A stretch of DNA of 64,000 bases. Origin: Nitrospirota bacterium (GTDB lineage Bacteria; Nitrospirota; Thermodesulfovibrionia; UBA6902). Shown here one piece after another: positions 1 to 64,000 of the stretch. Under the pieces are notes generated by a model that saw only the letters and a program-made list of their open reading frames with translations, ran no database searches and was not told where the DNA came from. The position numbers were made by a program, and so were the translations under genes. Where the stretch lies: positions 78,128 through 142,127 of the forward strand of contig JACRHD010000012.1 in assembly GCA_016234115.1 (NCBI GenBank), read 5' to 3'. Positions within the stretch are counted from its first letter, which is position 1, and the number at the start of each line of letters is the position of its first letter.

Positions 1-1683
1 CGCGTAATCCAGGGCCTTGTTTCCGTTTGAATCTTCTCTGAGATTTCCGTATTTGTCCACAAACAGGGCGTGAAGATATCCGAGCCAGGTCCTCGACTGC
101 AGACCCTGAATTTTTTCCGGATAGAAATACGCCTGATAAACCGCCCCTTCGCCCTCGCCGGTTGTCGCCAGCATGCTTACCGCCGTGCCGGATGAAGTGC
201 GGCGGATCATATCAGTAAACGCGTCGATAAGCGCTGTTTCAAGCGATGTCCCCTCCGCGGCCTCATAAAACGTGTCGGGGTTTCCATCATTGTCTTCGTC
301 CCATTCATCCTGCAGGTCGGGAATGTTGTTGCCGTTGGAATCCTCGAACCCGCCGTATTTTGATGTCTTCTTCAGGAGGTCGCGCCCTGTGGCCGAGTCG
401 TCAAAGGCAAAGACCGAATACGTCGTAATACTCTGCACTCCGTCATAATCGCTCCTCATATCATTAGTATGCGCCCAGTATGCGACCCCCTCGAGATAGT
501 AAGTTCCGTCCATGGCATTTGCGCCAGTACTGTACTGGCTGGCGTAGCCTTCGCGCACTGCGATGCTGTCCATATAGGTCTTCACATTGAATCCCATGGG
601 GTCTGCCACATTCGAGCCCCAATTGCCGCCAGGCATGTTCTTGTCCTTAGTGGATTCACCGTCGGTCAGAATCAGCACAAAATTTTTCTGGCACGCGTAC
701 TGGACGCAGTCATGGGCCGAATAATTGTCGTTCCTGTAGGCCCCTGTTCCACCCCTGATATACCGCGTTGCCTCGTAAAATGACTCCCCCAGCGGGGTCC
801 ACGTGGCGGGGACCATATTTTCGATCTTCGTCATAATGTTAACACCTGTATTGACTTTATCAGTCTGATGCTCGGCCCCGCTTTTTATCCAGTCCGCCAC
901 ATACCCGCCGTCATATCCGTCGCCTTCTTCATACTTCGCGCCCTGGTCATTGAATAACATCAGTCCGAACCTCAGATTTTCCCAGGACCTCTGGATCAAT
1001 CCGTACGGTTCGTCCGTATTGCTGAATTTCATCTTGATATTGTAAGTGCCGGCCGTAAAAGAATTACAGGTGCCGTCCGGAGACACATATATATTATGGC
1101 TGAAATTTTTAAAGCATCTTTCGCCCGCAAAAGGGGTATATGCGCCGGCGTCAGCGTACTTTTTGTAAAAATCCCTGTCGGAACCGTCGACATACAAATA
1201 GTTCGGAACGCCGCCGCTCCGCGGGGTGGCCTTCCCTCCCACAAGCACTTTCTTGACGATATCGACCCTTCTCATGGTCAGCCAGTTGAGAAAATTCCCG
1301 TCCCACGAGCCCGCGGCGTCTTCATAAAAATGACCTCCCGCGTTCGCAGAATAACTGTATCTTGATAGGGGATTAAAATAGCCGTAATAACTGTTATCTG
1401 TTTCGTCATCGTAAGGGACGTAACTGTTGTCGGGATTCCCGGATACGCCGCCTTTCCCCGGGGTCTTATAGGCAAATTCATTCATGGAGCCGGAGTTGTC
1501 AAGCATTATCAGCACATTGGACGGGACCTGCTGCGACATAAAGGGGGGATATGCAGTATAGTCGATCAACTGGGGGCCGGCCGCGCCTTTTCCGCCGCCC
1601 GGCGGCGCATAAGACCGTTCAGCCGTCAAAAGCGCTATCACGAGGAAAATAAGTATTGAAATTATCTTTTGCATTTTATTCAT
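1..1683 (-). CDS. pilY1: PilY1-like pilus tip/adhesion protein (partial, C-terminus outside window)
   Basis: This reading frame is absent from the ORF track because it runs off the left edge; I read it on the minus strand. It begins with a signal peptide (MNKMQKIISILIFLVIALL...), followed by a von Willebrand factor A domain whose metal-site motif MLDNSGSM (DxSxS) is seen about 60 residues in. A second VWA segment reads FVLILTDGES. About 561 residues are visible, and PilY1 proteins are usually over 1000 with a C-terminal beta-propeller, so the missing part should lie left of the window. The ATG at 1683 is preceded by AGGGGGAG. It is the last visible gene of the minor pilin operon, 8 bp after the previous gene. 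In known systems PilY1 sits at the pilus tip with the minor pilins and affects assembly, retraction and adhesion. Confidence 0.85.
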   Translation of the reverse strand, partial: MNKMQKIISILIFLVIALLTAERSYAPPGGGKGAAGPQLIDYTAYPPFMSQQVPSNVLIMLDNSGSMNEFAYKTPGKGGVSGNPDNSYVPYDDETDNSYYGYFNPLSRYSYSANAGGHFYEDAAGSWDGNFLNWLTMRRVDIVKKVLVGGKATPRSGGVPNYLYVDGSDRDFYKKYADAGAYTPFAGERCFKNFSHNIYVSPDGTCNSFTAGTYNIKMKFSNTDEPYGLIQRSWENLRFGLMLFNDQGAKYEEGDGYDGGYVADWIKSGAEHQTDKVNTGVNIMTKIENMVPATWTPLGESFYEATRYIRGGTGAYRNDNYSAHDCVQYACQKNFVLILTDGESTKDKNMPGGNWGSNVADPMGFNVKTYMDSIAVREGYASQYSTGANAMDGTYYLEGVAYWAHTNDMRSDYDGVQSITTYSVFAFDDSATGRDLLKKTSKYGGFEDSNGNNIPDLQDEWDEDNDGNPDTFYEAAEGTSLETALIDAFTDMIRRTSSGTAVSMLATTGEGEGAVYQAYFYPEKIQGLQSRTWLGYLHALFVDKYGNLREDSNGNKALDYA

Positions 1684-1691
1684 AACTCCCC

Positions 1692-2051
1692 CTAAGCCCT
1701 CAGATTCAGCTTCACGATAACCAGCTCCTTGACTACACCGTCTTCTATACGGGCCGTTACCTCAGCCGACTTCATGGCTTTAAAGAACGAGAAATCGCTT
1801 ATCGTTAATCCCTGATAGCTCATGTGCGTATCCGGCGACAGGCCGTATTCCTTGCCGCCGATAACAACGGACACTTTTGATATCTTTGTCATTAATCCGC
1901 TGATCAGGTCCTGTTTGCCGGCCGCTGCATCGATGCCGCTGACAGCGGAATTGCCGTTGCGGCGATAGGACTCCCTTTCCCGTGTGCCGCTCCAGGATTC
2001 GGATGTCCCGGCCAGAAATAATAAGACCGTTATTAATGCAAGCGCCTTCAT
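1692..2051 (-). CDS. Small secreted protein of the minor pilin operon
   Basis: I do not recognise this 119-residue protein. The track begins it at 2078, but an ATG at 2051 has GGAGG just upstream and starts an obvious signal peptide (MKALALITVLLFLAGTSES), so I choose that. The mature part is about 100 residues, has no cysteine, and carries a beta-rich stretch (VSVVIGGKEYGLS...) ending with alternating Val/Glu strands. It lies between pilX and pilY1 with short spacing, so it is probably co-transcribed and works outside the cytoplasmic membrane with the pilus proteins, perhaps as a periplasmic accessory. That role is inferred from context only. Confidence 0.6.
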   Translation of the reverse strand: MKALALITVLLFLAGTSESWSGTRERESYRRNGNSAVSGIDAAAGKQDLISGLMTKISKVSVVIGGKEYGLSPDTHMSYQGLTISDFSFFKAMKSAEVTARIEDGVVKELVIVKLNLRA

Positions 2052-2064
2052 ATGACCTCCATTC

Positions 2065-2649
2065 TTATTTTGGCACATATCTGTATATGGCCCCTACGTT
2101 TCCCTGGGAATTCGTTATCGCTTCGCTGCTCTCCGAATTTATCCTGTAGTATGTATAGAAACCGGTGCCGCCGCTCTTCCCCACTCCCTCATACCCTGAA
2201 GCAAACTCAATGGCGGTACCGCCTATCCATTTGGAATACATTTTATCTATATCCACGGCAAGATTCTGGTCCGCAACGGCAACATCACTGTTACCGTCAT
2301 TATCAAATGCCGTGGTCCTGAGCTCAGCAGGCAAATTCGTGTCCGTTACGATGGCCGTAAAACCCTGCGTGTCCATTTCCCTGACGCCGCGTTCGATTAC
2401 GGCGGTGCATATCTCTGCGCCTCCATCAGCGCTGGAGACATGCCTCTCCCTGAGTCTTATATTCCCCGAAAGCATATTTTCGACTGAACTTGTGCCTATC
2501 GCCGTCATGCCGACAACAGTCAGCACAAGCAGCAGCAGCAGCACCGTGATGAGGACATAGCCGTTATCGTTTGCTCCTCTGCCCGAACCCTTTGCTCCAT
2601 GCCCTCTGTTCTTTGCCCTATGCGTCGTCATGTGCATGTGTGTCTTCAT
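2065..2649 (-). CDS. pilX: PilX-like minor pilin
   Basis: The protein has a hydrophobic type IV pilin-like N-terminal helix (GYVLITVLLLLLVLTVVGM) followed by the PilX-type segment SSVENMLSGN and a roughly 130-residue globular part. The track start at 2682 lies inside pilW. I prefer the ATG at 2649, which overlaps the pilW stop in an ATGA. The leader ahead of the hydrophobic segment is unusually long (about 30 residues, HRAKNRGHGAKGSGRGAND) and is encoded by a degenerate heptanucleotide repeat, so the prepilin leader seems to have been extended by repeat DNA. The likely prepilin peptidase site is N-G|Y. Known minor pilins of this class help initiate type IV pilus assembly in the inner membrane. 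Confidence 0.75.
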   Translation of the reverse strand: MKTHMHMTTHRAKNRGHGAKGSGRGANDNGYVLITVLLLLLVLTVVGMTAIGTSSVENMLSGNIRLRERHVSSADGGAEICTAVIERGVREMDTQGFTAIVTDTNLPAELRTTAFDNDGNSDVAVADQNLAVDIDKMYSKWIGGTAIEFASGYEGVGKSGGTGFYTYYRINSESSEAITNSQGNVGAIYRYVPK

Positions 2650-3680
2650 TTGTTTCTCATGGTCGCAATGGCCTGCCACCATCTCCTCCTGAAATCGTCG
2701 TTTGTCTGTGCATGATTACGGTTTTCAATTACGGCAGGAGGGTCCCCCTGTCCGTCATAATTGAGGTCGGGCCTGTTCGACCTTGCGAGAATATTTACGC
2801 GTACGGCGCGTATTGTGGAAGGGTCCGCTATGACGGACCCGTCAACAAAATCGGGGCCGTCGACAATACCGCTGCCGTCATCGTCAACCTGTCCGTCCCC
2901 GTCGGCATCCACAGCGTATGCAAGCTGAAAATCTTCTACAAATTCTGCAACGACCTCGTCATCCGAGGCCGCTATGCCGGTGCAGGCCGGGAGAACGGCG
3001 CCCCTCCGTATTCTCCGGAGAGTAGAATTTGCATCGACGCAAAACGTGGCGTCTTCCACGAGATAAACGGGTCTGCCCGCATCGCAGTCCCCGTCGCCGT
3101 CAGTATCCACCAGAGGAAAATCCACCGTCAAGGCCTTGTCAAAAGTTATGCCTGCTGATGAATCACACGTGCCGCCTGACAGAGTGCAGGCCTGCACTCT
3201 TACAAAATCGATGCCGTCGATGCTGAGATATTGCCTGTCCGTTGTATTGGGACCGTCCGTGCCCGAGTAGATAATACGGACCTGCGTAGATCCCATCTGC
3301 ACGCTGTTGGGGCAAGCGCTCCCCGGACCAATCCCCACGGGCCAGAGCGTTCCTATCATCCTGAAGCCTCCCACGATTGTGAACGCGTCGGCGGCAGCGT
3401 TACCGTCAACCGGAGTTATGACGGATGTGTATCCGTTGACCGGATCGGTATTCATCTCCTGCGGCGCTCCGAAACCCGCGCCCTTGATATCGTTCAATAT
3501 CAGGTCATGAGCTATCTTTGACTGCGTATTCACCTCCGAGACGCTTTCCTGTGTTACAAAGGAGCGGTTCTGCGTTATATATGTGGCGAAAGAGCCCGCA
3601 ATCAGGATCAGGCTGATGAATATAGCGATGATCAGCTCTGCAAATGTATATCCATAATCATTACGGTATGACATTTTCAT
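2646..3680 (-). CDS. pilW: PilW-like minor pilin
   Basis: This 344-residue protein begins MKMSYRNDYGYTFAELIIAIFISLIL, a type IV prepilin signature with glutamate at the fifth position after the cleavage glycine, followed by a hydrophobic helix. The long C-terminal domain has several Asp/Gly-rich stretches (DTDGDGDCDAG, DADGDGQVDDDGSG) that look like calcium-binding loops. It fits PilW-like proteins by position between pilV and pilX and by length. The start at 3680 has GAGG about five bases upstream and overlaps pilV by 20 bp. It is expected to be processed by PilD and assembled into the pilus-initiating complex. Confidence 0.8.
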   Translation of the reverse strand: MKMSYRNDYGYTFAELIIAIFISLILIAGSFATYITQNRSFVTQESVSEVNTQSKIAHDLILNDIKGAGFGAPQEMNTDPVNGYTSVITPVDGNAAADAFTIVGGFRMIGTLWPVGIGPGSACPNSVQMGSTQVRIIYSGTDGPNTTDRQYLSIDGIDFVRVQACTLSGGTCDSSAGITFDKALTVDFPLVDTDGDGDCDAGRPVYLVEDATFCVDANSTLRRIRRGAVLPACTGIAASDDEVVAEFVEDFQLAYAVDADGDGQVDDDGSGIVDGPDFVDGSVIADPSTIRAVRVNILARSNRPDLNYDGQGDPPAVIENRNHAQTNDDFRRRWWQAIATMRNK

Positions 3681-4185
3681 TCCACCTCACCGTGTCGAGC
3701 GTTACAGAATGCGGCGCCCCGGTCTTAAGGTCGTTCCAGCAGGCCCTTACGCGGACGGCGGACACAGGCACAACCGACGCCCCGTCGGGGTCACCGGCCG
3801 GGGCGCAGCCGGCCGCCAGATTCGCGCCGCATGAATTGTCATCGCCGGGCAACGTCAAACTGACGCAGTCCGGAACGACCCACAAGGCCCTTGTAAATGT
3901 CACTCCTCCCGAAATCTCGGGACCGGTGGCGGGATTATCAGGGTCCGCTCCGGAGACAAGATTTGTATATGGAGTGGATTTGATTCTTTCCACAAGCTCC
4001 TGGCCCAGATTCGTGGCAATCTTCAATTCCCTGCTTGCCGCGTTCCCTGTTACAGAATAATACTGCATCCCGATTACCCCCAACATGCCTATAAGCAGCA
4101 CGACAAGGGCTATCATTACCTCGATAAGGGTGAAGCCAAAGGATGAATCCGAAAAAGTCCCGCCGGCAGCCTTCAGCTTTTTCAT
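3661..4185 (-). CDS. pilV: PilV-like minor pilin
   Basis: This 174-residue prepilin-like protein has the motif GFTLIEVMIALVVLLIGMLG at residues 17-36, which is the classical N-methylation/cleavage motif with Glu at mature position 5, and a downstream globular part with cysteines (DCVSL, NSCGANLAAGC) that may form disulfides. PilV/PilX-type operon order supports the name. It starts in an ATGA overlap with fimT and a GGAGG sits inside the end of that gene, indicating translational coupling. Its role is in type IV pilus assembly in the inner membrane and periplasm. Confidence 0.8.
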   Translation of the reverse strand: MKKLKAAGGTFSDSSFGFTLIEVMIALVVLLIGMLGVIGMQYYSVTGNAASRELKIATNLGQELVERIKSTPYTNLVSGADPDNPATGPEISGGVTFTRALWVVPDCVSLTLPGDDNSCGANLAAGCAPAGDPDGASVVPVSAVRVRACWNDLKTGAPHSVTLDTVRWNENVIP

Positions 4186-4826
4186 CTGACCTCCGTATTT
4201 TCATTCCATCCAGAATTGACAGGGTCATCTGCGTTTCCTTCCCACATGTACAAATTGATCAGGCCCGCCGTATTGGCCAGCTCGACGCAATATGAATATC
4301 CCCTGTCCGCGCTGTTATGCTGAAAATAGGCGGCGCCGTTGGGGGTCGCCGACCCGTCGGGGTTGAACCGGAAAAACGGCGCGTCTGATATATCGACGCC
4401 ATTCGGGCCGTTGGGAGGAACGGTCGTAAAATTGCCGATGCCTAACACAACATTGCTGCCAAAATCATTTTGCTGACTGACTTCCCGGACCGGCAGGATA
4501 TTGTTGTTCACATCTTCTCCATACCCGTCCACTCCGGCATCGCTGAGATCGCCGTCGCCGTTTCCGTCAAAACCGATCCTGTATGTGTTTGCGCCGCCCT
4601 CATTAAATGTAATAAGGTAAGCCCTGTTTTCCCTGATCGCCATGGTCCTTGCCAGTCTCATATTCTGCAGCAGCTCTGTTGCGGCCCTCTTGACCTTGTT
4701 TGTCGCCGTAAACCTTCCATACTGCGGTATGCCTGTAAGGGCAAGTATTCCAATGATTGCAACAACGATTATCAGCTCGATTAATGTTACTCCGGAATTT
4801 TTTCTCCATATGTTGAAATTGAACAT
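4182..4826 (-). CDS. fimT: GspH/FimT family pseudopilin
   Basis: This is the first gene of the minor pilin operon. The track starts at 4913, but the ATG at 4826 follows a GGTCAGGGTGAT stretch and gives a normal short prepilin leader, MFNFNIWRKNSG, before VTLIELIIVVAIIGILAL (Glu5 present). The following segment, AATELLQNMRLARTMAIRENR, is the typical GspH/FimT helix. The C-terminal domain of about 150 residues is predicted to be the beta-rich minor pilin head. The promoter is expected in the divergent region shared with the PmbA-like gene. Confidence 0.8.
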   Translation of the reverse strand: MFNFNIWRKNSGVTLIELIIVVAIIGILALTGIPQYGRFTATNKVKRAATELLQNMRLARTMAIRENRAYLITFNEGGANTYRIGFDGNGDGDLSDAGVDGYGEDVNNNILPVREVSQQNDFGSNVVLGIGNFTTVPPNGPNGVDISDAPFFRFNPDGSATPNGAAYFQHNSADRGYSYCVELANTAGLINLYMWEGNADDPVNSGWNENTEVR

Positions 4827-4928
4827 ATCACCCTGACCTTTAGCAATTATGATGCTAATGGAGGACCCTGATTTTTCAGTGTGTTGGCAATATTCTTGTG
4901 CTGTCCTGCGCAACGGGCTTCATAAAAT

Positions 4929-4946
4929 TGTGTAACGGATTACACA
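4929..4946. promoter_or_regulatory. Perfect 7-4-7 inverted repeat between divergent genes
   Basis: TGTGTAA CGGA TTACACA is a perfect dyad lying 102 bp upstream of the fimT start and 63 bp upstream of the pmbA-like start, in an otherwise AT-rich divergent promoter region. It resembles sites bound by dimeric regulators; it is loosely like a CRP/FNR half-site pair but with wider spacing. Regulator and target are unknown. Confidence 0.45.
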
Positions 4947-4971
4947 TTATATTAATCGGAGAATTTTGGTG

Positions 4972-4977
4972 TATACT
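4972..4977 (+). promoter_or_regulatory. Candidate -10 element for the PmbA-like gene
   Basis: TATACT lies 33 bp before the start codon at 5010. I see no convincing -35 hexamer at normal spacing; the perfect dyad upstream could hold an activator site instead. Confidence 0.3.
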
Positions 4978-5009
4978 TAAAAAGGTCCAAGGGCAAGGAG
5001 GAGCTAAGG

Positions 5010-6389
5010 ATGGATATCGATATTGCTGAAGACATCATCAGGAAGGCACTGACAAGAGGCTGCGATGCCGCTGAAGTTTTCATGAAAAATGCAAAGGGCC
5101 TTTCAGTAGAGGTAAAAGGCGGGGAGGTCGAGGCGCTGGAAGCGGCCATGGATTACGGCATCGCAGTAAGGGTCATCAGAAACCGGAGACCAGGATTCGC
5201 CTTTACGAACAGTCCGGAAGACCTCGGGGCCGCTATAGATAAGGCCGTGATGAGCGCAGGATGGACCAGTGAGGATGAGTATGTAGACTTACCGGGTCAC
5301 GAGTCATGGAAAGAGGTCCTGATATTTGATGAAAAAATAAAAAACATAAAAGAAGATGATGTCATCAAAGACGCGATGTTACTCGAAGAAAGCGCAATAG
5401 CTTTTGATAAAAGAATAAAAAAAGTAAGAAAGGCCGAAGTCTCGGCCGGCACGGCCTCTACTACGATAGTCAACTCGAAGGGTGTGACCGTCAGCTACGA
5501 AAGCACATATTATTCGGCGCATGTAACGACCCTGGCCCAGGACGACAGCGGGGAGGGACAGATGGGATGGGATTTTGCCGGCAGCAGGAGGCTGAGCGAT
5601 ATAAATGTCGCCTCTGTCGGAAAAACCGCGGCCGGAAGGGCGGTCGGGCTCCTTGGTTCCCGGAAGATAGCTTCCGTCAAGGCCCCGGTCATACTGAGTC
5701 CGTCCGTAGCCGTCGATTTTCTCGAAATCCTCAGCGCGTCCATATCCGCCGAGGCGGTCCAGAAAAAACGCTCTTTCCTGATCGACAAGATAGGGCGGAA
5801 GGTCATGAGCGGGCTCGTCGATATTATTGATGACGGCCTCATGCAGTGGGGGACAGGGACGAAACCCGCTGATGACGAAGGCGTTTCCGTCACAAAAAAA
5901 GAGATTGTATCAGGAGGAGTATTAAACGGTTTCATTCACAATACCTATACCGCAAAAAAAGCAGGCGTTAAATCCACCGGCAATGCCGTAAGGGGCTCCT
6001 ATAAAGGCCTTCCCGGCGTCGGCGTTACGAACTTCTATATTAAACCCGCAAACATCCGGGAGTCAGTGGCAGGGGCGGGTTTCAAACCCGCCCTCGCAGA
6101 ATCAGATAGAGGAGATAATAAGCTGGTAAAGTCCCTCTCAAGGGGAATACTGGTCCTCGGGGCAATGGGAGTGCATACGGCAAATCCGGTATCGGGCGAT
6201 TTTTCCATAGGTATTTCCGGGCTCTGGATCGAGAAAGGAGAAGCGCTTTATCCCGTTAAAGAGGCGGTAATATCCGGCAATGTCCTCGATATGTTCAGGA
6301 AGGTCGAAGCTGTCGGGAGCGATCTCACGTTTTACGGCAAAGTGGGCTCGCCGAGTATTTTGATTGGTGATATGGATATCAGCGCATAA
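5010..6389 (+). CDS. pmbA: TldD/PmbA (TldE) family metalloprotease subunit
   Basis: The 459-residue protein matches the PmbA/TldE family by its N-terminal region (AAEVFMKNAKGLSVEVKGGEVE), a middle domain and the C-terminal segment GFIHNTYTAKKAGVKSTGNA. In known cases TldD and TldE form a complex that degrades small peptides and processes microcin B17 or CcdA, with zinc bound by the TldD subunit. No tldD partner lies in the window. AAGGAGG is well placed before ATG 5010. An oddity is residues about 352-372 (RESVAGAGFKPALAESDRGD), encoded by a perfect palindromic mini-repeat inserted in frame. Confidence 0.85.
   Translation: MDIDIAEDIIRKALTRGCDAAEVFMKNAKGLSVEVKGGEVEALEAAMDYGIAVRVIRNRRPGFAFTNSPEDLGAAIDKAVMSAGWTSEDEYVDLPGHESWKEVLIFDEKIKNIKEDDVIKDAMLLEESAIAFDKRIKKVRKAEVSAGTASTTIVNSKGVTVSYESTYYSAHVTTLAQDDSGEGQMGWDFAGSRRLSDINVASVGKTAAGRAVGLLGSRKIASVKAPVILSPSVAVDFLEILSASISAEAVQKKRSFLIDKIGRKVMSGLVDIIDDGLMQWGTGTKPADDEGVSVTKKEIVSGGVLNGFIHNTYTAKKAGVKSTGNAVRGSYKGLPGVGVTNFYIKPANIRESVAGAGFKPALAESDRGDNKLVKSLSRGILVLGAMGVHTANPVSGDFSIGISGLWIEKGEALYPVKEAVISGNVLDMFRKVEAVGSDLTFYGKVGSPSILIGDMDISA
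6073..6093. repeat. Palindromic mini-repeat inside the pmbA-like gene
   Basis: GGGCGGGTTT C AAACCCGCCC is a perfect 10-1-10 palindrome that reads in frame as GAGFKPAL. A degraded relative lies at 12256-12281 between genes. The combination suggests a dispersed mini-repeat that has landed in a surface loop of the protein. Confidence 0.65.
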
Positions 6390-6425
6390 AGGGAGGCCTG
6401 AGCATCTGCCGGATCAGCCGCCGGC

Positions 6426-6686
6426 TTAGCGTTTGTTGTTCAGGATGGAATTCTTTAAGTTGCTCGCGCCGTCTTTGAAACGCTTCAATAATTTTCTTGC
6501 CCACACGAATTCCGTAGCCAATATCGCGAGCCCTACGGGTATGGCAACAGTTGCAGGACCGGGCAGAATGACCATCGCCAGTCCTATGAGAAGTATCGTA
6601 AACCCGACAACGATCTTAACAAGCCGCTTCGCCTGCTGAAGAGTCGAAATCAGCGGATGTCTTTTTTCCTTTGATACGTCCATCAT
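6426..6686 (-). CDS. PGPGW-type small transmembrane protein
   Basis: The protein carries LVKIVVGFTILLIGLAMVILPGPATVAIPVGLAILATEFVWARKLL: two membrane segments around an LPGP motif, as in the putative transmembrane PGPGW family (PF09656). The track start at 6728 is a TTG inside a repeat that also forms the terminator of the upstream gene; I prefer ATG 6686 (MMDVSKEKRH) or 6683, although no strong ribosome site is visible. It follows a slipin gene; its function is unknown. Confidence 0.7.
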   Translation of the reverse strand: MMDVSKEKRHPLISTLQQAKRLVKIVVGFTILLIGLAMVILPGPATVAIPVGLAILATEFVWARKLLKRFKDGASNLKNSILNNKR

Positions 6687-6716
6687 AAAAAAACCGCTTG
6701 AACCGTTCAAGCGGTT
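6687..6716 (-). terminator. Rho-independent terminator after the slipin gene
   Basis: On the minus strand AACCGCTTGAAC-G-GTTCAAGCGGTT is followed by TTTTTTT. It lies between the slipin stop and the ATG of the PGPGW gene, so that gene may need readthrough or its own promoter. The hairpin is extended by further AACCGCTTG-like copies. Confidence 0.75.
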
Positions 6717-6737
6717 CAAGCGGTTCAAACGGTTACA

Positions 6738-7508
6738 TTATTCCGCTTCTTTTTTCAGTTTCCTGAAAAACGGTTCGATCAGGTCGATGGGCACAGGAAA
6801 AATGGTGGTCGAATTTTTCTCTGCCGCAACTTCCGTCAATGTCTGCAGGAACCGCAACTGTAACGCCGCAGGCTGCTTTCCAATGATCGCAGCGGCATCT
6901 GCAAGCTTTTGAGAGGCCTCGAATTCACCTTCAGCATGAATGACCTTCGCCCTCCTCTCACGCTCGGCCTCGGCCTGCTTTGCAATGGCCCTCTGCATTT
7001 CAACCGGGAGATCGACATTTTTTACTTCGACAGTCGTGACCTTGATTCCCCACGGCTCTGTCTGGTCATCGATTATTTTCTGTAACTCCGCATTTAATTC
7101 ATCCCTTTTGGAAAGGAGGTCATCAAGGGCGCTTTGTCCCAGCACGCTCCTGAGCGTTGTCTGGGAAATCTGCGAGGTCGCATATTCGTAATCCGCGACT
7201 TCGGTTATCGCCTTTATCGGCTCTACAACCCTGAAATACACGACCGCGTTCACTTTCACAGTGACGTTGTCTTTTGTGATGACGTCCTGCGACGGCACAT
7301 CCATCGTTATGGTGCGGAGACTCACCTTCACAAGTTTATCGATGATCGGCCAGATAATTACAAGGCCGGGGCCCTTGATGGGGATTATTCTGCCGAGCCT
7401 GAAAACGACCCCCCTTTCATACTCGCGCAGGACCTTGATGGCGCTGGATATAAAATAAAGAACAAGCAGAACCGCCAGGATTAATCCTGACAAACCGAAC
7501 TGAAACAT
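6738..7508 (-). CDS. Slipin (stomatin/SPFH family membrane protein)
   Basis: The 256-residue protein has one N-terminal membrane helix ([16 protein letters not shown]) and then an SPFH/band 7 domain ([25 protein letters not shown] ... [22 protein letters not shown]), ending in an Ala/Glu-rich helix ([26 protein letters not shown]). This is the bacterial slipin subfamily, which forms membrane-associated oligomers and is often next to an NfeD protease; no NfeD is seen here. GGAGGGACAT sits before ATG 7508. Confidence 0.85.
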
Positions 7509-7720
7509 ATGTCCCTCCTTGATTTTGAGTGTTAGTTTAATAGATTATATCACGGTATGATAATCAAATTAATTCAAATATGGAAGTCAGCCGCTGATTT
7601 TCGCGGATTGACACGGACAGTAAAGAAAATAATGGTATTTGAGAAGGCAACAGATTTGATTGCGCCTTAATAATTTCGATGGGTAATCCGTGATTATCCG
7701 TGTCTAAGGAAGCATTGCTT

Positions 7721-8929
7721 ATGACGCACGACGACCTTTCAAAATTAAAAATAAACAAAGCGGCATTATCATCAGCTCCGCATAGACGCAGGAAGATGTT
7801 CTTACCTGCAGCGGCAATAGTAATTATGGTCCTCGGCGGAATTTCTTATTTCAAAGGAAAATCCGTTGAGGTGGAAGTTGTGACCGTGTCGCAGATTTAC
7901 CCGTCTCAGACCTTCACGGTTTTAAACGCAAGCGGCTACGTGGTTGCGCAGCGCAAGGCGGCTGTGGCTTCAAAGATAACCGGTCGTCTTGAAGCGCTTA
8001 TGGTGGAAGAAGGCAACATGGTGAAGAAGGGGGATATTATCGCCAGGCTTGAAAACGCAGACGCTGCCGCTGTTAGGGAGCGGGCCGCCGCCGACCTGGA
8101 AGAGGTCCGGCACAATCTCGAACAGGCGAAGGTCGAACTTCATGACGCCGCGCTTTCATTTGACAGAAACAAAGAACTGTTCTCGCAGGAGCTGATTACA
8201 AAGGCTGCCTATGACGCCGCTGAAACACGGTTGAGGAAATCCCGGGCTGCCGTATCTTCGGCTGAGGCTTCGGTAAAGGCCCGCGCTGCCGCCCTGAAAG
8301 AGGCCGAGGTGTCTGTTGAATACTCATTCATACGCGCCCCCTTTGACGCCGTAGTGCTTACCAAGAACGCCGATATCGGCGATATTATTACGCCCCTTGG
8401 CGCGGCGGCGAACGCCAAGGCCGCGGCAGTCACGATCGCCGACATGGGGTCCCTCGAAGTAGAGGTCGATGTCTCCGAATCGAATATCGGACAGGTGAAG
8501 GCGGGACAGCCCTGCGAGATAATCCTTGACGCCATACCCGATTCGCGTTTTCGCGGAGAGGTCCATACGGTCGTCCCGACCGCGGACAGGACCAAGGCTT
8601 CAGTGCTGGTCAAGGTCCGCTTCATAGACAAAGACAAACGCATACTTCCCGAGATGAGCGCAAAGGTCGCATTCCTTCAGCGCCCCGTGGCCCCAAAAGA
8701 GCAACAACCGCGCACTGTCGTTGACCCGGCATCGCTTCTCGGCCGTGACAACAGAAAGGCAGTGTTTCTCATAAAGGATGATCACGCATTTGAGACACCT
8801 GTAACGATTGGTCCCCAAATAGGCGATACGGTCGAGGTCCTGAGCGGTGTGAAGGCAGGCGACAAAGTCGTCTTGCACCCTTCCGACAAATTGAGAAACG
8901 GCGACAAAATAACTGTCCTGGAGAAGTAA
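7721..8929 (+). CDS. Membrane fusion/periplasmic adaptor (HlyD/MacA-like)
   Basis: One N-terminal transmembrane helix (MFLPAAAIVIMVLGGISYF) is followed by a biotinyl-lipoyl-like hairpin (VASKITGRLEALMVEEGNMVKKGDIIARL), a coiled-coil helical hairpin (about residues 100-180), and beta-barrel and membrane-proximal domains. That is the RND/MacA adaptor architecture of a tripartite ABC efflux or export system. The track begins at a GTG (7700); ATG 7721 has AAGGAAG about nine bases upstream and is preferred. The stop is directly followed by the ATG of the ATPase gene, so the genes are co-translated. Substrate unknown. Confidence 0.82.
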   Translation: MTHDDLSKLKINKAALSSAPHRRRKMFLPAAAIVIMVLGGISYFKGKSVEVEVVTVSQIYPSQTFTVLNASGYVVAQRKAAVASKITGRLEALMVEEGNMVKKGDIIARLENADAAAVRERAAADLEEVRHNLEQAKVELHDAALSFDRNKELFSQELITKAAYDAAETRLRKSRAAVSSAEASVKARAAALKEAEVSVEYSFIRAPFDAVVLTKNADIGDIITPLGAAANAKAAAVTIADMGSLEVEVDVSESNIGQVKAGQPCEIILDAIPDSRFRGEVHTVVPTADRTKASVLVKVRFIDKDKRILPEMSAKVAFLQRPVAPKEQQPRTVVDPASLLGRDNRKAVFLIKDDHAFETPVTIGPQIGDTVEVLSGVKAGDKVVLHPSDKLRNGDKITVLEK

Positions 8930-9682
8930 ATGCCGGAGAAAGCTCCCATCGTCGAGATCAGAAACCTGTTCAAGTCCTATCAGCGCGGCAGTCAGACCAT
9001 ACCCGTTTTGCAGGACATTGATCTTGATATCGCGGAGGGCGAATTCCTCGCCCTGATGGGGCCATCCGGTTCAGGAAAGACCACGCTCCTTAATTTGATT
9101 GCCGGAATCGACAGGGCCGACAGCGGCATCATGCGGATCGGCGGAATCGATATTACCCCGCTTTCTGAAACTGATCTTGCAAAGTGGCGCGCAGCAAATG
9201 TAGGCTTCATATTCCAGTTCTATAATCTGATCCCGGTGCTTACCGCGTATGAAAATGTGGAACTCCCCCTGCTGTTGACCGGTCTGTCGAAGAAGGAGCG
9301 CAGGGAGCATGTAGAGACCGCCCTGCGCCTTGTCAACCTTGGGGACCGGATGGAGCATTACCCGACACAGTTGTCCGGAGGGCAGCAGCAGCGTGTGGCG
9401 ATAGCGCGCGCGGTCGTGCCTGATCCCTCGATAATCGTCGCCGATGAGCCTACCGGCGATCTCGACCGTGTTTCGGCGTTTGAAATCCTCGATCTTATGG
9501 AAAAACTCGTCCATGAATTCGGCAAGACGATCATCATGGTCACCCACGACCCGAGGGCGGCGCAGGAAGCCCACGTGGTCAGGAATTTGGAAAAGGGAGT
9601 TTTAACAGAAGAACGGGGTCCAGGGTCAGGGGGCAAGGGTCAGGGAAGAGAGGACTTTGGGTTTCGTACCCCTGCCCCTTGA
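8930..9682 (+). CDS. ABC transporter ATP-binding protein (MacB/LolD-like)
   Basis: The protein contains Walker [11 protein letters not shown]-loop [18 protein letters not shown], signature [14 protein letters not shown], Walker [13 protein letters not shown] and the H-loop MVTHD. This is the LolD/MacB/FtsE-type ATPase that drives FtsX-type permeases without transporting substrate through the membrane itself. The last about 24 residues ([21 protein letters not shown]) are encoded by a heptanucleotide repeat hairpin, so the C-terminus probably was altered by repeat insertion. The next permease begins 13 bp downstream. Confidence 0.88.
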
Positions 9683-9688
9683 CCCTGT
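9615..9688. repeat. Heptanucleotide repeat island (GGTCAGG / CTTGACC type)
   Basis: Units such as GGTCCAG GGTCAGG GGGCAAG GGTCAGG are followed, after a short gap, by the reverse complement type CCTGCCC CTTGACC CTG. The island forms an imperfect hairpin that covers the end of the ATPase gene and the space before the permease. Confidence 0.7.
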
Positions 9689-9694
9689 TTTATT

Positions 9695-10852
9695 ATGTAT
9701 ACTCTAAAGCTTATTTTCAAAAACGCCTTCAGGCACAAGCTGCGCACCTGCCTGACAATCCTCAGCGTTGCGGTGGCGATCCTCTCCTTCGGTCTCTTGA
9801 GGACCGTTGTGCGCGCCTGGTATGTGGGCGTCGAGGCGTCTTCTGCAAGCAGGCTCGTAACGAGGAACTCCATCTCCCTGGTATTTCCGCTCCCGCTTTC
9901 ATACAGGGAAAAAATCCGGCAGGTGACGGGCGTTAAACAGGTCTCACATGGAAACTGGTTCGGCGGCATATACATTGATGAGAAAAATTTCTTCCCCAGT
10001 TTTGCGATGGAGCCCAAGACGCTGCTTGAGCTGTATCCCGAGTATGTTCTTCCTCCTGATCAGAAGGCGGCCTTTCTGCGCGACAGAAAGGCGTGTGTGG
10101 CAGGCCTGAAGACCGCCCGGAAATACGGATGGAAGATCGGCGATACGATAACCCTGAAAGGCACGATATTCCCCGGCAACTGGGAGTTTGTCCTGCGCGG
10201 CATTTACAAAGGCAGCAATAAGAACATAGACGAGACCCAGTTTTTCTTTCACTGGGACTATATGAATGAGACGATGAAGAAGATCATCCCCCGCCGCGCG
10301 GACCAGGTCGGCTTTTACATGATAGAGCTGAAAGACCCCGACACGGCCGCGGAGGTATCGCTTGCGATCGACGGGACCTTCAAAAATTCCCTGGCCGAGA
10401 CCCTGACTGAGACCGAAAAGGCGTTCCAGATGAGTTTTGTCTCAATGACGGAGGCGATTGTCGTGGCCATACAATTAGTATCGTTTGTCGTCATCATTAT
10501 CATCTTTGCGGTGTCCGCCAATACAATGGCGATGACCGCGCGCGAGCGTCTCGGGGAGTACGCGGTATTCAAGACCCTCGGCTTCAGCGGATGGCACATC
10601 GGGGCCATGATATTCGGAGAGTCGATCTTTATAACAATGTTAGGCTGCGCCGCCGGAATTATTTTCACCTTCCCTGCCGCCAAGGCCTTCGGCAGCGCAA
10701 TGAGCACATTCATTCCCGTATTCAATATTGAAACAAAGACGATATATATGGATATCGCCGCTGCGCTGATAGTAGGGATTGCGGCAGCCGTTTTCCCGGC
10801 GTACCGGGCGATTAATATCCGCATTGCTGATGGATTAAGGAGGATCGGTTAA
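9695..10852 (+). CDS. FtsX/MacB-type ABC transporter permease 1
   Basis: The 385-residue protein has one N-terminal helix (FRHKLRTCLTILSVAVAILSFG), a periplasmic domain of about 230 residues, and three C-terminal helices (AIVVAIQLVSFVVIIIIFAVSANTM; IFGESIFITMLGCAAGIIFTF; MDIAAALIVGIAAAVFPAY), with the FtsX signature ARERLGEYAVFKTLGFS. This is the topology of MacB/LolC-type permeases acting with a periplasmic adaptor. A second, related permease follows, so a heterodimer is plausible. Confidence 0.85.
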   Translation: MYTLKLIFKNAFRHKLRTCLTILSVAVAILSFGLLRTVVRAWYVGVEASSASRLVTRNSISLVFPLPLSYREKIRQVTGVKQVSHGNWFGGIYIDEKNFFPSFAMEPKTLLELYPEYVLPPDQKAAFLRDRKACVAGLKTARKYGWKIGDTITLKGTIFPGNWEFVLRGIYKGSNKNIDETQFFFHWDYMNETMKKIIPRRADQVGFYMIELKDPDTAAEVSLAIDGTFKNSLAETLTETEKAFQMSFVSMTEAIVVAIQLVSFVVIIIIFAVSANTMAMTARERLGEYAVFKTLGFSGWHIGAMIFGESIFITMLGCAAGIIFTFPAAKAFGSAMSTFIPVFNIETKTIYMDIAAALIVGIAAAVFPAYRAINIRIADGLRRIG

Positions 10853-10855
10853 ATG

Positions 10856-10889
10856 AGTTTGGAGTTCAGAGTTTGGAGTCCGGCAGTCC
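10856..10889. repeat. Heptanucleotide repeat island (TTTGGAG type)
   Basis: TTTGGAG TTCAGAG TTTGGAG TCCGGCA directly follows the permease stop codon. It belongs to the same degenerate 7-bp periodic class as the other islands. Confidence 0.6.
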
Positions 10890-10990
10890 TGTGTTTCTGG
10901 AGTCACTCCCCAAACCAGTCAGGATGTGGCATGGTGACAGCGGACCAATTTCGGGAAGGATTCCCGAGATACAGTAAAGAATATAATAAG

Positions 10991-11067
10991 AAAATCTCCC
11001 CTACCCCTCTTTGCTAAAGAGGGGAACATCTTTCCCCCTTTGAAAAAGGGGGAGAAAGGAGGATTTT
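10991..11067. repeat. Double-hairpin mini-repeat between the two permease genes
   Basis: The unit is bounded by AAAATCTCCCC and GGAGGATTTT and contains two hairpins, CCCCTCTTTGCTAAAGAGGGG and CCCCCTTTGAAAAAGGGGG. A truncated and interrupted relative is at 31187-31250. The layout is that of a non-autonomous palindromic repeat. Confidence 0.65.
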
Positions 11068-11083
11068 GTAATAAATCTATTTT

Positions 11084-12250
11084 ATGAAAATTCCAATTTC
11101 ATACAGCATCCGCAACCTCATGACGCGCAGGCTGACTACTGCCCTGACCGCCTCCGGCATGGCGCTTGTGGTCTTTGTCTTCGCCGCAGTGCTGATGCTT
11201 GCCGAGGGTCTTCAGAAGACCCTGGTGGAAACAGGCGCGCATGACAACGTGGTAATAATCCGCAAGGCCGCGGTCGCCGAAGTGCAGAGCGGTATAGAAA
11301 GGCCGCAGGATTCCGTTGTGGAGACACAGCCTGAAATTGCCACGGGGCCAAAGGGACAAAGATTGCTGGCAAAGGAAATGGTCGTCCTTATCAGCCTCCT
11401 GAAAAGAGGCAGCAATAAGCCCTCTAACGTGGTCATCAGGGGCATAGGTGAAAATTCAATGCTTCTCAGGCCCCAGGTCAGGCTTGCGAAAGGGAGAATG
11501 CCCAGACCCGGTTCATCAGAGATTATAGCAGGAAAGAGCATAGCAAAGAGGTTTCAGGGCGGCGGCATAGGCGAAACAATCCGTTTCGGCATGAGAGACT
11601 GGACGGTTGTGGGGATATTTGACGCGGGGAATACGGGCTTCAGCTCTGAAATCTGGGGTGATGTAAACCAGCTTATGCAGGCGTTCAGGCGGGTCGTATA
11701 TTCTTCTGTTATTTTCAGACTAAGCAATTCAGCGGATTTTGAAAGAGTAAAGGCGCGTATCGAAAGCGATCCCCGCCTTCACCTTGAGGCTGAACGCGAG
11801 ACAACGTATTACACCAAGCAGTCCGAGTTGATGGCAAAGTTCGTCCGTATCCTCGGCGTATCGCTTACCGCGATATTCTCCTTCGGCGCGATCATCGGCG
11901 CGATGATAACCATGTATTCCTCAGTCGCGGGCCGCACAGCCGAGATTGGAACAATGCGGGCGCTTGGATTTCAGAGGAGAAACATCCTTGCCGCATTTCT
12001 CGCCGAGTCGCTGCTGTTAGGTTTCATAGGCGGATGCGCCGGATTATTTTTCGCGTCCTTCCTTCAGTTCTACGCCATCTCAACAATGAACTGGCAGAGC
12101 TTCGCAGAGCTGGCGTTTAGCTTTACGCTAAACCTGAAGATTATTGCCCAGGCCCTCGGCTTTGCCCTGATAATGGGTTTTACCGGCGGCGTCCTCCCGG
12201 CGCTGCGCGCGGCCCGGATGAATATAGTGGATGCGTTGAGGACGTCGTGA
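11084..12250 (+). CDS. FtsX/MacB-type ABC transporter permease 2
   Basis: This 388-residue protein has an N-terminal helix (TTALTASGMALVVFVFAAVLMLAEG), a periplasmic domain and three C-terminal helices (FVRILGVSLTAIFSFGAIIGAMITMYSSVAGRTAEIGTMRALGFQRR ... ). The ARTAEIGTMRALGF segment is the typical FtsX-family coupling motif. It is the paralogue of the preceding permease; together with the adaptor and ATPase they form an export or lipoprotein-handling ABC complex. The start is separated from the first permease by about 230 bp filled with repeats. Confidence 0.84.
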   Translation: MKIPISYSIRNLMTRRLTTALTASGMALVVFVFAAVLMLAEGLQKTLVETGAHDNVVIIRKAAVAEVQSGIERPQDSVVETQPEIATGPKGQRLLAKEMVVLISLLKRGSNKPSNVVIRGIGENSMLLRPQVRLAKGRMPRPGSSEIIAGKSIAKRFQGGGIGETIRFGMRDWTVVGIFDAGNTGFSSEIWGDVNQLMQAFRRVVYSSVIFRLSNSADFERVKARIESDPRLHLEAERETTYYTKQSELMAKFVRILGVSLTAIFSFGAIIGAMITMYSSVAGRTAEIGTMRALGFQRRNILAAFLAESLLLGFIGGCAGLFFASFLQFYAISTMNWQSFAELAFSFTLNLKIIAQALGFALIMGFTGGVLPALRAARMNIVDALRTS

Positions 12251-12312
12251 TGTGTAGGGGCGGCTTTAAAACCCGCACTGCCGTATTGAGTTTTGGTGAC
12301 GTCCCACATAAA

Positions 12313-12349
12313 TTGACATAGAAAGAGTCTATGTGATAAGTTGTATCAC
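12313..12349 (+). promoter_or_regulatory. Candidate promoter and operators of the toxin-antitoxin pair
   Basis: TTGACA at 12313 can serve as -35. Two perfect inverted repeats follow one another: ACATAG-N7-CTATGT (12316-12334) and GTGATA-AGTTG-TATCAC (12333-12349). They sit between the -35 and the ribosome site AGGAG of the antitoxin, a layout expected for toxin-antitoxin autoregulation. The -10 hexamer is weak. Confidence 0.45.
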
Positions 12350-12362
12350 AAGGAGACATGAT

Positions 12363-12617
12363 ATGCCATCACGCGACTTAACAATCACTTTATCCGATTC
12401 TGTTTTTGAAGAAATAAAAAAATATAAGAAACTCTCACACAAAAGAAGCACAAAAGAGGCTGTTACAGAGTTAATTAAATATGCTTTAACATTGCCGCCG
12501 TACTTTAAAAGTTTTGACTGGAAAAAGGCCGAGGCGGAAGCCGATAAAGAAATAGCAGCCGGAAAAACCAAGTCCTTCAAATCCGTAGAAGACTTCCTCT
12601 CAGACCTCAAGAAATGA
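12363..12617 (+). CDS. Antitoxin of a RelE-type toxin-antitoxin pair
   Basis: This 84-residue protein starts MPSRDLTITLSDSVFEEIKK and resembles RHH/VapB-type antitoxins with an N-terminal ribbon-helix-helix-like segment (LTITLSDSVFEEIKKYKKLSHKRSTKEAVTELIKYAL) and a charged C-terminal tail (AGKTKSFKSVEDFLSDLKK) like RelB tails that wrap the toxin. The track starts at a GTG (12333); ATG 12363 has AGGAG eight bases upstream. Its end overlaps the toxin start by ATGA. It should bind the toxin and autoregulate from the upstream inverted repeats. Confidence 0.65.
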   Translation: MPSRDLTITLSDSVFEEIKKYKKLSHKRSTKEAVTELIKYALTLPPYFKSFDWKKAEAEADKEIAAGKTKSFKSVEDFLSDLKK

Positions 12618-12874
12618 AAATCCTCCGCACCGGGGTCTTTAAAGAGGATTTTAAACAGCTACCAAAACCTACGCAGGAAAAGTTTGAAAGCAAGATCATT
12701 CTTTTCATGAACAACATTCATCATCCGTCCCTCAGAGTCAAAAAGATGAAAGGTCATAAAAACCGCTGGGAAGCAAGCATCGACATGTTTTACAGATTCA
12801 CATTTGAAATTCATTCCGATCATTATCTCCTGCGCCGCATCGGACCGCACGATGATGTCCTCAAGAAACCGTGA
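12614..12874 (+). CDS. RelE/YoeB/ParE-superfamily toxin
   Basis: The 86-residue protein has the compact RelE fold pattern: MKILRTGVFKEDFKQLPKPTQEKFESKI, then LRVKKMKGHKNRWEASIDMFYRFTFEI (beta strands with Arg/Lys, including WEASI..YRFTFE), ending DHYLLRRIGPHDDVLKKP. It starts inside the antitoxin stop (ATGA), the classic order antitoxin then toxin. Known members are ribosome-dependent mRNA interferases or gyrase inhibitors; I cannot tell which from sequence alone. Confidence 0.65.
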   Translation: MKILRTGVFKEDFKQLPKPTQEKFESKIILFMNNIHHPSLRVKKMKGHKNRWEASIDMFYRFTFEIHSDHYLLRRIGPHDDVLKKP

Positions 12875-12959
12875 TCATTTTTCGGGGTTTAGTTGTTAGA
12901 AGACTTAAATGCATGCTTGCAAGCCTGACCCCATGACCCAGTCTGCCCTTTAATAATAT

Positions 12960-13325
12960 TCAGTCTACTGGCAGCTTCCGCACACGGTATCTTGAATCTT
13001 CAACCGTCACAACACAACCCTCTTCTATAACGTCAGATACCCCGGACAAGACTTGATAAAGCCGCTGCATAACAAAGGGCGTACGTGTGTTGTGTAAACG
13101 GAAAATAATTGCGCTCACAATCGCCCTTTCTGAAAAGGCAATGATTTCCCCAAAATCAAGATCAAATGTGAGGATGATGCGGTTTTCGTGGATGGCTTTT
13201 TTAAAGATGTCTTTATCAGGAAGTTTCTGCAACCCTTCTTCACGAAGATGGACTGCATCATGACCCTTTGATCTTAAGTCTTCAACGATCCTCTTTGAAA
13301 CGCCCATATCGGCGAGGAATCTCAT
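12960..13325 (-). CDS. DUF5615 family PIN-like protein (toxin partner)
   Basis: The 121-residue protein has the DUF5615/Mut7-C-like profile: MRFLADMGVSKRIVEDLRSKGHDAVHLREEG at the N-terminus (conserved D6, then the DL and HD positions), TFDLDFGEI and SAIIFRLHNTR in the middle. This family is usually found with a DUF433 protein as a toxin-antitoxin-like pair, and such a partner lies upstream, 7 bp from its start. PIN-fold nuclease activity is inferred from family membership. Confidence 0.7.
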   Translation of the reverse strand: MRFLADMGVSKRIVEDLRSKGHDAVHLREEGLQKLPDKDIFKKAIHENRIILTFDLDFGEIIAFSERAIVSAIIFRLHNTRTPFVMQRLYQVLSGVSDVIEEGCVVTVEDSRYRVRKLPVD

Positions 13326-13332
13326 AGACCCG

Positions 13333-13548
13333 TTATCCCGAAACGACTTCTTCCTGAGTTAACCATGCGGCGTATTCAAGCGCCTGCTGAATGTCATCCG
13401 GCTCAAGATCAGGATAATCGGAAAGAATTTCTTCAACGGTAGCGCCGTGTGCAATCTGTCCGACAATAATAGAAACAGGTATCCTCATGCCTCTGATACA
13501 CGCCCTGCCGCCCATTATCTGAGAATCAAACGTTATCCTGTCAAACAT
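13333..13548 (-). CDS. DUF433 family antitoxin
   Basis: This 71-residue protein reads FDSQIMGGRACIRGMRIPVSIIVGQIAHGATVEEILSDYPDLEPDDIQQALEYAAW, the DUF433 signature with a winged HTH-like fold. It is coupled with the DUF5615 gene that follows on the minus strand, the usual VapB45-type antitoxin order. The start at 13548 has TAGAGGGAGGATAACA upstream, a strong ribosome site. Confidence 0.8.
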   Translation of the reverse strand: MFDRITFDSQIMGGRACIRGMRIPVSIIVGQIAHGATVEEILSDYPDLEPDDIQQALEYAAWLTQEEVVSG

Positions 13549-13573
13549 TGTTATCCTCCCTCTACAAAAGCAT

Positions 13574-13687
13574 TTAATTCTCTATGTGATCATAATAAAA
13601 CACGGCACTATAAATAGCAATTACTCTTGCAACCTTGGTGTTTTCAGCATGGCGGGACTGTTGTTCATAGACGATTACGAGTTTCAT
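13574..13687 (-). CDS. Short ORF upstream of the DUF433 gene
   Basis: Reading the minus strand gives MKLVIVYEQQSRHAENTKVARVIAIYSAVFYYDHIEN, 37 residues. I see no ribosome site and no homology I recognise. It may be the tail end of a decayed gene in this accessory patch, or not coding at all. Confidence 0.2.
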   Translation of the reverse strand: MKLVIVYEQQSRHAENTKVARVIAIYSAVFYYDHIEN

Positions 13688-13733
13688 TCTGAATAATGCC
13701 CTCTATTGTCAGACTAATGAATTGAATTTAATA

Positions 13734-13755
13734 TATCAATATTTAAGTCTGACCC
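13734..13755. repeat. Solo end of the Y1-transposase element (AGTCTGACCCT)
   Basis: TCAATATTTAAGTCTGACCCT matches the right end of the 49.5-50.6 kb transposase unit (CTCAATTTTTAAGTCTGACCCT) with three differences. It lies at the truncated 3' end of the DUF5131 pseudogene and supplies its last residues and stop codon. Confidence 0.6.
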
Positions 13756-14320
13756 TCCCCTATTTCGCCGGGGCCGGACTCTCCGCCTGCTATGACCCAA
13801 TCGATGCCTTTTAGATTCAGTTCCGGCATGGGGCCGAGCAGGGGCTCTATGGAAAGAAACTTGATGTAAGCGCCGCTATTGCGCAGGTCATCTATTCGAT
13901 GAATATAATCTTTGTTTTCGACAGTGACGCCCATCCAGATATTCGCGGCCCATGGTAACGATTGACTCAACTCAATGAGCCGTTCAGACCGTTTAGTAAG
14001 CACCTGAAAGGTATGCCAGTGCGCCTTGCTCATGATATCAAAAACCTTCTTGATGAAGTCAAAAGGCACATCTTTCAAAAAAAGGTCGCTCATGGAATTA
14101 ACGAAAATTGTTTGAACTTCTTCCACGTGAGCGGCAGATCGAGCGCGTGCTCATGTAACGCAAGTTTGAATCCGTCCGCATAGTTCGGCTGTCCCATTGC
14201 CTGAAGACGCTTCGCCATCCGCTCCGCATAGCAGTTCAAACAGCCAGGACTGATTTTTGCGCACCCCGTCACCGGGTTCCATGTCGATCCGGTCCATTCT
14301 ATAGATGATTTCTGGCCCAC
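13743..14320 (-). pseudogene. Frameshifted, 3'-truncated DUF5131 (phage Gp37/Gp68-like) gene
   Basis: The gene begins with GTG at 14320 as [38 protein letters not shown], which carries the three-cysteine motif CxxxxxGCxxCYA of the radical-SAM-like Gp37/Gp68 family. Near 14110 the frame breaks: LPLTWKK continues as [13 protein letters not shown] in the next frame, consistent with loss of a single base. The second half runs to IAGGESGPG, where native proteins go on for about 60 more residues; here the gene runs into an AGTCTGACCCT repeat end and stops. It is therefore broken twice. A sequencing error at the frameshift cannot be excluded. Confidence 0.75.
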
Positions 14321-14535
14321 TAACTATTTCCCCTATTCCGATACTTGTCGAATATATCCCGTATGATACCCGCTGCAACAGGTTTTTGTGAAGCGAAAAA
14401 AAAGAGAGCCTTGACATCCACCCTTGTTGCTGAAAAATTTAAACACGAGTGGTATACCGATACAAACTGTTTGGGGATCTCCTTTCTACATGTTGGCATG
14501 AGCCCCGACGCAAAAAGTCTGTAAGGCACGCTCAA
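14320..14535 (-). pseudogene. Possible remnant of the DUF5131 partner TcmP
   Basis: Upstream of the DUF5131 remnant a frame ends [30 protein letters not shown] and shares one base with the GTG of that gene. In many genomes the three-Cys-motif partner TcmP lies next to a DUF5131 gene, and its C-terminus has an Y/F-rich LxFAS.xxxG pattern like this one. Only the C-terminal 30-40 residues look coding, so it would be a decayed piece. The match is weak. Confidence 0.3.
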
Positions 14536-14774
14536 AATTATTTCGTCATCGCATCCAGGATGGGCTTAGGGGAGGTAACTTGGCCCGAAGAAAGCCTTTG
14601 CGAATATGATAACCTATTTACAAAAACTACATCAGTTTCATCTTTCTACCAGGAATAAAGTCTTACCGCACTCATAATCGCAGCCTTTATATCATTCCAA
14701 AATCTGTGATAGAATGATCAATAGAAATGCGTTTTCTATTAAAGATAAATTCTTTTTAGGAGCATAGGTACAAA
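14536..14774. other. Region with no recognised gene upstream of the VKOR gene
   Basis: The stretch has no supported ORF. It probably holds the promoter for the VKOR-thioredoxin gene, but I see no convincing -35/-10 pair. TTTAGGAGCATAGG lies upstream of the VKOR start codon. Confidence 0.3.
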
Positions 14775-15674
14775 ATGGGTAAGAAAAAGAAACAGGCTTC
14801 TCCGGAAGAGCCCCAGGCTGACAAGACGGCGGGACGAAAAAAGCAGTCGGCGCTGCAGAAGATGGAGCGTCCGAACCGGCCCCTTACGGCACTGGCAGCG
14901 GCAGGACTGGCGCTGACGGCGTACCTGACTCTTACCAAGTGGCTGGGGCAGCCGCCTGTCTTGTGCGTCGCGGGAAGTTCATGCGACATTGTGCAGCAGA
15001 GCCGGTGGGGCGCCTTTATGGGTCTGCCGACGGCGTTCTGGGGTTTTCTGACATATGCTTCACTGCTGTACATCGGTGTACGCGTACGCAATCCAGTTTC
15101 ACACTGGAAGTCTGCGTGGACGGTTTCACTTATCGGGTTAAGTTACAGCGTCTACCTCATAGCTGTTTCCATGTTCGTGATTGAGGCCGCCTGCGCCTAC
15201 TGCCTTGCCTCCTTTGCGATCATGGCCTCTATTTTCGCAGTTGCAATATTTCAACGGCCGAAGGACTTGCCGAGATTCAACTTCGCGGCATTTGCAAGAA
15301 ATACGGCCGTAACGGCCCTTGTGATTGTCGGAGGAATGCACCTGTACTACAGCGGCGTTATCGATCCCTCGGCAGGACCTAAAGGGCCTTTCTTAGAAGG
15401 TCTGGCTGACCGCCTTGCCAAAAATAACGCCGCCTTATACGGCGCATACTGGTGACCGGCATGCGTGGAACAGAAGGATCTGTTCGGGGCCTCATCTGAT
15501 CGTCTCCCATATGTGGAATGCTCTCCCGCCGGCCGGGGCGGCCCGATATCAGCGAAGTGCAGGGAGATGAATATCAAGAGCTTCCCCACCTGGATAATCG
15601 ACGGGCATCGATATGAAGGGGTGCTGAAGCCTGACAGGCTGGCGGACCTTTCCGGTTATACGGGACATCGGTGA
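14775..15674 (+). CDS. VKOR-thioredoxin fusion, candidate selenoprotein (in-frame TGA at 15453-15455)
   Basis: The track splits this gene in two, but both pieces are in the same frame. Residues 1-200 are a vitamin K epoxide reductase-type four-helix membrane domain with loop cysteines C64 and C70 (LCVAGSSC) and the active-site C140-AY-C143 (EAACAYCLASF). The thioredoxin-like domain follows, beginning KNNAALYGAYW-TGA-PACVEQK. The TGA takes the place of the first Cys in the expected YWCPHC-type CXXC. The downstream 72 codons are intact and keep family residues: DRLPYVECSP, C at about 262 and cis-proline motif SFPTW. Known VKOR-Trx fusions re-oxidise periplasmic DsbA-like partners. A perfect 7-bp stem-loop starts 12 nt after the TGA. 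If TGA is read as Sec the protein is 299 residues; otherwise it is a pseudogene or truncated VKOR. No Sec genes are in the window. Confidence 0.7.
15468..15485 (+). promoter_or_regulatory. Candidate bacterial SECIS stem-loop
   Basis: GAACAGA-AGGA-TCTGTTC is a perfect 7-bp stem with a four-base loop. The loop begins 19 nt after the TGA codon and has a G at its second position, in line with the published bacterial SECIS rules (loop within 16-37 nt, a G among the first two loop bases). It lies within the coding sequence, as bacterial SECIS elements do. Function is inferred. Confidence 0.5.
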
Positions 15675-15709
15675 CACCCGGCCCCTTTGTCCGCGGCCAA
15701 TGCCTCTTT

Positions 15710-16411
15710 TCACACGGTAAGCTTGAGCCTGTACCCCACGCCGGGCTCGTTGATCAGGAACCTCGGACGCGCAGACTCGGCTTCGAGTTTGCGGCGAAGC
15801 TGTGTCATATACACCCGCAGATATTGCGTTTGACTTCCGTAGACGGGTCCCCAGACTTCCTTAAGCAGATGGGTATGCGTGACGACTTTGCCGGCATTCC
15901 TGATCAAGACCGTCAGCAGACGATATTCGATAGGCGTAAGGTGAATTTCTTCCTCATTCAAAAACACCTGCCGGGCGGCAAGGTCAACCCGCAGACCTTC
16001 CAGAATAAATACGGGTTCCTTCCGGGTAGCATGCAGCAGGGTCTTGTGGCGGAGCGCCACCCGGATGCGCGCAAGGAGTTCTCCGGCGCCGAACGGTTTA
16101 GTGAGATTATCATCCGCGCCTGCATCGATGGCCCTGATCTTGTCTTCTTCCTGTTCCCTTGCTGAAATGACGATGACCGGGACTTCACTCCATTCACGCA
16201 ATTGCTTCGTGACCTCAATCCCGTCCATGTCCGGCAGCCCGAGATCGAGCAGTACAACCTCGGGATTGCGTGTCGTAGCGTGCATCAACCCCTCCTGGCC
16301 TGTAGGAGCTTCTATAAGACGATAACCGTGGCTTTGCAATGTGACACGCAGAAAGCGCCGCATCTGCGGCTCATCCTCGATCAGCAGAATCATTTCTTTG
16401 TCCTGTGTCAT
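15710..16411 (-). CDS. kdpE: KdpE response regulator
   Basis: This 233-residue OmpR-type regulator has a receiver domain (ILLIEDEPQMRRFLRV; phosphoacceptor D56 in VVLLDLGLPDMDG; Lys in NLTKPFGAGELLARI) and a C-terminal winged helix (LTPIEYRLLTVLIRNAGKVVTHTHLLKEVWG). KdpE controls kdpFABC under low potassium with KdpD, which lies just upstream; the two genes are separated by about 170 bp containing an inverted-repeat mini-element. It converges with the VKOR-Trx gene. Confidence 0.9.
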   Translation of the reverse strand: MTQDKEMILLIEDEPQMRRFLRVTLQSHGYRLIEAPTGQEGLMHATTRNPEVVLLDLGLPDMDGIEVTKQLREWSEVPVIVISAREQEEDKIRAIDAGADDNLTKPFGAGELLARIRVALRHKTLLHATRKEPVFILEGLRVDLAARQVFLNEEEIHLTPIEYRLLTVLIRNAGKVVTHTHLLKEVWGPVYGSQTQYLRVYMTQLRRKLEAESARPRFLINEPGVGYRLKLTV

Positions 16412-16447
16412 ATTATCATTCTTATAAATTTGCCGGTAACCGTTTTT

Positions 16448-16532
16448 CTGTCATTCCGGCATGTCTTAAGCCGGAATCCAGTTCCTAATGAAAAGACTCT
16501 GGATTCCCGCTCAACAGACTGCGGGAATGACG
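16448..16532. repeat. Inverted-repeat mini-element (CGTCATTCCCGC family) between kdpD and kdpE
   Basis: TGTCATTCCGGC...GCCGGAATCCAG and GGATTCCCGC...GCGGGAATGACG form two hairpins facing each other. Relatives are at 23019-23090, 29032-29062 and 52869-52976. These are short non-coding palindromic repeats. Confidence 0.75.
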
Positions 16533-16581
16533 ATTAAAAGATGTGTTCCGAGTAATAACGTACATAGTGTGATCCATAGAT

Positions 16582-19269
16582 TCATTCCTCCATCTCCGGC
16601 ATTGGCGGCTGTTCGCCGATGGGCAGCGTGAAGTGGAATATCGCGCCCCCCCCAGGCCTGTTCACGGCCCGGATATTTCCTCCATGGGCCGTAATTATCG
16701 CCCTGCATATCGCCAGTCCCAAACCTATCCCTCCGCCTGCGGCAGTCCCCCGGACAAATTTGTCGAATATCCTTTCCTCCTCACCCGGCGGGATCCCCGG
16801 GCCCCTGTCCTCCAGCTCTACGACAAGATCGCCGTCTTTGACAAATGCCGAAAGTTCAAGCGGCGTCTCCTGAGGCGTATATTTTATGGCATTGTCCATA
16901 AGATTAACGAGGACCTGTTCGATAAGAAGAGGGTCAAAAGAAACCATGGGCAAATCCGGGGGCAAGCTCGTTGAAACGGGCCGGTCTTTCAGCCTTTCAC
17001 CAAGACGGTCCAGCACGGCCCCGACAATCTCTTCAAGATGCTGCCATTCCTTTTTTACCTTTATCGCCCCCGCCTCAAGGCGCGTCATATCCAGCACGTT
17101 GCGGATGATGTGGTTCAGGCGCTCCGATTCCTCATAAATAGTCTGCGTCAATTCCCGGCGTTCAGAGATATCGAACGTCACGTCATTCTGCATGAGCGTG
17201 CTTGCCGCGCCGGTAATCGCGGCCAATGGCGTGCGAAGATCATGGGAGACTGAGCCTAGAAGCGTATTGCGCAAGGTCTCCGTCTCTGCCTTCAAAAGGG
17301 CCTGCTGGGCCTCCCCGGCAAGCATGGCGCGTTCGATTGCAATCGCGGTCTGGTCCGCAAAGCTCTCTATTACATGGACTTGCTCCCGGTCAAAGAAACC
17401 GTCGGGGGCCTCCGGCATTACGCCGACCACACCCACGGTCTTGGACGCCGCGAGAAGCGGCAGGTACAACGCCTTGGCGCCGGAGAGTGTATCGGTCCCG
17501 AGTCCCGCCTTTTGCCGGTGATCAAAAGTCCACTGCGCCACACTCATCTCTTTCTGATCGAGGGCGAAGGTCCCGGCGCCCGTAGCCGGTACCGCTACTT
17601 TCCCCCATTCATCAGGCACGAGTACGACGACATGACTCGCCGTGACCTCGCTGATATGTTTTATCGCGATGGCGCTCAGTTGTTCTATCTCGCGCTCGTG
17701 CACGAGTTTCCTGCTCAGACTGTACAGGGCGGCCGTCCTTCGCTCCCTTTTTCTGGCGGCGTCCGCCTGCTCGCGGACCTTCAACGTAAGCCTGCTGATT
17801 ACATAAGAGAGAACGAACATGACGGCGAATGTGACAAAATACCGGCTGTCGCTGACGGCAAAGGTGTGACGCGGAGGCACGAAAAAGAAATCAAACGCGG
17901 CCACGCTCAGGATGGTGGCAAGAAGAGAAGGTCCTTTCTCTGTGCGGCTCGCGGTCAACACAATCCCGAGGAGATACATCATGGCAAGATCGACAAGATC
18001 AAAATAGGGAAACATCAGATAAGCTATGCCTGTGCAAACTCCGATAATGGCAATGCTCAAAAACCATTCCCGGGGAGACGGTTTTACCGTCCGTCCTTTA
18101 ATGACCGGCCGCCGGGGCAGCGGCTCAGCGGCTTCACCGCTTATAAAATAGACGTCTATGTCGCCGCTTCCGCGTACAATTTCATCTAACATCGAGCCGA
18201 ACAGCTTGTCCTTCCAGCGGGGGTGCGTCGGCTTTCCGATAAGTATCTTTGTGACATTGCGATCACGCGCATAACTCAATATCTCCTCACTGGCCTTGTG
18301 CCCGGAAAGGGTCGCCGTCTCGGCGCCAAGACCCTCGGCCAGACGCATATGCTCGGCAAGCTGTTTGAGGTCGCTTTTTGTGGGCTTTACTTTAGAAGGC
18401 GCTTCGACATGCACGGCGATCCACTCCGCCCTGAGGCCGGCAGCCATGCGTTTGGCGGCGCGGACGAGGCGGATTGACCGGGGATTAGGTCCGACGCATA
18501 CCAGTATCCTTTCAGCGGCAGGCCATACCTCCCTGACCCTCTTTACCTCGCGGTAACTCTGCATCTGCGCGTCCACGCTTTCGGCGGTGCGCCTCAGCGC
18601 CAATTCCCTGAGGGCAAGGAGGTTGCCTTTTCTGAAGAAGTTCTCTCTTGCCTGCTCTGCCAGTTCAGGGACATAGACCTTGCCCTCTTTCAGCCGTTGA
18701 AGGAGATCATCGGGAGGCAGATCGATAAGCTCGATTTCGTCGGCCCGGTCGAGCACGGAGTCAGGCACTGTCTCTCGCACTTCGATTCCGGTTATCTGGG
18801 CGACAACATCATTAAGGCTCTCAAGGTGCTGGACGTTCAGCGTGGTATAGACATTGATCCCGGCCTCTAATAATTCAAAGACGTCCTGCCAGCGCTTCCT
18901 GTGGCGCGAGTCCGGGGCGTTCGTGTGCGCCAGCTCGTCAACGAGTATGATGGAAGGCCTGCGCCTGAGCGCCGCGTCGATGTCGAATTCATACAATGTC
19001 GCGCCGCGATACGCAACAGGCCGGCGGGGAAGCGCTTCGAGACCGTAAAGAAGCTCCTCTGTTTCTTTCCTCTTATGAGTTTCTACACGGCCGGCAACGA
19101 CATCGGTTCCTTCCTCCCGCTTCTCCCTCGCGGCCTCAAGCATCGCGTAGGTCTTGCCGACGCCCGGGGCCGCGCCGAAGAATATCTTTAATTTTCCCTG
19201 CCGCGTCCGCTCTTCTTCTTTCTGGACCTGCTTCAGAAGCAGATCGGGACTGGGTCTGCCCTCATCCAT
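16582..19269 (-). CDS. kdpD: KdpD osmosensitive potassium sensor kinase
   Basis: The 895-residue protein has the KdpD N-terminal ATP-binding domain (GKLKIFFGAAPGVGKTYAML, Walker A), a USP-like domain (ERILVCVGPNPRSIRLVRAAKRMAAGLRAEW), four membrane segments (EWFLSIAIIGVCTGIAYLMFPYF onwards), a GAF domain, HisKA with SVSHDLRTPLAAITGAASTL and HATPase motifs DNAIKYTPQ and GIGLGLAICRAII. It is the usual length for KdpD. The start at 19269 is weakly supported upstream. It controls kdpE and is separated from kdpC by the znu operon. Confidence 0.95.
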   Translation of the reverse strand: MDEGRPSPDLLLKQVQKEEERTRQGKLKIFFGAAPGVGKTYAMLEAAREKREEGTDVVAGRVETHKRKETEELLYGLEALPRRPVAYRGATLYEFDIDAALRRRPSIILVDELAHTNAPDSRHRKRWQDVFELLEAGINVYTTLNVQHLESLNDVVAQITGIEVRETVPDSVLDRADEIELIDLPPDDLLQRLKEGKVYVPELAEQARENFFRKGNLLALRELALRRTAESVDAQMQSYREVKRVREVWPAAERILVCVGPNPRSIRLVRAAKRMAAGLRAEWIAVHVEAPSKVKPTKSDLKQLAEHMRLAEGLGAETATLSGHKASEEILSYARDRNVTKILIGKPTHPRWKDKLFGSMLDEIVRGSGDIDVYFISGEAAEPLPRRPVIKGRTVKPSPREWFLSIAIIGVCTGIAYLMFPYFDLVDLAMMYLLGIVLTASRTEKGPSLLATILSVAAFDFFFVPPRHTFAVSDSRYFVTFAVMFVLSYVISRLTLKVREQADAARKRERRTAALYSLSRKLVHEREIEQLSAIAIKHISEVTASHVVVLVPDEWGKVAVPATGAGTFALDQKEMSVAQWTFDHRQKAGLGTDTLSGAKALYLPLLAASKTVGVVGVMPEAPDGFFDREQVHVIESFADQTAIAIERAMLAGEAQQALLKAETETLRNTLLGSVSHDLRTPLAAITGAASTLMQNDVTFDISERRELTQTIYEESERLNHIIRNVLDMTRLEAGAIKVKKEWQHLEEIVGAVLDRLGERLKDRPVSTSLPPDLPMVSFDPLLIEQVLVNLMDNAIKYTPQETPLELSAFVKDGDLVVELEDRGPGIPPGEEERIFDKFVRGTAAGGGIGLGLAICRAIITAHGGNIRAVNRPGGGAIFHFTLPIGEQPPMPEMEE

Positions 19270-19365
19270 TCCTGGACTCCATTCTATGCCCGGATTTTCT
19301 CATTTTTAAAAACATGAACAAATGCTTATTGTCTGCAATTCCTCCCGTCCTGAAGACCCCTGCCG

Positions 19366-20193
19366 TCAATTCCGCCGCGCCCCGAACCTCCTGAAGGAGT
19401 ACGCAAGGAGGAACAGGAGGAAATTCAGAAGCACAATCGCGGCCCCTGTCGGCAGGTTGAAGATAAAGGAGATGAATATTCCCGAGATCACGGAGAACAG
19501 AGAGAAGACGGCGGAATAGACAAGCGCGTGTTTAAAGCCCTTTGCCACCTGAAAGGCCGTTACCGCCGGCAGTATCAGCAGCGCCGAGGTGAGCATGATC
19601 CCGACTACCTTCATGGTCAGGACTACCGTGACCGCAGTGAAAAGGACGATCAGCCTGTTGAGCTTCTCGGTGTCGATCCCGCTCACCCTGGCGAACTCCT
19701 CGTCGAAAGTGAGGGAGAATATCTCGTAATAGTTCAGGAAGATGGCCAGGAGCACGACTACCGAAAGCGCGATCGATGTGTACATTTCAGTCCAGCCTAT
19801 GGAAAGGATGTTGCCGAAAAGGTAGCTGAAGATGTCCACATTGAACCCGCCGGCCCTGCTCGCCAGTATGACGCCTCCGGCAATACCGACGGCCGAGACG
19901 ATGCCGATGGCCGCATCACCGAAGAGTCTCGCCCTTTCCATCAGCTTCAGGATACCGAGCGAGCTTGCCATGACAACCGGTATGGAGACATATAGAGGGA
20001 AAACCTTCAGGACGAGACCGAGGGCCACGCTCCCGAAGGTGACATGGGCGAGGCCGTCGCCGATCAGCGAAAGCCTCCGCAGCACCAGCAATACCCCGAG
20101 GGTGGAACACAGCAACGCAGTGAAGGACCCTGCGATCAGGGCCCTCTGGATAAACCCGTAACTTAAAAAATCAAGAACGTTCATTTCCATCAC
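19366..20193 (-). CDS. znuB: Zinc/manganese ABC transporter permease (ZnuB)
   Basis: The 275-residue protein has about eight membrane segments, including FIQRALIAGSFTALLCSTLGVLLVLRRLSLIGDGLAHVTFGSVALGLVL and the family motif MLTSALLILPAVTAFQVAKGFK. This is the ABC-3 permease family for metal ions. It ends the fur-znuACB operon and starts by ATGA overlap with znuC. Confidence 0.88.
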   Translation of the reverse strand: MMEMNVLDFLSYGFIQRALIAGSFTALLCSTLGVLLVLRRLSLIGDGLAHVTFGSVALGLVLKVFPLYVSIPVVMASSLGILKLMERARLFGDAAIGIVSAVGIAGGVILASRAGGFNVDIFSYLFGNILSIGWTEMYTSIALSVVVLLAIFLNYYEIFSLTFDEEFARVSGIDTEKLNRLIVLFTAVTVVLTMKVVGIMLTSALLILPAVTAFQVAKGFKHALVYSAVFSLFSVISGIFISFIFNLPTGAAIVLLNFLLFLLAYSFRRFGARRN

Positions 20194-20945
20194 TCATGCC
20201 GGTGGCAGATCAGGTGCTGTGACGACTCGCCGAAGAACTTCCCCATATCGCCGGAAAGACAGAATTCATCGAAGCCGCCGTAAAAAACAACACTCTTATC
20301 GATATACAGGAGCCTGGAGGCGTATTTGCCGATGGAGCCGATATCGTGCGTCACAAGGACGACAGTGACCTTCCCCGTGCGGTTCAGTTCCGCAAGAAGA
20401 GTAAAAAAGTTTTGCCTCGTTTCCGGATCGAGGGCCGTGGTCGGCTCGTCCAGGACCAGGAGCTCCGGCCCGTTTACCAGCGCCCGCGCCAGGAAAACCC
20501 TCTGCTGCTGTCCTCCTGAAAGGTCGCCGATCAAACTGCGGCTTATCCCGCTTATATTCATCAGGTCAAGGGCCTTGTCTATGGCAATATGATCATCCCT
20601 GCCGAGACTTTTCGGGAACCTTCTCCCTGAGATGAGTCCGAGGGAGACTATCTCGCGCACCGAGGACGGAAAATGGGGATTGAAGGACGCCATCTTCTGC
20701 GGAAGATACCCCAGCCTGTCCCGCAGCTTCCTTTCTGAAGGGTCGGCGCCGAAGACCATGACCCTCCCGGTAAGGGGCCTCAGCAGGCCGAGTATGATCC
20801 TGATGAGCGTCGACTTTCCCGAACCGTTGGGGCCGACAAGCCCGACGTAATCGCCCCTATTTACGGTAAAAGAGATATCGCTCAACACCTCATGGTCGCC
20901 GTAACGGAAAGAAAGCCCCTGGCACATGATCGGTTCTATTTGCAT
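20190..20945 (-). CDS. znuC: Zinc ABC transporter ATPase (ZnuC)
   Basis: The 251-residue ABC protein has Walker A GPNGSGKSTLI, Q-loop LPQKMASFNPHFPSSVREIV, signature [16 protein letters not shown], Walker B LLVLDEPTTALDP and H-loop LVTHDIGSI. The LxFDxNFP-like segment is of the metal-transport subfamily. The C-terminus carries extra residues with Cys and His (HLICHRHE), a possible metal-responsive tail. It overlaps znuA by 10 bp and znuB by 4 bp. Confidence 0.88.
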   Translation of the reverse strand: MQIEPIMCQGLSFRYGDHEVLSDISFTVNRGDYVGLVGPNGSGKSTLIRIILGLLRPLTGRVMVFGADPSERKLRDRLGYLPQKMASFNPHFPSSVREIVSLGLISGRRFPKSLGRDDHIAIDKALDLMNISGISRSLIGDLSGGQQQRVFLARALVNGPELLVLDEPTTALDPETRQNFFTLLAELNRTGKVTVVLVTHDIGSIGKYASRLLYIDKSVVFYGGFDEFCLSGDMGKFFGESSQHLICHRHE

Positions 20946-21898
20946 TTCAGCCCCTCGCTGAGGTTTTCGAGATTCCTGTTCATTAACAACACGAATGTCA
21001 CGTCCTTCTTCAGGTCGTCCCTGCTTATGTTATGAGCGCCGTGGAGGACCAGGAGCTTTGCTCCGGTCTCTTTCGCTATCGTCTCGGCGATGGCGGGAGA
21101 AAGGAGCTCCTCATAAAAGATATATGATAATCCATGCAGCCTCAGTGTCTTTGTCAGCCCGATGAGGTCCTTTGAGGTCGGCTCGGCGTCCGGAGAAAAT
21201 CCGCTGTAGGCCGGGACAAACTTCAAACGATAACGCCGGGCGAGATACCCGAAGGTGTTATGCCCTCCGCTGACAAGCTCCCTGTGAGCGCACCGTGACA
21301 ATGTCCCGGCGAACTTCCTGTCCAAAGCGGCAAGCTGCGCCTTGTATGCCTCTGCGTTTGCCCTGTAATAAGCCCCGTTGGCCGGGTCTTTTTCCGCAAA
21401 GGCGACGGCAATCGTATCGACCATCTTCATCGCATACGAAAAGTCGAGCCAGACATGGGGGTCCATTCCCTCTGCTTCTTCGTGCCCGGCTTCATGCCCG
21501 GTTTCATTATGATGTCCTTCTTCCGGCCCCCTGATCAGCTCGAGGCCTTTGCTCGAATCCACCACAACAAGGGCCCTGTTGTCGAGTCCCTTCAGGACGG
21601 CCGCCGCCCACGGCTCCATATATCTGTTTGTGTAAATAAATATGTCTGTCTTATTGAGCAGCACGATATCCGCCGGTTTCAGCTCGAAACTGTGGGGCTC
21701 CATTCCCGGAGGCATGAGCAGGACCACTTCGGCCTTGTCCCTGCCGACGGTCCTTGCAAAATCATAAAGCGGGAAAAGACTCGCTGCGACCCTGAGCTTC
21801 CTTTGGTCCCGGGGCGTCTCGCCGGCCTGGGACGCGCAGGAGAAGGCAAGCGCGAGGGCCAGCCAAAGCAATATACGCGAGGCCCTTCTGCCTCTCAT
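20936..21898 (-). CDS. znuA: Zinc-binding periplasmic lipoprotein/protein (ZnuA)
   Basis: The 320-residue substrate-binding protein has a signal peptide with SCASQ (a possible lipobox, ALAFSCAS), the family ligands GMEPHSFELKP (His), a His/Glu-rich flexible loop GHHNETGHEAGHEEAEG, DPHVWLDF (His), the GGHNTFGYLARRY region (His) and a C-terminal Asp. The His-rich loop is typical of high-affinity zinc binding ZnuA. It hands zinc to ZnuBC. Its gene begins inside the end of the upstream Fur-family gene (ATGA). Confidence 0.9.
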   Translation of the reverse strand: MRGRRASRILLWLALALAFSCASQAGETPRDQRKLRVAASLFPLYDFARTVGRDKAEVVLLMPPGMEPHSFELKPADIVLLNKTDIFIYTNRYMEPWAAAVLKGLDNRALVVVDSSKGLELIRGPEEGHHNETGHEAGHEEAEGMDPHVWLDFSYAMKMVDTIAVAFAEKDPANGAYYRANAEAYKAQLAALDRKFAGTLSRCAHRELVSGGHNTFGYLARRYRLKFVPAYSGFSPDAEPTSKDLIGLTKTLRLHGLSYIFYEELLSPAIAETIAKETGAKLLVLHGAHNISRDDLKKDVTFVLLMNRNLENLSEGLKCK

Positions 21899-22350
21899 TT
21901 CTTTACCTTCCTTTTCTTACCGGCTATCGAGCAGGAACTGCAGAACCCGTTTATCTGAAGTATATGTGAAAGCACCTTTCCCTTGAGGTTACCCTTCACT
22001 TCCCGCTCTATTTCCGCCGCAACACAGAGATCGACGTCCTCCACCCTGCGGCAGGAGAGACAGATGAAATGATGGTGATGCTCTATCTTCCCGCAATAGA
22101 AATAATAGAGCTGCCGGTTCGGGTGGATGATCTTGGAGATAACATTCCCCTCGGAAAGTTCGTCGAGGATGCGGTATACCGTCGGAAGGCCAATGCTCGC
22201 GAACCTATCCTTCACCTTCCCCCAGAGTTCCTCCGGGCTCACGTACATTGTTTCTTCCGAAAGGACCTTCAATACAGCCAGACGCCTCGGGGTGATCTTC
22301 AGATTCAGTCCCTTCAGGACCGTTAAGTGGTCTTTTCTCATATTTTTCAT
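21895..22350 (-). CDS. Fur-family metalloregulator (Zur-like)
   Basis: The 151-residue protein has a winged HTH (ITPRRLAVLKVLSEE ... IGLPTVYRILDELSEG), a metal-binding HHHHFICLSCRRVEDVD region and two Cys pairs (CLSC and C-terminal CSSC) expected to hold structural zinc. As the first gene of znuACB, it is more likely a zinc sensor (Zur) than Fur or PerR. Its start overlaps an imperfect AT-rich dyad that may be its own operator. Confidence 0.8.
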   Translation of the reverse strand: MKNMRKDHLTVLKGLNLKITPRRLAVLKVLSEETMYVSPEELWGKVKDRFASIGLPTVYRILDELSEGNVISKIIHPNRQLYYFYCGKIEHHHHFICLSCRRVEDVDLCVAAEIEREVKGNLKGKVLSHILQINGFCSSCSIAGKKRKVKK

Positions 22351-22377
22351 TTTAAATAGAAACCAATTTCATTTAAA
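22351..22377. promoter_or_regulatory. Dyad upstream of the Zur-like gene
   Basis: TTTAAAT ... ATTTAAA with inner GAAA ... TTTC forms an imperfect dyad directly at the start of the fur-znu operon. The AT-rich GAAA/TTTC pattern is compatible with a Fur-family box; the metal and the regulator are inferred. Confidence 0.4.
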
Positions 22378-22408
22378 TAGTACCCCTTCAACGCGGACAT
22401 GTCAACAA

Positions 22409-22981
22409 TTATTTGAGTTCATCCATCGCCAGATTCAATTGAAGAACGTTGACCACGGGCTCGCCCAATATCCCGAATTGTCTCTGGCCGGTATAAGCCG
22501 CGATCACGGCCCGGACCTTTGCTTCATCCATTCCCCGGTTTCTTGCAACGCGCGCCGCCTGGTATTCAGCGGCGGCAGGACTGATGTGGGGATCGAGGCC
22601 GCTTGCGGAAGCCGTTACGAGGTCGACAGGTATCGGTCGTGTGTTCGCCTGATCTGAAGCGCGCAGCGCATCGATGCGCGCCTGAACTGACTTCACAAGG
22701 TCCGGATGATTTGGCCCCCGGTTAGACCCCGACGACGCTCCGCCGTTGTAAGGATAAGGCCTTGTCGCGGAAAGCCTTCCCCAAAAGTATTTCGGGTCGT
22801 CGAACTGCCGGCCCAACAAAGTAGAGCCTATCGGCCTGCCGTCCTTCATGAAGATGCTTCCGTTTGCCTGATGGGGAAACAACGCCTGGGCGACCACGGT
22901 CACTGTCAGGGGATATATTACCCCCGTCAATATGGTAAATAACAACAGAGACATGAATGCATTTCGAATCATTGTAGTCAT
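22409..22981 (-). CDS. kdpC: KdpC potassium-transporting ATPase subunit
   Basis: The 190-residue protein has an N-terminal membrane helix ([24 protein letters not shown]) and the conserved KdpC body ([44 protein letters not shown] ... [22 protein letters not shown] ... [11 protein letters not shown]). KdpC stabilises KdpFABC and increases ATP affinity. Here it is separated from kdpB by 135 bp holding a palindromic mini-element, unlike the usual overlapping genes. Confidence 0.95.
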
Positions 22982-23018
22982 AGTGACCTCCGTAATTTTC
23001 CAATCATAGACATTCTTC

Positions 23019-23090
23019 CGTCATTCCCGCAGTAGTAAGCGGGAATCCATTTTTCCAAGGACGTGGATACCCGCCTTCGCGGGTATGACG
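23019..23090. repeat. Inverted-repeat mini-element between kdpB and kdpC
   Basis: CGTCATTCCCGC AGTAGTAA GCGGGAATCCA begins and GGATACCCGCC TTC GCGGGTATGACG closes this 72-bp copy of the CGTCATTCCCGC family. It interrupts the tight kdp operon but leaves each gene intact. Confidence 0.8.
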
Positions 23091-23116
23091 ACTTTTCGTC
23101 ACATGTATATTCTCCG

Positions 23117-25189
23117 TTAAACAATTCCCATAGCCGTTATGATCATATCGATCAGTTTGATTCCCATAAACGGGACTATCAGACCTCCAACTCCGTAAAT
23201 AAGTGCGTTGTTGCGTAAAACCACTTCCGCGCCGAGAGGGCGGTATTTCACTCCTCGCAGGGCCAGCGGGACAAGAAACAGGATGACGAGCGCGTTGAAG
23301 ATCACTGCCGAAAGCACGGCGCTCCGGGGGGTCGCGAGCCCCATTATATTGAGCGCGCCCAGCGACGGATAGATCGATATAAACGCGGCCGGCAGAATGG
23401 CAAAATACTTCGCCACGTCATTGGCAATGCTGAAGGTTGTCAGTGTGCCGCGCGTCATGAGGAGCTGCTTGCCGATTTCGACTATCTCGATAAGTTTCGT
23501 CGGGTTTGAGTCGAGGTCAACAAGGTTGCCTGCCTCCTTTGCCGCCTGTGTCCCTGTGTTCATGGCAACCGCTACATCCGCCTGCGCAAGAGCAGGAGCG
23601 TCGTTAGTGCCGTCTCCGGTCATGGCCACGAGCCGTCCGCCTGCCTGATGCTCGCGAATGAGATTCAGCTTTGTCTCAGGCGTGGCCTCCGCAAGAAAAT
23701 CATCCACCCCGGCTTCCGCCGCGATGGCCGCGGCGGTCAGCGGGTTGTCTCCGGTGATCATGATTGTCCTGATCCCCATATTCCGCATTTCGGAAAAGCG
23801 CTCCCTGATGCCGCCCTTGATGATGTCTTTCAACTGAATGACCCCTAACACCTTCGGACCGTCCGCGACAACAAGAGGGGTGGCCCCCTTCTTTGCGATG
23901 TCGTCGACAATCGAGCGGATATCGGTCGGGAATGTCCCTCCTCTTTTCACCACATATTCCTCTACCGCATCGGCCGCGCCCTTGCGGACCTCGCGTCCGT
24001 TGAGATTTACCCCGCTCATCCTTGTTTGGGCGCTGAACGGAATGAAGACAGCGCCAAGGCTGTGTATGTCCCGCTCGCGAAGGCCATACTCCTTCTTTGC
24101 CAATACGACAACGCTTCTGCCTTCCGGGGTCTCATCGGCGAGAGAAGCCAACTGGGCGGCGTCGGCAAGGGCCTTGACATCGACCCCTGCGGAAGGTATA
24201 AATGCAACGGCCTGCCGGTCGCCTAAGGTAATCGTTCCTGTCTTGTCCAACAGCAGGACATCGACGTCTCCGGCCGCTTCTACCGCCCTGCCGGACATGG
24301 CGATCACGTTTGCCTGAATCATCCGGTCCATCCCGGCGATGCCGATGGCGGAAAGGAGGCCGCCGATGGTCGTCGGAATCAGGCAAACCATCAGTGAAAC
24401 GAGCACGGTGATGGTCACCGGACTGCCCTGACCCGCTGCCTGTACGCTGAAGATGGAGAAGGGAAGAAGCGTCACTGTGACAAGCAGAAAGATGATGGTC
24501 AGGCCTGCCAACAGTATATCGAGTGCGATCTCATTGGGGGTCTTCTGACGCTTCGCGCCTTCTACCATAGAGATCATCCTGTCGAGGAACGCCTCTCCGG
24601 GATTGGCGGTGATACGCACCACTATCCAATCCGACAGGACAAGCGTACCGCCGGTGACAGCGCTCCTGTCTCCGCCGCTTTCGCGTATGACCGGCGCGCT
24701 TTCTCCGGTCACGGCGCTTTCATTTACAGAAGCAATGCCGAAGATGACCTCACCGTCTCCGGGGACCATGTCTCCCGCCTTCACAAGGACTGTGTCGCCT
24801 TTTCTAAGCTGAGATGAAGATACTTGTGTCACATCCGCGTCAGGTTCGGGTTCGGCAAGGCGCCTGGCCATGATGTCTCGCCGCGTCCTGCGCAGGGCAT
24901 CAGCCTGTGCCTTGCCCCTTACTTCAGCCAGGGACTCCGCAAAGTTCGCAAAGAGCACAGTTGTCCAGAGCCATGCGGATATTTGCAGTATAAAGCCGGG
25001 CGGTTCCTCCCCCTTGCCGGAAAGGGCATAAAAAAAGAGGACCGTCGTAAGGATACTGCCCGCCTCCACGACGAACATAACCGGGTTCTTTATCTGATAG
25101 ACGGGGTTGAGTTTCCTGAACGAATCCCGCAATGCCCTGCGTACGATTGTCGGTTCAAAAAGAGATTTTTTCTTCAATTTAGTGCTCAC
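23117..25189 (-). CDS. kdpB: KdpB potassium-transporting P-type ATPase
   Basis: The 690-residue P-type ATPase has the phosphorylation motif [38 protein letters not shown], and [31 protein letters not shown], and the KdpB hallmark [22 protein letters not shown]. Length and motifs agree with KdpB. It couples ATP hydrolysis to potassium passage through KdpA. Order kdpF-A-B-C is preserved. Confidence 0.97.
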
Positions 25190-25217
25190 GATATATGTCT
25201 CATAAGGCCCATATGAC

Positions 25218-27020
25218 CTATGGTCTTGTCATCAAATGCTCCGCGACAGGCCCGAGGGCCAGACCTGGCGCAAATGACAACGCGCCGACGATCAATATAA
25301 CCCCGATCAGAAAACCGATGAACAAAGGTGTATGGGTCGGCAGGGTCCCTAATCCTGCAGGCACTCTCTTCTTTTTGGCAAGAGATCCGGCGATGGCCAG
25401 TACGGGGATTATCACCCAATAACGTCCGATGAACATCGCGATCCCGAGGGCTGTGTTGTAAAAGACCGTGTTCGCGCTGAGACCGGCGAAGGAGCTGCCG
25501 TTATTGTTCGAAGCGGACGAAAAGGCATAGAGTATCTCGGAAAACCCGTGGGGGCCGGGATTGGCGATACCGGCAACACCCGCCTTCGTCGATACCGCAA
25601 TTGCCGTGCCGGCCTTGACCAGGGCATTGACAATCAGCGCCACGAGAACAGACATCTTCATCTCGAACATCTCGATCTTCTTGCCAAGATATTCCGGAGT
25701 GCGACCTACCATCAGCCCGGCCACAAAAACGGCAATAATAGCAAATATCAGCATCCCGTACAGCCCGGAGCCGACGCCTCCGAAGATGACTTCACCCAAC
25801 TGCATCAGCCACATCGGATACAGGCCTCCGAGGGGGGTGAATGAATCGTGCATGGAATTGACCGAGCCGTTCGCTGCCGCTGTGGTGGCCGTGGCCCATA
25901 TCGCGGAATTGGCGATGCCGAAGCGGGCATCCTTGCCTTCCATATTGCCTCCGGGCTGCGAATCACTTGCAGTCTGATCAACACCCATTGCGGTGAAGCG
26001 CGGATTACCCTGCTGTTCGCTCCATACGCACAAAGTCATCAGTGCAACGAGAACGATCACCATAGCCGACAGCAGCGCGCGCCCCTGTCGCTGATCATCC
26101 ACCATTTTTCCGAAGGTGATGCAGAGCGCGGCAGGTATCAGCAGGACCGCAAGAACTTCCAAAAAATTCGACAACGGCGTCGGGTTCTCGAAGGGATGGG
26201 CGGAATTAACATTAAAAAATCCTCCACCGTTGGCGCCTAACTGCTTGATCGCAATCTGTGAGGCAGCCGGTCCGAGGGGAATGACCTGCTCTTTTATCCC
26301 GGTCTTTTCGGTGACCGCATTACCGCTTGCGTCGTTAATGGGACCACCCCTGTCATCGAGTTTCGTGGTATCGTAGCTGCTCGTCCGGGTGAGTGATACG
26401 TTCTTGTATTCGCTAAACGTCTGCACCACTCCCTGAGACACGAGCAGAAGCGACAATATAAGAGAGAGCGGCATCAATATGTAGAGCGTAGAACGTGTGA
26501 GGTCAAACCAGAAATTGCCGATGGTATCTGCGGAATGTCTCTTAAACCCGCGGACCAGGGCCGTGAGCACAGTCATGCCCGTTGCGGCAGACACAAAGTT
26601 CTGCACGCCTAATGCGACCATCTGGGTCAGATAACTCATAGTCGTCTCACCGCCGTACCCCTGCCAGTTGGTGTTTGTAGCGAAACTCACTGCTGTGTTG
26701 AACGCCGAATCAGGCGAAACACCCGGTAACCTTTGAGGGTTCAGCGGAAGGACGCCCTGCAAGCGCTGAAGGAGATAAACTGCAAGCATCCCGGCCGCAT
26801 TGAACAGCAGCACCGCAAACGTGTACTTTTTCCAGCCCATTTCCTCCTCAGGGCATATGCCGCAGAGCCGGTAGAAAATGCGTTCCACGGGCCCGAGCAC
26901 GCGGTCCAGGACAAAGGGCCGGCTTTCGTAAACCCGCGCCATGTAAAGCCCCAGCGGTTTCGCAAGGAGCAGCAGGACGCCGAAATACAGAACAATTTGC
27001 AAAATGTTATTTGCAGTCAT
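25218..27020 (-). CDS. kdpA: KdpA potassium-transporting ATPase subunit A
   Basis: The 600-residue membrane protein has the four selectivity-like loops of KdpA, including [44 protein letters not shown] and [13 protein letters not shown]. It is the potassium channel-like subunit of Kdp. It starts inside the kdpF stop (ATGA-type overlap). It lies 28 bp upstream of kdpB on the minus strand. Confidence 0.97.
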
Positions 27021-27109
27021 GAGAATGCCTCCGGTTTCAAAAGCGCCGCCATCAGGTAGACAAGCAGCCCGACGGCCAGGATGCCTCCAATCCAGTAAAA
27101 TAATTCCAT
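27017..27109 (-). CDS. kdpF: KdpF small membrane subunit
   Basis: The 30-residue [33 protein letters not shown] is a single membrane helix ending ..KPE.F, as expected for KdpF, and overlaps kdpA by the ATGA arrangement. It is missed by the ORF track because of its size. KdpF stabilises the KdpABC complex and is dispensable in E. coli. Confidence 0.92.
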   Translation of the reverse strand: MELFYWIGGILAVGLLVYLMAALLKPEAFS

Positions 27110-27119
27110 GGCCTTCCTC

Positions 27120-27200
27120 CTATAACTTCTCAATTACCTTCACGAAGAGAAGGCTGAGAACAAATAGTACGACCACAATGCCTGCATAGATAATATCCAT
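27120..27200 (-). CDS. 26-residue membrane peptide upstream of kdpF
   Basis: The minus strand encodes MDIIYAGIVVVLFVLSLLFVKVIEKL, one hydrophobic helix followed by a charged tail, with a good ribosome site (GGGAGGTCTCTC before ATG 27200). It is 10 bp ahead of kdpF, so it is presumably part of the kdp transcript. Its position and size suggest a small accessory helix of the Kdp complex; the ORF is too short for the track. The functional claim is inference. Confidence 0.65.
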   Translation of the reverse strand: MDIIYAGIVVVLFVLSLLFVKVIEKL

Positions 27201-27428
27201 GAGAGACCTCCCTCGCTCCGACAACCGTGCCTTTCGGGTTTTTCGTTTTCATGTTCAAATCTTATCATGAGAAGACATTAAAAGGATGAAAAAAGGAGGC
27301 GGAATAGTATAAAGATACGCATGGGCCCTTCACCGGGAAACGTGCCGCCTTAAGAAGGCCTTATTGATACATAAGACCGCCGCGTAGTAGAATTAAAGCT
27401 GCGCTAATCTCTCATAAAGGATGAAGTC

Positions 27429-28544
27429 ATGACAAAAGCAATCGCCCTTTATTCGGGCGGCCTGGACAGCACACTTGCCATACTCACGGTCATGAAGCAG
27501 GGGATCGATGTCACGGCCATTACTTTTCTGAACCATTTCGGCTGCGACATCAGCGACAGGTCTTCCTGTTCAAAGGACCCCTTTGCAGCTTCGGTGAAAT
27601 TCGGCTTTAAAGTAAAACTTTCACACCTTTCGGACAAGTTCCTTGAGATAGTAAAAAATCCGAAGCATGGTCACGGCAGAAACATGAACCCCTGCATTGA
27701 CTGCCGGATACTGATGCTGAAGGAGGCGAAGGAATTCATGGGCCTGACGGGCGCGGATTTTATAATTACCGGGGAAGTATTGGGCCAGAGACCGATGAGC
27801 CAGAGGAAGAACTGTTTCCCGATGATCGACAAGGCTGCGGGATTGAAAGGGTCCGTCCTCAGACCGTTGAGCGCCAAATTCCTTCCCATGACAGTCCCGG
27901 AGGAAAAAGGGCTTGTGGACAGAGAGCAGATGTATGACTTCACAGGCCGTTCAAGGAAGCCGCAGATGGCGCTGGCGCAGGAATTCGGACTGACCGAATA
28001 TCCGGCCCCTGCGGGAGGGTGCCTACTGACAGAACCGATATACGCATACAAACTTAAAGAACTGCTTGAGCATGACAGGGACCCCTCATATACGGACATC
28101 AACCTGCTGAGGCTCGGCAGGCATTTCAGGTTTTCATCCGGATGCAAAATTATAGTCGGCAGAAAGCAGGACGAAAATGACGCGATCAAATCAGTTGCTG
28201 ACAGAGGCGACTGTCTCCTGAGGGTAGACGGAGTGGGAAGTCCTCTTGTCATTGTCCGCGGCGCGCTTACTGATGAAGCAGTGTCCTTCGCGGCGTCCCT
28301 GTGTGCGAGATATTCAGACGCTAAAAATCTCCCTGAAATAACAGTGACCGTTGCGAGGGGAGACGAACGTTCTTATCTCAAAGTCCGTCCGGCGGACAAT
28401 GAGCTGATTGAATTGTACAGGATAGAGAAGAAGGCAGTGTCGGCGAGTAATGTCGGCGTCGGCGCAGCTCCGGATGTCCTTCGCTCGAGGGTCCTGCTGA
28501 AATCGCCTTCCGATATGGATTCGCATACGGACGCTATGTCCTGA
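27429..28544 (+). CDS. PP-loop ATP-pyrophosphatase (thiouridylase-like) with NFACT-R-like C-terminus
   Basis: Residues 1-200 contain the SGGLDSTLA PP-loop and a MnmA/ThiI-like pattern with cysteines (GCDISDRSSCSKD, NPCIDCRIL) that could act in sulfur transfer, and the GEVLGQRPMSQ motif. Residues about 230-300 (FRFSSGCKIIVGRKQDEND) resemble DUF814/NFACT-R. Annotation in related genomes is usually tRNA thiouridylase-like; substrate unknown. The final about 35 residues (SASNVGVGAAPDVLRS...) are antisense to a sensor gene fragment, so the natural C-terminus was probably replaced. ATG 27429 has AAAGGATGAAGTC upstream. Confidence 0.7.
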   Translation: MTKAIALYSGGLDSTLAILTVMKQGIDVTAITFLNHFGCDISDRSSCSKDPFAASVKFGFKVKLSHLSDKFLEIVKNPKHGHGRNMNPCIDCRILMLKEAKEFMGLTGADFIITGEVLGQRPMSQRKNCFPMIDKAAGLKGSVLRPLSAKFLPMTVPEEKGLVDREQMYDFTGRSRKPQMALAQEFGLTEYPAPAGGCLLTEPIYAYKLKELLEHDRDPSYTDINLLRLGRHFRFSSGCKIIVGRKQDENDAIKSVADRGDCLLRVDGVGSPLVIVRGALTDEAVSFAASLCARYSDAKNLPEITVTVARGDERSYLKVRPADNELIELYRIEKKAVSASNVGVGAAPDVLRSRVLLKSPSDMDSHTDAMS

Positions 28545-29038
28545 AACGAGCTGACCACCCTGGCGCAACTGACGTTCAGCTCCCCGATCTCGTCGGAAGA
28601 CGGGGTGAACGGCTCTGCAGCGAGGTGTCCTCTTGACAACCTGACGGCCCATTCCTTCAGCTTGATGATGGGGGTTGAAATATTCCTGGCGATTACTCCG
28701 AGAAAAACTATTGCCAGTATGCCGGCAAAGCACAATATGCCGAGGTTGACCATGAGCATGTAGTCCAGTACCGCGTACGCCTTTGTCTTTTCGATGCCGA
28801 TGATGATCTGAAGCCCAGGCGGGGAAACCCGGTTGCTCGCCAGTATCATCCCGGATAAATCCCCTTCATTAAAGACAAGGACCCTCAACATATATTCGAC
28901 GCCTGAATATTTGTCCTGCCCTTCCCGCGTCATCAGCATAATCCTTTTATCTTCCCACCCGAGGGCCTTCCACGATTCGATCTTACCGTCAAATATTCCC
29001 TTCAGTTCGGATACAGGGATAACTACCCAAGCTGTCAT
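28440..29038 (-). pseudogene. Fragment of a membrane sensor protein with HAMP domains
   Basis: The 28373-29038 frame holds a periplasmic-type segment (WVVIPVSELKGIFDGKIESWKALGW), a membrane helix (MLMVNLGILCFAGILAIVFLGVIA), a HAMP domain (NISTPIIKLKEWAVRLSRGHLAAEPFTPSSDEIGELNVSCARVVSSFQD) and the start of a second HAMP (SISEGDFSRTLERRTSG). There is no output domain. It is cut on the 5' side by a CGTCATTCCCGC repeat and on the 3' side by fusion with the end of the PP-loop gene, so I read it as a remnant of a chemoreceptor or sensor kinase. Confidence 0.6.
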
Positions 29039-29062
29039 TCCCGCAGTCAGTAAGCGGTGACG
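29032..29062. repeat. Truncated CGTCATTCCCGC-type repeat
   Basis: CTGTCATTCCCGCAGTCAGTAAGCGGTGACGGG is a partial member of the family at the broken 5' end of the sensor fragment and near the mscS stop. Confidence 0.6.
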
Positions 29063-29071
29063 GGGTCCGGC

Positions 29072-30106
29072 CTATTTCTTCCAGTCCTGGTCCTCTCTCA
29101 GATAAACCACTCTCTGCGCAAACGGTATCTCAATCCCCTCTTCCTTAAATCTCCTGAATATCCGCTTTCTCAGCTCATGCTGGACATCGGCCTGGTCGCC
29201 GAATTCCCGCACGTGACAAATCAGCGTAAAATCCAGGGAGTCCTTTCCGAATCCGGGGATTAATCTCGCAACCGGCGGATCAGCTAACAGTCCGTCAACC
29301 ATGCCGAATGCCTTATTTACTTCATCGGTAAGTATCTTCTCAACGTCTTCGGGGTCGGAGCCGTAACTTACGCTTACCGGGATCATGAGGGCCATCTTCT
29401 TTTCCGGCAGGCTGTAATTTGTAAGGATGCTCTGGGAGAGTTTGCTGTTCGGGATAACGACCATATTGTTCGGCATCATCCTTATCCTTGTCGTCCTCCA
29501 CGTAATGTCTTCAACGTATCCTTCCTGTCCTGTTTCGAGCCTGATAAAGTCCCCGACCCTGACGGCTTTCTCCATGAGGATGTGTATCCCGGCAAAGAGG
29601 TTTGCAAGCGTGTCCTGCAGGGCGAGGGCCACCGCAAGGCCTCCGACCCCGAGGGCCGTGATAAGGGGGGTTATCGATATCCCAAGGACGCTGAGTATTA
29701 TCAGCAGACCCAGGATTAGGATTGTGCCTTTCAGTATTCCGAATGCAAGGCCCGTGGCGGGTATCGGCAATTCCGTTTTCCGGATATAATCACGTAATAT
29801 CTTCCCGGACAGGTTGGCCGTGGCTATCGTTATGGAAAATATTACAATAATATGGATCGCCTTGCTGATTTGAAAGACATACTTTTCAGGGAGGTCCGAG
29901 ACTGCAATGCCGATGTACAGCCCGATCGCGATACACCAGAAGATGGAGGGACTTTTAAATGCCCCGATGATGATATCGTCTGCCCTGGTCTCCGTCCTGT
30001 CGGCCCACTTGTGAAGGACCCTGAAGGCGACTGCCCTGACGATCAGTAAAATTACAGAAGACAGTACGGCGGTTGTCAAAGGAATGAGAACCAGCTTGAC
30101 GTCCAT
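29072..30106 (-). CDS. MscS family mechanosensitive channel
   Basis: The 344-residue protein has five predicted membrane helices, the pore helix LITALGVGGLAVALALQDTLANLFAGIHILMEKAVRVGDFIRL (the MscS signature) and the downstream beta domain (GYVEDITWRTTRIRMMPNNMVVIPNSKLSQSILTNYS) and alpha-beta cytosolic domain. It resembles YbdG/MscS-type channels of the YggB family. The 5' region up to 30225 is filled with an inverted heptanucleotide repeat. Confidence 0.9.
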   Translation of the reverse strand: MDVKLVLIPLTTAVLSSVILLIVRAVAFRVLHKWADRTETRADDIIIGAFKSPSIFWCIAIGLYIGIAVSDLPEKYVFQISKAIHIIVIFSITIATANLSGKILRDYIRKTELPIPATGLAFGILKGTILILGLLIILSVLGISITPLITALGVGGLAVALALQDTLANLFAGIHILMEKAVRVGDFIRLETGQEGYVEDITWRTTRIRMMPNNMVVIPNSKLSQSILTNYSLPEKKMALMIPVSVSYGSDPEDVEKILTDEVNKAFGMVDGLLADPPVARLIPGFGKDSLDFTLICHVREFGDQADVQHELRKRIFRRFKEEGIEIPFAQRVVYLREDQDWKK

Positions 30107-30117
30107 AAATACCTCGG

Positions 30118-30224
30118 TACTCGTGTCCGTGGTCCGTGTCCGTTTCCTTCACGGTCACGGACCACGGACACGATTCACGTCTTTCTTTTTTCAACGGTCA
30201 CGTTAACCGGACACGGTTCACGGA
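30118..30224. repeat. Heptanucleotide repeat island with 17-bp perfect inverted arms
   Basis: CGTGTCCGTGGTCCGTG (30122-30138) and CACGGACCACGGACACG (30156-30172) are exact reverse complements built of 7-bp units (GTGTCCG, TCACGGA, CCACGGA). A third related patch, TCACGTTAACCGGACACGG, follows. The island lies between mscS and parA and can form a strong hairpin. Confidence 0.75.
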
Positions 30225-30225
30225 A

Positions 30226-31023
30226 CTAAATCGACGAAATAAGCTGACGCACCTGGTTCACCGTCGGGTCTTCCGTCCCATTGATCCTCTCATCAAGCCA
30301 AAGCGTAACAAGACGGTAATCGTCGGCCCCCTTTGAGAGGCGGTCAGTCAAGATTACGGGTTTGCCGCGACCCGGCGCCTCTGTGAGAGAAACATTCTCC
30401 CGGACAATCGGCGATACCCTTCTGGGGAACATCTCTTTCAGCGCGTCCATAATGTCCCAGTGTACGCGGCGACGCCTCTGCGCGCGACAGGGGACAACGG
30501 CTTCTATTTGAATATCAGGATTAATAGTCATCTTGAACGATTCTATCGCGGCGACCATCTGCTTAACGCCGTTTAATCCGAGAAATGAGGTCTCAACAGG
30601 GATTATCACATATTGACACGCCGCCAGCGAGTTCATGGTCTGAAATCCGAGGCTGGGCGGGCAATCAATAATTACAATGTCCCAGTCGCCTTCGGTCTTT
30701 TCGAGACACCGGGCGAGAACGTCATTCCCCGCGCTTTCGGCGTACCACATTCCGGCGGTTGCCAGCGCCATCCCTGACGGGACCAGGTCGAGTCCGGCCA
30801 TTGACGTGGCCGTTACCGTCAGCGCCGTCGAACTTTTCAGCGAATAAAGGAGCTCATTGCCTTCGTTCATAACGCCGAGACTAATACTTGCGCTGCCCTG
30901 CGGGTCCATGTCCACAAGAAGCACTTTCTTGCCCATTTCGGCCCAGCATGCCGCAATATTGACTGCTGTCGTGGTCTTACCCACCCCACCCTTCAGATTG
31001 ACTACCGACACCACTTTTTTCAT
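30226..31023 (-). CDS. ParA/Soj family ATPase
   Basis: The 265-residue protein starts MKKVVSVVNLKGGVGKTTTAVNIAA, a deviant Walker A, followed by VLLVDMDPQGSAS and a switch II DIVIIDCPPSLGF motif. This is the chromosome partitioning/MinD-superfamily type ATPase of about 260 residues. It is an orphan: no parB or parS is seen. A possible role is in positioning a cellular cargo. AGGAGG at about ten bases upstream of ATG. Confidence 0.85.
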   Translation of the reverse strand: MKKVVSVVNLKGGVGKTTTAVNIAACWAEMGKKVLLVDMDPQGSASISLGVMNEGNELLYSLKSSTALTVTATSMAGLDLVPSGMALATAGMWYAESAGNDVLARCLEKTEGDWDIVIIDCPPSLGFQTMNSLAACQYVIIPVETSFLGLNGVKQMVAAIESFKMTINPDIQIEAVVPCRAQRRRRVHWDIMDALKEMFPRRVSPIVRENVSLTEAPGRGKPVILTDRLSKGADDYRLVTLWLDERINGTEDPTVNQVRQLISSI

Positions 31024-31397
31024 CTATCTGTTTCCTCCTGATATTTTCCGGCTGACACCGGATTGGGATAATGAACAGACGCAGAGGACTGCTTTGATGC
31101 AGTAGTAATCTATAGATTTTATGAGGATTTGTCAACAGAACATTAGAAAAAAGCGGTAACCATTCATCAGTTACGGGTTCATGTTATCCCCCTCTTTGGA
31201 AAAGACCAACAGTAGGCGCCTTAAGCAGGTTAGGGGAGATTTTCAGGGGGTGGAACATTGGTGCAAGCAACATGCGGTTTATTGCAGGGCAGCCAATAAA
31301 TATTTATATCGATATTTATTTGTTGCCTATCGCAAATTTCTTCATGTATTCTGATTAGAATAAAATTGCCGGAATTCCCAGGGATGAGGCTCTGCTT
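31024..31397. other. Intergenic region with repeats ahead of the histidine kinase gene
   Basis: About 370 bp without a supported gene. It includes an interrupted mini-repeat at 31187-31250 and an AT-rich stretch around 31300-31330 (AATATTTATATCGATATTTATT) that may be promoter DNA for the kinase gene. No clear -35/-10 pair could be assigned. Confidence 0.4.
31187..31250. repeat. CCCCTCTTTGGAAAAGA-type mini-repeat interrupted by a 22-bp insert
   Basis: The flanks TCCCCCTCTTTGGAAAAGA and GGTTAGGGGAGATTTT belong to the family seen at 10991-11067. Between them sits CCAACAGTAGGCGCCTTAAGCA (31206-31227), which also occurs, with three transitions, inside another repeat at 52944-52965. Confidence 0.7.
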
Positions 31398-34244
31398 ATG
31401 AATGCCCTAATAATGCAAATGGACTATATCTTTTTCTTCTACGGCTTCGCCTTTATCATTTTAGGCGCGGTCTGCTTTATCCTGATAAAAGAAAAGCTGC
31501 AGCGCCTGCCCTGGGTATGGCTCGGACTCTTCGGATTTACTCACGGGGTGCATGAGTGGCTCGATCTGTTTGCCGTCAGCCTCGAAGACAGTATGTCCCT
31601 CAGGGTTGTTCGTCTTTCTTTTACAATCATCTCCTTTTTGTTTCTGACGGAGTTCGGCCGCGCGGGGGTCGCAGAGTTGAAGTCCAAAGGGACGGGGCGG
31701 TGGATATTTGTTCCCTTAGCGGCATTGGCGTCCATAGGAGGATTTGCCGGCTTAACGGGTTTAGAGGCCTCTTCGCGTTACGTTCTCGGCCTTACAGGAG
31801 GACTATGGGCCTCCCTTGCCCTGGTTCTCGTCGCGAAACAACTCGAACCGCGCCCCAGGCGCTGGCTGACCGCGGGGGGGCTGTCTCTCGGGCTTTACGC
31901 CGTCTCCACCGGCGTCATAGTCGGTCAAGCCGGTTTCTTCCCTGCATCCGTATTGAACAGTAATGCGTTTCTGCAGGCCCTTGGATTTCCCATTCAGTTA
32001 TTGCGGGGCATCCTTGCCATCTTTACCGCTTTTTCGATCTGGGTGTATTCTCAGGTCAGTTCCACCGATGAATACGAAGTCCATCGCATAAAAAAAAGAT
32101 ACACCTTCCTGCCCGGCGCCGTCATTATTATCATTCTCGCGGGCGGGTGGGCCTTGACCGGGTTCCTGGGCAGACACGCAGCTCACGAGGTATTGGAGAC
32201 CGGGCATCTTCACGCGGAAACATTGTCCGGCCACCTTAACTACGTATTAAGGGAGACCAGACATACTGCCGACGTGAAAGCCCGTTCGCCGCTTGTTGTA
32301 AGGGCCCTACTTACCGGGAGTCCCCGGGACATGGAAACGGCAAGGGTCATCATGAATGAGTGCAAGGATGAAGCAGACCGCAAGGCCCCGTTTTGTTCCC
32401 TTCAGGACACCAGGAACAATACCATCCTGCACTGCAATCGCAAGAATGGAAACAGCTTGCCGGACAAATTCCATTTGACTGAAGACGGAGGTTTTAAAAG
32501 CTATTTCTCGTTCGACGCCGCATCAAAGGTGTGGCGCTATCACGCAATCGCCCCGGTAAAAGATGAAAAGGGGAATGTCCTCGGGTCCGTAGTGATCAGG
32601 GAAGACATGAAAGGCGTCGAGGAATTCTTCAAAAAGCATGAGCATGCTTTTTTAGTCGATCCTGACGGGATTATATTTCTGTCGAGCAGTGAATGCTGGT
32701 GCCTGAAGAGCTTGTGGCCGTTGAAAGGAGACGCTCGAAAAAACATCGCCTCCTCGGGACGATTCGGTCCCGGGCCGTTTGATGTCGTTCTGCCGGAAGA
32801 GGTCATGAATGGAATGCTTACCGTCCTTGACGGAAAGCGCTTTCTCGTTACGCGACGGACCATAAATAACGAGGGACGGTCGATAGTTCTTTTGAGTCCG
32901 ACACGTCTCATAGCCGCGTACAGGCTCTTTGCGATTTTTTCCACGTTCGTCATTTCAGGACTGACGATCGTCTTTTTTTCAATGTTGTATCTATCAAAGA
33001 AATCCGCCTCACAGATCGCCTCTTCTGAACAGAAGCTGCTCGCTTCATATCAAATGTTGGTCAAGGAAATAGGCGAACACAAAGCGGCCCAGGAATCCCT
33101 GAAGGAGTCCGAGGCGAAGTTCAGGAACATCTACGAAGACTCGCCGATAGGGATAGAGATATACGATTCCGAAGGGTCGCTCCTGGATATCAACAGAGCG
33201 GGCATGGACATATTCGGCATACCGGACACCCGAAGAGTCAAAGGCTTCAAACTCTTTGAAGACCCTAATATATCCGAAGACGTCAGGGACAGGCTCCTCA
33301 GGGGCGAGATCGTAAGGTTCGAAGCCGTATTTGATTTCGACAGGGTCGTGGAGCTCGACCTGTACAATACTTCAAAGTCGGGCCGGATGTACATCAATTT
33401 AGTCATTACCCCTATAAGACCCGAAGCGGAAAATAAATTCAGCGGATACCTGGTGCAGGTGCAGGACATTACCTCGCGCAAATTGGCGGAGGCGGAGGCC
33501 CTTCGAACAAGCCACCTTGCCGCCCTCGGCGAACTGGCTGCCGGAGTGGCCCACGAAATCAATAACCCTGTAAACGGTATAATCAACTACGCTCAACTCC
33601 TGTTCAACAAATTGAACAGGGGGACCGCGGAAAGCGATATTGCCGGCATGATTATTAAAGAAGGCGACCGCATCGCCGACATAGTAAGCAGTCTTCTTTC
33701 ATTCGCGCGTGAGAAAAGAAAATTTAAAAGGCCGGTCGGGATATCCGAAATATTGTCCGAGTCCCTGAAGCTGACGGACGCCCAGTTAAAGAAAGACGGC
33801 ATTATACTGAAAACGGACGTCCCGCCTGAACTGCCGCAAATAACAGCCAACCTGCAGCAGCTCCAGCAGGTCTTTCTGAATATTTTGAGCAACGCAAGAT
33901 ACGCCCTGAACCAGAAGTATCCGTTCGCGCACGAAGACAAGATCATAGGGATTACAGCCGCTGAAGTCCCGATTGAGGACCGGAAATATATCCGGGTCAT
34001 TTTCGAGGACCACGGCACTGGCATGTCCGACGGCATATTCAACAAAGTGCTCAACCCGTTTTTTACCACAAAACCGGACAACATAGGGACGGGGCTCGGT
34101 CTGAGCATAAGTCACGGCATCATCAGGGACCACGGAGGGAGACTGACGCTTGAAAGCAGGGAGGGCGAATTTACAAAGGTCATAATCGACCTGCCTGTAC
34201 ATCCTGAGTTACGGGCGACAGCCGACACAGGAATGACGGGCTGA
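31398..34244 (+). CDS. Membrane-bound PAS sensor histidine kinase
   Basis: The 948-residue protein begins with about seven membrane segments (residues 5-225), then another helix (FLPGAVIIIILAGGWALTGFL) and a large sensory domain of about 240 residues followed by another helix (LFAIFSTFVISGLTIVFFSMLYL). PAS domain begins near ESEAKFRNIYEDSPIGIEIYDSEGSLLDIN; HisKA follows with LAALGELAAGVAHEINNPVNGIINYAQLLF, and HATPase with NILSNARYALNQ and GTGLGLSISHGIIRDHGG. The N-terminal region resembles 7TM sensory kinases. No response regulator is adjacent. Signal unknown. Confidence 0.85.
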   Translation: MNALIMQMDYIFFFYGFAFIILGAVCFILIKEKLQRLPWVWLGLFGFTHGVHEWLDLFAVSLEDSMSLRVVRLSFTIISFLFLTEFGRAGVAELKSKGTGRWIFVPLAALASIGGFAGLTGLEASSRYVLGLTGGLWASLALVLVAKQLEPRPRRWLTAGGLSLGLYAVSTGVIVGQAGFFPASVLNSNAFLQALGFPIQLLRGILAIFTAFSIWVYSQVSSTDEYEVHRIKKRYTFLPGAVIIIILAGGWALTGFLGRHAAHEVLETGHLHAETLSGHLNYVLRETRHTADVKARSPLVVRALLTGSPRDMETARVIMNECKDEADRKAPFCSLQDTRNNTILHCNRKNGNSLPDKFHLTEDGGFKSYFSFDAASKVWRYHAIAPVKDEKGNVLGSVVIREDMKGVEEFFKKHEHAFLVDPDGIIFLSSSECWCLKSLWPLKGDARKNIASSGRFGPGPFDVVLPEEVMNGMLTVLDGKRFLVTRRTINNEGRSIVLLSPTRLIAAYRLFAIFSTFVISGLTIVFFSMLYLSKKSASQIASSEQKLLASYQMLVKEIGEHKAAQESLKESEAKFRNIYEDSPIGIEIYDSEGSLLDINRAGMDIFGIPDTRRVKGFKLFEDPNISEDVRDRLLRGEIVRFEAVFDFDRVVELDLYNTSKSGRMYINLVITPIRPEAENKFSGYLVQVQDITSRKLAEAEALRTSHLAALGELAAGVAHEINNPVNGIINYAQLLFNKLNRGTAESDIAGMIIKEGDRIADIVSSLLSFAREKRKFKRPVGISEILSESLKLTDAQLKKDGIILKTDVPPELPQITANLQQLQQVFLNILSNARYALNQKYPFAHEDKIIGITAAEVPIEDRKYIRVIFEDHGTGMSDGIFNKVLNPFFTTKPDNIGTGLGLSISHGIIRDHGGRLTLESREGEFTKVIIDLPVHPELRATADTGMTG

Positions 34245-34298
34245 TGAATCCCGGTTAACTCTCACTTTTACTTTCCGTAACATCCGGGAGAATTTCTC

Positions 34299-34328
34299 TT
34301 GACGAACCGTCACTGGTCATGCTATTGT
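34299..34328 (+). promoter_or_regulatory. Candidate promoter upstream of the cold shock leader
   Basis: TTGACG (34299-34304) and TATTGT (34323-34328) are separated by 18 bp. Transcription would begin near 34335 and run into the terminator-like hairpin at 34365-34398. Confidence 0.5.
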
Positions 34329-34334
34329 AAAAAT

Positions 34335-34398
34335 GAAATTTTAGAAGTTTTTGCAGTTCACGGGGGCCACAAAGACTTTTGACTTTGTGGCCTTTTTT
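34335..34398 (+). ncRNA. Candidate short leader RNA or small RNA ending at a terminator, upstream of csp
   Basis: A promoter-like pair precedes and a strong hairpin GGCCACAAAG-N8-CTTTGTGGCC followed by TTTTTT (34365-34398) ends this short stretch. A second promoter-like TTGACG at 34400-34405 lies directly after it, and the cold-shock start codon at 34446. This may be an attenuated leader or an independent short RNA. The evidence is only structural. Confidence 0.4.
34365..34398 (+). terminator. Rho-independent terminator or attenuator upstream of csp
   Basis: GGCCACAAAG, loop ACTTTTGA, CTTTGTGGCC, then six T. It lies after one candidate promoter and before a second. It is not preceded by a stop codon of a gene close by: the kinase gene ends about 120 bp earlier, so it can also be the terminator of that kinase gene. 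Confidence 0.65.
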
Positions 34399-34445
34399 CT
34401 TGACGGCCTTCTGAGATTTTAATTTAAGATAAGGAGGTAAACGAA

Positions 34446-34646
34446 ATGGCGCAAGGAACTGTTAAATGGTTTAACGACAGCAAAGGTTTTGGATTCATAG
34501 CAAATGAAGACGGAAGTGAAGCTTTTGTACACCATACATCCATTTTGGGCAATGGTTTTAAATCGCTTGCCGAAGGTGACAGGGTCAGTTTTGATACTGA
34601 AAACGGACCTAAAGGCCCGAAGGCGATCAATGTTGTAAAACTGTAA
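34446..34646 (+). CDS. Cold shock protein (CspA family)
   Basis: The 66-residue protein [23 protein letters not shown] carries both RNA-binding motifs KGFGFI and AFVHHTSI of the cold shock domain. It binds single-stranded RNA or DNA and acts as an RNA chaperone. AAGGAGGTAAACGAA precedes the start. The upstream region has two promoter-like TTGACG hexamers with a terminator hairpin between them. Confidence 0.95.
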
Positions 34647-34654
34647 TCCAACGA

Positions 34655-34700
34655 AAAAGGCCCCTTCCCTCAGGAGGGGGCCTTCTCATTTTCCTCATTT
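34655..34700 (+). terminator. Terminator after the cold shock gene
   Basis: AAGGCCCCTTCC-CTCA-GGAGGGGGCCTT forms a GC-rich hairpin, followed by TCTCATTTTCC. It lies just after the csp stop codon and faces the smc gene. Confidence 0.7.
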
Positions 34701-34749
34701 AATCCGCATGCACAAATCGGCGCAACCGGCCGCAAACACCCGTTACATG

Positions 34750-37700
34750 TTAACTGTCGCTTGTTACCGCCTCCGACTTCTCCGTCAGATGCATCGAAAC
34801 GACCTTTGAGGAGCCGGGCTCTTCCATCGTTATGCCGTAAATATAATTCGCCGCTTCCATCGTGCGCCTGTTGTGCGTAATGGTGATAAACTGGATGCCT
34901 CTTGAAAGCTCCCCCAGCAGATTAATGAACCTGTCGGTGTTCGATTCATCCAGGGGGGCGTCGACCTCATCCAGTATGCACAGCGGGGTCGGTTTGATCA
35001 TAAAGCCCGCAAAGAGCAGCGACAGCGCCGTCAGGGCCTTTTCGCCGCCCGACAGGAGCATAAGGTTCTGGAGCTTTTTGCCGGGGGGCTGCGCCACAAT
35101 CTCGATGCCCGCGTCCAGGATGCTGCCTTCCTCGGTCAGATGCAGCTCCGCCCTTCCCTTGCCGAAGAGCGTCGTAAAGACCTCCCTGAACTTTTCATTC
35201 AAGGCATTGAACGCCTCGGTCAGCCTGTGCTGCGTCGTCCTGTTTATCTTCTGTATCGTGTCCTGCAGGTCGTCAATAGACGACTGAAGATCGTCGCGCT
35301 GCCCTGCAAGAAAATCGTATCTCCTTTTCAGCTCATCATATTCCTCCAGTGTGCCGAGGCTTACGGGCCCGAGCTCCTGCAGGCGCTCCTTGAGCGGCGC
35401 CAGGCCCTCCTCCTCTTCGTCCGAAACGGTGTCGGCTATGTCCGCCGTCTCAATTTCGAGAGAATATGTCTTACGTATGTCCTCCGCCAGATAATTCAGC
35501 TTCATCGACAGCTCCATCTTCCTCATCTCGACATGATTGAGGGCTTCCCTGACCGTTTCCAGCTCGGAGGAGAGGGACTTCTGCTGTTTTTCGATTATCG
35601 CAAGCTCCGCCTGCCCGGCCTCAAGTATCTCTTCCGCTTTCGTAACTTCTTCCCTCAGCCCGCTCACCGAAACTATCTTGACCTTCAGCGCCCCGTTTTT
35701 TTCCAGGGTCTCCTGTTCTCTTGAACGAATGCTCTCTTCAATGGCGGCGCGCTCAGCGGCCGTCTCCGTCTTTTTCCTCTCTATTTCAGAAATGAAATTG
35801 TTCAGTCTGTCGATCTCTCTCCTCACCGACGAGAGCTTCTCACCGGTGGACGCGAGGCTGAGTTTTATGTCAGTCAGCTCATGGCGCATTACCTCGAGCT
35901 CTTCTTTCCTGCCGGACATGGTTTCCTGCAGGGTAATGATATTTCTCTCTATCTCCAGTTTTTCGCACTCAAGACCCATGCAGACCGCTTCTTTTTCCGC
36001 CAACAGCTTCTTCATGTTGTCTTTTTCGGCGTAATCATCGGTAATTTCGAGCGATATATATTCATGTTTTTTCTGCAGCCGCCCGCTTTCCTCTTTCAGA
36101 TTTTCCAGCTTTACTTCAAGGGAGTGGCAGTACTTTTCCCGCCCTGAAATCATTCCGTCGGTCGATACAATCTCATTTTCCACCGACACAAGCTGTTCCC
36201 TGTTCAAGGCAACGTCCTTTTCCGCCGCGAGGATCCTATCCTTCTTCGCGGAAATGTCCTGCTCATGCTCCTTTATCATCCTCTTTACCCTGAGCACTTC
36301 TTTGCCGCTTCCGCCGAAGACCATGCCCGACGGTTCAAGGACCTCGCCCTCAAGGGTCACAAAGTACATGGGCGCGGTATGCGTCTCCCGGAGAGAAAAA
36401 GCCGCGCCGAGATCATCGACCAGGACCACGTCGCGCAAAAGGGCCTCCGCTATTGTCCTGAAATCCTCTTTAACGGTGATAAAATCGACTGCCTTCCCTA
36501 TAACGCCGGAGCCTGAGATATCTCCTGTAACGGATGAATCAATACGGCGGTCATGAACGTTTATGAAACCGCTCCTCTTCGACTTCTGTTCCCTGATGTG
36601 CTGCAGCGCCTTTGTAATCTCTTCCCTGTCTGCGACGACCGCGGCGCTGAGTTTGTCGCCGAGGACGGCCTCAAAGGCGGTTTCATATCTGGAGGAAGTC
36701 TCAAAGATGTCGGCGACCTGGCACAGGGCCTTTACCTTTTCGTCGAGCGAGCTCCTCTGGAACTGCTCAAGCTCCCGGAGCGATTCGAGCTTTGACGCCA
36801 TGGCGGCCAGCTCTTCCCTTTCGCGGTACAAAATCTCCTCGTTCGCGGAGAGCTCCTGCTTCTTGCCGCGCAGCGCGTTGGAGAGGTCCTCCCTGGCATT
36901 TTTTGCCGCCGCCAGCTCCGCTTCGGCCCTGAGGCGCTCGTTCTCCGTCTCCCCGATTGTGCCGAGGAGCGCGGAGAGGTCGTCCTTCAGCGAACTGACG
37001 TCCTGCGAGCTCTTTTCAGCCTTCCTGCTGATATTATCGATGCTGAGAGATAGATTGCTCATTTCATTTTTTATGCCGCTGATCTCTTCCGCCTTTCTGA
37101 AGAGGCCCTTCCTTTGGATTTCAATCTCCTGCTCCATCCCCCTCATCCCGTTTTCGACCTCGGAGAACACGCCGTTTTTCTCTTCCAGAAAGGTCCTGAG
37201 CTTTTCAAAATCGCTTTTCATTAAAGCCTGATTGTTCTCGGTCTCGCTGATGTCCCTGACGGCCTTCTCTCTATCGGCGTCAAACTCCCCGTCCTGTCTC
37301 TTCAGGGCCTCGTGCCTTTGCCTCAGATTATCACAGTCGCTGTTAAGGAGGGCTATCCTGCCCTCGTCTTCCGCGATCTCTTTTTCAAGGGCGTAGAGGT
37401 CCATCTTGATTCCGTCGAGGCGCTTCTCCTTATCGACGCAGAGACGCTTCTTCTCCTCTATCAGGGCCTCCACCGCGTGGAGGCCCGCACAGGCCGCGGC
37501 CTCCTTCGTCTTTGATTCGTCTTCGGACAAGGTCAATGCCGATATTTCATTCCTGAGCGATAGGGAGTCCCTCTTTGCGACACGCAGCTCGACGTCCCTG
37601 ATTTCATCCAACAGCTTCTTGTACCGCTCGGCCTTTTTCGCGTGCCTGTCTATCGTATTGATCTGCCTCTTTACCTCGGCAATGATGTCCTGAAGCCTCT

Positions 37701-38289
37701 GCAGGTTGGACCTTGACGCTTCGAGTTTATTCAACGCCTCGGTCCTTCTTACTTTGTATTTCATGACGCCGGCGACTTCTTCGATCAGGAACCTCCTGTC
37801 CTGCGGTTTGGAGCTCAGGATGTGGTCCATCTTGCCCTGTTCCAGGATCGAATACGCCTTCAGTTCGAGTCCGGTATCGAGAAACGTGTTCCTGATGTCC
37901 TTGAGCCTGCACGGCGTCTTGTTCAGCATATACTCGCTCTCGCCGGACCTGTAGAGACGTCTTGTGACGGATATATCGCTCATCGCGGTCTTGCCTTCAT
38001 CCTCAGACCCGTTTGAGGAATTCCCCCTGATGTCCGAAAGCACGAGCGTGACTTCAGCCATCCCCTTGGTCTTTTTTGTGGCTGAACCAAGAAAGATCAC
38101 GTCTTCCATGCTCTCACCTCGAAGGCTCTTGGCGCTCTGCTCGCCAAGGACCCATCTGAAGGCATCGACGATATTGCTCTTGCCGCAGCCGTTGGGCCCG
38201 ACAATCGCCGTTACGCCGGGATGGAAATTAAAGACCGTCTTGTCCGCAAAAGATTTAAAGCCTATCAATTCCAATCTTTCCACTCTCAT
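34750..38289 (-). CDS. smc: SMC chromosome segregation protein
   Basis: The 1179-residue protein has Walker A GPNGCGKSNIVDAFRWVLGEQSAKSLRGESMEDVIFLGS, two long coiled coils, a hinge (about 510-650), and the C-terminal signature LSGGEKALTALSLLFAGFMIKPTPLCILDEVDAPLDESN. This is full-length bacterial SMC. It works with ScpA/ScpB as condensin. The start is ATG 38289. Confidence 0.95.
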   Translation of the reverse strand: MRVERLELIGFKSFADKTVFNFHPGVTAIVGPNGCGKSNIVDAFRWVLGEQSAKSLRGESMEDVIFLGSATKKTKGMAEVTLVLSDIRGNSSNGSEDEGKTAMSDISVTRRLYRSGESEYMLNKTPCRLKDIRNTFLDTGLELKAYSILEQGKMDHILSSKPQDRRFLIEEVAGVMKYKVRRTEALNKLEASRSNLQRLQDIIAEVKRQINTIDRHAKKAERYKKLLDEIRDVELRVAKRDSLSLRNEISALTLSEDESKTKEAAACAGLHAVEALIEEKKRLCVDKEKRLDGIKMDLYALEKEIAEDEGRIALLNSDCDNLRQRHEALKRQDGEFDADREKAVRDISETENNQALMKSDFEKLRTFLEEKNGVFSEVENGMRGMEQEIEIQRKGLFRKAEEISGIKNEMSNLSLSIDNISRKAEKSSQDVSSLKDDLSALLGTIGETENERLRAEAELAAAKNAREDLSNALRGKKQELSANEEILYREREELAAMASKLESLRELEQFQRSSLDEKVKALCQVADIFETSSRYETAFEAVLGDKLSAAVVADREEITKALQHIREQKSKRSGFINVHDRRIDSSVTGDISGSGVIGKAVDFITVKEDFRTIAEALLRDVVLVDDLGAAFSLRETHTAPMYFVTLEGEVLEPSGMVFGGSGKEVLRVKRMIKEHEQDISAKKDRILAAEKDVALNREQLVSVENEIVSTDGMISGREKYCHSLEVKLENLKEESGRLQKKHEYISLEITDDYAEKDNMKKLLAEKEAVCMGLECEKLEIERNIITLQETMSGRKEELEVMRHELTDIKLSLASTGEKLSSVRREIDRLNNFISEIERKKTETAAERAAIEESIRSREQETLEKNGALKVKIVSVSGLREEVTKAEEILEAGQAELAIIEKQQKSLSSELETVREALNHVEMRKMELSMKLNYLAEDIRKTYSLEIETADIADTVSDEEEEGLAPLKERLQELGPVSLGTLEEYDELKRRYDFLAGQRDDLQSSIDDLQDTIQKINRTTQHRLTEAFNALNEKFREVFTTLFGKGRAELHLTEEGSILDAGIEIVAQPPGKKLQNLMLLSGGEKALTALSLLFAGFMIKPTPLCILDEVDAPLDESNTDRFINLLGELSRGIQFITITHNRRTMEAANYIYGITMEEPGSSKVVSMHLTEKSEAVTSDS

Positions 38290-38322
38290 ATTGTTATTCC
38301 TCTTAATTACGGATTAATCTTG

Positions 38323-38353
38323 CCGAACTCCGGACCCTGAACTCTAAACTCCA
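38323..38353. repeat. Heptanucleotide repeat island (GAACTCC type)
   Basis: GAACTCC GGACCCT GAACTCT AAACTCC is a degenerate 7-bp tandem array, the complement of the type seen at 10856-10889. Confidence 0.6.
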
Positions 38354-38398
38354 GATTTTCTCTGTGTCCCGGTGGTCAAGTTATTTCAAGCAGTTACC

Positions 38399-38450
38399 CA
38401 CATCATATTGTGAACTTAGTTCTCATGCTTCACAAGATGATGTGTTTTTT
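38399..38450 (+). terminator. Strong hairpin with T6 upstream of smc, on the plus strand
   Basis: CACATCATATTGTGAA and TTCACAAGATGATGTG form a 16-bp inverted repeat with a single mismatch, separated by 14 bases, followed by TTTTTT. In the plus orientation it looks like a rho-independent terminator, but no plus-strand gene ends nearby. Confidence 0.55.
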
Positions 38451-38627
38451 GTTCCTGAATAATATACCCGATTACCCTATTTCTATCAAGTAAATTTATT
38501 TGCGCCCCGGCCCGAGCAAGACCTCGGGAATGTCCGGTAGAAACACGTCTCCCCACGCAACGCCGGGCCTTATTGACATGCCTTGAATTCAACTACTAAA
38601 ATAATAAAAAAATCCCGGAGGACAATG

Positions 38628-38828
38628 ATGCCTATTTATGAATATGTATGCCTTAAATGCGGTAATAAATTTTCTCTCCTTCAAAGCATGTCTCACGCCG
38701 AGAGTGATACGGAATGTCCCAAGTGTTCATCGAGAGAAGTGAAGAAGACCATATCTTCTTTTAGCTGCGCGTCAGGCTGCGGCGACTCATCTTCGACCTC
38801 CTCGCCGGGTTTCGGCGGAGGCGGCTGA
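38628..38828 (+). CDS. FmdB-type zinc ribbon protein
   Basis: The start MPIYEYVCLKCGNKFSLLQS matches the FmdB family (MPxYEYxCxxCG) with a second Cys pair CPKCSS. GGAGG lies six bases before ATG 38628; the track start at 38583 is upstream of any plausible leader. The C-terminus is Ser/Gly-rich (SSTSSPGFGGGG). These small proteins bind zinc and are thought to be regulatory; the precise role is unknown. Confidence 0.85.
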   Translation: MPIYEYVCLKCGNKFSLLQSMSHAESDTECPKCSSREVKKTISSFSCASGCGDSSSTSSPGFGGGG

Positions 38829-38946
38829 GGGGCCCCCCGCTACTGACCGGTCGGTCGGAAAAAACAGTCCACGGATTACACGGATTAAAAACAGAAAGGA
38901 TGAGTTCGTTACTATAATCTGCGTTAATCTGCGTAATCTGCGGATT
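38829..38946. repeat. Short-word repeat region with CACGGATTA and ATCTGCG units
   Basis: CCACGGATTACACGGATTA and ATCTGCGTTAATCTGCGTAATCTGCGG are tandem words with 9 to 11-bp periods. They differ from the 7-bp islands and lie between convergent genes. Confidence 0.4.
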
Positions 38947-40782
38947 TCATTTAATCACGCTCCTCACCTTCGCGGCAATCGCCTTTGCCGATATCTCCTC
39001 ATAATCAAGGAGCTCCCGTGGTCTTCCGCTTTTCGGCATCTTTCTGACCGCCAATAAAAAAACAGGCACGGGACATTCTGAAAGCGCGCAGAGCACGGCC
39101 TCGCCTATGCCGCCTTCGGCAAAGTGGTCTTCGACGGTGATTATCGCCCTGGTGACTTTCGCCGCCTGAAGCAACGCGGCCTGATCAAGGGGCTTGACGC
39201 TGTAGAGATCGATCACGCGAATGTAAATATCATCCTTCTTCAGCTCTTCATACGCCTGAAGCGCCTCGTGAAGCGTAACGCCCGCCGCTACGACGGTTGC
39301 GGCATCTTTAGCGCCCTGCTTCAAAACACGGCATCCGCCGATATGAAATTTATCATCGACTCCGTAAATGACCGGGGTCTCCATTCGCGTCGTGCGTATG
39401 TAGGATATTCCCCTGTGTTTTGCCATTTCCTCCACCAGTCTCTCTGTCGATACCGCGTCCGACGGGTAAAGAACAACGCTGTCGAGCACGGCCCTGAACA
39501 TGGCAATGTCTTCAAGACCCATCTGCGACACTCCGTCCTCTCCGATGGACACCCCCGCATGGGAGCCGCAAAACTTTATATTGGCTTCGGAATACCGGCC
39601 CATTCTTATCTGGTCGTACGCGCGCGTAAAAAAAGCGGCAAAAGTAGAGACAAAGGGGACCTTCCCCCTCGTTGAAAGGCCGAGGGCCGCGCCGACCATG
39701 TTCTGTTCGGCTATATACATCTCAAAAAAGCGTTCGGGATACCCTTCTTTGAATATCTCCGAATACGTGGAATTGCTTACTTCGCCGTCGAGCGAGACTA
39801 TGTCAGGAAAGGCAGGGTAAATCCTCTTGAGGGCATTCCCGTAGGCCTTCCTTGTGGCAACGGGTTTGTCATGGGGATAGGCCATTTCCTTTGCGGCCCC
39901 GGGACGCCTCGCTTCCGGGGCGATATCTTCAGGACGGACCACTTCCGCGGGGACCACTTTATCGACATCTCCCAACTCGCCGAGGGCCTTTACGAGTTCA
40001 TCCTTTGACATTGCCTTACCGTGTAAACCGTCCCGGTCCTCAAGAAACGATACGCCTTTCCCTTTGATAGTCCTCGCAATGATCATGCACGGTTTATCTC
40101 TGACAGTGAGCGCTTTTTGATACGCCCGGAGGATTTCACCGTGGGAATGACCATCTATCACTATAGTCTCCCATCCGAAAGACGAGACACGTCTTTCATA
40201 CGCCGCAAGGTCATGCCCGTACATGGTCTCGCCGCGCTGCCCGAGACGGTTGACGTCAAGAATGCCCGCAAGATTATCAAGCCTGTAATGCGCGGCAATC
40301 TGGATCGCCTCCCACTGCGACCCCTCCGCCATCTCGCTGTCTCCGAGAAGGACGTACGTCCTGTACGGCAGCTTATCAAGATACTTTGCATTCAGCGCGA
40401 TGCCGACGCCGATTGACAGGCCCTGCCCCAGAGAGCCTGTCGCCGCCTCGACAAGATTGAACGCCCGCGTGGGGTGGCCTTCGAGAGGGCTGCTGAATTT
40501 TCTCATGCTCATCAGTTGTTCTTCCGTCAGGACGCCCGCCGCCGCCCATTGGGCATAAAAAAGCGGCGAGGCGTGGCCCTTGGAAAAAATAAGACGGTCA
40601 TTGTTGCGATGCCCCGGGTTGTTTACATCAAATCTGAACGTCCCCCCGAACAGCAGGCACGTCATTAAATCCGCGGCGGACAGGGAAGACGTCGGGTGCC
40701 CCGACCCCGCCTCTGTTGTCGAGACGAGGACAAAGTAACGTATGAGCGCGGCTATCTTTCTTAGTCTGTCGATGTCGTTCAT
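38947..40782 (-). CDS. tkt: Transketolase (single chain)
   Basis: The 611-residue protein has GSGHPTSSLSAADLMTCLLFGGTFRFD at the N-terminus, thiamine diphosphate motif GDSEMAEGSQWEAIQIAAHYRLDNLAGILDVN, GHASPLFYAQWAAAGV, and the pyrimidine and C-terminal domains (GSHAGVSIGEDGVSQMGLEDIAMFR; VITVEDHFAEGGIGEAV). It matches the shorter animal/archaeal-type transketolase class rather than the longer E. coli type. It links the pentose phosphate and glycolytic pathways. Confidence 0.92.
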   Translation of the reverse strand: MNDIDRLRKIAALIRYFVLVSTTEAGSGHPTSSLSAADLMTCLLFGGTFRFDVNNPGHRNNDRLIFSKGHASPLFYAQWAAAGVLTEEQLMSMRKFSSPLEGHPTRAFNLVEAATGSLGQGLSIGVGIALNAKYLDKLPYRTYVLLGDSEMAEGSQWEAIQIAAHYRLDNLAGILDVNRLGQRGETMYGHDLAAYERRVSSFGWETIVIDGHSHGEILRAYQKALTVRDKPCMIIARTIKGKGVSFLEDRDGLHGKAMSKDELVKALGELGDVDKVVPAEVVRPEDIAPEARRPGAAKEMAYPHDKPVATRKAYGNALKRIYPAFPDIVSLDGEVSNSTYSEIFKEGYPERFFEMYIAEQNMVGAALGLSTRGKVPFVSTFAAFFTRAYDQIRMGRYSEANIKFCGSHAGVSIGEDGVSQMGLEDIAMFRAVLDSVVLYPSDAVSTERLVEEMAKHRGISYIRTTRMETPVIYGVDDKFHIGGCRVLKQGAKDAATVVAAGVTLHEALQAYEELKKDDIYIRVIDLYSVKPLDQAALLQAAKVTRAIITVEDHFAEGGIGEAVLCALSECPVPVFLLAVRKMPKSGRPRELLDYEEISAKAIAAKVRSVIK

Positions 40783-40841
40783 GACAAGAGAATTATATCA
40801 GATCAACCTGGATAGACGAATGCCGCCCCAATGAAGGGTTT

Positions 40842-42647
40842 TCAGGCCCCCCGCCCTTCTACCAGCAGAAAGACCTCCACGATTTCAGGATCAAAATGGC
40901 TCCCTGAAAGCGACCGGATGTGATCAAGGACCCTTTCCTTCGGCCAGGCGGGCCGGTACGGACGGTCGGAGCATAACGCGTCCCAGACGTCCGCTACCGC
41001 AAATATCCTTGCCCCAAGCGGTATCTCTTTGCCCTTCAGCCCCCTCGGATATCCCCTTCCGTCCCATCTTTCATGATGATAATAAGGGATGTCCGCAGCG
41101 GGCCGCAAATAATCTATTTTCTGCAGTATGTCGAACGCGTAACGGGTATGGCGCTTCATGATCGTCCTCTCCTCATCGGACAGCTCTCCGGGTTTCAGCA
41201 GAATGTCGTCAGGGACCCCGATTTTACCGATATCGTGGAGAAACGCTCCCCTTCTTATGTGCACGAGGTCCTGTTCCTTTACACCCATTTCCTGCGCGAT
41301 GCGCAGGGTCATGTCCGTGACCCGTCGCGAGTGCCCCTCTGTTGCCTTGTCCCTCATGTCCAGAACGGACGACCAGCCTTCAATCGTGTTGTCATACGCG
41401 AGACTCAGCTCTATATTGGACTTCTGAAGACTTTCAAACAGGGCGGAATTGTCAATCGCTATGGCGGCCTGGTCCGCGATGGTATCAAGAAATTCCAGCC
41501 ACTCCCTGTCCGCGTCCACGGCAGAACGGTGAAACAGCTCGAGCACGCCTTTCAACTCTCCCTTGGCAAACAGCGGGACCGCGAAATAGGATATGAACTC
41601 TTCCTCGGCAAAGAGCCCGGACCGTCTGAAATTGCCGGGAGTGTCCTTGAGATTTTTGATATGTATGATCCGTCGTTCCATCGCGGCGCTTCCGGCGTTG
41701 CTCTCACCCAGTTTGAGATTGGTATATTTCAACGCCCCTGATCTCAACCCTTTGCTGACGACATAATCGAGAGACTGAGTATGCCTCCTGAAAAGCAGGA
41801 CAGTGGCGGCGTCTATCCCGATCTGCGTAGTAATCTGGTCTACGCAATGATCGAGGGTCGTGCAAAGGTCGAGGGTCGAATTAAATGTCTTTTCAATCGA
41901 GTGCAGGACATTAAGCCGGTTGATCCTGAGCCGGATCTTTTCCTTTGCGCGCCTGTTTTCAGTCACGTTCCTGGCTACATGTATTATCCCGGAATAATTA
42001 TTGTTTCTGTCATAAAGAGGCATCGCCCGAATCTCGAGGTAACTGTCGAGATTCGGCTCAAATATCTCGAAGGAGACAGGCTGTTCCGTCTTCAGGCATT
42101 CGCAGCTCGGGCATTTCTCCGGCGGAGAGTTTTTTGCGTGATAATACCGGTAACACTTGACCTGCCGGTTCGATTTTAAAGAAGGCAGTTTCAGCATCTC
42201 GACGGCGGCCCTGTTCGCCCTGATTATATTGAAATTCCTGTCGTGCACCGTGATGATATCGGTGATCGTATCAAACGTATATTCCCATTCCTTGTTCACG
42301 CTGAAAAACAACTCCCCGATTCTGCTGTGTTCCGCAGCGTCGACAGCCATGTCCTTCAGATCCTTTAGAATCGTAATCCCCGCTGCCTTCCTTTCTTTTC
42401 CGTCCTGCCTCTGATTATTCACGCAAAATAAATAAAAAGCAGGAGTCACGATGAAAGTCAGAAGCAATGCGTCTACAACGGCCTCGGCGGCAACCGACAT
42501 GGGCGGCAGTTGTGAAATGATGAACATAACGGCGATTTCCGCCGCAAACACCGAAATCATGGTGATAACGAAGGGAGAACTCAAATTTGTAAAAAAGGCG
42601 GGGACATTGCGATAACTCTGTGTCTCGGGAAAAGGTCTCTTGTCCAT
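40842..42647 (-). CDS. PAS-GAF-HD-GYP cyclic di-GMP phosphodiesterase-like protein
   Basis: The 601-residue protein has two N-terminal membrane helices (FVITMISVFAAEIAVMFIIS; AVVDALLLTFIVTPAFYLF), a PAS domain (about 125-245, with Cys-rich insert PPEKCPSCECL), a GAF domain (about 265-410) and a C-terminal HD-GYP domain with GHSRRVTD, HDIGKIGVPDDILLKPG, HHERWDGRGYPRGLKGKEIPL. All HD-GYP catalytic residues appear present, so c-di-GMP hydrolysis is likely. The PAS cysteines could hold a metal or sense redox. The region upstream has short dyads. Confidence 0.88.
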   Translation of the reverse strand: MDKRPFPETQSYRNVPAFFTNLSSPFVITMISVFAAEIAVMFIISQLPPMSVAAEAVVDALLLTFIVTPAFYLFCVNNQRQDGKERKAAGITILKDLKDMAVDAAEHSRIGELFFSVNKEWEYTFDTITDIITVHDRNFNIIRANRAAVEMLKLPSLKSNRQVKCYRYYHAKNSPPEKCPSCECLKTEQPVSFEIFEPNLDSYLEIRAMPLYDRNNNYSGIIHVARNVTENRRAKEKIRLRINRLNVLHSIEKTFNSTLDLCTTLDHCVDQITTQIGIDAATVLLFRRHTQSLDYVVSKGLRSGALKYTNLKLGESNAGSAAMERRIIHIKNLKDTPGNFRRSGLFAEEEFISYFAVPLFAKGELKGVLELFHRSAVDADREWLEFLDTIADQAAIAIDNSALFESLQKSNIELSLAYDNTIEGWSSVLDMRDKATEGHSRRVTDMTLRIAQEMGVKEQDLVHIRRGAFLHDIGKIGVPDDILLKPGELSDEERTIMKRHTRYAFDILQKIDYLRPAADIPYYHHERWDGRGYPRGLKGKEIPLGARIFAVADVWDALCSDRPYRPAWPKERVLDHIRSLSGSHFDPEIVEVFLLVEGRGA

Positions 42648-43042
42648 TTCGCTGTCAGGCCAACAGAAACGACGTTTACAAACGTTTGCGTTTAACTTCC
42701 ACGACTTTCAAGACATGCCCCAAAGAGAACGCACTGCTTACATTAGGTTATACAGCTTTGCCCGGTATTGCAAGGGAATGATAATTTTATTAAAACTTAT
42801 TATAATCGATCTTGCGCTCGGGAGGATTTGTGAGAATAATTCAAGATTCAACATTCAAAATTCAAGACAGAAGAAGTCCGGTAATTTTATCTTGAATCTT
42901 GAATCTTGAATTTTGAATCTTGAATCTTGAATCTTGAATTTTGAATCTTGAATTTTGAATATTTATAGAAGTTTGAAGAAGTGAAAGTGATGGCAACATC
43001 CTTCTTTTTGCGGATTAAACAGCCTGCACGGTTTTATGATCT
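42648..43042. other. Intergenic region between HD-GYP and radical SAM genes
   Basis: No gene seen in 395 bp. ACGTTTACAAACGT (42672-42685) is a short dyad about 25 bp upstream of the HD-GYP start and might be an operator. The rest from 42839 is a heptanucleotide island. Confidence 0.4.
42839..42961. repeat. Heptanucleotide repeat island (TCTTGAA / TTTTGAA type)
   Basis: One arm has ATTCAAG-type units (AAGATTCAACATTCAAAATTCAAG); the other has about ten TCTTGAA or TTTTGAA units in a row (42890-42960), its reverse complement class. The two arms form a long imperfect hairpin. It is the longest such array in the window. Confidence 0.8.
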
Positions 43043-44074
43043 TTAATCGATAAAACACTGCGGGTCTTCCGCAAGGTAGTCGGCCTCTCCCTTGGACATG
43101 GAATATGCGTATGCGATCGCGCGGCATCCCCTGCAGGCGGCCCATCTGTCGCACTTCGCGCACTTCCCTTTGTATTTGCCTTTGTCTCTCAGAGAATTGA
43201 GGACCTCCGATGTGGCCCATACCTCTCTTAGGGAGTCGGTCCTTATGTTCCCGAGGGGTATATCAAGCCTCCTGCACGGATTGATGGTCCCGTCGGGTCT
43301 CAGAGTGATGCCCGATATGCCTGCCGCGCATCCGGCGCTGGCCGTATAACCCAAATCCGAATTAATCTTCAGGTCCATCTGAGAAGCGACAGGGTCCCCC
43401 GTCACTATTTCCAGGCCTTCAACGTCGACCGACAATAAGGAGTTGTATACCCCTTTGACTTTTTTCGCGTCCATCATCTCATGCAAAAGCCCCTTCCCCC
43501 TGCCGCACGGAACAAGCCTCGAAAAGCCGAGGCGTTGAACGCCCGCCTCTTCGGCGACCGAGACAAGCTCATGTATAAAAGGCGCGTTAAGTCCGGAAAG
43601 CGTCACATTCAACGTCACGGTCATACCGGCGTCGAGGAGGTTCTTTACGCCTGCCATCGCGCTTGCGTAACTGCCCTCACCCCTTATCCGGTCATGTATC
43701 TGCCGAGGGCCCTCAATGCTTACCTGTATCCCTTTTATGCCGAGCGCGGAAAGCCTTTCAGCTTTTTTCTCATCGATAAGTGTGCCGTTTGACAGAATGA
43801 ATATATCGATTTCTTCCTTCCTGATTTCCTCCAGTACCTTAAAGAAATTTCTGAGCAGGAAGGGTTCCCCGCCGGTTACATTGAAACTTGGAGAAATACT
43901 GACGTTATATATATCAGCCCAGGCCCACAAGGTCTCGCGGATTTCCCGAAGAACGTCCCTGATCTCGTCAAAAGAAAGTTCTCTCGCTCCTGCCGCGCCC
44001 TGATAGCAATGGCCGCAGCGGAGATTGCATCTGTCGGTGAGATGCCATTGGATGAAAAAATCGTGTGTGTTCAT
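43043..44074 (-). CDS. Radical SAM/SPASM domain protein
   Basis: The 343-residue protein has the radical SAM CNLRCGHC cluster motif near the N-terminus (FFIQWHLTDRCNLRCGHCYQ), GGEPFLLRNF, and a C-terminal SPASM domain with seven or more Cys (GCAAGISGITLRPDGTINPCRRLDIPLGNI, CAKCDRWAACRGCRAIAYAYSMSKG..EDPQC). The pattern resembles PqqE/NirJ/AhbC-like enzymes that modify peptides or haem precursors. A small Cys-rich ORF lies divergently 95 bp upstream, which could be a peptide partner. Substrate unknown. Confidence 0.85.
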   Translation of the reverse strand: MNTHDFFIQWHLTDRCNLRCGHCYQGAAGARELSFDEIRDVLREIRETLWAWADIYNVSISPSFNVTGGEPFLLRNFFKVLEEIRKEEIDIFILSNGTLIDEKKAERLSALGIKGIQVSIEGPRQIHDRIRGEGSYASAMAGVKNLLDAGMTVTLNVTLSGLNAPFIHELVSVAEEAGVQRLGFSRLVPCGRGKGLLHEMMDAKKVKGVYNSLLSVDVEGLEIVTGDPVASQMDLKINSDLGYTASAGCAAGISGITLRPDGTINPCRRLDIPLGNIRTDSLREVWATSEVLNSLRDKGKYKGKCAKCDRWAACRGCRAIAYAYSMSKGEADYLAEDPQCFID

Positions 44075-44086
44075 GTCTCATAAAAT

Positions 44087-44115
44087 GTAGGGGCGACCCG
44101 GCGGGTCGCCCCTAC
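44087..44115. repeat. Palindromic mini-repeat GTAGGGGCGACCC
   Basis: GTAGGGGCGACCC GGC GGGTCGCCCCTAC is a perfect 13-3-13 palindrome upstream of the radical SAM gene. It is another palindromic repeat class in this window. Confidence 0.75.
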
Positions 44116-44169
44116 CTATAGTTCTAACTATCATAATTTATAAAAACATTCTATCATAAAAAAAACAGT

Positions 44170-44316
44170 ATGAAGAAAAATGTCGTAAAACAAAAGCAAG
44201 GCAGGCCTTCTCCGGCAACAGGGCCCTCTTTTATCTGCTTCAACAGGGACTGCAGGTTGAGAAAACAAAAGGCGTGCAAAGGCTTCGAGGGGTGTCCGGG
44301 ATTTAAGGGTAAATAA
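44170..44316 (+). CDS. Small Cys-rich protein, possible partner of the radical SAM enzyme
   Basis: A 48-residue ORF not in the track reads MKKNVVKQKQGRPSPATGPSFICFNRDCRLRKQKACKGFEGCPGFKGK. The second half has four Cys (C-x4-C-x7-C-x5-C) and a GFEGCPGF ending. I see no strong ribosome site. Its location next to a radical SAM/SPASM gene makes a RiPP precursor or a small zinc/iron-sulfur protein plausible, though the orientation is divergent. Interpretation is inference. Confidence 0.4.
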   Translation: MKKNVVKQKQGRPSPATGPSFICFNRDCRLRKQKACKGFEGCPGFKGK

Positions 44317-44362
44317 ACGGTCCGGACCGTTCAGGCCGCTCCATCCGTCCGGGACGGCTTCT

Positions 44363-44644
44363 TCAAAACAACGTGAACTGCAAGACCCCGAACCACAGCA
44401 GACATCCGGCAAACGCGAATATCTTCTCCGGAAGGGAAAGCCTCTCCGACCTGACAATAAAATACAAACTCAGGGGAGACGTCAGAAAACAGGCGGTAAG
44501 ATATATCCATTTAGGGACCTTTTCTTTGCGGGGCTCGTCGGGAAAGAGAGAACAGAACGGGCACTCGACGTCCCCTTCGAGCCGGTGTCCGCACCGCGCG
44601 CAGCGTGTTATCCCGAGTATTTCGTCGAGTCTTTCGTCTTCCAT
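44363..44644 (-). CDS. Zinc-ribbon membrane protein
   Basis: The protein MEDERLDEILGITRCARCGHRLEGDVECPFCSLFPDE carries a CxxC-x10-CxxC zinc ribbon, followed by two membrane segments (WIYLTACFLTSPLSLYFIV; IFAFAGCLLWFGVLQFTLF). The track start at 44689 lies in the preceding gene; ATG 44644 is two bases past that gene's stop. Function not recognised. Confidence 0.7.
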   Translation of the reverse strand: MEDERLDEILGITRCARCGHRLEGDVECPFCSLFPDEPRKEKVPKWIYLTACFLTSPLSLYFIVRSERLSLPEKIFAFAGCLLWFGVLQFTLF

Positions 44645-44645
44645 T

Positions 44646-45092
44646 TTATACGGTCTTCGGGTCCTCAGGCGGGATCTCGTCCTCATCAAAAGGCATGACG
44701 CCGAGCTGGGTCATCACTGATTCGACGCCGCTGAGCAGGTCCCTGTAATCATAATCCGACATGTCCTGGTACAGCGCCCTTTCAGACAGCGCATCGAAAG
44801 CGTCATAATCAAACTTCCCGTCCAACACCCCGGCGCGCGTCAGGACCCTGTAAACCACGGCGTCGTTTCTGCTGTCCTCGCCCTCCTGAAAACTGAAGTT
44901 CCTCGCGTGCTCCGGCCCGGCGATATACCACTGCATCGCGGAAATGACCGCGTCGTAAAGCGTTATGATGCCCAATGATATCTTTCCCTGGCGAAGTCGC
45001 CTCGTCCCTCCGCGCACATGAAGCCTGGCCCGCATAAGCGGCCCCCCGACCGGACCCAGGGCGTCTTCATCCATTAATCCGAAGTGCGGCAT
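44646..45092 (-). CDS. Hypothetical protein upstream of the zinc-ribbon protein
   Basis: The 148-residue protein is hydrophilic and largely helical (LRQGKISLGIITLYDAVISAMQWYIAG ... DAFDALSERALYQDMSDYDYRDLLSGVESVMTQLG). No known motif is recognised. It is two bases from the next gene, so they form a two-gene operon. It starts MPHFGLMDEDALGPVGG. Confidence 0.6.
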   Translation of the reverse strand: MPHFGLMDEDALGPVGGPLMRARLHVRGGTRRLRQGKISLGIITLYDAVISAMQWYIAGPEHARNFSFQEGEDSRNDAVVYRVLTRAGVLDGKFDYDAFDALSERALYQDMSDYDYRDLLSGVESVMTQLGVMPFDEDEIPPEDPKTV

Positions 45093-45162
45093 GATAAATA
45101 CTCCTCCTGATATTTATTATATCGTGAAACCGTGTCCGATTTTCTTGACCGTAAAATAAAAA

Positions 45163-45190
45163 GGCCACGGGCAACGGTCACGGATGACGT
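45163..45190. repeat. Heptanucleotide repeat island (CCACGGG CAACGGT type)
   Basis: CCACGGG CAACGGT CACGGAT GACG lies just upstream of the stop side of the cytochrome gene. Short copy of the 7-bp class. Confidence 0.45.
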
Positions 45191-45192
45191 TT

Positions 45193-45957
45193 CTATAATG
45201 TATTCAGATACGCAATGATATTGTCCATCTCCTCTTCGGTCAGATAGTCGAATGACGGCATCCTGCCCAGGGGCCGGCGCAACTGCCTTTTAATATTTTC
45301 AGGCGTCGCGGGAAGTTTGCTTACCGGCAGTTCACGTCTCATTAGTATGCCCTTTAATCCCGGGCCGACAAGGGTTTCCGTGTCCTCCGTGTTGTGGCAG
45401 GTCCTGCATTTGTCCTCGAAGATGTTCTTCCCGCCGGCTATGGCTTCAGGCGCGGCGCCGACGGAAGGTTTCCGTGTTTCCGTTTTTCTTCTTTTTCCGG
45501 CGTCCTCCCTGTACTGAATCAACCTGTCATAAGACATATCGGTCCCGAATTCCGACACAAGAAGATAATGCCCCGCGGATATCCCTACCGCGCCGAAGGT
45601 AAAGAACGCAATCAACAATCCGAACACCTTCGCCTGGCTGTAAAACTGTTTATATATTCTTATGTACAAAACCTTCACTGCCAATAAAACCAGGACCGCG
45701 AGCGAGAACGTCCCATGGACCGCGGCCCTGACGGAAAGCTCCGTTTTGGTGACTACTATGAATTTCAGGCAATAAAATGTGACCACCGCAAAGACCGTCA
45801 GGTAAAATACCCCGGCGGTCCTGTGAAGCCTTCTGAGGGTCTCGATATTATTTTTCCGGTCGCCCCTGCCGAACATTTCGAACATGGTAAACATGCAGAC
45901 GGCAGTCGGCAGAAGAAGTACGAGGGACAATATCGATTTCAATAAAAATGTTGACAT
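45193..45957 (-). CDS. Membrane-anchored cytochrome c
   Basis: The N-terminal 150 residues contain about four membrane helices, and the C-terminal domain has a haem site CRTCH with methionine ligand candidate in GRMPSFDYLTEEEMDNIIAYLNTL. It is a class I cytochrome c of c555/c553 type fused to a membrane module. ATG 45957 is chosen because the track start is TTG and ATG gives the natural MSTFLLKSILS start. Likely transfers electrons on the periplasmic side; partner unknown. Confidence 0.8.
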   Translation of the reverse strand: MSTFLLKSILSLVLLLPTAVCMFTMFEMFGRGDRKNNIETLRRLHRTAGVFYLTVFAVVTFYCLKFIVVTKTELSVRAAVHGTFSLAVLVLLAVKVLYIRIYKQFYSQAKVFGLLIAFFTFGAVGISAGHYLLVSEFGTDMSYDRLIQYREDAGKRRKTETRKPSVGAAPEAIAGGKNIFEDKCRTCHNTEDTETLVGPGLKGILMRRELPVSKLPATPENIKRQLRRPLGRMPSFDYLTEEEMDNIIAYLNTL

Positions 45958-45999
45958 TCCGCAGGGCAAGATGCGTCCCGAAGTCCGGGGACCGCGACG

Positions 46000-46470
46000 T
46001 CACGACATCTGAAGAAACCCCCTCTTGATCATCATGTCCTCTATCTTGTCTATATGTATTTTCTCGGCCTGGAAAAGCTTCCGGCTCAGCGATTCAAAAT
46101 TATCGGCCAGCAGGTTCGCCAGAAGCTCATTGGCAAACATCTCCGCCATTGACTCCTCAAGACGATGCGCGGTCCTGAGGGCCTCTTCGAAAGTGACCGG
46201 ATTGGACTTTATGAACTCATTCCTCTTCCTGGTAAAACCAAGGGCGCTTTCAATCTGTTCAACCGACGGCAACATGTCCTGTGAGGGCAGCAGGTCGATC
46301 GCTTCGAAATAAGTACTGTTAGACAACATGGAGGCATGCTCGAGTTCATCCGAGTGGAGCTGCTGCCAGAAGGCCTTTTCCCCGGGGAACAAATCCATGA
46401 AGGTCCCGTATAAAGACGCCGCGGCTTCTTCCACCGCTATGCAGCCGTTTATGAGATTTTGCTGGTTCAT
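46000..46470 (-). CDS. Ferritin-like/rubrerythrin-type protein
   Basis: This 156-residue protein is all alpha, with EEAAASLYGTFMDLF, DELEHASMLSNSTYF (ExxH), and EEALRTAHRLEESMAEMFANELLANLL, consistent with a ferritin-like four-helix bundle with a di-iron site. It lacks the rubredoxin domain of classical rubrerythrin. It overlaps by 4 bp the acetyltransferase gene on its 5' side. A role in iron or peroxide handling is inferred. Confidence 0.7.
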   Translation of the reverse strand: MNQQNLINGCIAVEEAAASLYGTFMDLFPGEKAFWQQLHSDELEHASMLSNSTYFEAIDLLPSQDMLPSVEQIESALGFTRKRNEFIKSNPVTFEEALRTAHRLEESMAEMFANELLANLLADNFESLSRKLFQAEKIHIDKIEDMMIKRGFLQMS

Positions 46471-46937
46471 TTCTTTTCATGCACCATGACGACCATGTCC
46501 TTCTTTCCGGAAACACCGCAGGCCGCGTCAAGGGAGTCATACAATTGTTTCGCGCCTTCCTTCATCACCGTAAAACCCAGTCTGGAGAAATAGGATACCA
46601 TGTCCGTGACAACATATACCATATCCACCGGCGCGTAATCGAGCAAATGCCGTATAATCGACGCCCCGATCCCCTTCCCTCTCCTTTCTTCAACTACGGC
46701 AACGCACCCTATTTCATACATCGCGCCTGTTTTTCTCAGCCTGCCGAACCCTATGAACTCGCCGTCTTCAACTGCAACTACAAACTCCTCATAGCGCAGG
46801 TCGGTCGCATCGAGGCGGTATCGCCTGATCTTTTCTTCAATCAACGGCATGTCCATGGAAGTCGCGTGCCTGATCTTGACCATCTTGCCCGTAATGCCGG
46901 ATATCCCTGTGACTTTTGGTGATTCTTTATGTCTCAT
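46467..46937 (-). CDS. GNAT family N-acetyltransferase
   Basis: The 156-residue protein has the GNAT signature YEIGCVAVVEERRGKGIGASIIRHLL (acetyl-CoA binding RxxGxG/A) and a C-terminal YFSRLGFTVM. ATG 46937 has GGAGG five bases upstream. It overlaps the ferritin-like gene by 4 bp (ATGA). Substrate unknown. Confidence 0.85.
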   Translation of the reverse strand: MRHKESPKVTGISGITGKMVKIRHATSMDMPLIEEKIRRYRLDATDLRYEEFVVAVEDGEFIGFGRLRKTGAMYEIGCVAVVEERRGKGIGASIIRHLLDYAPVDMVYVVTDMVSYFSRLGFTVMKEGAKQLYDSLDAACGVSGKKDMVVMVHEKK

Positions 46938-47182
46938 CTTTGCCTCCTGTTTTGGCGAAGCGCTCGCGCCCCGACACGCCTGCCCGGCGGACTCCTTTGT
47001 CTATATCTATATCATGTTAAACAACGGGCTTCAAGTACCCTGCACAGACGGACGTCCGTTCGCCCCGGCACGTCCCGGAGTTGAGTTTTGACCGGAAACA
47101 TGGTATTTATCTCTTATCACGTCGCAGGGGCGTTATATGCAGCGCCTGCAAACGATATTCATTATCAGGAGGCTTTTGCGCA

Positions 47183-49327
47183 ATGACCCAGCCCGTTATC
47201 CTGCCCGACAGGCTCAGAGGACTGCAGGACCTTGCATACAATCTCTGGTGGAGCTGGCATCCGGCGGCCCGGATGCTGTTTAAAACGCTGGACCGTGTGG
47301 CCTGGAAAGAAAGCGGCCATAACCCGGTCAGGATGCTGAGGGACCTTCCCGAAGACATATTAAAATCCGCCGCGCTCAACCAGGAATTCATCCGTCACTA
47401 CGATGTAGTCCTTGCAAGGTTCCACAAGGAAATGGATTCAAGAGGCGGCTGGTTTTCGGAAAACATCTCTGCTCCCGAATGCATGCCCGTCGCCTATTTC
47501 TCGGCGGAATACGGACTGCACCATTCCCTTCCTTTTTACGCGGGCGGGCTGGGCTTTCTTGCCGGCGATTATCTCAAAGAATGCAGCGACCTCGGCGTGC
47601 CCCTCGTGGCTGTGGGCTTTATGTACCCCGGGGGATACCTCAGGCAGACGATCCGCGCCGACGGATGGCAGGAAAGCGTGGGTGAAGTCCTCGACAGGGA
47701 CGCGGCCCCTATCGTAAGGGTGCTGGATGAAAAAGGCGGGCAGCTCGTAGTGAAAGTCCCCTTTATCGACCCGCCGCTTTACATTTCCGTGTGGAAGGTC
47801 CAGGTCGGACACATACCCCTGTATCTTATGGACACCGATATAGAGATGAACGACCCCTGGAACAGGGGGATATCCGCGCATCTTTATGCCGGTGACGTCG
47901 AACAGAGGCTGCGCCAGGAGATCGTTCTCGGCATAGGGGGAAGCGAAGTGCTGAATATGCTTGGCGTAAAATGCTCAATGCTCCACCTCAATGAAGGCCA
48001 TCCCGCCTTCGCTATTTTTGAAAAGATACGCGAAAGAGTGGAAACCGGCGCGTCTTACGACGACGCCGTCAGGCAGGTGCGCGACACGACCATTTTCACG
48101 ACCCATACTCCCGTGCCGGCCGGGCATGACGTCTTTCCGTTTCATCTGATGGACAAGTATTTCGGAAATTATTGCCCCCTGATCGGTCTCAGCCGCGAGG
48201 CCTTCCTGCAAATGGGAATAAACCCGGATGACCCGTCGGGGTTCAATATGACCTCCTTTGCCCTTAAGATGTCCGCGTATCACAACGGCGTGAGCAAAAA
48301 ACACGGCGCGGTCTCCCGCAGTATGTGGCGCAGCATGTGGCCGGGCGTAAAGGAAGACGACGTCCCGATTGATCACATAACCAACGGCGTCCATGTGCCT
48401 ACATGGATAGAGCCCAAGATGGAGCTCCTCTTCAATAAATATCTCGGCCCGCAGTGGCTGGAAGACCATGACAACCCGTTAGTATGGGAGCTCGTGGACG
48501 ACATCAGCGACCGTGAGCTCTGGCAGGGCCACTACTGGGTGAAAATGAAACTCATAAATTTCATCCATGAAAGGGCTCGCCGGAGGTTCGTGCAAAACCG
48601 CGTCAATCCCGTCAATGTGGTAGTGGGAGGAACGCTCCTGGACCCGATGGCCCTTACAGTGGGTTTCGCGCGGCGTTTCGCGACTTATAAAAGGGCGGAC
48701 CTTATATTTCATGACATTGAACGCCTGAAGAAGCTGTTGAATAACCGCTGGAGGCCGCTGCAGATCATATTCGCGGGCAAGGCCCACCCAACGGATGAGG
48801 ATGGGAAAAGGGTCCTCCAGAGGATATTCAATTTTGCCAAAGACTCCGCCCTCGGCGGCAGGATCGCCCTTGTGGAGGACTATGATGAACAACTGGCCCA
48901 GTACCTTACGCACGGCGTGGATGTCTGGCTCAATAACCCCATTCCGCCTCTCGAAGCGAGCGGGACAAGCGGTATGAAGGCCTCTCTCAACGGCGTCCCG
49001 CACCTGAGCATTCTCGACGGCTGGTGGGCGGAAGGATATAATGGTAAAAACGGCTGGGCGTTCGGCGCTGATGAAATAACCGGCGACAGGACGGGACCCG
49101 ACGCGGACGCCATATACGACATCCTGGAAAAGGACATTGTCCCTCTCTTTTACAGGCTGGATGAAGACGGCGTACCCTGCGACTGGGTAAAGGTCATGAA
49201 GGAGTCCATAAAAAGCGCGGCCCCCTTTTTCAGCGCGAGGAGAATGGTAAAGGAGTACGTGAGAAAGTTTTATGAAAACGCCCTGAAAGCGCCCGCCGGG
49301 TCCGTTGCAGTCAACGTCCTTGATTGA
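47183..49327 (+). CDS. glgP: Alpha-glucan (glycogen/starch) phosphorylase
   Basis: The protein of about 714 residues has DUF3417-like N-terminus (LQDLAYNLWWSWHPAARMLF), AYFSAEYGLHHSLPFYAGGLGFLAGDYLKECSDLGVPL, HLNEGHPAFAIFE, VPAGHDVF, and the PLP site region EASGTSGMKASLNGVPHLS. This is the archaeal/bacterial short phosphorylase class. ATG 47183 (MTQPVILPDRLRG) has AGGAGG about ten bases before it; the track start at 47081 is a TTG further upstream. It releases glucose-1-phosphate from glycogen or maltodextrin. Confidence 0.9.
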   Translation: MTQPVILPDRLRGLQDLAYNLWWSWHPAARMLFKTLDRVAWKESGHNPVRMLRDLPEDILKSAALNQEFIRHYDVVLARFHKEMDSRGGWFSENISAPECMPVAYFSAEYGLHHSLPFYAGGLGFLAGDYLKECSDLGVPLVAVGFMYPGGYLRQTIRADGWQESVGEVLDRDAAPIVRVLDEKGGQLVVKVPFIDPPLYISVWKVQVGHIPLYLMDTDIEMNDPWNRGISAHLYAGDVEQRLRQEIVLGIGGSEVLNMLGVKCSMLHLNEGHPAFAIFEKIRERVETGASYDDAVRQVRDTTIFTTHTPVPAGHDVFPFHLMDKYFGNYCPLIGLSREAFLQMGINPDDPSGFNMTSFALKMSAYHNGVSKKHGAVSRSMWRSMWPGVKEDDVPIDHITNGVHVPTWIEPKMELLFNKYLGPQWLEDHDNPLVWELVDDISDRELWQGHYWVKMKLINFIHERARRRFVQNRVNPVNVVVGGTLLDPMALTVGFARRFATYKRADLIFHDIERLKKLLNNRWRPLQIIFAGKAHPTDEDGKRVLQRIFNFAKDSALGGRIALVEDYDEQLAQYLTHGVDVWLNNPIPPLEASGTSGMKASLNGVPHLSILDGWWAEGYNGKNGWAFGADEITGDRTGPDADAIYDILEKDIVPLFYRLDEDGVPCDWVKVMKESIKSAAPFFSARRMVKEYVRKFYENALKAPAGSVAVNVLD

Positions 49328-49548
49328 CTTGCTTGACCAGGATTATTCATAAACTCCGGGAGGGGACTTTGTTTTTCATGCAGACACTACCTGACCGGGG
49401 TCAATTCCTCCCAGTGCAGATTGGAGCCGATATTCGGATTATAGCTCGGGATGTCTGTAACTACATACTCGCCGAGGTTGTTGGCAAAGGCGCGGCCGCG
49501 GACGGGGAAAGAAGGAAGAGGGTCAGACTTAAGAGCGAAAGAAGGAAG
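49328..49548. other. Short intergenic stretch next to the transposase element
   Basis: No supported gene. The track offers only shadows. On the minus strand a short frame ends GEYVVTDIPSYNPNIGSNLHWEELTPVR, which may be the tail of an unknown protein interrupted by the transposase unit, but I do not recognise it. Confidence 0.3.
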
Positions 49549-49562
49549 AGGGTCAGACTTAA
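49507..49562. repeat. Tandem duplication of the transposase left end
   Basis: GAAAGAAGGAAGAGGGTCAGACTTAA occurs twice with a 30-bp period (49507 and 49537). The second copy contains the start of the terminal inverted repeat of the transposase element. Confidence 0.8.
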
Positions 49563-50594
49563 AAATTGAGTTTCTTAATTGATCTGCCCACCCATTCCAT
49601 ATCAGCTTCAAATATTTCTTTATCTTTAAGCGTCATCGATATTATAGCAGGATCTCTTCCCAGATATTCCGCTATCTCTTTTCCTTTATAGCCATATTCC
49701 ACGGCCAATAGAATAAATATCTTCCTGCTTAATGATATGCCGGCAAGTTTACTCTTTCCACGTATTTGTTTGAGAGTCGTTCCCTTTGAATCCTCCACAC
49801 ATTTCGCTATTTCTGCCAAAGTATATTCCCCCGCCCTCTTCTCCTTCTTTAATTCTCCATCATACCTTTCTATTACATTGTCCAGAAATTCTTCGCTTCC
49901 AAGCACTCTCTGGTCGATTGTTCTGTAAATATCATCTCTTGTTATGGCAAGTCCATCTCCCATAAACTCTCTATACAGCCTTCTCGATGTCGGTTTGTCT
50001 TCAGAGAAGAGCCTCAAAACACGATCCGTGTCAACTATACTGTTCTCTTTCTCTCTGCCTGCATAAAAGTTATGACTGCTCCAATTATAATCCTGTAATT
50101 CCCTGACCATTTTTGCCCTTAGAGGATTCATGTGAATGTATTTAATAAGTGAAAGCAGATAAACATCCCTGTCACACAGGATCGCCTTATATCTCCCTTG
50201 AAAGTGATGCCCGACTGTTTTATGCCTCCTGTTAAAATACATCGTATAACTCTGGTTTATTCCTTGCTGTATTTTTGACAAAGGCGTCCTGCCGACTTCC
50301 ATTAACAGATGCACATGATTACTCATCAATACGTAGCTGTATAAATAGAATTGATACCGTTTCTTGTAATTGGATAGGATTTCAAGATATTTCAGAATGT
50401 CTTTTCTGTCTCCGAATATCTTTTCTCTCCGGTTGCCCCGGATTATTACGTGATAGAACGCCCCTTCGTACTCTATCCTCGGTTTCCTCGCCATGTCCCC
50501 ACGTCCCTGATGATGAATAAATCTGTAACAGCTTACACTCAGTAATGCAATTATTTCAAGCTGATTAATATCTCAATTTTTAAGTCTGACCCTG
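49549..50594. mobile_element. Y1-transposase element with 22-bp terminal inverted repeats
   Basis: AGGGTCAGACTTAAAAATTGAG (49549-49570) is the exact reverse complement of CTCAATTTTTAAGTCTGACCCT (50573-50594). The unit of 1046 bp contains one gene. Long perfect terminal inverted repeats are unusual for Y1 (HUH) transposases, which usually have subterminal hairpins. A related solo end lies at 13734-13755. Confidence 0.8.
49559..50494 (-). CDS. REP-associated (Y1/HUH) tyrosine transposase
   Basis: The 311-residue protein has the transposase IS200-like core: RIEYEGAFYHVIIRGNRREKIFGDRKD, MSNHVHLLMEV (HxH metal site) and INQSYTMYFNRRHKTVGHHFQGRYKAILCD (catalytic tyrosine region). A C-terminal region of about 100 residues looks like an HTH (TLAEIAKCVEDSKGTTLKQIRGKSK ... 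IAEYLGRDPAIISMTLKDKE). This is the RAYT family. It lies inside a 1046-bp element with perfect 22-bp terminal inverted repeats, and its stop lies within one of them. Confidence 0.88.
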   Translation of the reverse strand: MARKPRIEYEGAFYHVIIRGNRREKIFGDRKDILKYLEILSNYKKRYQFYLYSYVLMSNHVHLLMEVGRTPLSKIQQGINQSYTMYFNRRHKTVGHHFQGRYKAILCDRDVYLLSLIKYIHMNPLRAKMVRELQDYNWSSHNFYAGREKENSIVDTDRVLRLFSEDKPTSRRLYREFMGDGLAITRDDIYRTIDQRVLGSEEFLDNVIERYDGELKKEKRAGEYTLAEIAKCVEDSKGTTLKQIRGKSKLAGISLSRKIFILLAVEYGYKGKEIAEYLGRDPAIISMTLKDKEIFEADMEWVGRSIKKLNF

Positions 50595-50605
50595 CCCGAC
50601 ACATC

Positions 50606-51229
50606 TTAAATCTCATTCATAAAGAAATTCTCCACCCTCTCTCTCCCGATTGTCGTATCCGGGCCGTGGCCTGAAAAGACCTTGGTGTCCTCCGGCAAAT
50701 CAATCAGGCGTCTGAACGACTTCCTGAGCTCTTCGATGCTCCCGCCGGGGAAATCCGTCCTGCCGACGGAGCCCTCGAAAATAGTATCGCCGGAGAACAC
50801 CACGCCTTCCCCATAAAGGCATATAGCGCCCTGGCTGTGGCCCGGGGTGTGCATGACCTTAAAACTCAGACCGCCCGCCTCTATCGCGTCTCCCTCATCG
50901 ACAAACCTGTCGATCTGCGGCAGGTCATCGACACTGTAACCCCAGAAAGCGGCCTGGTCCCTTGCCAGGGCGTAAGCCTCCACGTCGTCCTTATGCATGA
51001 GTATCTTCGCGCCAGTGGCCCTCTTGATGTCCCCTGCGGCCCCGATATGGTCAAAATGGGCGTGAGTCAATACCACGGCGCTTACTTCAAGGCCGTGTTC
51101 CTTTATTTCATCGAGGACCCTGTCGGACTCGTCGCCCGGATCAATTACAATCGCCTGTTTCGTCTTCTTGTCACCGACGATATAACAGTTCTCCTGAAGC
51201 GGCCCGACTACTAATTTTTTGATGATCAT
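50606..51229 (-). CDS. MBL-fold hydrolase (glyoxalase II-like)
   Basis: The 207-residue protein has the metallo-beta-lactamase motifs LTHAHFDHIG (HxHxDH), HTPGHSQG, FSGDTIF and SGHGPDTTIG. It is the short class of glyoxalase II-like hydrolases. Substrate uncertain: may be a thioesterase-type enzyme. Start at ATG 51229 is within 17 bp of the murJ stop. Confidence 0.85.
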   Translation of the reverse strand: MIIKKLVVGPLQENCYIVGDKKTKQAIVIDPGDESDRVLDEIKEHGLEVSAVVLTHAHFDHIGAAGDIKRATGAKILMHKDDVEAYALARDQAAFWGYSVDDLPQIDRFVDEGDAIEAGGLSFKVMHTPGHSQGAICLYGEGVVFSGDTIFEGSVGRTDFPGGSIEELRKSFRRLIDLPEDTKVFSGHGPDTTIGRERVENFFMNEI

Positions 51230-51245
51230 GATATTTTCTCCTTCT

Positions 51246-52811
51246 TTATTTTTTCCTCTTCTCCTTATACATCTTCACAAGATACGTCAACTCTTCACTC
51301 TTGAGCATGCGCATAATCAGGACATACACCGCGAGATAAAATAAAACCGCTGCGATCATGATGCCGGTCTTTTCGACGGTCCTCCCTCCATGCATCCATA
51401 TATCTCCCCTGACTATGAGCCAGCCGGCAATCCCCGTTACCGCGGAGGCGGCGGATATCTTCATGAAAGACGCTGCTATCTTCCTTCCGTCGACATTGCC
51501 CAGCTTTTTTCTCAACATGAAAAAAAGGACGCAGAAATTCGCCGATGCCGCTACGGAATTGGCGAGAGCGAGCCCGCTGTGCCTGAGCGGCTTCAGCAGA
51601 AGCAGGCTGAGAATGATATTGGTTATTACGGCAAAGACCGCTATCTTTACCGGCGTCTTTGTGTCCTGCATGGAATAAAAGCATGCCGTTACGATACGCA
51701 CACCGACAATGGCCCATATCCCAAGGGAATAGAAAAGCAGGGCCTCTGACGTGCCGAGGGTCGCGGCGTATTGAAATTTGCCTCTCTGAAAAAGTATGTT
51801 CACTATCGGCCCTCTCAGCGCTATCAGTCCCGCCATCGCCGGGATGGTGATAAAGAACAGCATCCTCAGGGCGAATGAAAAATCGCTCCTCAGATGACCG
51901 AACTCCCCTTTCGCGGCATGCGCGGACAGCGCCGGAAGCACCGCCATCCCCATGGCGACGCCGAATATCCCAACGGGAAACTGGATGAGTCTCATCGAGT
52001 AGTAAAGATATGTAATGCTTCCCTCCGGCAGATAGGACGCGAGGATTGTGCTGACAAATATATTGATCTGCACAACGGCCATCCCCATTGTTGCCGGAAG
52101 TATCAGGACGGACATCCTCTTCAACCCGGGATGCCCGAAATTCAATTCAGGCGTTAATGAATAACCGTTCTTATAAAAAGAAGGCAGTTGAAAGGCAAGC
52201 TGAACCAACCCCCCTGACACTACGCCTATCGCGACCGATACGATCGGCTGTTGAAGCGCCTGAGACAATAAGAGCACCGCCGCGATCGTAACGACATTCA
52301 GCACGGCGGGGGCCAGTGCGGGCATGAAAAAGACCCGTTTCGTATTAAGCGCCCCCATTACAAGAGATGCAAGGCTCATAAAAAGCAGGAACGGGAACAT
52401 CACCCTCGTAAGAATTACCGTCAGCTTGAACTTTTCCGGCTGGACCAGGAAACCGGGCGCTATCGCGGCAACGAGCGCGGGGGCGAAAATGACGCCGGCG
52501 ACGCAGACCAGACCTACAACGATCAGGATGGCCGTGAAAGTAATTCTCACGAGCCTCCGGGCTTCTTCTTCCCCCTGCCTTGTCCGGTATTCCGTCAGGA
52601 CCGGCACGAACGCAGAGGACATGGACCCTTCCGCAAAAAGCTCCCGCAGGAGATTAGGGACCCTGAACGCTACAAAGAACGTGTCCGAAAGGCCGCTCGC
52701 CCCGAAAAAGACCGCCAGTATCATGTCCTTGATATACCCGAGTATCCTGCTGATGAAGGTCGCCACCGACATCAGACCGGCCGCCTTTGTTATGTTCTTT
52801 TTCTCATCCAT
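51246..52811 (-). CDS. murJ: MurJ lipid II flippase
   Basis: The 521-residue protein has about 14 membrane helices and the MviN/MurJ start (ITKAAGLMSVATFISRILGYIKDMILAVFFGASGLSDTFFVAFRVPNLLRELFAEGSMSSAFVPVLTEY). It is the family that flips lipid II in peptidoglycan synthesis. Upstream lies a repeat-rich region and the S20 gene. Confidence 0.93.
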   Translation of the reverse strand: MDEKKNITKAAGLMSVATFISRILGYIKDMILAVFFGASGLSDTFFVAFRVPNLLRELFAEGSMSSAFVPVLTEYRTRQGEEEARRLVRITFTAILIVVGLVCVAGVIFAPALVAAIAPGFLVQPEKFKLTVILTRVMFPFLLFMSLASLVMGALNTKRVFFMPALAPAVLNVVTIAAVLLLSQALQQPIVSVAIGVVSGGLVQLAFQLPSFYKNGYSLTPELNFGHPGLKRMSVLILPATMGMAVVQINIFVSTILASYLPEGSITYLYYSMRLIQFPVGIFGVAMGMAVLPALSAHAAKGEFGHLRSDFSFALRMLFFITIPAMAGLIALRGPIVNILFQRGKFQYAATLGTSEALLFYSLGIWAIVGVRIVTACFYSMQDTKTPVKIAVFAVITNIILSLLLLKPLRHSGLALANSVAASANFCVLFFMLRKKLGNVDGRKIAASFMKISAASAVTGIAGWLIVRGDIWMHGGRTVEKTGIMIAAVLFYLAVYVLIMRMLKSEELTYLVKMYKEKRKK

Positions 52812-53132
52812 AAAATATTGTTATTCGTTACATGTTGAGATCACATGTTATTTACATCTGCTTCAGTTCGTCATTCCCGAGGTATTTATCGGGAATCCAG
52901 TATTCTTAATACCAAGTGCTTCTGGATTCCCGCTTAAGGATTGCCAACAGTAGGTGCTTTAGGCACGGGAATGACGGCGATCGTCTTATCCACATAATTC
53001 CCAATGGAATATTACATCTAATTAAATAACAGTCTTCTCTCTCAACGGTTGACTTTACCATACAGTTAATGTTAAAAAATATAACATTTTTTCCGGATAA
53101 ATTTTAAACTTTTCATAAAGGAGGGCAATCAA
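52812..53132. other. Intergenic region with a mini-repeat between murJ and rpsT
   Basis: About 320 bp holding one palindromic CGTCATTCCCGA mini-element (52869-52976) and AT-rich DNA before the S20 ribosome site. The S20 promoter should lie here; I see no firm -35/-10. Confidence 0.4.
52869..52976. repeat. CGTCATTCCCG-type mini-repeat carrying a 22-bp insert
   Basis: CGTCATTCCCGAGGTATTTATCGGGAATCCAG opens and GGATTCCCGCTTAAGGATTG...CGGGAATGACG closes the copy. Between the last two parts sits CCAACAGTAGGTGCTTTAGGCA (52944-52965), which also occurs in the unrelated repeat at 31206-31227. Confidence 0.75.
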
Positions 53133-53405
53133 TTGCCAGCAAAAGCAGCGCCCAAAAGAAGCAAGTCGGTCCTTAAGAGGGCCCGGCAGGCGGAAGCCTT
53201 GACTCTCAAGAACAGGTCCATAAAGAGCACGTTGAAGACCCTTGCTAAAAATGTTGAAGCCGAAGTCGCGGGCAAGAATACCGAGGCCGCGAAGGCAGCC
53301 CTGAACAAGGCTGTTTCCGCTCTCGATACGGCGGCAAGGAAAAAGATCATCCACAGAAATACGGCGGCAAGGAGGGTCTCGCAGCTCACAAAGCTCGTCA
53401 AGTAG
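53133..53405 (+). CDS. rpsT: Ribosomal protein S20
   Basis: The 90-residue protein PAKAAPKRSKSVLKRARQAEALTLKNRSIKSTLKTLAKNVEAE...RRVSQLTKLVK is S20 with its typical Lys/Arg-rich N-terminus. The start is TTG 53133, with AAGGAGGGC upstream, so a non-AUG start is well supported. In E. coli rpsT also uses UUG and is autoregulated, so the same might hold here. It is convergent with holA and overlaps it by 8 bp at the 3' end. Confidence 0.95.
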   Translation: MPAKAAPKRSKSVLKRARQAEALTLKNRSIKSTLKTLAKNVEAEVAGKNTEAAKAALNKAVSALDTAARKKIIHRNTAARRVSQLTKLVK

Positions 53406-54351
53406 TTGACCTCTTTTGCAGCAGCTTAATCAGCAAAACCTCAAGTACAAGCTCCGGTCTCCCTGACCTCTTTAATCCCAGGTCCGCTTCATGCAGGTCC
53501 CGGAAGATGCGGAAGAAATCCTCTTCCTGAAATGACGGCAGGTATTTTACCAGCACCCTGTACGTCGTCTCCTTCATCTTCATGGGTCTTTTGCCCTTGT
53601 TCATCCACAGTAAATAGAATTGCCTGTAGTGCCAGTTCAGGGTCCCCATGATAAGGGGCAGTTCATGGCTGCTCATATTTGAAATCAGGTTCTTCATTAT
53701 CATGAAGGCCCTTGAGCTTTTCCCGGATGTCAGAGAGTCTACAAGCTCGAAGGCCGTAAATTCCCTGACCCTGCCGGCGGAAGAGACGACGTCGCCGCCG
53801 CTGACGGTCCTGCTGCCAGACGAAGCCAATTTCTCAAGCTCCATAGTAAGAAGGCCGACCTCATACCCCACATATTCTATCAGGGAATCCACCGCTTCAT
53901 CGGTCAGCCGGAGCCCCCTCTGCGCCCCGGCCTGCTTCAGCCATGCCGGTATGTCGCTGTCCCTTATGATCAGAGAATAGACCTTCGCAATGTCCAGAGA
54001 GGCCGCGGGGGCCTTCCGGGAAAGCACAACCACACAGGCGGTCTCTGCGGGGTTTGCAAAATACGGCACAAGGGCCTTGACCGCAGGGGCCGGAAACGCG
54101 TGAAAGTCCTTCAACACCACAAGCCGTCTCGAAGACATAAACGGCAAGGTCGAAGCGGCGTTTACAATCTCCTGCGGCGATGAGGCGGGATAGAAGACGT
54201 CATAATTAAACTCCTCCGGGCCCCCGGCAATGACTGCGCCGACGATCCTCGGGAGCGCTTCCTCAAGAAATAAGCTTTCTTCACTCCATATAAAATATAG
54301 GGCGGCCGGAAGACCGTTTTCGATTTCCCTGAGAAGCGCCTTATTTTGCAT
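53398..54351 (-). CDS. holA: DNA polymerase III subunit delta
   Basis: The 317-residue protein has a degenerate AAA+ N-terminal domain (NGLPAALYFIWSEESLFLEEALPRIVGAV ... LPFMSSRRLVVLKDFHAF) and helical C-terminal region (NWHYRQFYLLWMNKGKRP), the HolA family (PF06144). As clamp-loader delta it opens the beta clamp. It starts 11 bp inside the 3' end of lptE. Confidence 0.85.
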   Translation of the reverse strand: MQNKALLREIENGLPAALYFIWSEESLFLEEALPRIVGAVIAGGPEEFNYDVFYPASSPQEIVNAASTLPFMSSRRLVVLKDFHAFPAPAVKALVPYFANPAETACVVVLSRKAPAASLDIAKVYSLIIRDSDIPAWLKQAGAQRGLRLTDEAVDSLIEYVGYEVGLLTMELEKLASSGSRTVSGGDVVSSAGRVREFTAFELVDSLTSGKSSRAFMIMKNLISNMSSHELPLIMGTLNWHYRQFYLLWMNKGKRPMKMKETTYRVLVKYLPSFQEEDFFRIFRDLHEADLGLKRSGRPELVLEVLLIKLLQKRSTT

Positions 54352-54895
54352 AGGTAATGATGATGCGTCCTACAAGCTCTTTTGCGATCTCGCTGCAGGC
54401 CTTGTCGGTCGCCAGTTCCTTGAAGGCGACGCTTTCACTCACTGTGCCGGTAGTCTGGAAGGTAATTTTTATGGGCGACTCCAGGGAACTGAATTCAGTG
54501 ACCCTTCCAGCGTCCGTCAATTTGATGTCCACCCGAAGCAGGATGGACTGCTCCTTTATCCTGTCGTCAACCGCCGCGATGGCGCCTAACTGAAAAGAAG
54601 TGACCGTAGCTTCGAGCTCAACTTCCCCGCCTGTGCCCGCGACCTCGATCCCCTGGCTGATAAACTCCCTTGAGAGGGCGATATGCATCCGCTCTTCAAG
54701 TCTCGGCTCGTATGTCCTGTTCCGGACCTGTTTAATCGTGACTGAATGAAACGGCAGGGACGTCGAACCGATCATGCGATAACCGCAGGAGGAAACAAGT
54801 AACAAGTAACAAGTGACAAGTGACAGGGAAAGAATAAGAAATATTATGCGCGCCGCCGCGCTTCTGCCGTTTTTTTTACTTCTGCACTTCTGCAC
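54341..54895 (-). CDS. lptE: LPS assembly lipoprotein LptE
   Basis: The 184-residue protein is a lipoprotein with SLSLVTCYLLLVSSCGYRM, in which LVSSC|G is the lipobox. The rest (VTIKQVRNRTYEPRLEERMHIALSREFISQGIEVAGTGGEVELEATVTSFQLG) matches LptE (RlpB-like). LptE pairs with LptD in the outer membrane. An oddity is that the signal-peptide core is encoded by a heptanucleotide repeat (TTACTTG/TCACTTG units), and a second short repeat lies at the start. Confidence 0.85.
   Translation of the reverse strand: MQKCRSKKNGRSAAARIIFLILSLSLVTCYLLLVSSCGYRMIGSTSLPFHSVTIKQVRNRTYEPRLEERMHIALSREFISQGIEVAGTGGEVELEATVTSFQLGAIAAVDDRIKEQSILLRVDIKLTDAGRVTEFSSLESPIKITFQTTGTVSESVAFKELATDKACSEIAKELVGRIIITYAK
54795..54828. 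repeat. Heptanucleotide repeat in the lptE signal peptide (ACAAGTA type)
   Basis: ACAAGTA ACAAGTA ACAAGTG ACAAGTG ACAGGGA on the plus strand encodes the hydrophobic signal sequence of LptE on the minus strand. Frame is preserved because the array sits inside the gene. Confidence 0.8.
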
Positions 54896-54906
54896 TTCTG
54901 CGCTTC
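54879..54906. repeat. 8-bp tandem repeat at the start of lptE (CTTCTGCA)
   Basis: ACTTCTGC ACTTCTGC ACTTCTGC GCTTCC spans the first codons of lptE and the gap to leuS. It differs in period from the 7-bp islands. Confidence 0.55.
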
Positions 54907-54914
54907 CTCCCTTT

Positions 54915-57491
54915 CTAAATTACGATATTCACCAGCTTCCCTTTTACCACCACGACCTTCTTCAACGTCTTGTCTTTAATATGGTCCTGCACTTTCGGAT
55001 CGGAGAAGGCCTGTTCCTTAAGCGCTTCATCGTCAAGACCGGCAGCGACCATGATCCTGCCCCTGACCTTCCCGTTTATCTGGATTACGAGCTCAACTTC
55101 TTCTTCCCTCGCTATTTCCTCATTCCACGCGGGCCACGACTGTCTCAGGAGGCTTTCCTTTTCGGCGGTCTGCTGCCATAGTTCTTCCGCAATATGCGGG
55201 GCAAAAGGAGAAAGCAGAATGATCAACTGTCTCATGCTGAAGCTTAGGACCATGAAATCTTCATCGTCCGACGGATTAAACGCCGATATTTCATTGATCA
55301 GCTCCATCAGGGCGGCTATGGCCGTATTGAAATGGTAGTCCCTCTCGATGCTGCCCGTGACTTTCCTGATCGTCTGATGGGTCTTTCGCAATAGTGACGA
55401 GTGACGAGTGACGAGTGACGGGTTTGGAGTAGAGTTCAACACCCTCGGGTCAGAGGCTTCTTCATCTTTTACCCTGTTACTTGCAACTTGTAACTTGTCA
55501 CTGTATTTGTACACCAGGCCCCACACCCGGTTTAAAAACCTGTATGCGCCTTCCACGCCCTGGTCGGACCATTCGAGGTCCCTCTCCGGAGGGGCGGCGA
55601 ACATGCAGAACACCCTGACAGTGTCTGCGCCGTATTTGTTTATCAGGAAATCCGGGTCCACGACATTGCCCTTTGATTTGGACATCTTGGCGCCGTCCTT
55701 GATCACCATTCCCTGTGTAAGGAGGCTTGTAAACGGTTCATCGACTTTTATAAGCCCGATGTCCCTCATGACTTTTGTAAAAAAGCGAGAGTAAAGCAGG
55801 TGGAGCACGGCGTGCTCGATCCCCCCGATATACTGATCAACCGGCATCCAATAAGAGAGTTTAGAGTCAAGAGTCGAGAGTTCGGAAGAGAAATCAACTT
55901 CAGCGTTTCCGCCGAGGCAGTAAGCGATGAAATACCATGAAGAGTCCACAAAGGTGTCCATGGTGTCCGTCTCCCTCCTGGCCTCTTTGCCGCATCCCGG
56001 ACATTTCGTATTTATGAAATCCTTCACCTCCAGCAGCGGCGAAGCCCCTTTGCCGGTAAACACGACGTCCTGCGGAAGGATGACGGGAAGTTCGTCATCA
56101 GGAACAGGCACAATACCGCATGAAGAACAGTATATTACCGGGATCGGCGTCCCCCAATATCTCTGGCGGGATATGCCCCAGTCCCTAAGCTTGTAGTTTA
56201 CGACCCTTTTACCGAGACCTTTCTGCTGGAGATGATCCGCGATCTTTGCCTTTGCATCACCGGAGGAAAGGCCGGAGAATTGCGCTGAATCGACGAGGAC
56301 ACCGTCTTCTTCAAAAGCCCGTGAAATTTCAGAAGCCGGATTTTCCGACTCTTGACCCTTGCCCCTTGACCCTTGACCCTCGATTACCACCTTGACCGGC
56401 AAGCCATACTTCTGCGCGAATTCAAAGTCCCTCTGGTCGTGCGCGGGCACTGCCATGATCGCGCCGGTGCCGTATTCCATAAGAACGAAGTTTGCGACCC
56501 AGATTGGAATCATATCTCCTGTCAGGGGATTTTCAGCATAATGGCCCGTAAAAACCCCTTCCTTCTTTTCGGGGTCATCTGAAAGGGCAGTTATCTCCTT
56601 CAACTTATTCTCATCTCTTACCAGCCCAGCGACAAGTGGGTGTTTTTTCGCGATGCTCATGAAGGTCGCGCCGTAAAGCGTGTCCTGCCTTGTGGTGAAT
56701 ATCCTTACGGTTTTCTCCGTGCCGGAGACCCTGAAATCGACCTCGACCCCTTCGCTGCGCCCGATCCAGTTGCGCTGCATCGTGACGACCTTTTCCGGCC
56801 AGCCGCCCAGGGTATCGGCGTCTCTTAAAAGCTCTTCCGCATATTCCGTGATTTTAAAAAACCACTGCTCAAGCTCTTTCTGCACAACAACGCTGTCGCA
56901 CCTCCAGCACTTCTCATCGATCACCTGTTCATTGGCAAGCACGGTCCCACAGGAGGGGCACCAGTTGACCGAAGAGGATTTCTTGTAAGCGAGGCCGCGT
57001 TCGAGCATCCTGAGAAAGAACCACTGGTTCCACCTGTAATATTCCGGCTTGCACGTCGTTACTTCCCTTGACCAATCGTAGCTCAGCCCTATTTTATTCA
57101 ACTGGCCCTTCATATAGTCGATATTTTCAAAGGTCCATTTCGCAGGGTGTACGCCGTGTTTGATGGCGGCGTTTTCAGCGGGGAGTCCGAACGAGTCCCA
57201 TCCCATCGGGTGCAGCACATTATATCCCCGCATCCTTTTGTACCTGGTAATGACGTCGCCGATGACGTAGTTCCTTACATGTCCCATGTGGATCCTGCCG
57301 GAGGGATACGGGAACATCTCGAGACAGTAAAATTTCGGGTGGTTGCCGTCTTCTCTTACGGTAAACAGGGCCTCACGCTCCCAATACGCCTGCCATTTTT
57401 TTTCCATCTCTCCGGCGCTATATTTCTCTTCCAAAAAAGCCTCCATGGCAACTGATTTCCATAATGTGGTCCGCGGCCCGCCGCTTCCCAT
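54915..57491 (-). CDS. leuS: Leucyl-tRNA synthetase with repeat-derived insertions
   Basis: The 858-residue protein has the HIGH motif [13 protein letters not shown], a zinc-like region with cysteines ([24 protein letters not shown]), the editing domain ([32 protein letters not shown]) and [12 protein letters not shown]. It is a complete LeuRS. Three insertions coincide with heptanucleotide islands: near residue 372 ([16 protein letters not shown]), near 537 ([12 protein letters not shown]) and about 662-700 ([34 protein letters not shown]). All keep frame. M16 (57446) is an alternative start. Confidence 0.93.
55394..55437. repeat. Heptanucleotide repeat in leuS (GTGACGA type)
   Basis: GTGACGA is repeated four times (55394-55428) and is followed by GGTTTGGAGTAGAGTTC. 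In frame it encodes [16 protein letters not shown]. Confidence 0.8.
55475..55503. repeat. Heptanucleotide repeat in leuS (TTACTTG type)
   Basis: TTACTTG CAACTTG TAACTTG TCACTG reads in frame as LQVASNRV. It shares its unit with the array in lptE. Confidence 0.75.
55855..55890. repeat. Heptanucleotide repeat in leuS (GAGAGTT type)
   Basis: GAGAGTT TAGAGTC AAGAGTC GAGAGTT CGGAAGA reads in frame as [12 protein letters not shown] and lies in the leuS catalytic or linker region. Confidence 0.7.
56348..56383. repeat. Heptanucleotide repeat in leuS (CTTGACC type)
   Basis: CTTGACC CTTGCCC CTTGACC CTTGACC CTCG in the plus orientation encodes [11 protein letters not shown] on the minus strand. It is the same unit type as the island near 9615. 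Confidence 0.8.
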
Positions 57492-57546
57492 AGCAGCAAA
57501 TCCTTTAAGTTTTATATTCTACCATAACAATTATGAGGCTGCTCGC

Positions 57547-57587
57547 AAAAAAAAGGGGAGGACCTTCCCGCATCAGAAGGTCCTCCC
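57547..57587 (-). terminator. Terminator after the giant CARDB protein gene
   Basis: On the minus strand GGGAGGACCTTC, loop TGATGCGG, GAAGGTCCTCCC is followed by CTTTTTTTT. The 12-bp perfect stem and T run suit rho-independent termination of the giant repeat protein gene. Confidence 0.85.
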
Positions 57588-57604
57588 GTGATACGGACAA
57601 ACCG

Positions 57605-60600
57605 TTACGGATTTATTGTTATAGATTTAGCGTAATTGTTGTTTGTCTCGCTCTTTTCAGCTATTATACCCGTCGCATCCGACCTGGCTATGATGTATCG
57701 GGCGCCGGCGGCTGTTCCGGCAGGTATGGTCACAGACGCGCTTCCGGTATCTGTCGCACCTGCCGTGAGTGCGGCCACTGCCCTTTCTCCTATTAACGTA
57801 TCTCCGGCATCGTACGTACTGTTGGTCGAGAGATAGAACCTGGTCGTTGACGCGCCCGCGCCGCCCTGACCGCTGTTTTTTGTCGAATCCGTCACGGTGA
57901 TCGTCGCCCCTGCCGCTGCGCTTGAAGGCGCCGTAAGGGCCGATACCGTGAGGTCGGGTCCGATGCTGATGGCCTTGCTCAGGTTGTTGTTGGTCTCGAG
58001 CAGTTCTACGACGACGCCGGCGGCATCCGCTATCGCTATTATGTAGAATGTACCCGAGGTTGTTCCGACGGGTATGGTTACAGACGCGCTTCCGGTATTT
58101 GTCGCCCCCGCCGCGATTGCCGCCACTGCCCGCTCTCCTATTAACGTATCTCCGGCATCGTACGTACTGTTGGTCGACAGATAGAACCTGGTCGTTGACG
58201 CGCCCGCGCTGCCCTGACCGATGTTCTTGATCGAATCCGTCACGGTGATCGTCGCCCCCGCTCCCGAGCCTGAAGGAACTGTAAGCGCCGATACCATGAG
58301 ATCATATCCTATCTTTACAGGCGCGCTTATATAATAATTGTTGGTCTCGCTGAGCTCCACAACAGCGCCGTCCGTATTCGCCTCCGCTATGATGTAGTAT
58401 GTGCCGGTTGTTGTTTCGGCAGGTATGGTTACAGACGTGCTAACGGTGCTTGAAGCCCCTGCCGCCAGCGCCTCCACGGCCCTTTCCCCGATAGAAGTGT
58501 CTCCGGCGTCATATGCCGTGTTGGTCGACAGATAGAACCTGGTCGTTGACTCGCCCGCGCCGCCCTGGCCGATATTCCGTGTGGTGTCCGTTACGGAGAT
58601 CGTCGCCCCGGCTGCGGCGCTTGAAGGCGCTGTAAGGGCCGATACCGTAATGTCCGTCCCTATTCTGATGAGTGTGCTCACGTAATTATTATTGGTCTGG
58701 CTCACTTCTTCGACAACGCCGTCTGCGTTCGCCCTTGCTATGACGTAGTACTCGCCCGCGACTGTGTCGGCAGGAATGGTTACAAGCGTGCTTCCGGTAT
58801 TCGTCGCGCCTGATGCGAGGACCGGGACCGACCTGCTGCCGATTAACGGATCTCCGGCGTCATAGGTGATGTCCGTCGACAGATAAAAGCTTGTCGTCGA
58901 CACTCCTGCGTCGCCCTGGCCGATGTTCTTTGTTGTTTCCGTCACGGAGACCGTAGCTCCGGCCCCGGTGCTTGACGGCGCCGTAAGGGCCGTTACTGTA
59001 AAATCGGTCCCTATATTGATAGGCTTGGCAAAGTTGTTGTTTGCCGCGTTCAATTCAGCAATGGCGTTGATCGCGTTCGCCTTCGCTATGATGTAATACG
59101 GGGCCGCAGATGTTCCGGCAGGTATGGTCACAGATGCGCTTCCCGAGCTTGAGGCCCCTGCCGCAAGGGGCTCGACAGTCCTGCTTCCGATAAGCGTATC
59201 TCCTGCGTCATAGGAGCCGTCCGTCGAGAGATAGAAACCGGTCGTTGTCGCCCCTGCGTCATCCGGGCCGAGGTTCTTTGTCGTGTCCGTCACGGAGATC
59301 GTTGCTCCTGACGCCGCGCTCACAGGCACTGTAAGGGCGGTCATCATGAGATCGGGTCCTATTTTGATTATTGTGCTTGTGAAGAAATTGTTCGTCCCGT
59401 TGAACTCCGCAACGGCACCGTCCGCATTGGCCCTTGCTACGATGTAGTATTCGCCCGCGACTGTGTCGGCAGGAATGGTCAGCGATGCGCTTCCGGTATT
59501 TAATGCCCCTGTTGCAAGTTCAGGGACCGATCTTCCGCCGATGTACGTATCTTCCGCATCATAGAAAATGTTAGCGGAGAGATAAAACCCGGTCGTCGTC
59601 GTCTCTGCGTTGCCCTGGCCCATGTTCTTTGTAGTATCTGTCGCAGAGATCGTTGCCCCGGCCCTTGCGGTTGCCGGAACCGATACGGCCGTCACCGTGA
59701 GATCAGGTCCTACGCTGATTGCTTCACTCACGTAATAATTGTTTGATTCAGACAGCTCCGTAACGACGCCGCCTGCGTCCGCCTTTGCGATGATGAAGTA
59801 CGTACTGGCGGTTATCCCTGCGGGGATGGTCACGGACGCGCTCCCGATGTTTGTCGCCCCTGTTGCAAGGGCAGGCACGGACCTGCTTCCAATAAGCGTA
59901 TCCGTCGCGTCAAACGTGATATTCGTCGACAGATAGAACCCTGTCGTTGACGCGGCCACGTCACCCTGGCCGGCATTGACTGTCGTGTCCGTCACTGAGA
60001 TAGTTGACCCGGCCTCTGCGCCGTCCGGCACTGTAAGGGCCGACACTGTAAGATCAGGTCCTATTTTGATTGATTTGCTGAAGTTGTTATTGGTCTCGCT
60101 CAATTCCCCGACGGAGTCGTCCGCGTCGGCCTTTGCTATGATGTAATAAGCGCCGGCGCTTGTTCCAGCGGGAATGGTTACGGACGCGCTTCCCGTATTT
60201 GACGCCCCGGCCGCGATGACCGGCACAACCCTGTCGCCGATAAGCGCGTCTCCCGGGTCATAAGCGGCGTCCGCCGACAGATAGAACCCGGTTGTCGACG
60301 CCCCTGCATCCCCCTGACCGACATTATTGGTAAGGTCTGTCACGGAGATTGTTGCTCCGGCAGCCGCGTTTGCCGGTACTGTAAGGTTAGATACTGTGAG
60401 ATCAGGTCCTATTTTGATTATTGTGCTTATGTAGAAATTATTAGTCTCGCTCAACTCCACGACAGCGCCGTCAGCATCCGCCTTTGCGATGATGTAGTAC
60501 TCGCCGGCGGCTGTTCCCGCAGGAATGGTCACGGTCGCGCTTCCGGAATTTGACGAGCCTGACGTCATGGCCGCCACGGCCCTGTCGCCGATAGACGTAT

Positions 60601-63600
60601 CTCCCGCTCCATACGTGGAGTCCGCCGAGAGATAGAATCTGGTCGTTGATGCGCCGACATCCCCGTATCCGACGTTCCTTGTCGTATCTGTCACAGAGAC
60701 CGCTGAGCCTGCCGCCGCACTTGCCGGCACTGTAAGGGCCGTTACTGCAAGATCAGGCCCTATATTGATTATTGAGCTTACATAATAATTGTTCGTTTCG
60801 CTCAACTCCGCTACAGCGCCGCCTGCATCCGCCTTTGCAATAATGCGGTACGCCCCGGCAGATGTCCCGGCAGGGATGGTCACAGTCGCGCTTCCGGTGC
60901 TTGCCGTCGCTGACGGGAGAGCAGAAACAGACCTGCTTCCGACGGAGAGGTCTCCAGCGTCATATGAGGCGTCCGCCGACAGATAGTAAGCGGTCGTCGA
61001 TCCCCCGGCATTCCCCGCGCTGACGTTGTTCGTAGTGTCCGTCACAGAGATCGTCGCTCCCGCTCCGGAGCTGGCCGGAACCGTCAAGGCAGAGATTATG
61101 AGATCAGGCCCTATATTGACGGACCTGCTCAGGTAGTTGTTGGTCCCGCTGAGCTCCCCGGCAGCGCCATCCGCGTTCGCCATCGCTATAATGTAATATG
61201 TGCCCGCGCCTGTTTCCGCAGGAATGGTTAATGTCGCGCTTCCCGCGCTTGTCGACCCTGCCGCAATAGCCGCCACAGCTCTCTCTCCGATCTTCGTATC
61301 CGCCGCGTCAAATGTATAGTCCGCCGACAAATAGTACCAGGTCGTCGACGCCCCCGCTTCACCAGCACCGATGTTGCCGGTCACATCCGAAACGGAGATC
61401 GTTGCTCCGGCCCCCGCGCTTGCCGGTACTGTAAGCGCCGATACTATAAGATCAGGTCCTATATTGATTTGTCTGCTGAAGTAATTGTTGGTCCCGCTGA
61501 GTTCCGCGACAAGGCCGTCCGCATTCGCCATCGCTATAATGAAATACGCGCCCGCGCCTGTTCCGGCAGGAATGGTTACAGACGCGCTACCCGAATCCGA
61601 GGCCCCCGACGCCACAGGCTGCACTGTCCTGCTTCCAATGAAGGTATCCGTAGCTTCGTCATACTCGTTGTCGGTTGACAGATAAAACCCGGTCGTTGAG
61701 GCCTCTGCATCTCCGTCGCCGACGTTATTTGTCGTGTCCGTCACGGAAATAATGTCCCCTTCCGCCGCGATTGCCGGCGCTGTAAGGGCCGACACAATGA
61801 GATCAGGTCCTACGTTTATTTGTCTGCTGAAGTAATTGTTGGTCCCGCTAAGCTCCCCGACAGCTCCATCTGCATTCGCCCTTGCTATTATATAGTAAGC
61901 GCCGCCGGGTGTATCGGCAGGAACAATAACGTCCGTACTTCCGGCATCGAACGCCCCTGCCGCAAGCGCCGCCACAGCCCTGCTTCCTAAAGGTGTATCT
62001 CCGGCGTCATACGCAAGGTCCGGCGACAGATAGAACCCGGTCGTAGAAGTCCCGGCATCACCCTGGCCGGTGTTATGCGTCGTGTCTGTAACAGTGATTG
62101 TTTCTCCGGCTGATGCGCTTGCCGGGGCTGTAAAGTCTGAAACCATTAAATCAGGTCCGATGCTTATGGATTCAATATAGTAATTGTTTGTCTCGTTCAG
62201 CTCCGCCACAATACCCTCCGCATCCGCCTTTGCTATGATGAAATACGCGCCCGCAAATGTTCCATCGGGTATGGTTAAAACGGCGCTCCCGGTATCCGAT
62301 GCCCCTGATGCGAGAGTCAGCGCCGCCCTGCCTCCAAGCTCGGTGTCACCCGCGTCCCACGTGCTGTCCTCTGAAAGATATATCTTCGTTGCCGCAGCCG
62401 CGGGGCATCCCCCGACGTTCCGGGTCGTGTCCGTAACTGTTATGGTCTTGCCTGCTCCCGACACAGTCGGCGCGGAAATATCCGATACAGTGAGGTCAGG
62501 GCCCGTGCTGATGGGTTTACTGTTGTAATTATTTGTTTCGCTCATCTCAGCAATAATACCGTCGGCGTCCGCTGCCGCGATAATGTAGAATGTGCCTGAA
62601 CACGCGCCTGCCGGAACGTTAATAGTCACTATGCCGGAACTACCGGCTCCCGGTTCAAGCGCCTGCGCTGCCATGGTCCCGAGATATGTGTCTCCGGCGT
62701 CCCATGAGCTGTCCGTTGACCAGTATAATTTTGTTGCCGATGCCACCGCCGGGTCTGTGCCCTGGTTCTTTGTTGTGCCGCTTACAGATATGTTTGTCCC
62801 GGGGAATGCCGTTGATGGGACATATAATGAGATTACTGTAAGATCGATATTCGAGGTCTGGCAGTTGGGGTCCATGGCATCTGTTAATCCGTCACAGTCA
62901 TTGTCATTTCCGTCGGAACAAATCTCTGTTGAGGGCGCGCCCGGATTGCAGTTATTGCTTCCCCAGTTGCCCGTGGTGCAGGTCTCTGTCCCCGTTGAAG
63001 CGCATGACCCTACTCCGCAGCTTGTAGGCTGTGTAAGGTTTTCATCTGCTGCGCCGTCACAATCATCGTCTGCGTTATTGCATATCTCCGCGGAGGGCGT
63101 TCCTGCCGAGCATGTGTCACCGCCGAATACTCCGTTCGTGCAGGTCTCTATTCCCGTGCTTGCGCATGCCCCTACTCCGCAGCTTGTCGGCTGTGTAAGG
63201 TTTTCATCTGTTGATCCGTCACAGTCATCGTCTATATTGTTGCATATCTCCGTGGAAGGCGTTCCTGCCGTGCATATGTAGCCACCGAATACTCCGTTAG
63301 TGCAGGTCTCTATTCCAGTGCGTGCGCATGCCCCTACTCCGCAGCTTGCAGGCTGTGTAAGATTCTCATCCGTCGAGCCGTCACAGTCGTCGTCTATTCC
63401 ATTACACGTCTCTGCGGAAGGTGTTCCCGCTACGCATGAATCCACTACCGCTCCGGCTTCGCATGACGTTGAGCCTGCTGATGCGCAAGACCCAACTCCA
63501 CAGCTCGTTGCTGCAGGTGCATAGTTCTCATCCGCTGTTCCATTGCAGTTCTCGTCAGCACCATTACAGTTATCGTCTGCGCCAGTCGGGCTTCCCGCTA

Positions 63601-64000
63601 CGCATGAATCCACAACAGCTCCGGCATCGCATGACGTTGAGCCCGTTGATGCGCACGCCCCAACTCCGCAGCTCGTTGCTGCAGGTGCATAGTTCTCATC
63701 CGCTGTTCCATTACAGTTCTCGTCAGTACCATTACAGTTATCGTCTGCGCCAGTCGGGCTTCCCGCTACGCATGAATCCACAACAGCTCCGGCATCGCAT
63801 GACGTCGAGCCCGTTGATGCGCACGCCCCAACTCCGCAGCTCGTTGCTGCAGGTGCATAGTTCTCATCCGCTGTTCCATTTCAGTTCTCGTCAGTACCAT
63901 TACAGTTATCGTCTGCGCCAGTCGGGCTTCCCGCTACGCATGAATCCACAACAGCTCCGGCATCGCATGACGTCGAGCCCGTTGATGCGCACGCCCCAAC
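57605..64000 (-). CDS. Giant surface-type protein with MopE-like and CARDB repeats (partial at the right edge)
   Basis: The visible protein of about 2100 residues ends at 57605. Its C-terminal part has 15 CARDB domains of about 115 residues each, recognisable by motifs such as GPDLTVSALTVP, FYLSTDxxYDAGD, TIPAGTxAGxYYIIAxADADG and SETNNYxS. N-terminal to them lie seven or more Cys-rich 54 to 56-residue units (CNGxDDDCDGSTDENLTQPxSCGVGACA), which are MopE-type metal-binding motifs. It is predicted to be secreted. The real gene begins outside the window. Near 63881 an in-frame TGA replaces TGT (Cys) in one repeat copy, which is why the track begins later (63781). Function: probable large adhesin or surface-layer repeat protein (inference). 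Confidence 0.75.
57606..62860 (-). repeat. Fifteen CARDB domain repeats
   Basis: About 345-350 bp repeat units encode 15 copies of the CARDB (cell adhesion-related) domain. Their DNA sequences are similar, which suggests expansion by tandem duplication. Confidence 0.8.
63523..64000 (-). repeat. 168-bp near-identical Cys-rich repeats
   Basis: The phrase starting AGTTCTCATCCGCTG recurs at 63523, 63691 and 63859, a 168-bp period (56 codons). Copies differ in few positions, so this is recent tandem duplication. Confidence 0.8.

Follow-up and report, generated by a model that had tools for sequence, protein, structure and literature searches.

IS200/IS605 elements insert without duplicating their target, carry strand-specific hairpins and enter beside a short sequence. 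GTAG-tagged REPs are sequences of 20-40 bp that reach high copy number, are scattered across phyla and have a stem of 5-13 bp (PMC3733652, PMC8266576); their GTAG is terminal, and some REPs are nested in palindromes (PMC3733652). The Marinomonas REP consists of GTAG, 2 nt and a short stem with a TTTA loop; cleavage by its enzyme falls at CA or CT, a dinucleotide that GTAG helps to select, and T-T-N-A is required in the loop (PMC8266576). REPINs, which are inverted REP pairs, have been proposed to move as single-stranded hairpins, with REP singlets regarded as immobile remnants (PMC3116915). Mitochondrial double-hairpin and repetitive hairpin-forming elements are likewise tiny and scattered, lie in intergenic repeats and RNA genes, and insert in tandem (PMC2800124).

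The 22-bp sequence described here, noticed at two places in a stretch of Nitrospirota DNA (the window, meaning the whole 64,000 nucleotides analysed), is very probably a mobile insertion unit, judging from comparison of its copies and their surroundings. To our knowledge it is among the smallest mobile-looking DNA units. Its consensus, CCRAMAGTAGG-N-GCYTTARGC-N', divides into CCRAMA, GTAG, a single G and a hairpin, N-GC-Y / TTA / R-GC-N'. Almost every copy has GTAG at positions 7-10, immediately ahead of the hairpin and internal rather than terminal; rare diverged relatives (L178, L263) lack it. Among 318 copies picked by the left half plus a loose core, N and N' covary, being Watson-Crick in 90% against 47% if independent (C-G 169, T-A 106, G-C 10); part of this excess is shared history, since the copies are related, but a single family of genomes can show several N-N' types. 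T-G or C-A forms the pair beside the loop in most copies; the stem, of 3-4 bp, folds weakly (0 to -3 kcal/mol). Diverged relatives (L178, L259, L263), some with an altered GTAG (CCAACTTTAGGTGCTTTAAGCA, CCAACCTTAGACGCTTTAGGTG) and one with a longer loop, suggest that the search pattern does not cover the whole family.

Resemblance to GTAG-tagged REPs and their RAYT system lies in size class, GTAG beside a stem-loop, copy number, scatter among phyla and nesting in palindromes; the unit differs in having its GTAG internal, after a conserved CCRAMA, in its stem of 3-4 rather than 5-13 bp, in the lack of a flanked RAYT gene, and in precise 22-bp boundaries with empty sites. With REPINs it shares shortness and non-autonomy, but it is mostly single (locus L053, below, is the sole inverted pair in the source genome) and bears marks of insertion. 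Because two REP features (stem length and a flanking RAYT) and the inverted pair of the REPIN failed, we do not file it as a REP or REPIN, even if it may work like a REP. Insertion without target duplication, a strand-specific hairpin and entry beside a short sequence are shared with IS200/IS605; the unit differs from these in lacking a gene, in having a single tiny hairpin where they have two and, in Nitrospirota, in having no fixed tetranucleotide target. The mitochondrial hairpin elements are the nearest look-alikes outside bacteria, and are organellar, unrelated in sequence and usually stronger in their stems.

Both copies in the window stand exactly where the original prediction placed them, differ solely by the three transitions it named and lie, as it stated, in unrelated host repeats, the copy at 31206 in family B and that at 52944 in family A (Table 1). 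With 3 mismatches allowed the window contains the 22-mer at just these two places, and 100 shuffles gave none. Removal of the 22-mer, said to restore the hairpin arm in both cases, does so at 52944, leaving the exact standard hairpin GGATTCCCGCTTAAGGATTG^CGGGAATGACG, but not at 31206, where GGTTAGGGG is left instead of the family B consensus GGGGTTAGGGG, so that two Gs have also been lost from this copy. Rfam covariance models gave no match around the 31206 site at E<=1. Elsewhere in the window, positions 42889-42965 hold a tandem array of the 14-bp unit ATCTTGAATTTTGA, and 57605-64000 a minus-strand ORF of 2058 aa in which a repeat of 348-351 bp recurs about 12 times; repeats of 162 and 168 bp then continue to the window's end.

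Table 1. Unit copies and host repeats in the window.
Feature	Sequence	Position	Strand	Basis or remark
22-bp unit copy 1, CCTTAA subtype	CCAACAGTAGGCGCCTTAAGCA	31206..31227	+	Window and genome pattern search
Host palindromic repeat, family B	CCCCTCTTTGGAAAAGA^GG(GG)TTAGGGGAGATTTT	31188..31243	+	Unit in 3' arm; two Gs lost just 3' of unit
22-bp unit copy 2, TTTAGG subtype	CCAACAGTAGGTGCTTTAGGCA	52944..52965	+	Window and genome pattern search
Right-hand hairpin, host family A	ATTCCCGC...CGGGAAT	52924..52976	+	Unit in 3' arm, adjoining loop
Complete family A repeat	CGTCATTCCCG...CGGGAATGACG	52869..52976	+	Between minus-strand gene (51246-52811) and rpsT

Mobility was to be given up if the word proved confined to these two sites; a search of the 3.5-Mb source genome (G000) for CCAACAGTAGGYGCYTTARGCA with at most 3 mismatches found it at 64 places, against 3 for the reversed control. 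Alignment of all 64 shows that almost every copy is an insert of exactly 22 bp in a member of one of two palindrome families. Inserts in family A (GATTCCCGC-loop-G^CGGGAATGAC) are almost always of the TTTAGG subtype, those in family B (CCCCTCTTTGGAAAAGA^GGGG..AGGGGAGATT) of the CCTTAA subtype. Other members of these families, which had been suggested for inspection as possibly always empty, are mostly so: 79 of 100 among the family A matches listed (loop tally), and 29-31 of the 43 family B members genome-wide, where 1-2 borderline copies hinge on how the arm is read. Loop variants are common to empty and filled copies, so fill state is not simply the mark of one subfamily. A family B member (L053) has two oppositely oriented units, either of which, read on its own strand, follows the loop on the 3' side. 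The palindrome around one further copy (L054) is of another kind, GGCCACAG^TCTGTGGC. We also considered, and rejected, the idea that the unit represents the remnant ends of a larger element, since its halves practically never occur apart in this genome: 56/56 left halves and 59/60 right halves lie within full units, the exception being a copy with a diverged left end.

Empty sites, for which a comparison with related genomes had been proposed, were found in several settings. A congener with no unit copy anywhere (G007) has the repeat empty beside rpsT (GGATTCCCGCTTAAAGACTGCGGGAATGACG); we infer that this repeat is orthologous to that of the source genome, since the same pair of genes encloses it. 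Among the loci compared no relative has both flanks of the 31206 site, and hence no empty site can be demonstrated there. In group II introns the Rfam models align around the unit, reading it as inserted sequence rather than as a family match, with exactly 22 extra nt at UCUGAAG^GAAG (L064, L083, L105) and, in another model, an insertion at GUCAGC/GAGG of 23 nt for 1 consensus position (L067); a third intron position is CGGCA^AGGG (L145). Intron-borne units were seen at these three positions in several genomes (L064/L083/L105/L155; L067/L085/L094; L145). In a Methylobacter metagenome-assembled genome (MAG) the unit breaks a transposase ORF, apparently IS630-type by its sequence, at LTLVMD^N; the ORF has 359 codons once the flanks are joined. 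At two loci (L202, L166) a unit lies inside another, and removing one restores another complete unit. Across families A and B, the congener's rpsT locus, the introns and the IS630-type ORF, empty and filled sites differ by 22 bp with no target duplication. Merging flanks at 50% identity leaves at least 51 distinct insertion contexts (82 at 60%). The original prediction offered two explanations, insertion of a tiny mobile unit into hairpins or a shared recombination product; genome-wide copies, empty sites, unrelated hosts and unit-in-unit insertion bear out the former, and we reject the latter because it would not put a unit of constant 22-bp extent into over 50 contexts.

Distribution of the unit is patchy. 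Within Nitrospirota it occurs in 28 of 396 genomes of the phylum (at most 1 mismatch); of 61 relatives, 20 match when 2 mismatches are allowed, two or three of them through a lone two-mismatch hit that is probably due to chance, and many close relatives are without it. A scan of GTDB genomes returned at least 113 stretches, which among the matches listed come mostly from Methylobacter and other Gammaproteobacteria, with Nitrospirota, Nitrospinota, Chloroflexota and others also represented. By calculation about 7 chance matches are expected over the whole collection, and a few single matches are therefore chance; one that reads as a ribosomal protein gene (L194) is probably of this kind. Isolate genomes hold 17 to 78 copies each (at most 2 mismatches), which rules out an artefact of MAGs. 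Collections of plasmids, phages and E. coli gave no match except one of 21/22 on a Saccharobesus plasmid, and an IMG/VR contig (L093) has one copy at 11909-11930 (-), adjoining a CCCCTC palindrome. Group II introns may be carriers of the unit between phyla. Closely spaced copies also occur: in one genome (G181) the distance between two units is exactly 22 bp, and Exilibacterium tricleocarpae (L367-L375) has arrays, lying in the same larger repeats, in which a 19-bp core, AAAGTAGGCGCYTTARGCG, equal to the unit minus its CCA, comes 2-4 times after a (CCA)n run. A literature search did not find the 22-bp sequence, and the 7 matches to an 11-mer were all in unrelated papers; since most subscription papers and preprints lay outside this search, the unit may have been described earlier.

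Target preference was assessed on reconstructed empty sites. Nitrospirota-type inserts fall in a hairpin loop or 3' arm in 10 of 15 context clusters and in a 5' arm in 0, a preference with p about 1.5e-4 relative to shifted positions. Gammaproteobacterial inserts have no general hairpin preference (p=0.65) and favour the sequence CA^A-n-GC, although several still lie at palindrome centres (GGCGACTG^AAGTCGCC, GCAAGCA^AAGCTTGC). The CA of these CA^A targets matches one of the two cleavage dinucleotides reported for the Marinomonas GTAG-REP enzyme (PMC8266576).

How these copies arose can be read in several ways. A few ancient insertions, one founder per repeat family, could have been followed by spread solely through repeat or intron amplification and recombination, the unit itself being immobile now. 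Each family in the source genome having its own subtype (TTTAGG in A, CCTTAA in B) agrees with such a history, as do the many copies elsewhere that clearly ride larger repeats or introns; we nevertheless judge it unlikely in view of the many distinct contexts, which include coding sequence, single palindromes (L054) and the unit itself, and of family A, which contains different unit subtypes depending on the genome (L079, L082, L090). The sharing of loop variants between empty and filled members also speaks against it, with the reservation that gene conversion could give the same pattern. Less probable still is an RNA-templated origin, in which a reverse transcriptase, such as that of a group II intron, would turn a short transcript into DNA at the ends of hairpins: ORF clustering at the at least 113 loci listed revealed no recurrent reverse transcriptase gene near the unit, no source transcript is known and most copies lie outside introns, even though units at three different places within group II introns, and N-N' covariation as expected of an RNA hairpin, are what it would lead one to expect.

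High conservation of the 22 bp across phyla might instead reflect selection on an immobile functional site, such as a protein-binding or RNA-processing signal, in terminator-like palindromes. This is very improbable, being contradicted by the empty sites: most family members are empty, the unit interrupts an ORF and introns exactly, units are found within units, and many close relatives do without it. We prefer a reading that combines mobility, target preferences, spread inside repeats and introns and an HUH step, and give it as a whole a probability of about 0.5. According to this reading, 5'-CCRAMA-GTAG-G-N-GCYTTARGC-N'-3' is a discrete, non-autonomous mobile unit that inserts without target duplication at many unrelated sites, preferring hairpin loops and 3' arms in Nitrospirota and CA^A in Gammaproteobacteria, and that gains further copies as a passenger in other repeats and in group II introns. 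It would move as single-stranded DNA, with cleavage after a YA or purine site and strand transfer into an exposed hairpin, catalysed in trans by an HUH Y1-type nuclease, as supposed for GTAG-tagged REP sequences.

Likeness to single-strand HUH chemistry is seen in the clean insertion, the orientation fixed relative to the hairpin, GTAG beside a stem-loop and CA at the junction. Searches for the enzyme gave the following. None of 60 Y1_Tnp loci, a subset of the Y1 genes of carrier genomes, is flanked by the unit, and one unit copy lies about 160 bp from a Y1 gene, which is about chance level. A Y1 match is present in all 12 genomes with at least 5 copies (p=0.04, uncorrected for kinship), which is weak tracking, and is just marginal in one genome with 18 copies (G034). 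In M. marinus 22 of 43 copies are on the leading strand, showing no evident bias in a count blurred by the many copies that ride repeats. Clustering of neighbouring ORFs among the at least 113 GTDB loci listed found recurring clusters, none mobiliser-like. Given the absence of a unit-flanked Y1 among those 60 loci, the weak tracking and the lack of an evident strand bias in M. marinus, we hold movement by a Y1-type enzyme in trans to be slightly short of an even chance. The weakness of the unit's own hairpin also speaks against the preferred reading. The window has its own Y1_Tnp (RAYT-like) gene at 49559-50494 (-). Inverted copies of GGGTCAGACTTAA border it, with two copies in 49507-49562 and one in 50565-50597, and an orphan lies at 13728-13760. 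This sequence is apparently the gene's own tag and distinct from the 22-bp unit; the gene is unsupported as mobiliser, and a viral contig collection yielded no relatives of it. A new class of mobile DNA, in which a single-hairpin 22-bp mover that has crossed phyla recognises hairpin tips or CA^A through its own dedicated enzyme, appears doubtful to us at present.

The unit accounts for a common sequence in unrelated intergenic palindromes, group II introns and an IS gene. As it is present in cultured methanotrophs and in a cultured marine bacterium, its enzyme and its movement can be searched for directly. If the preferred reading is true, mobile DNA units would extend down to a size of about two helical turns, and the unit, if mobile, would challenge the published view of single REP-like units as immobile remnants (PMC3116915).
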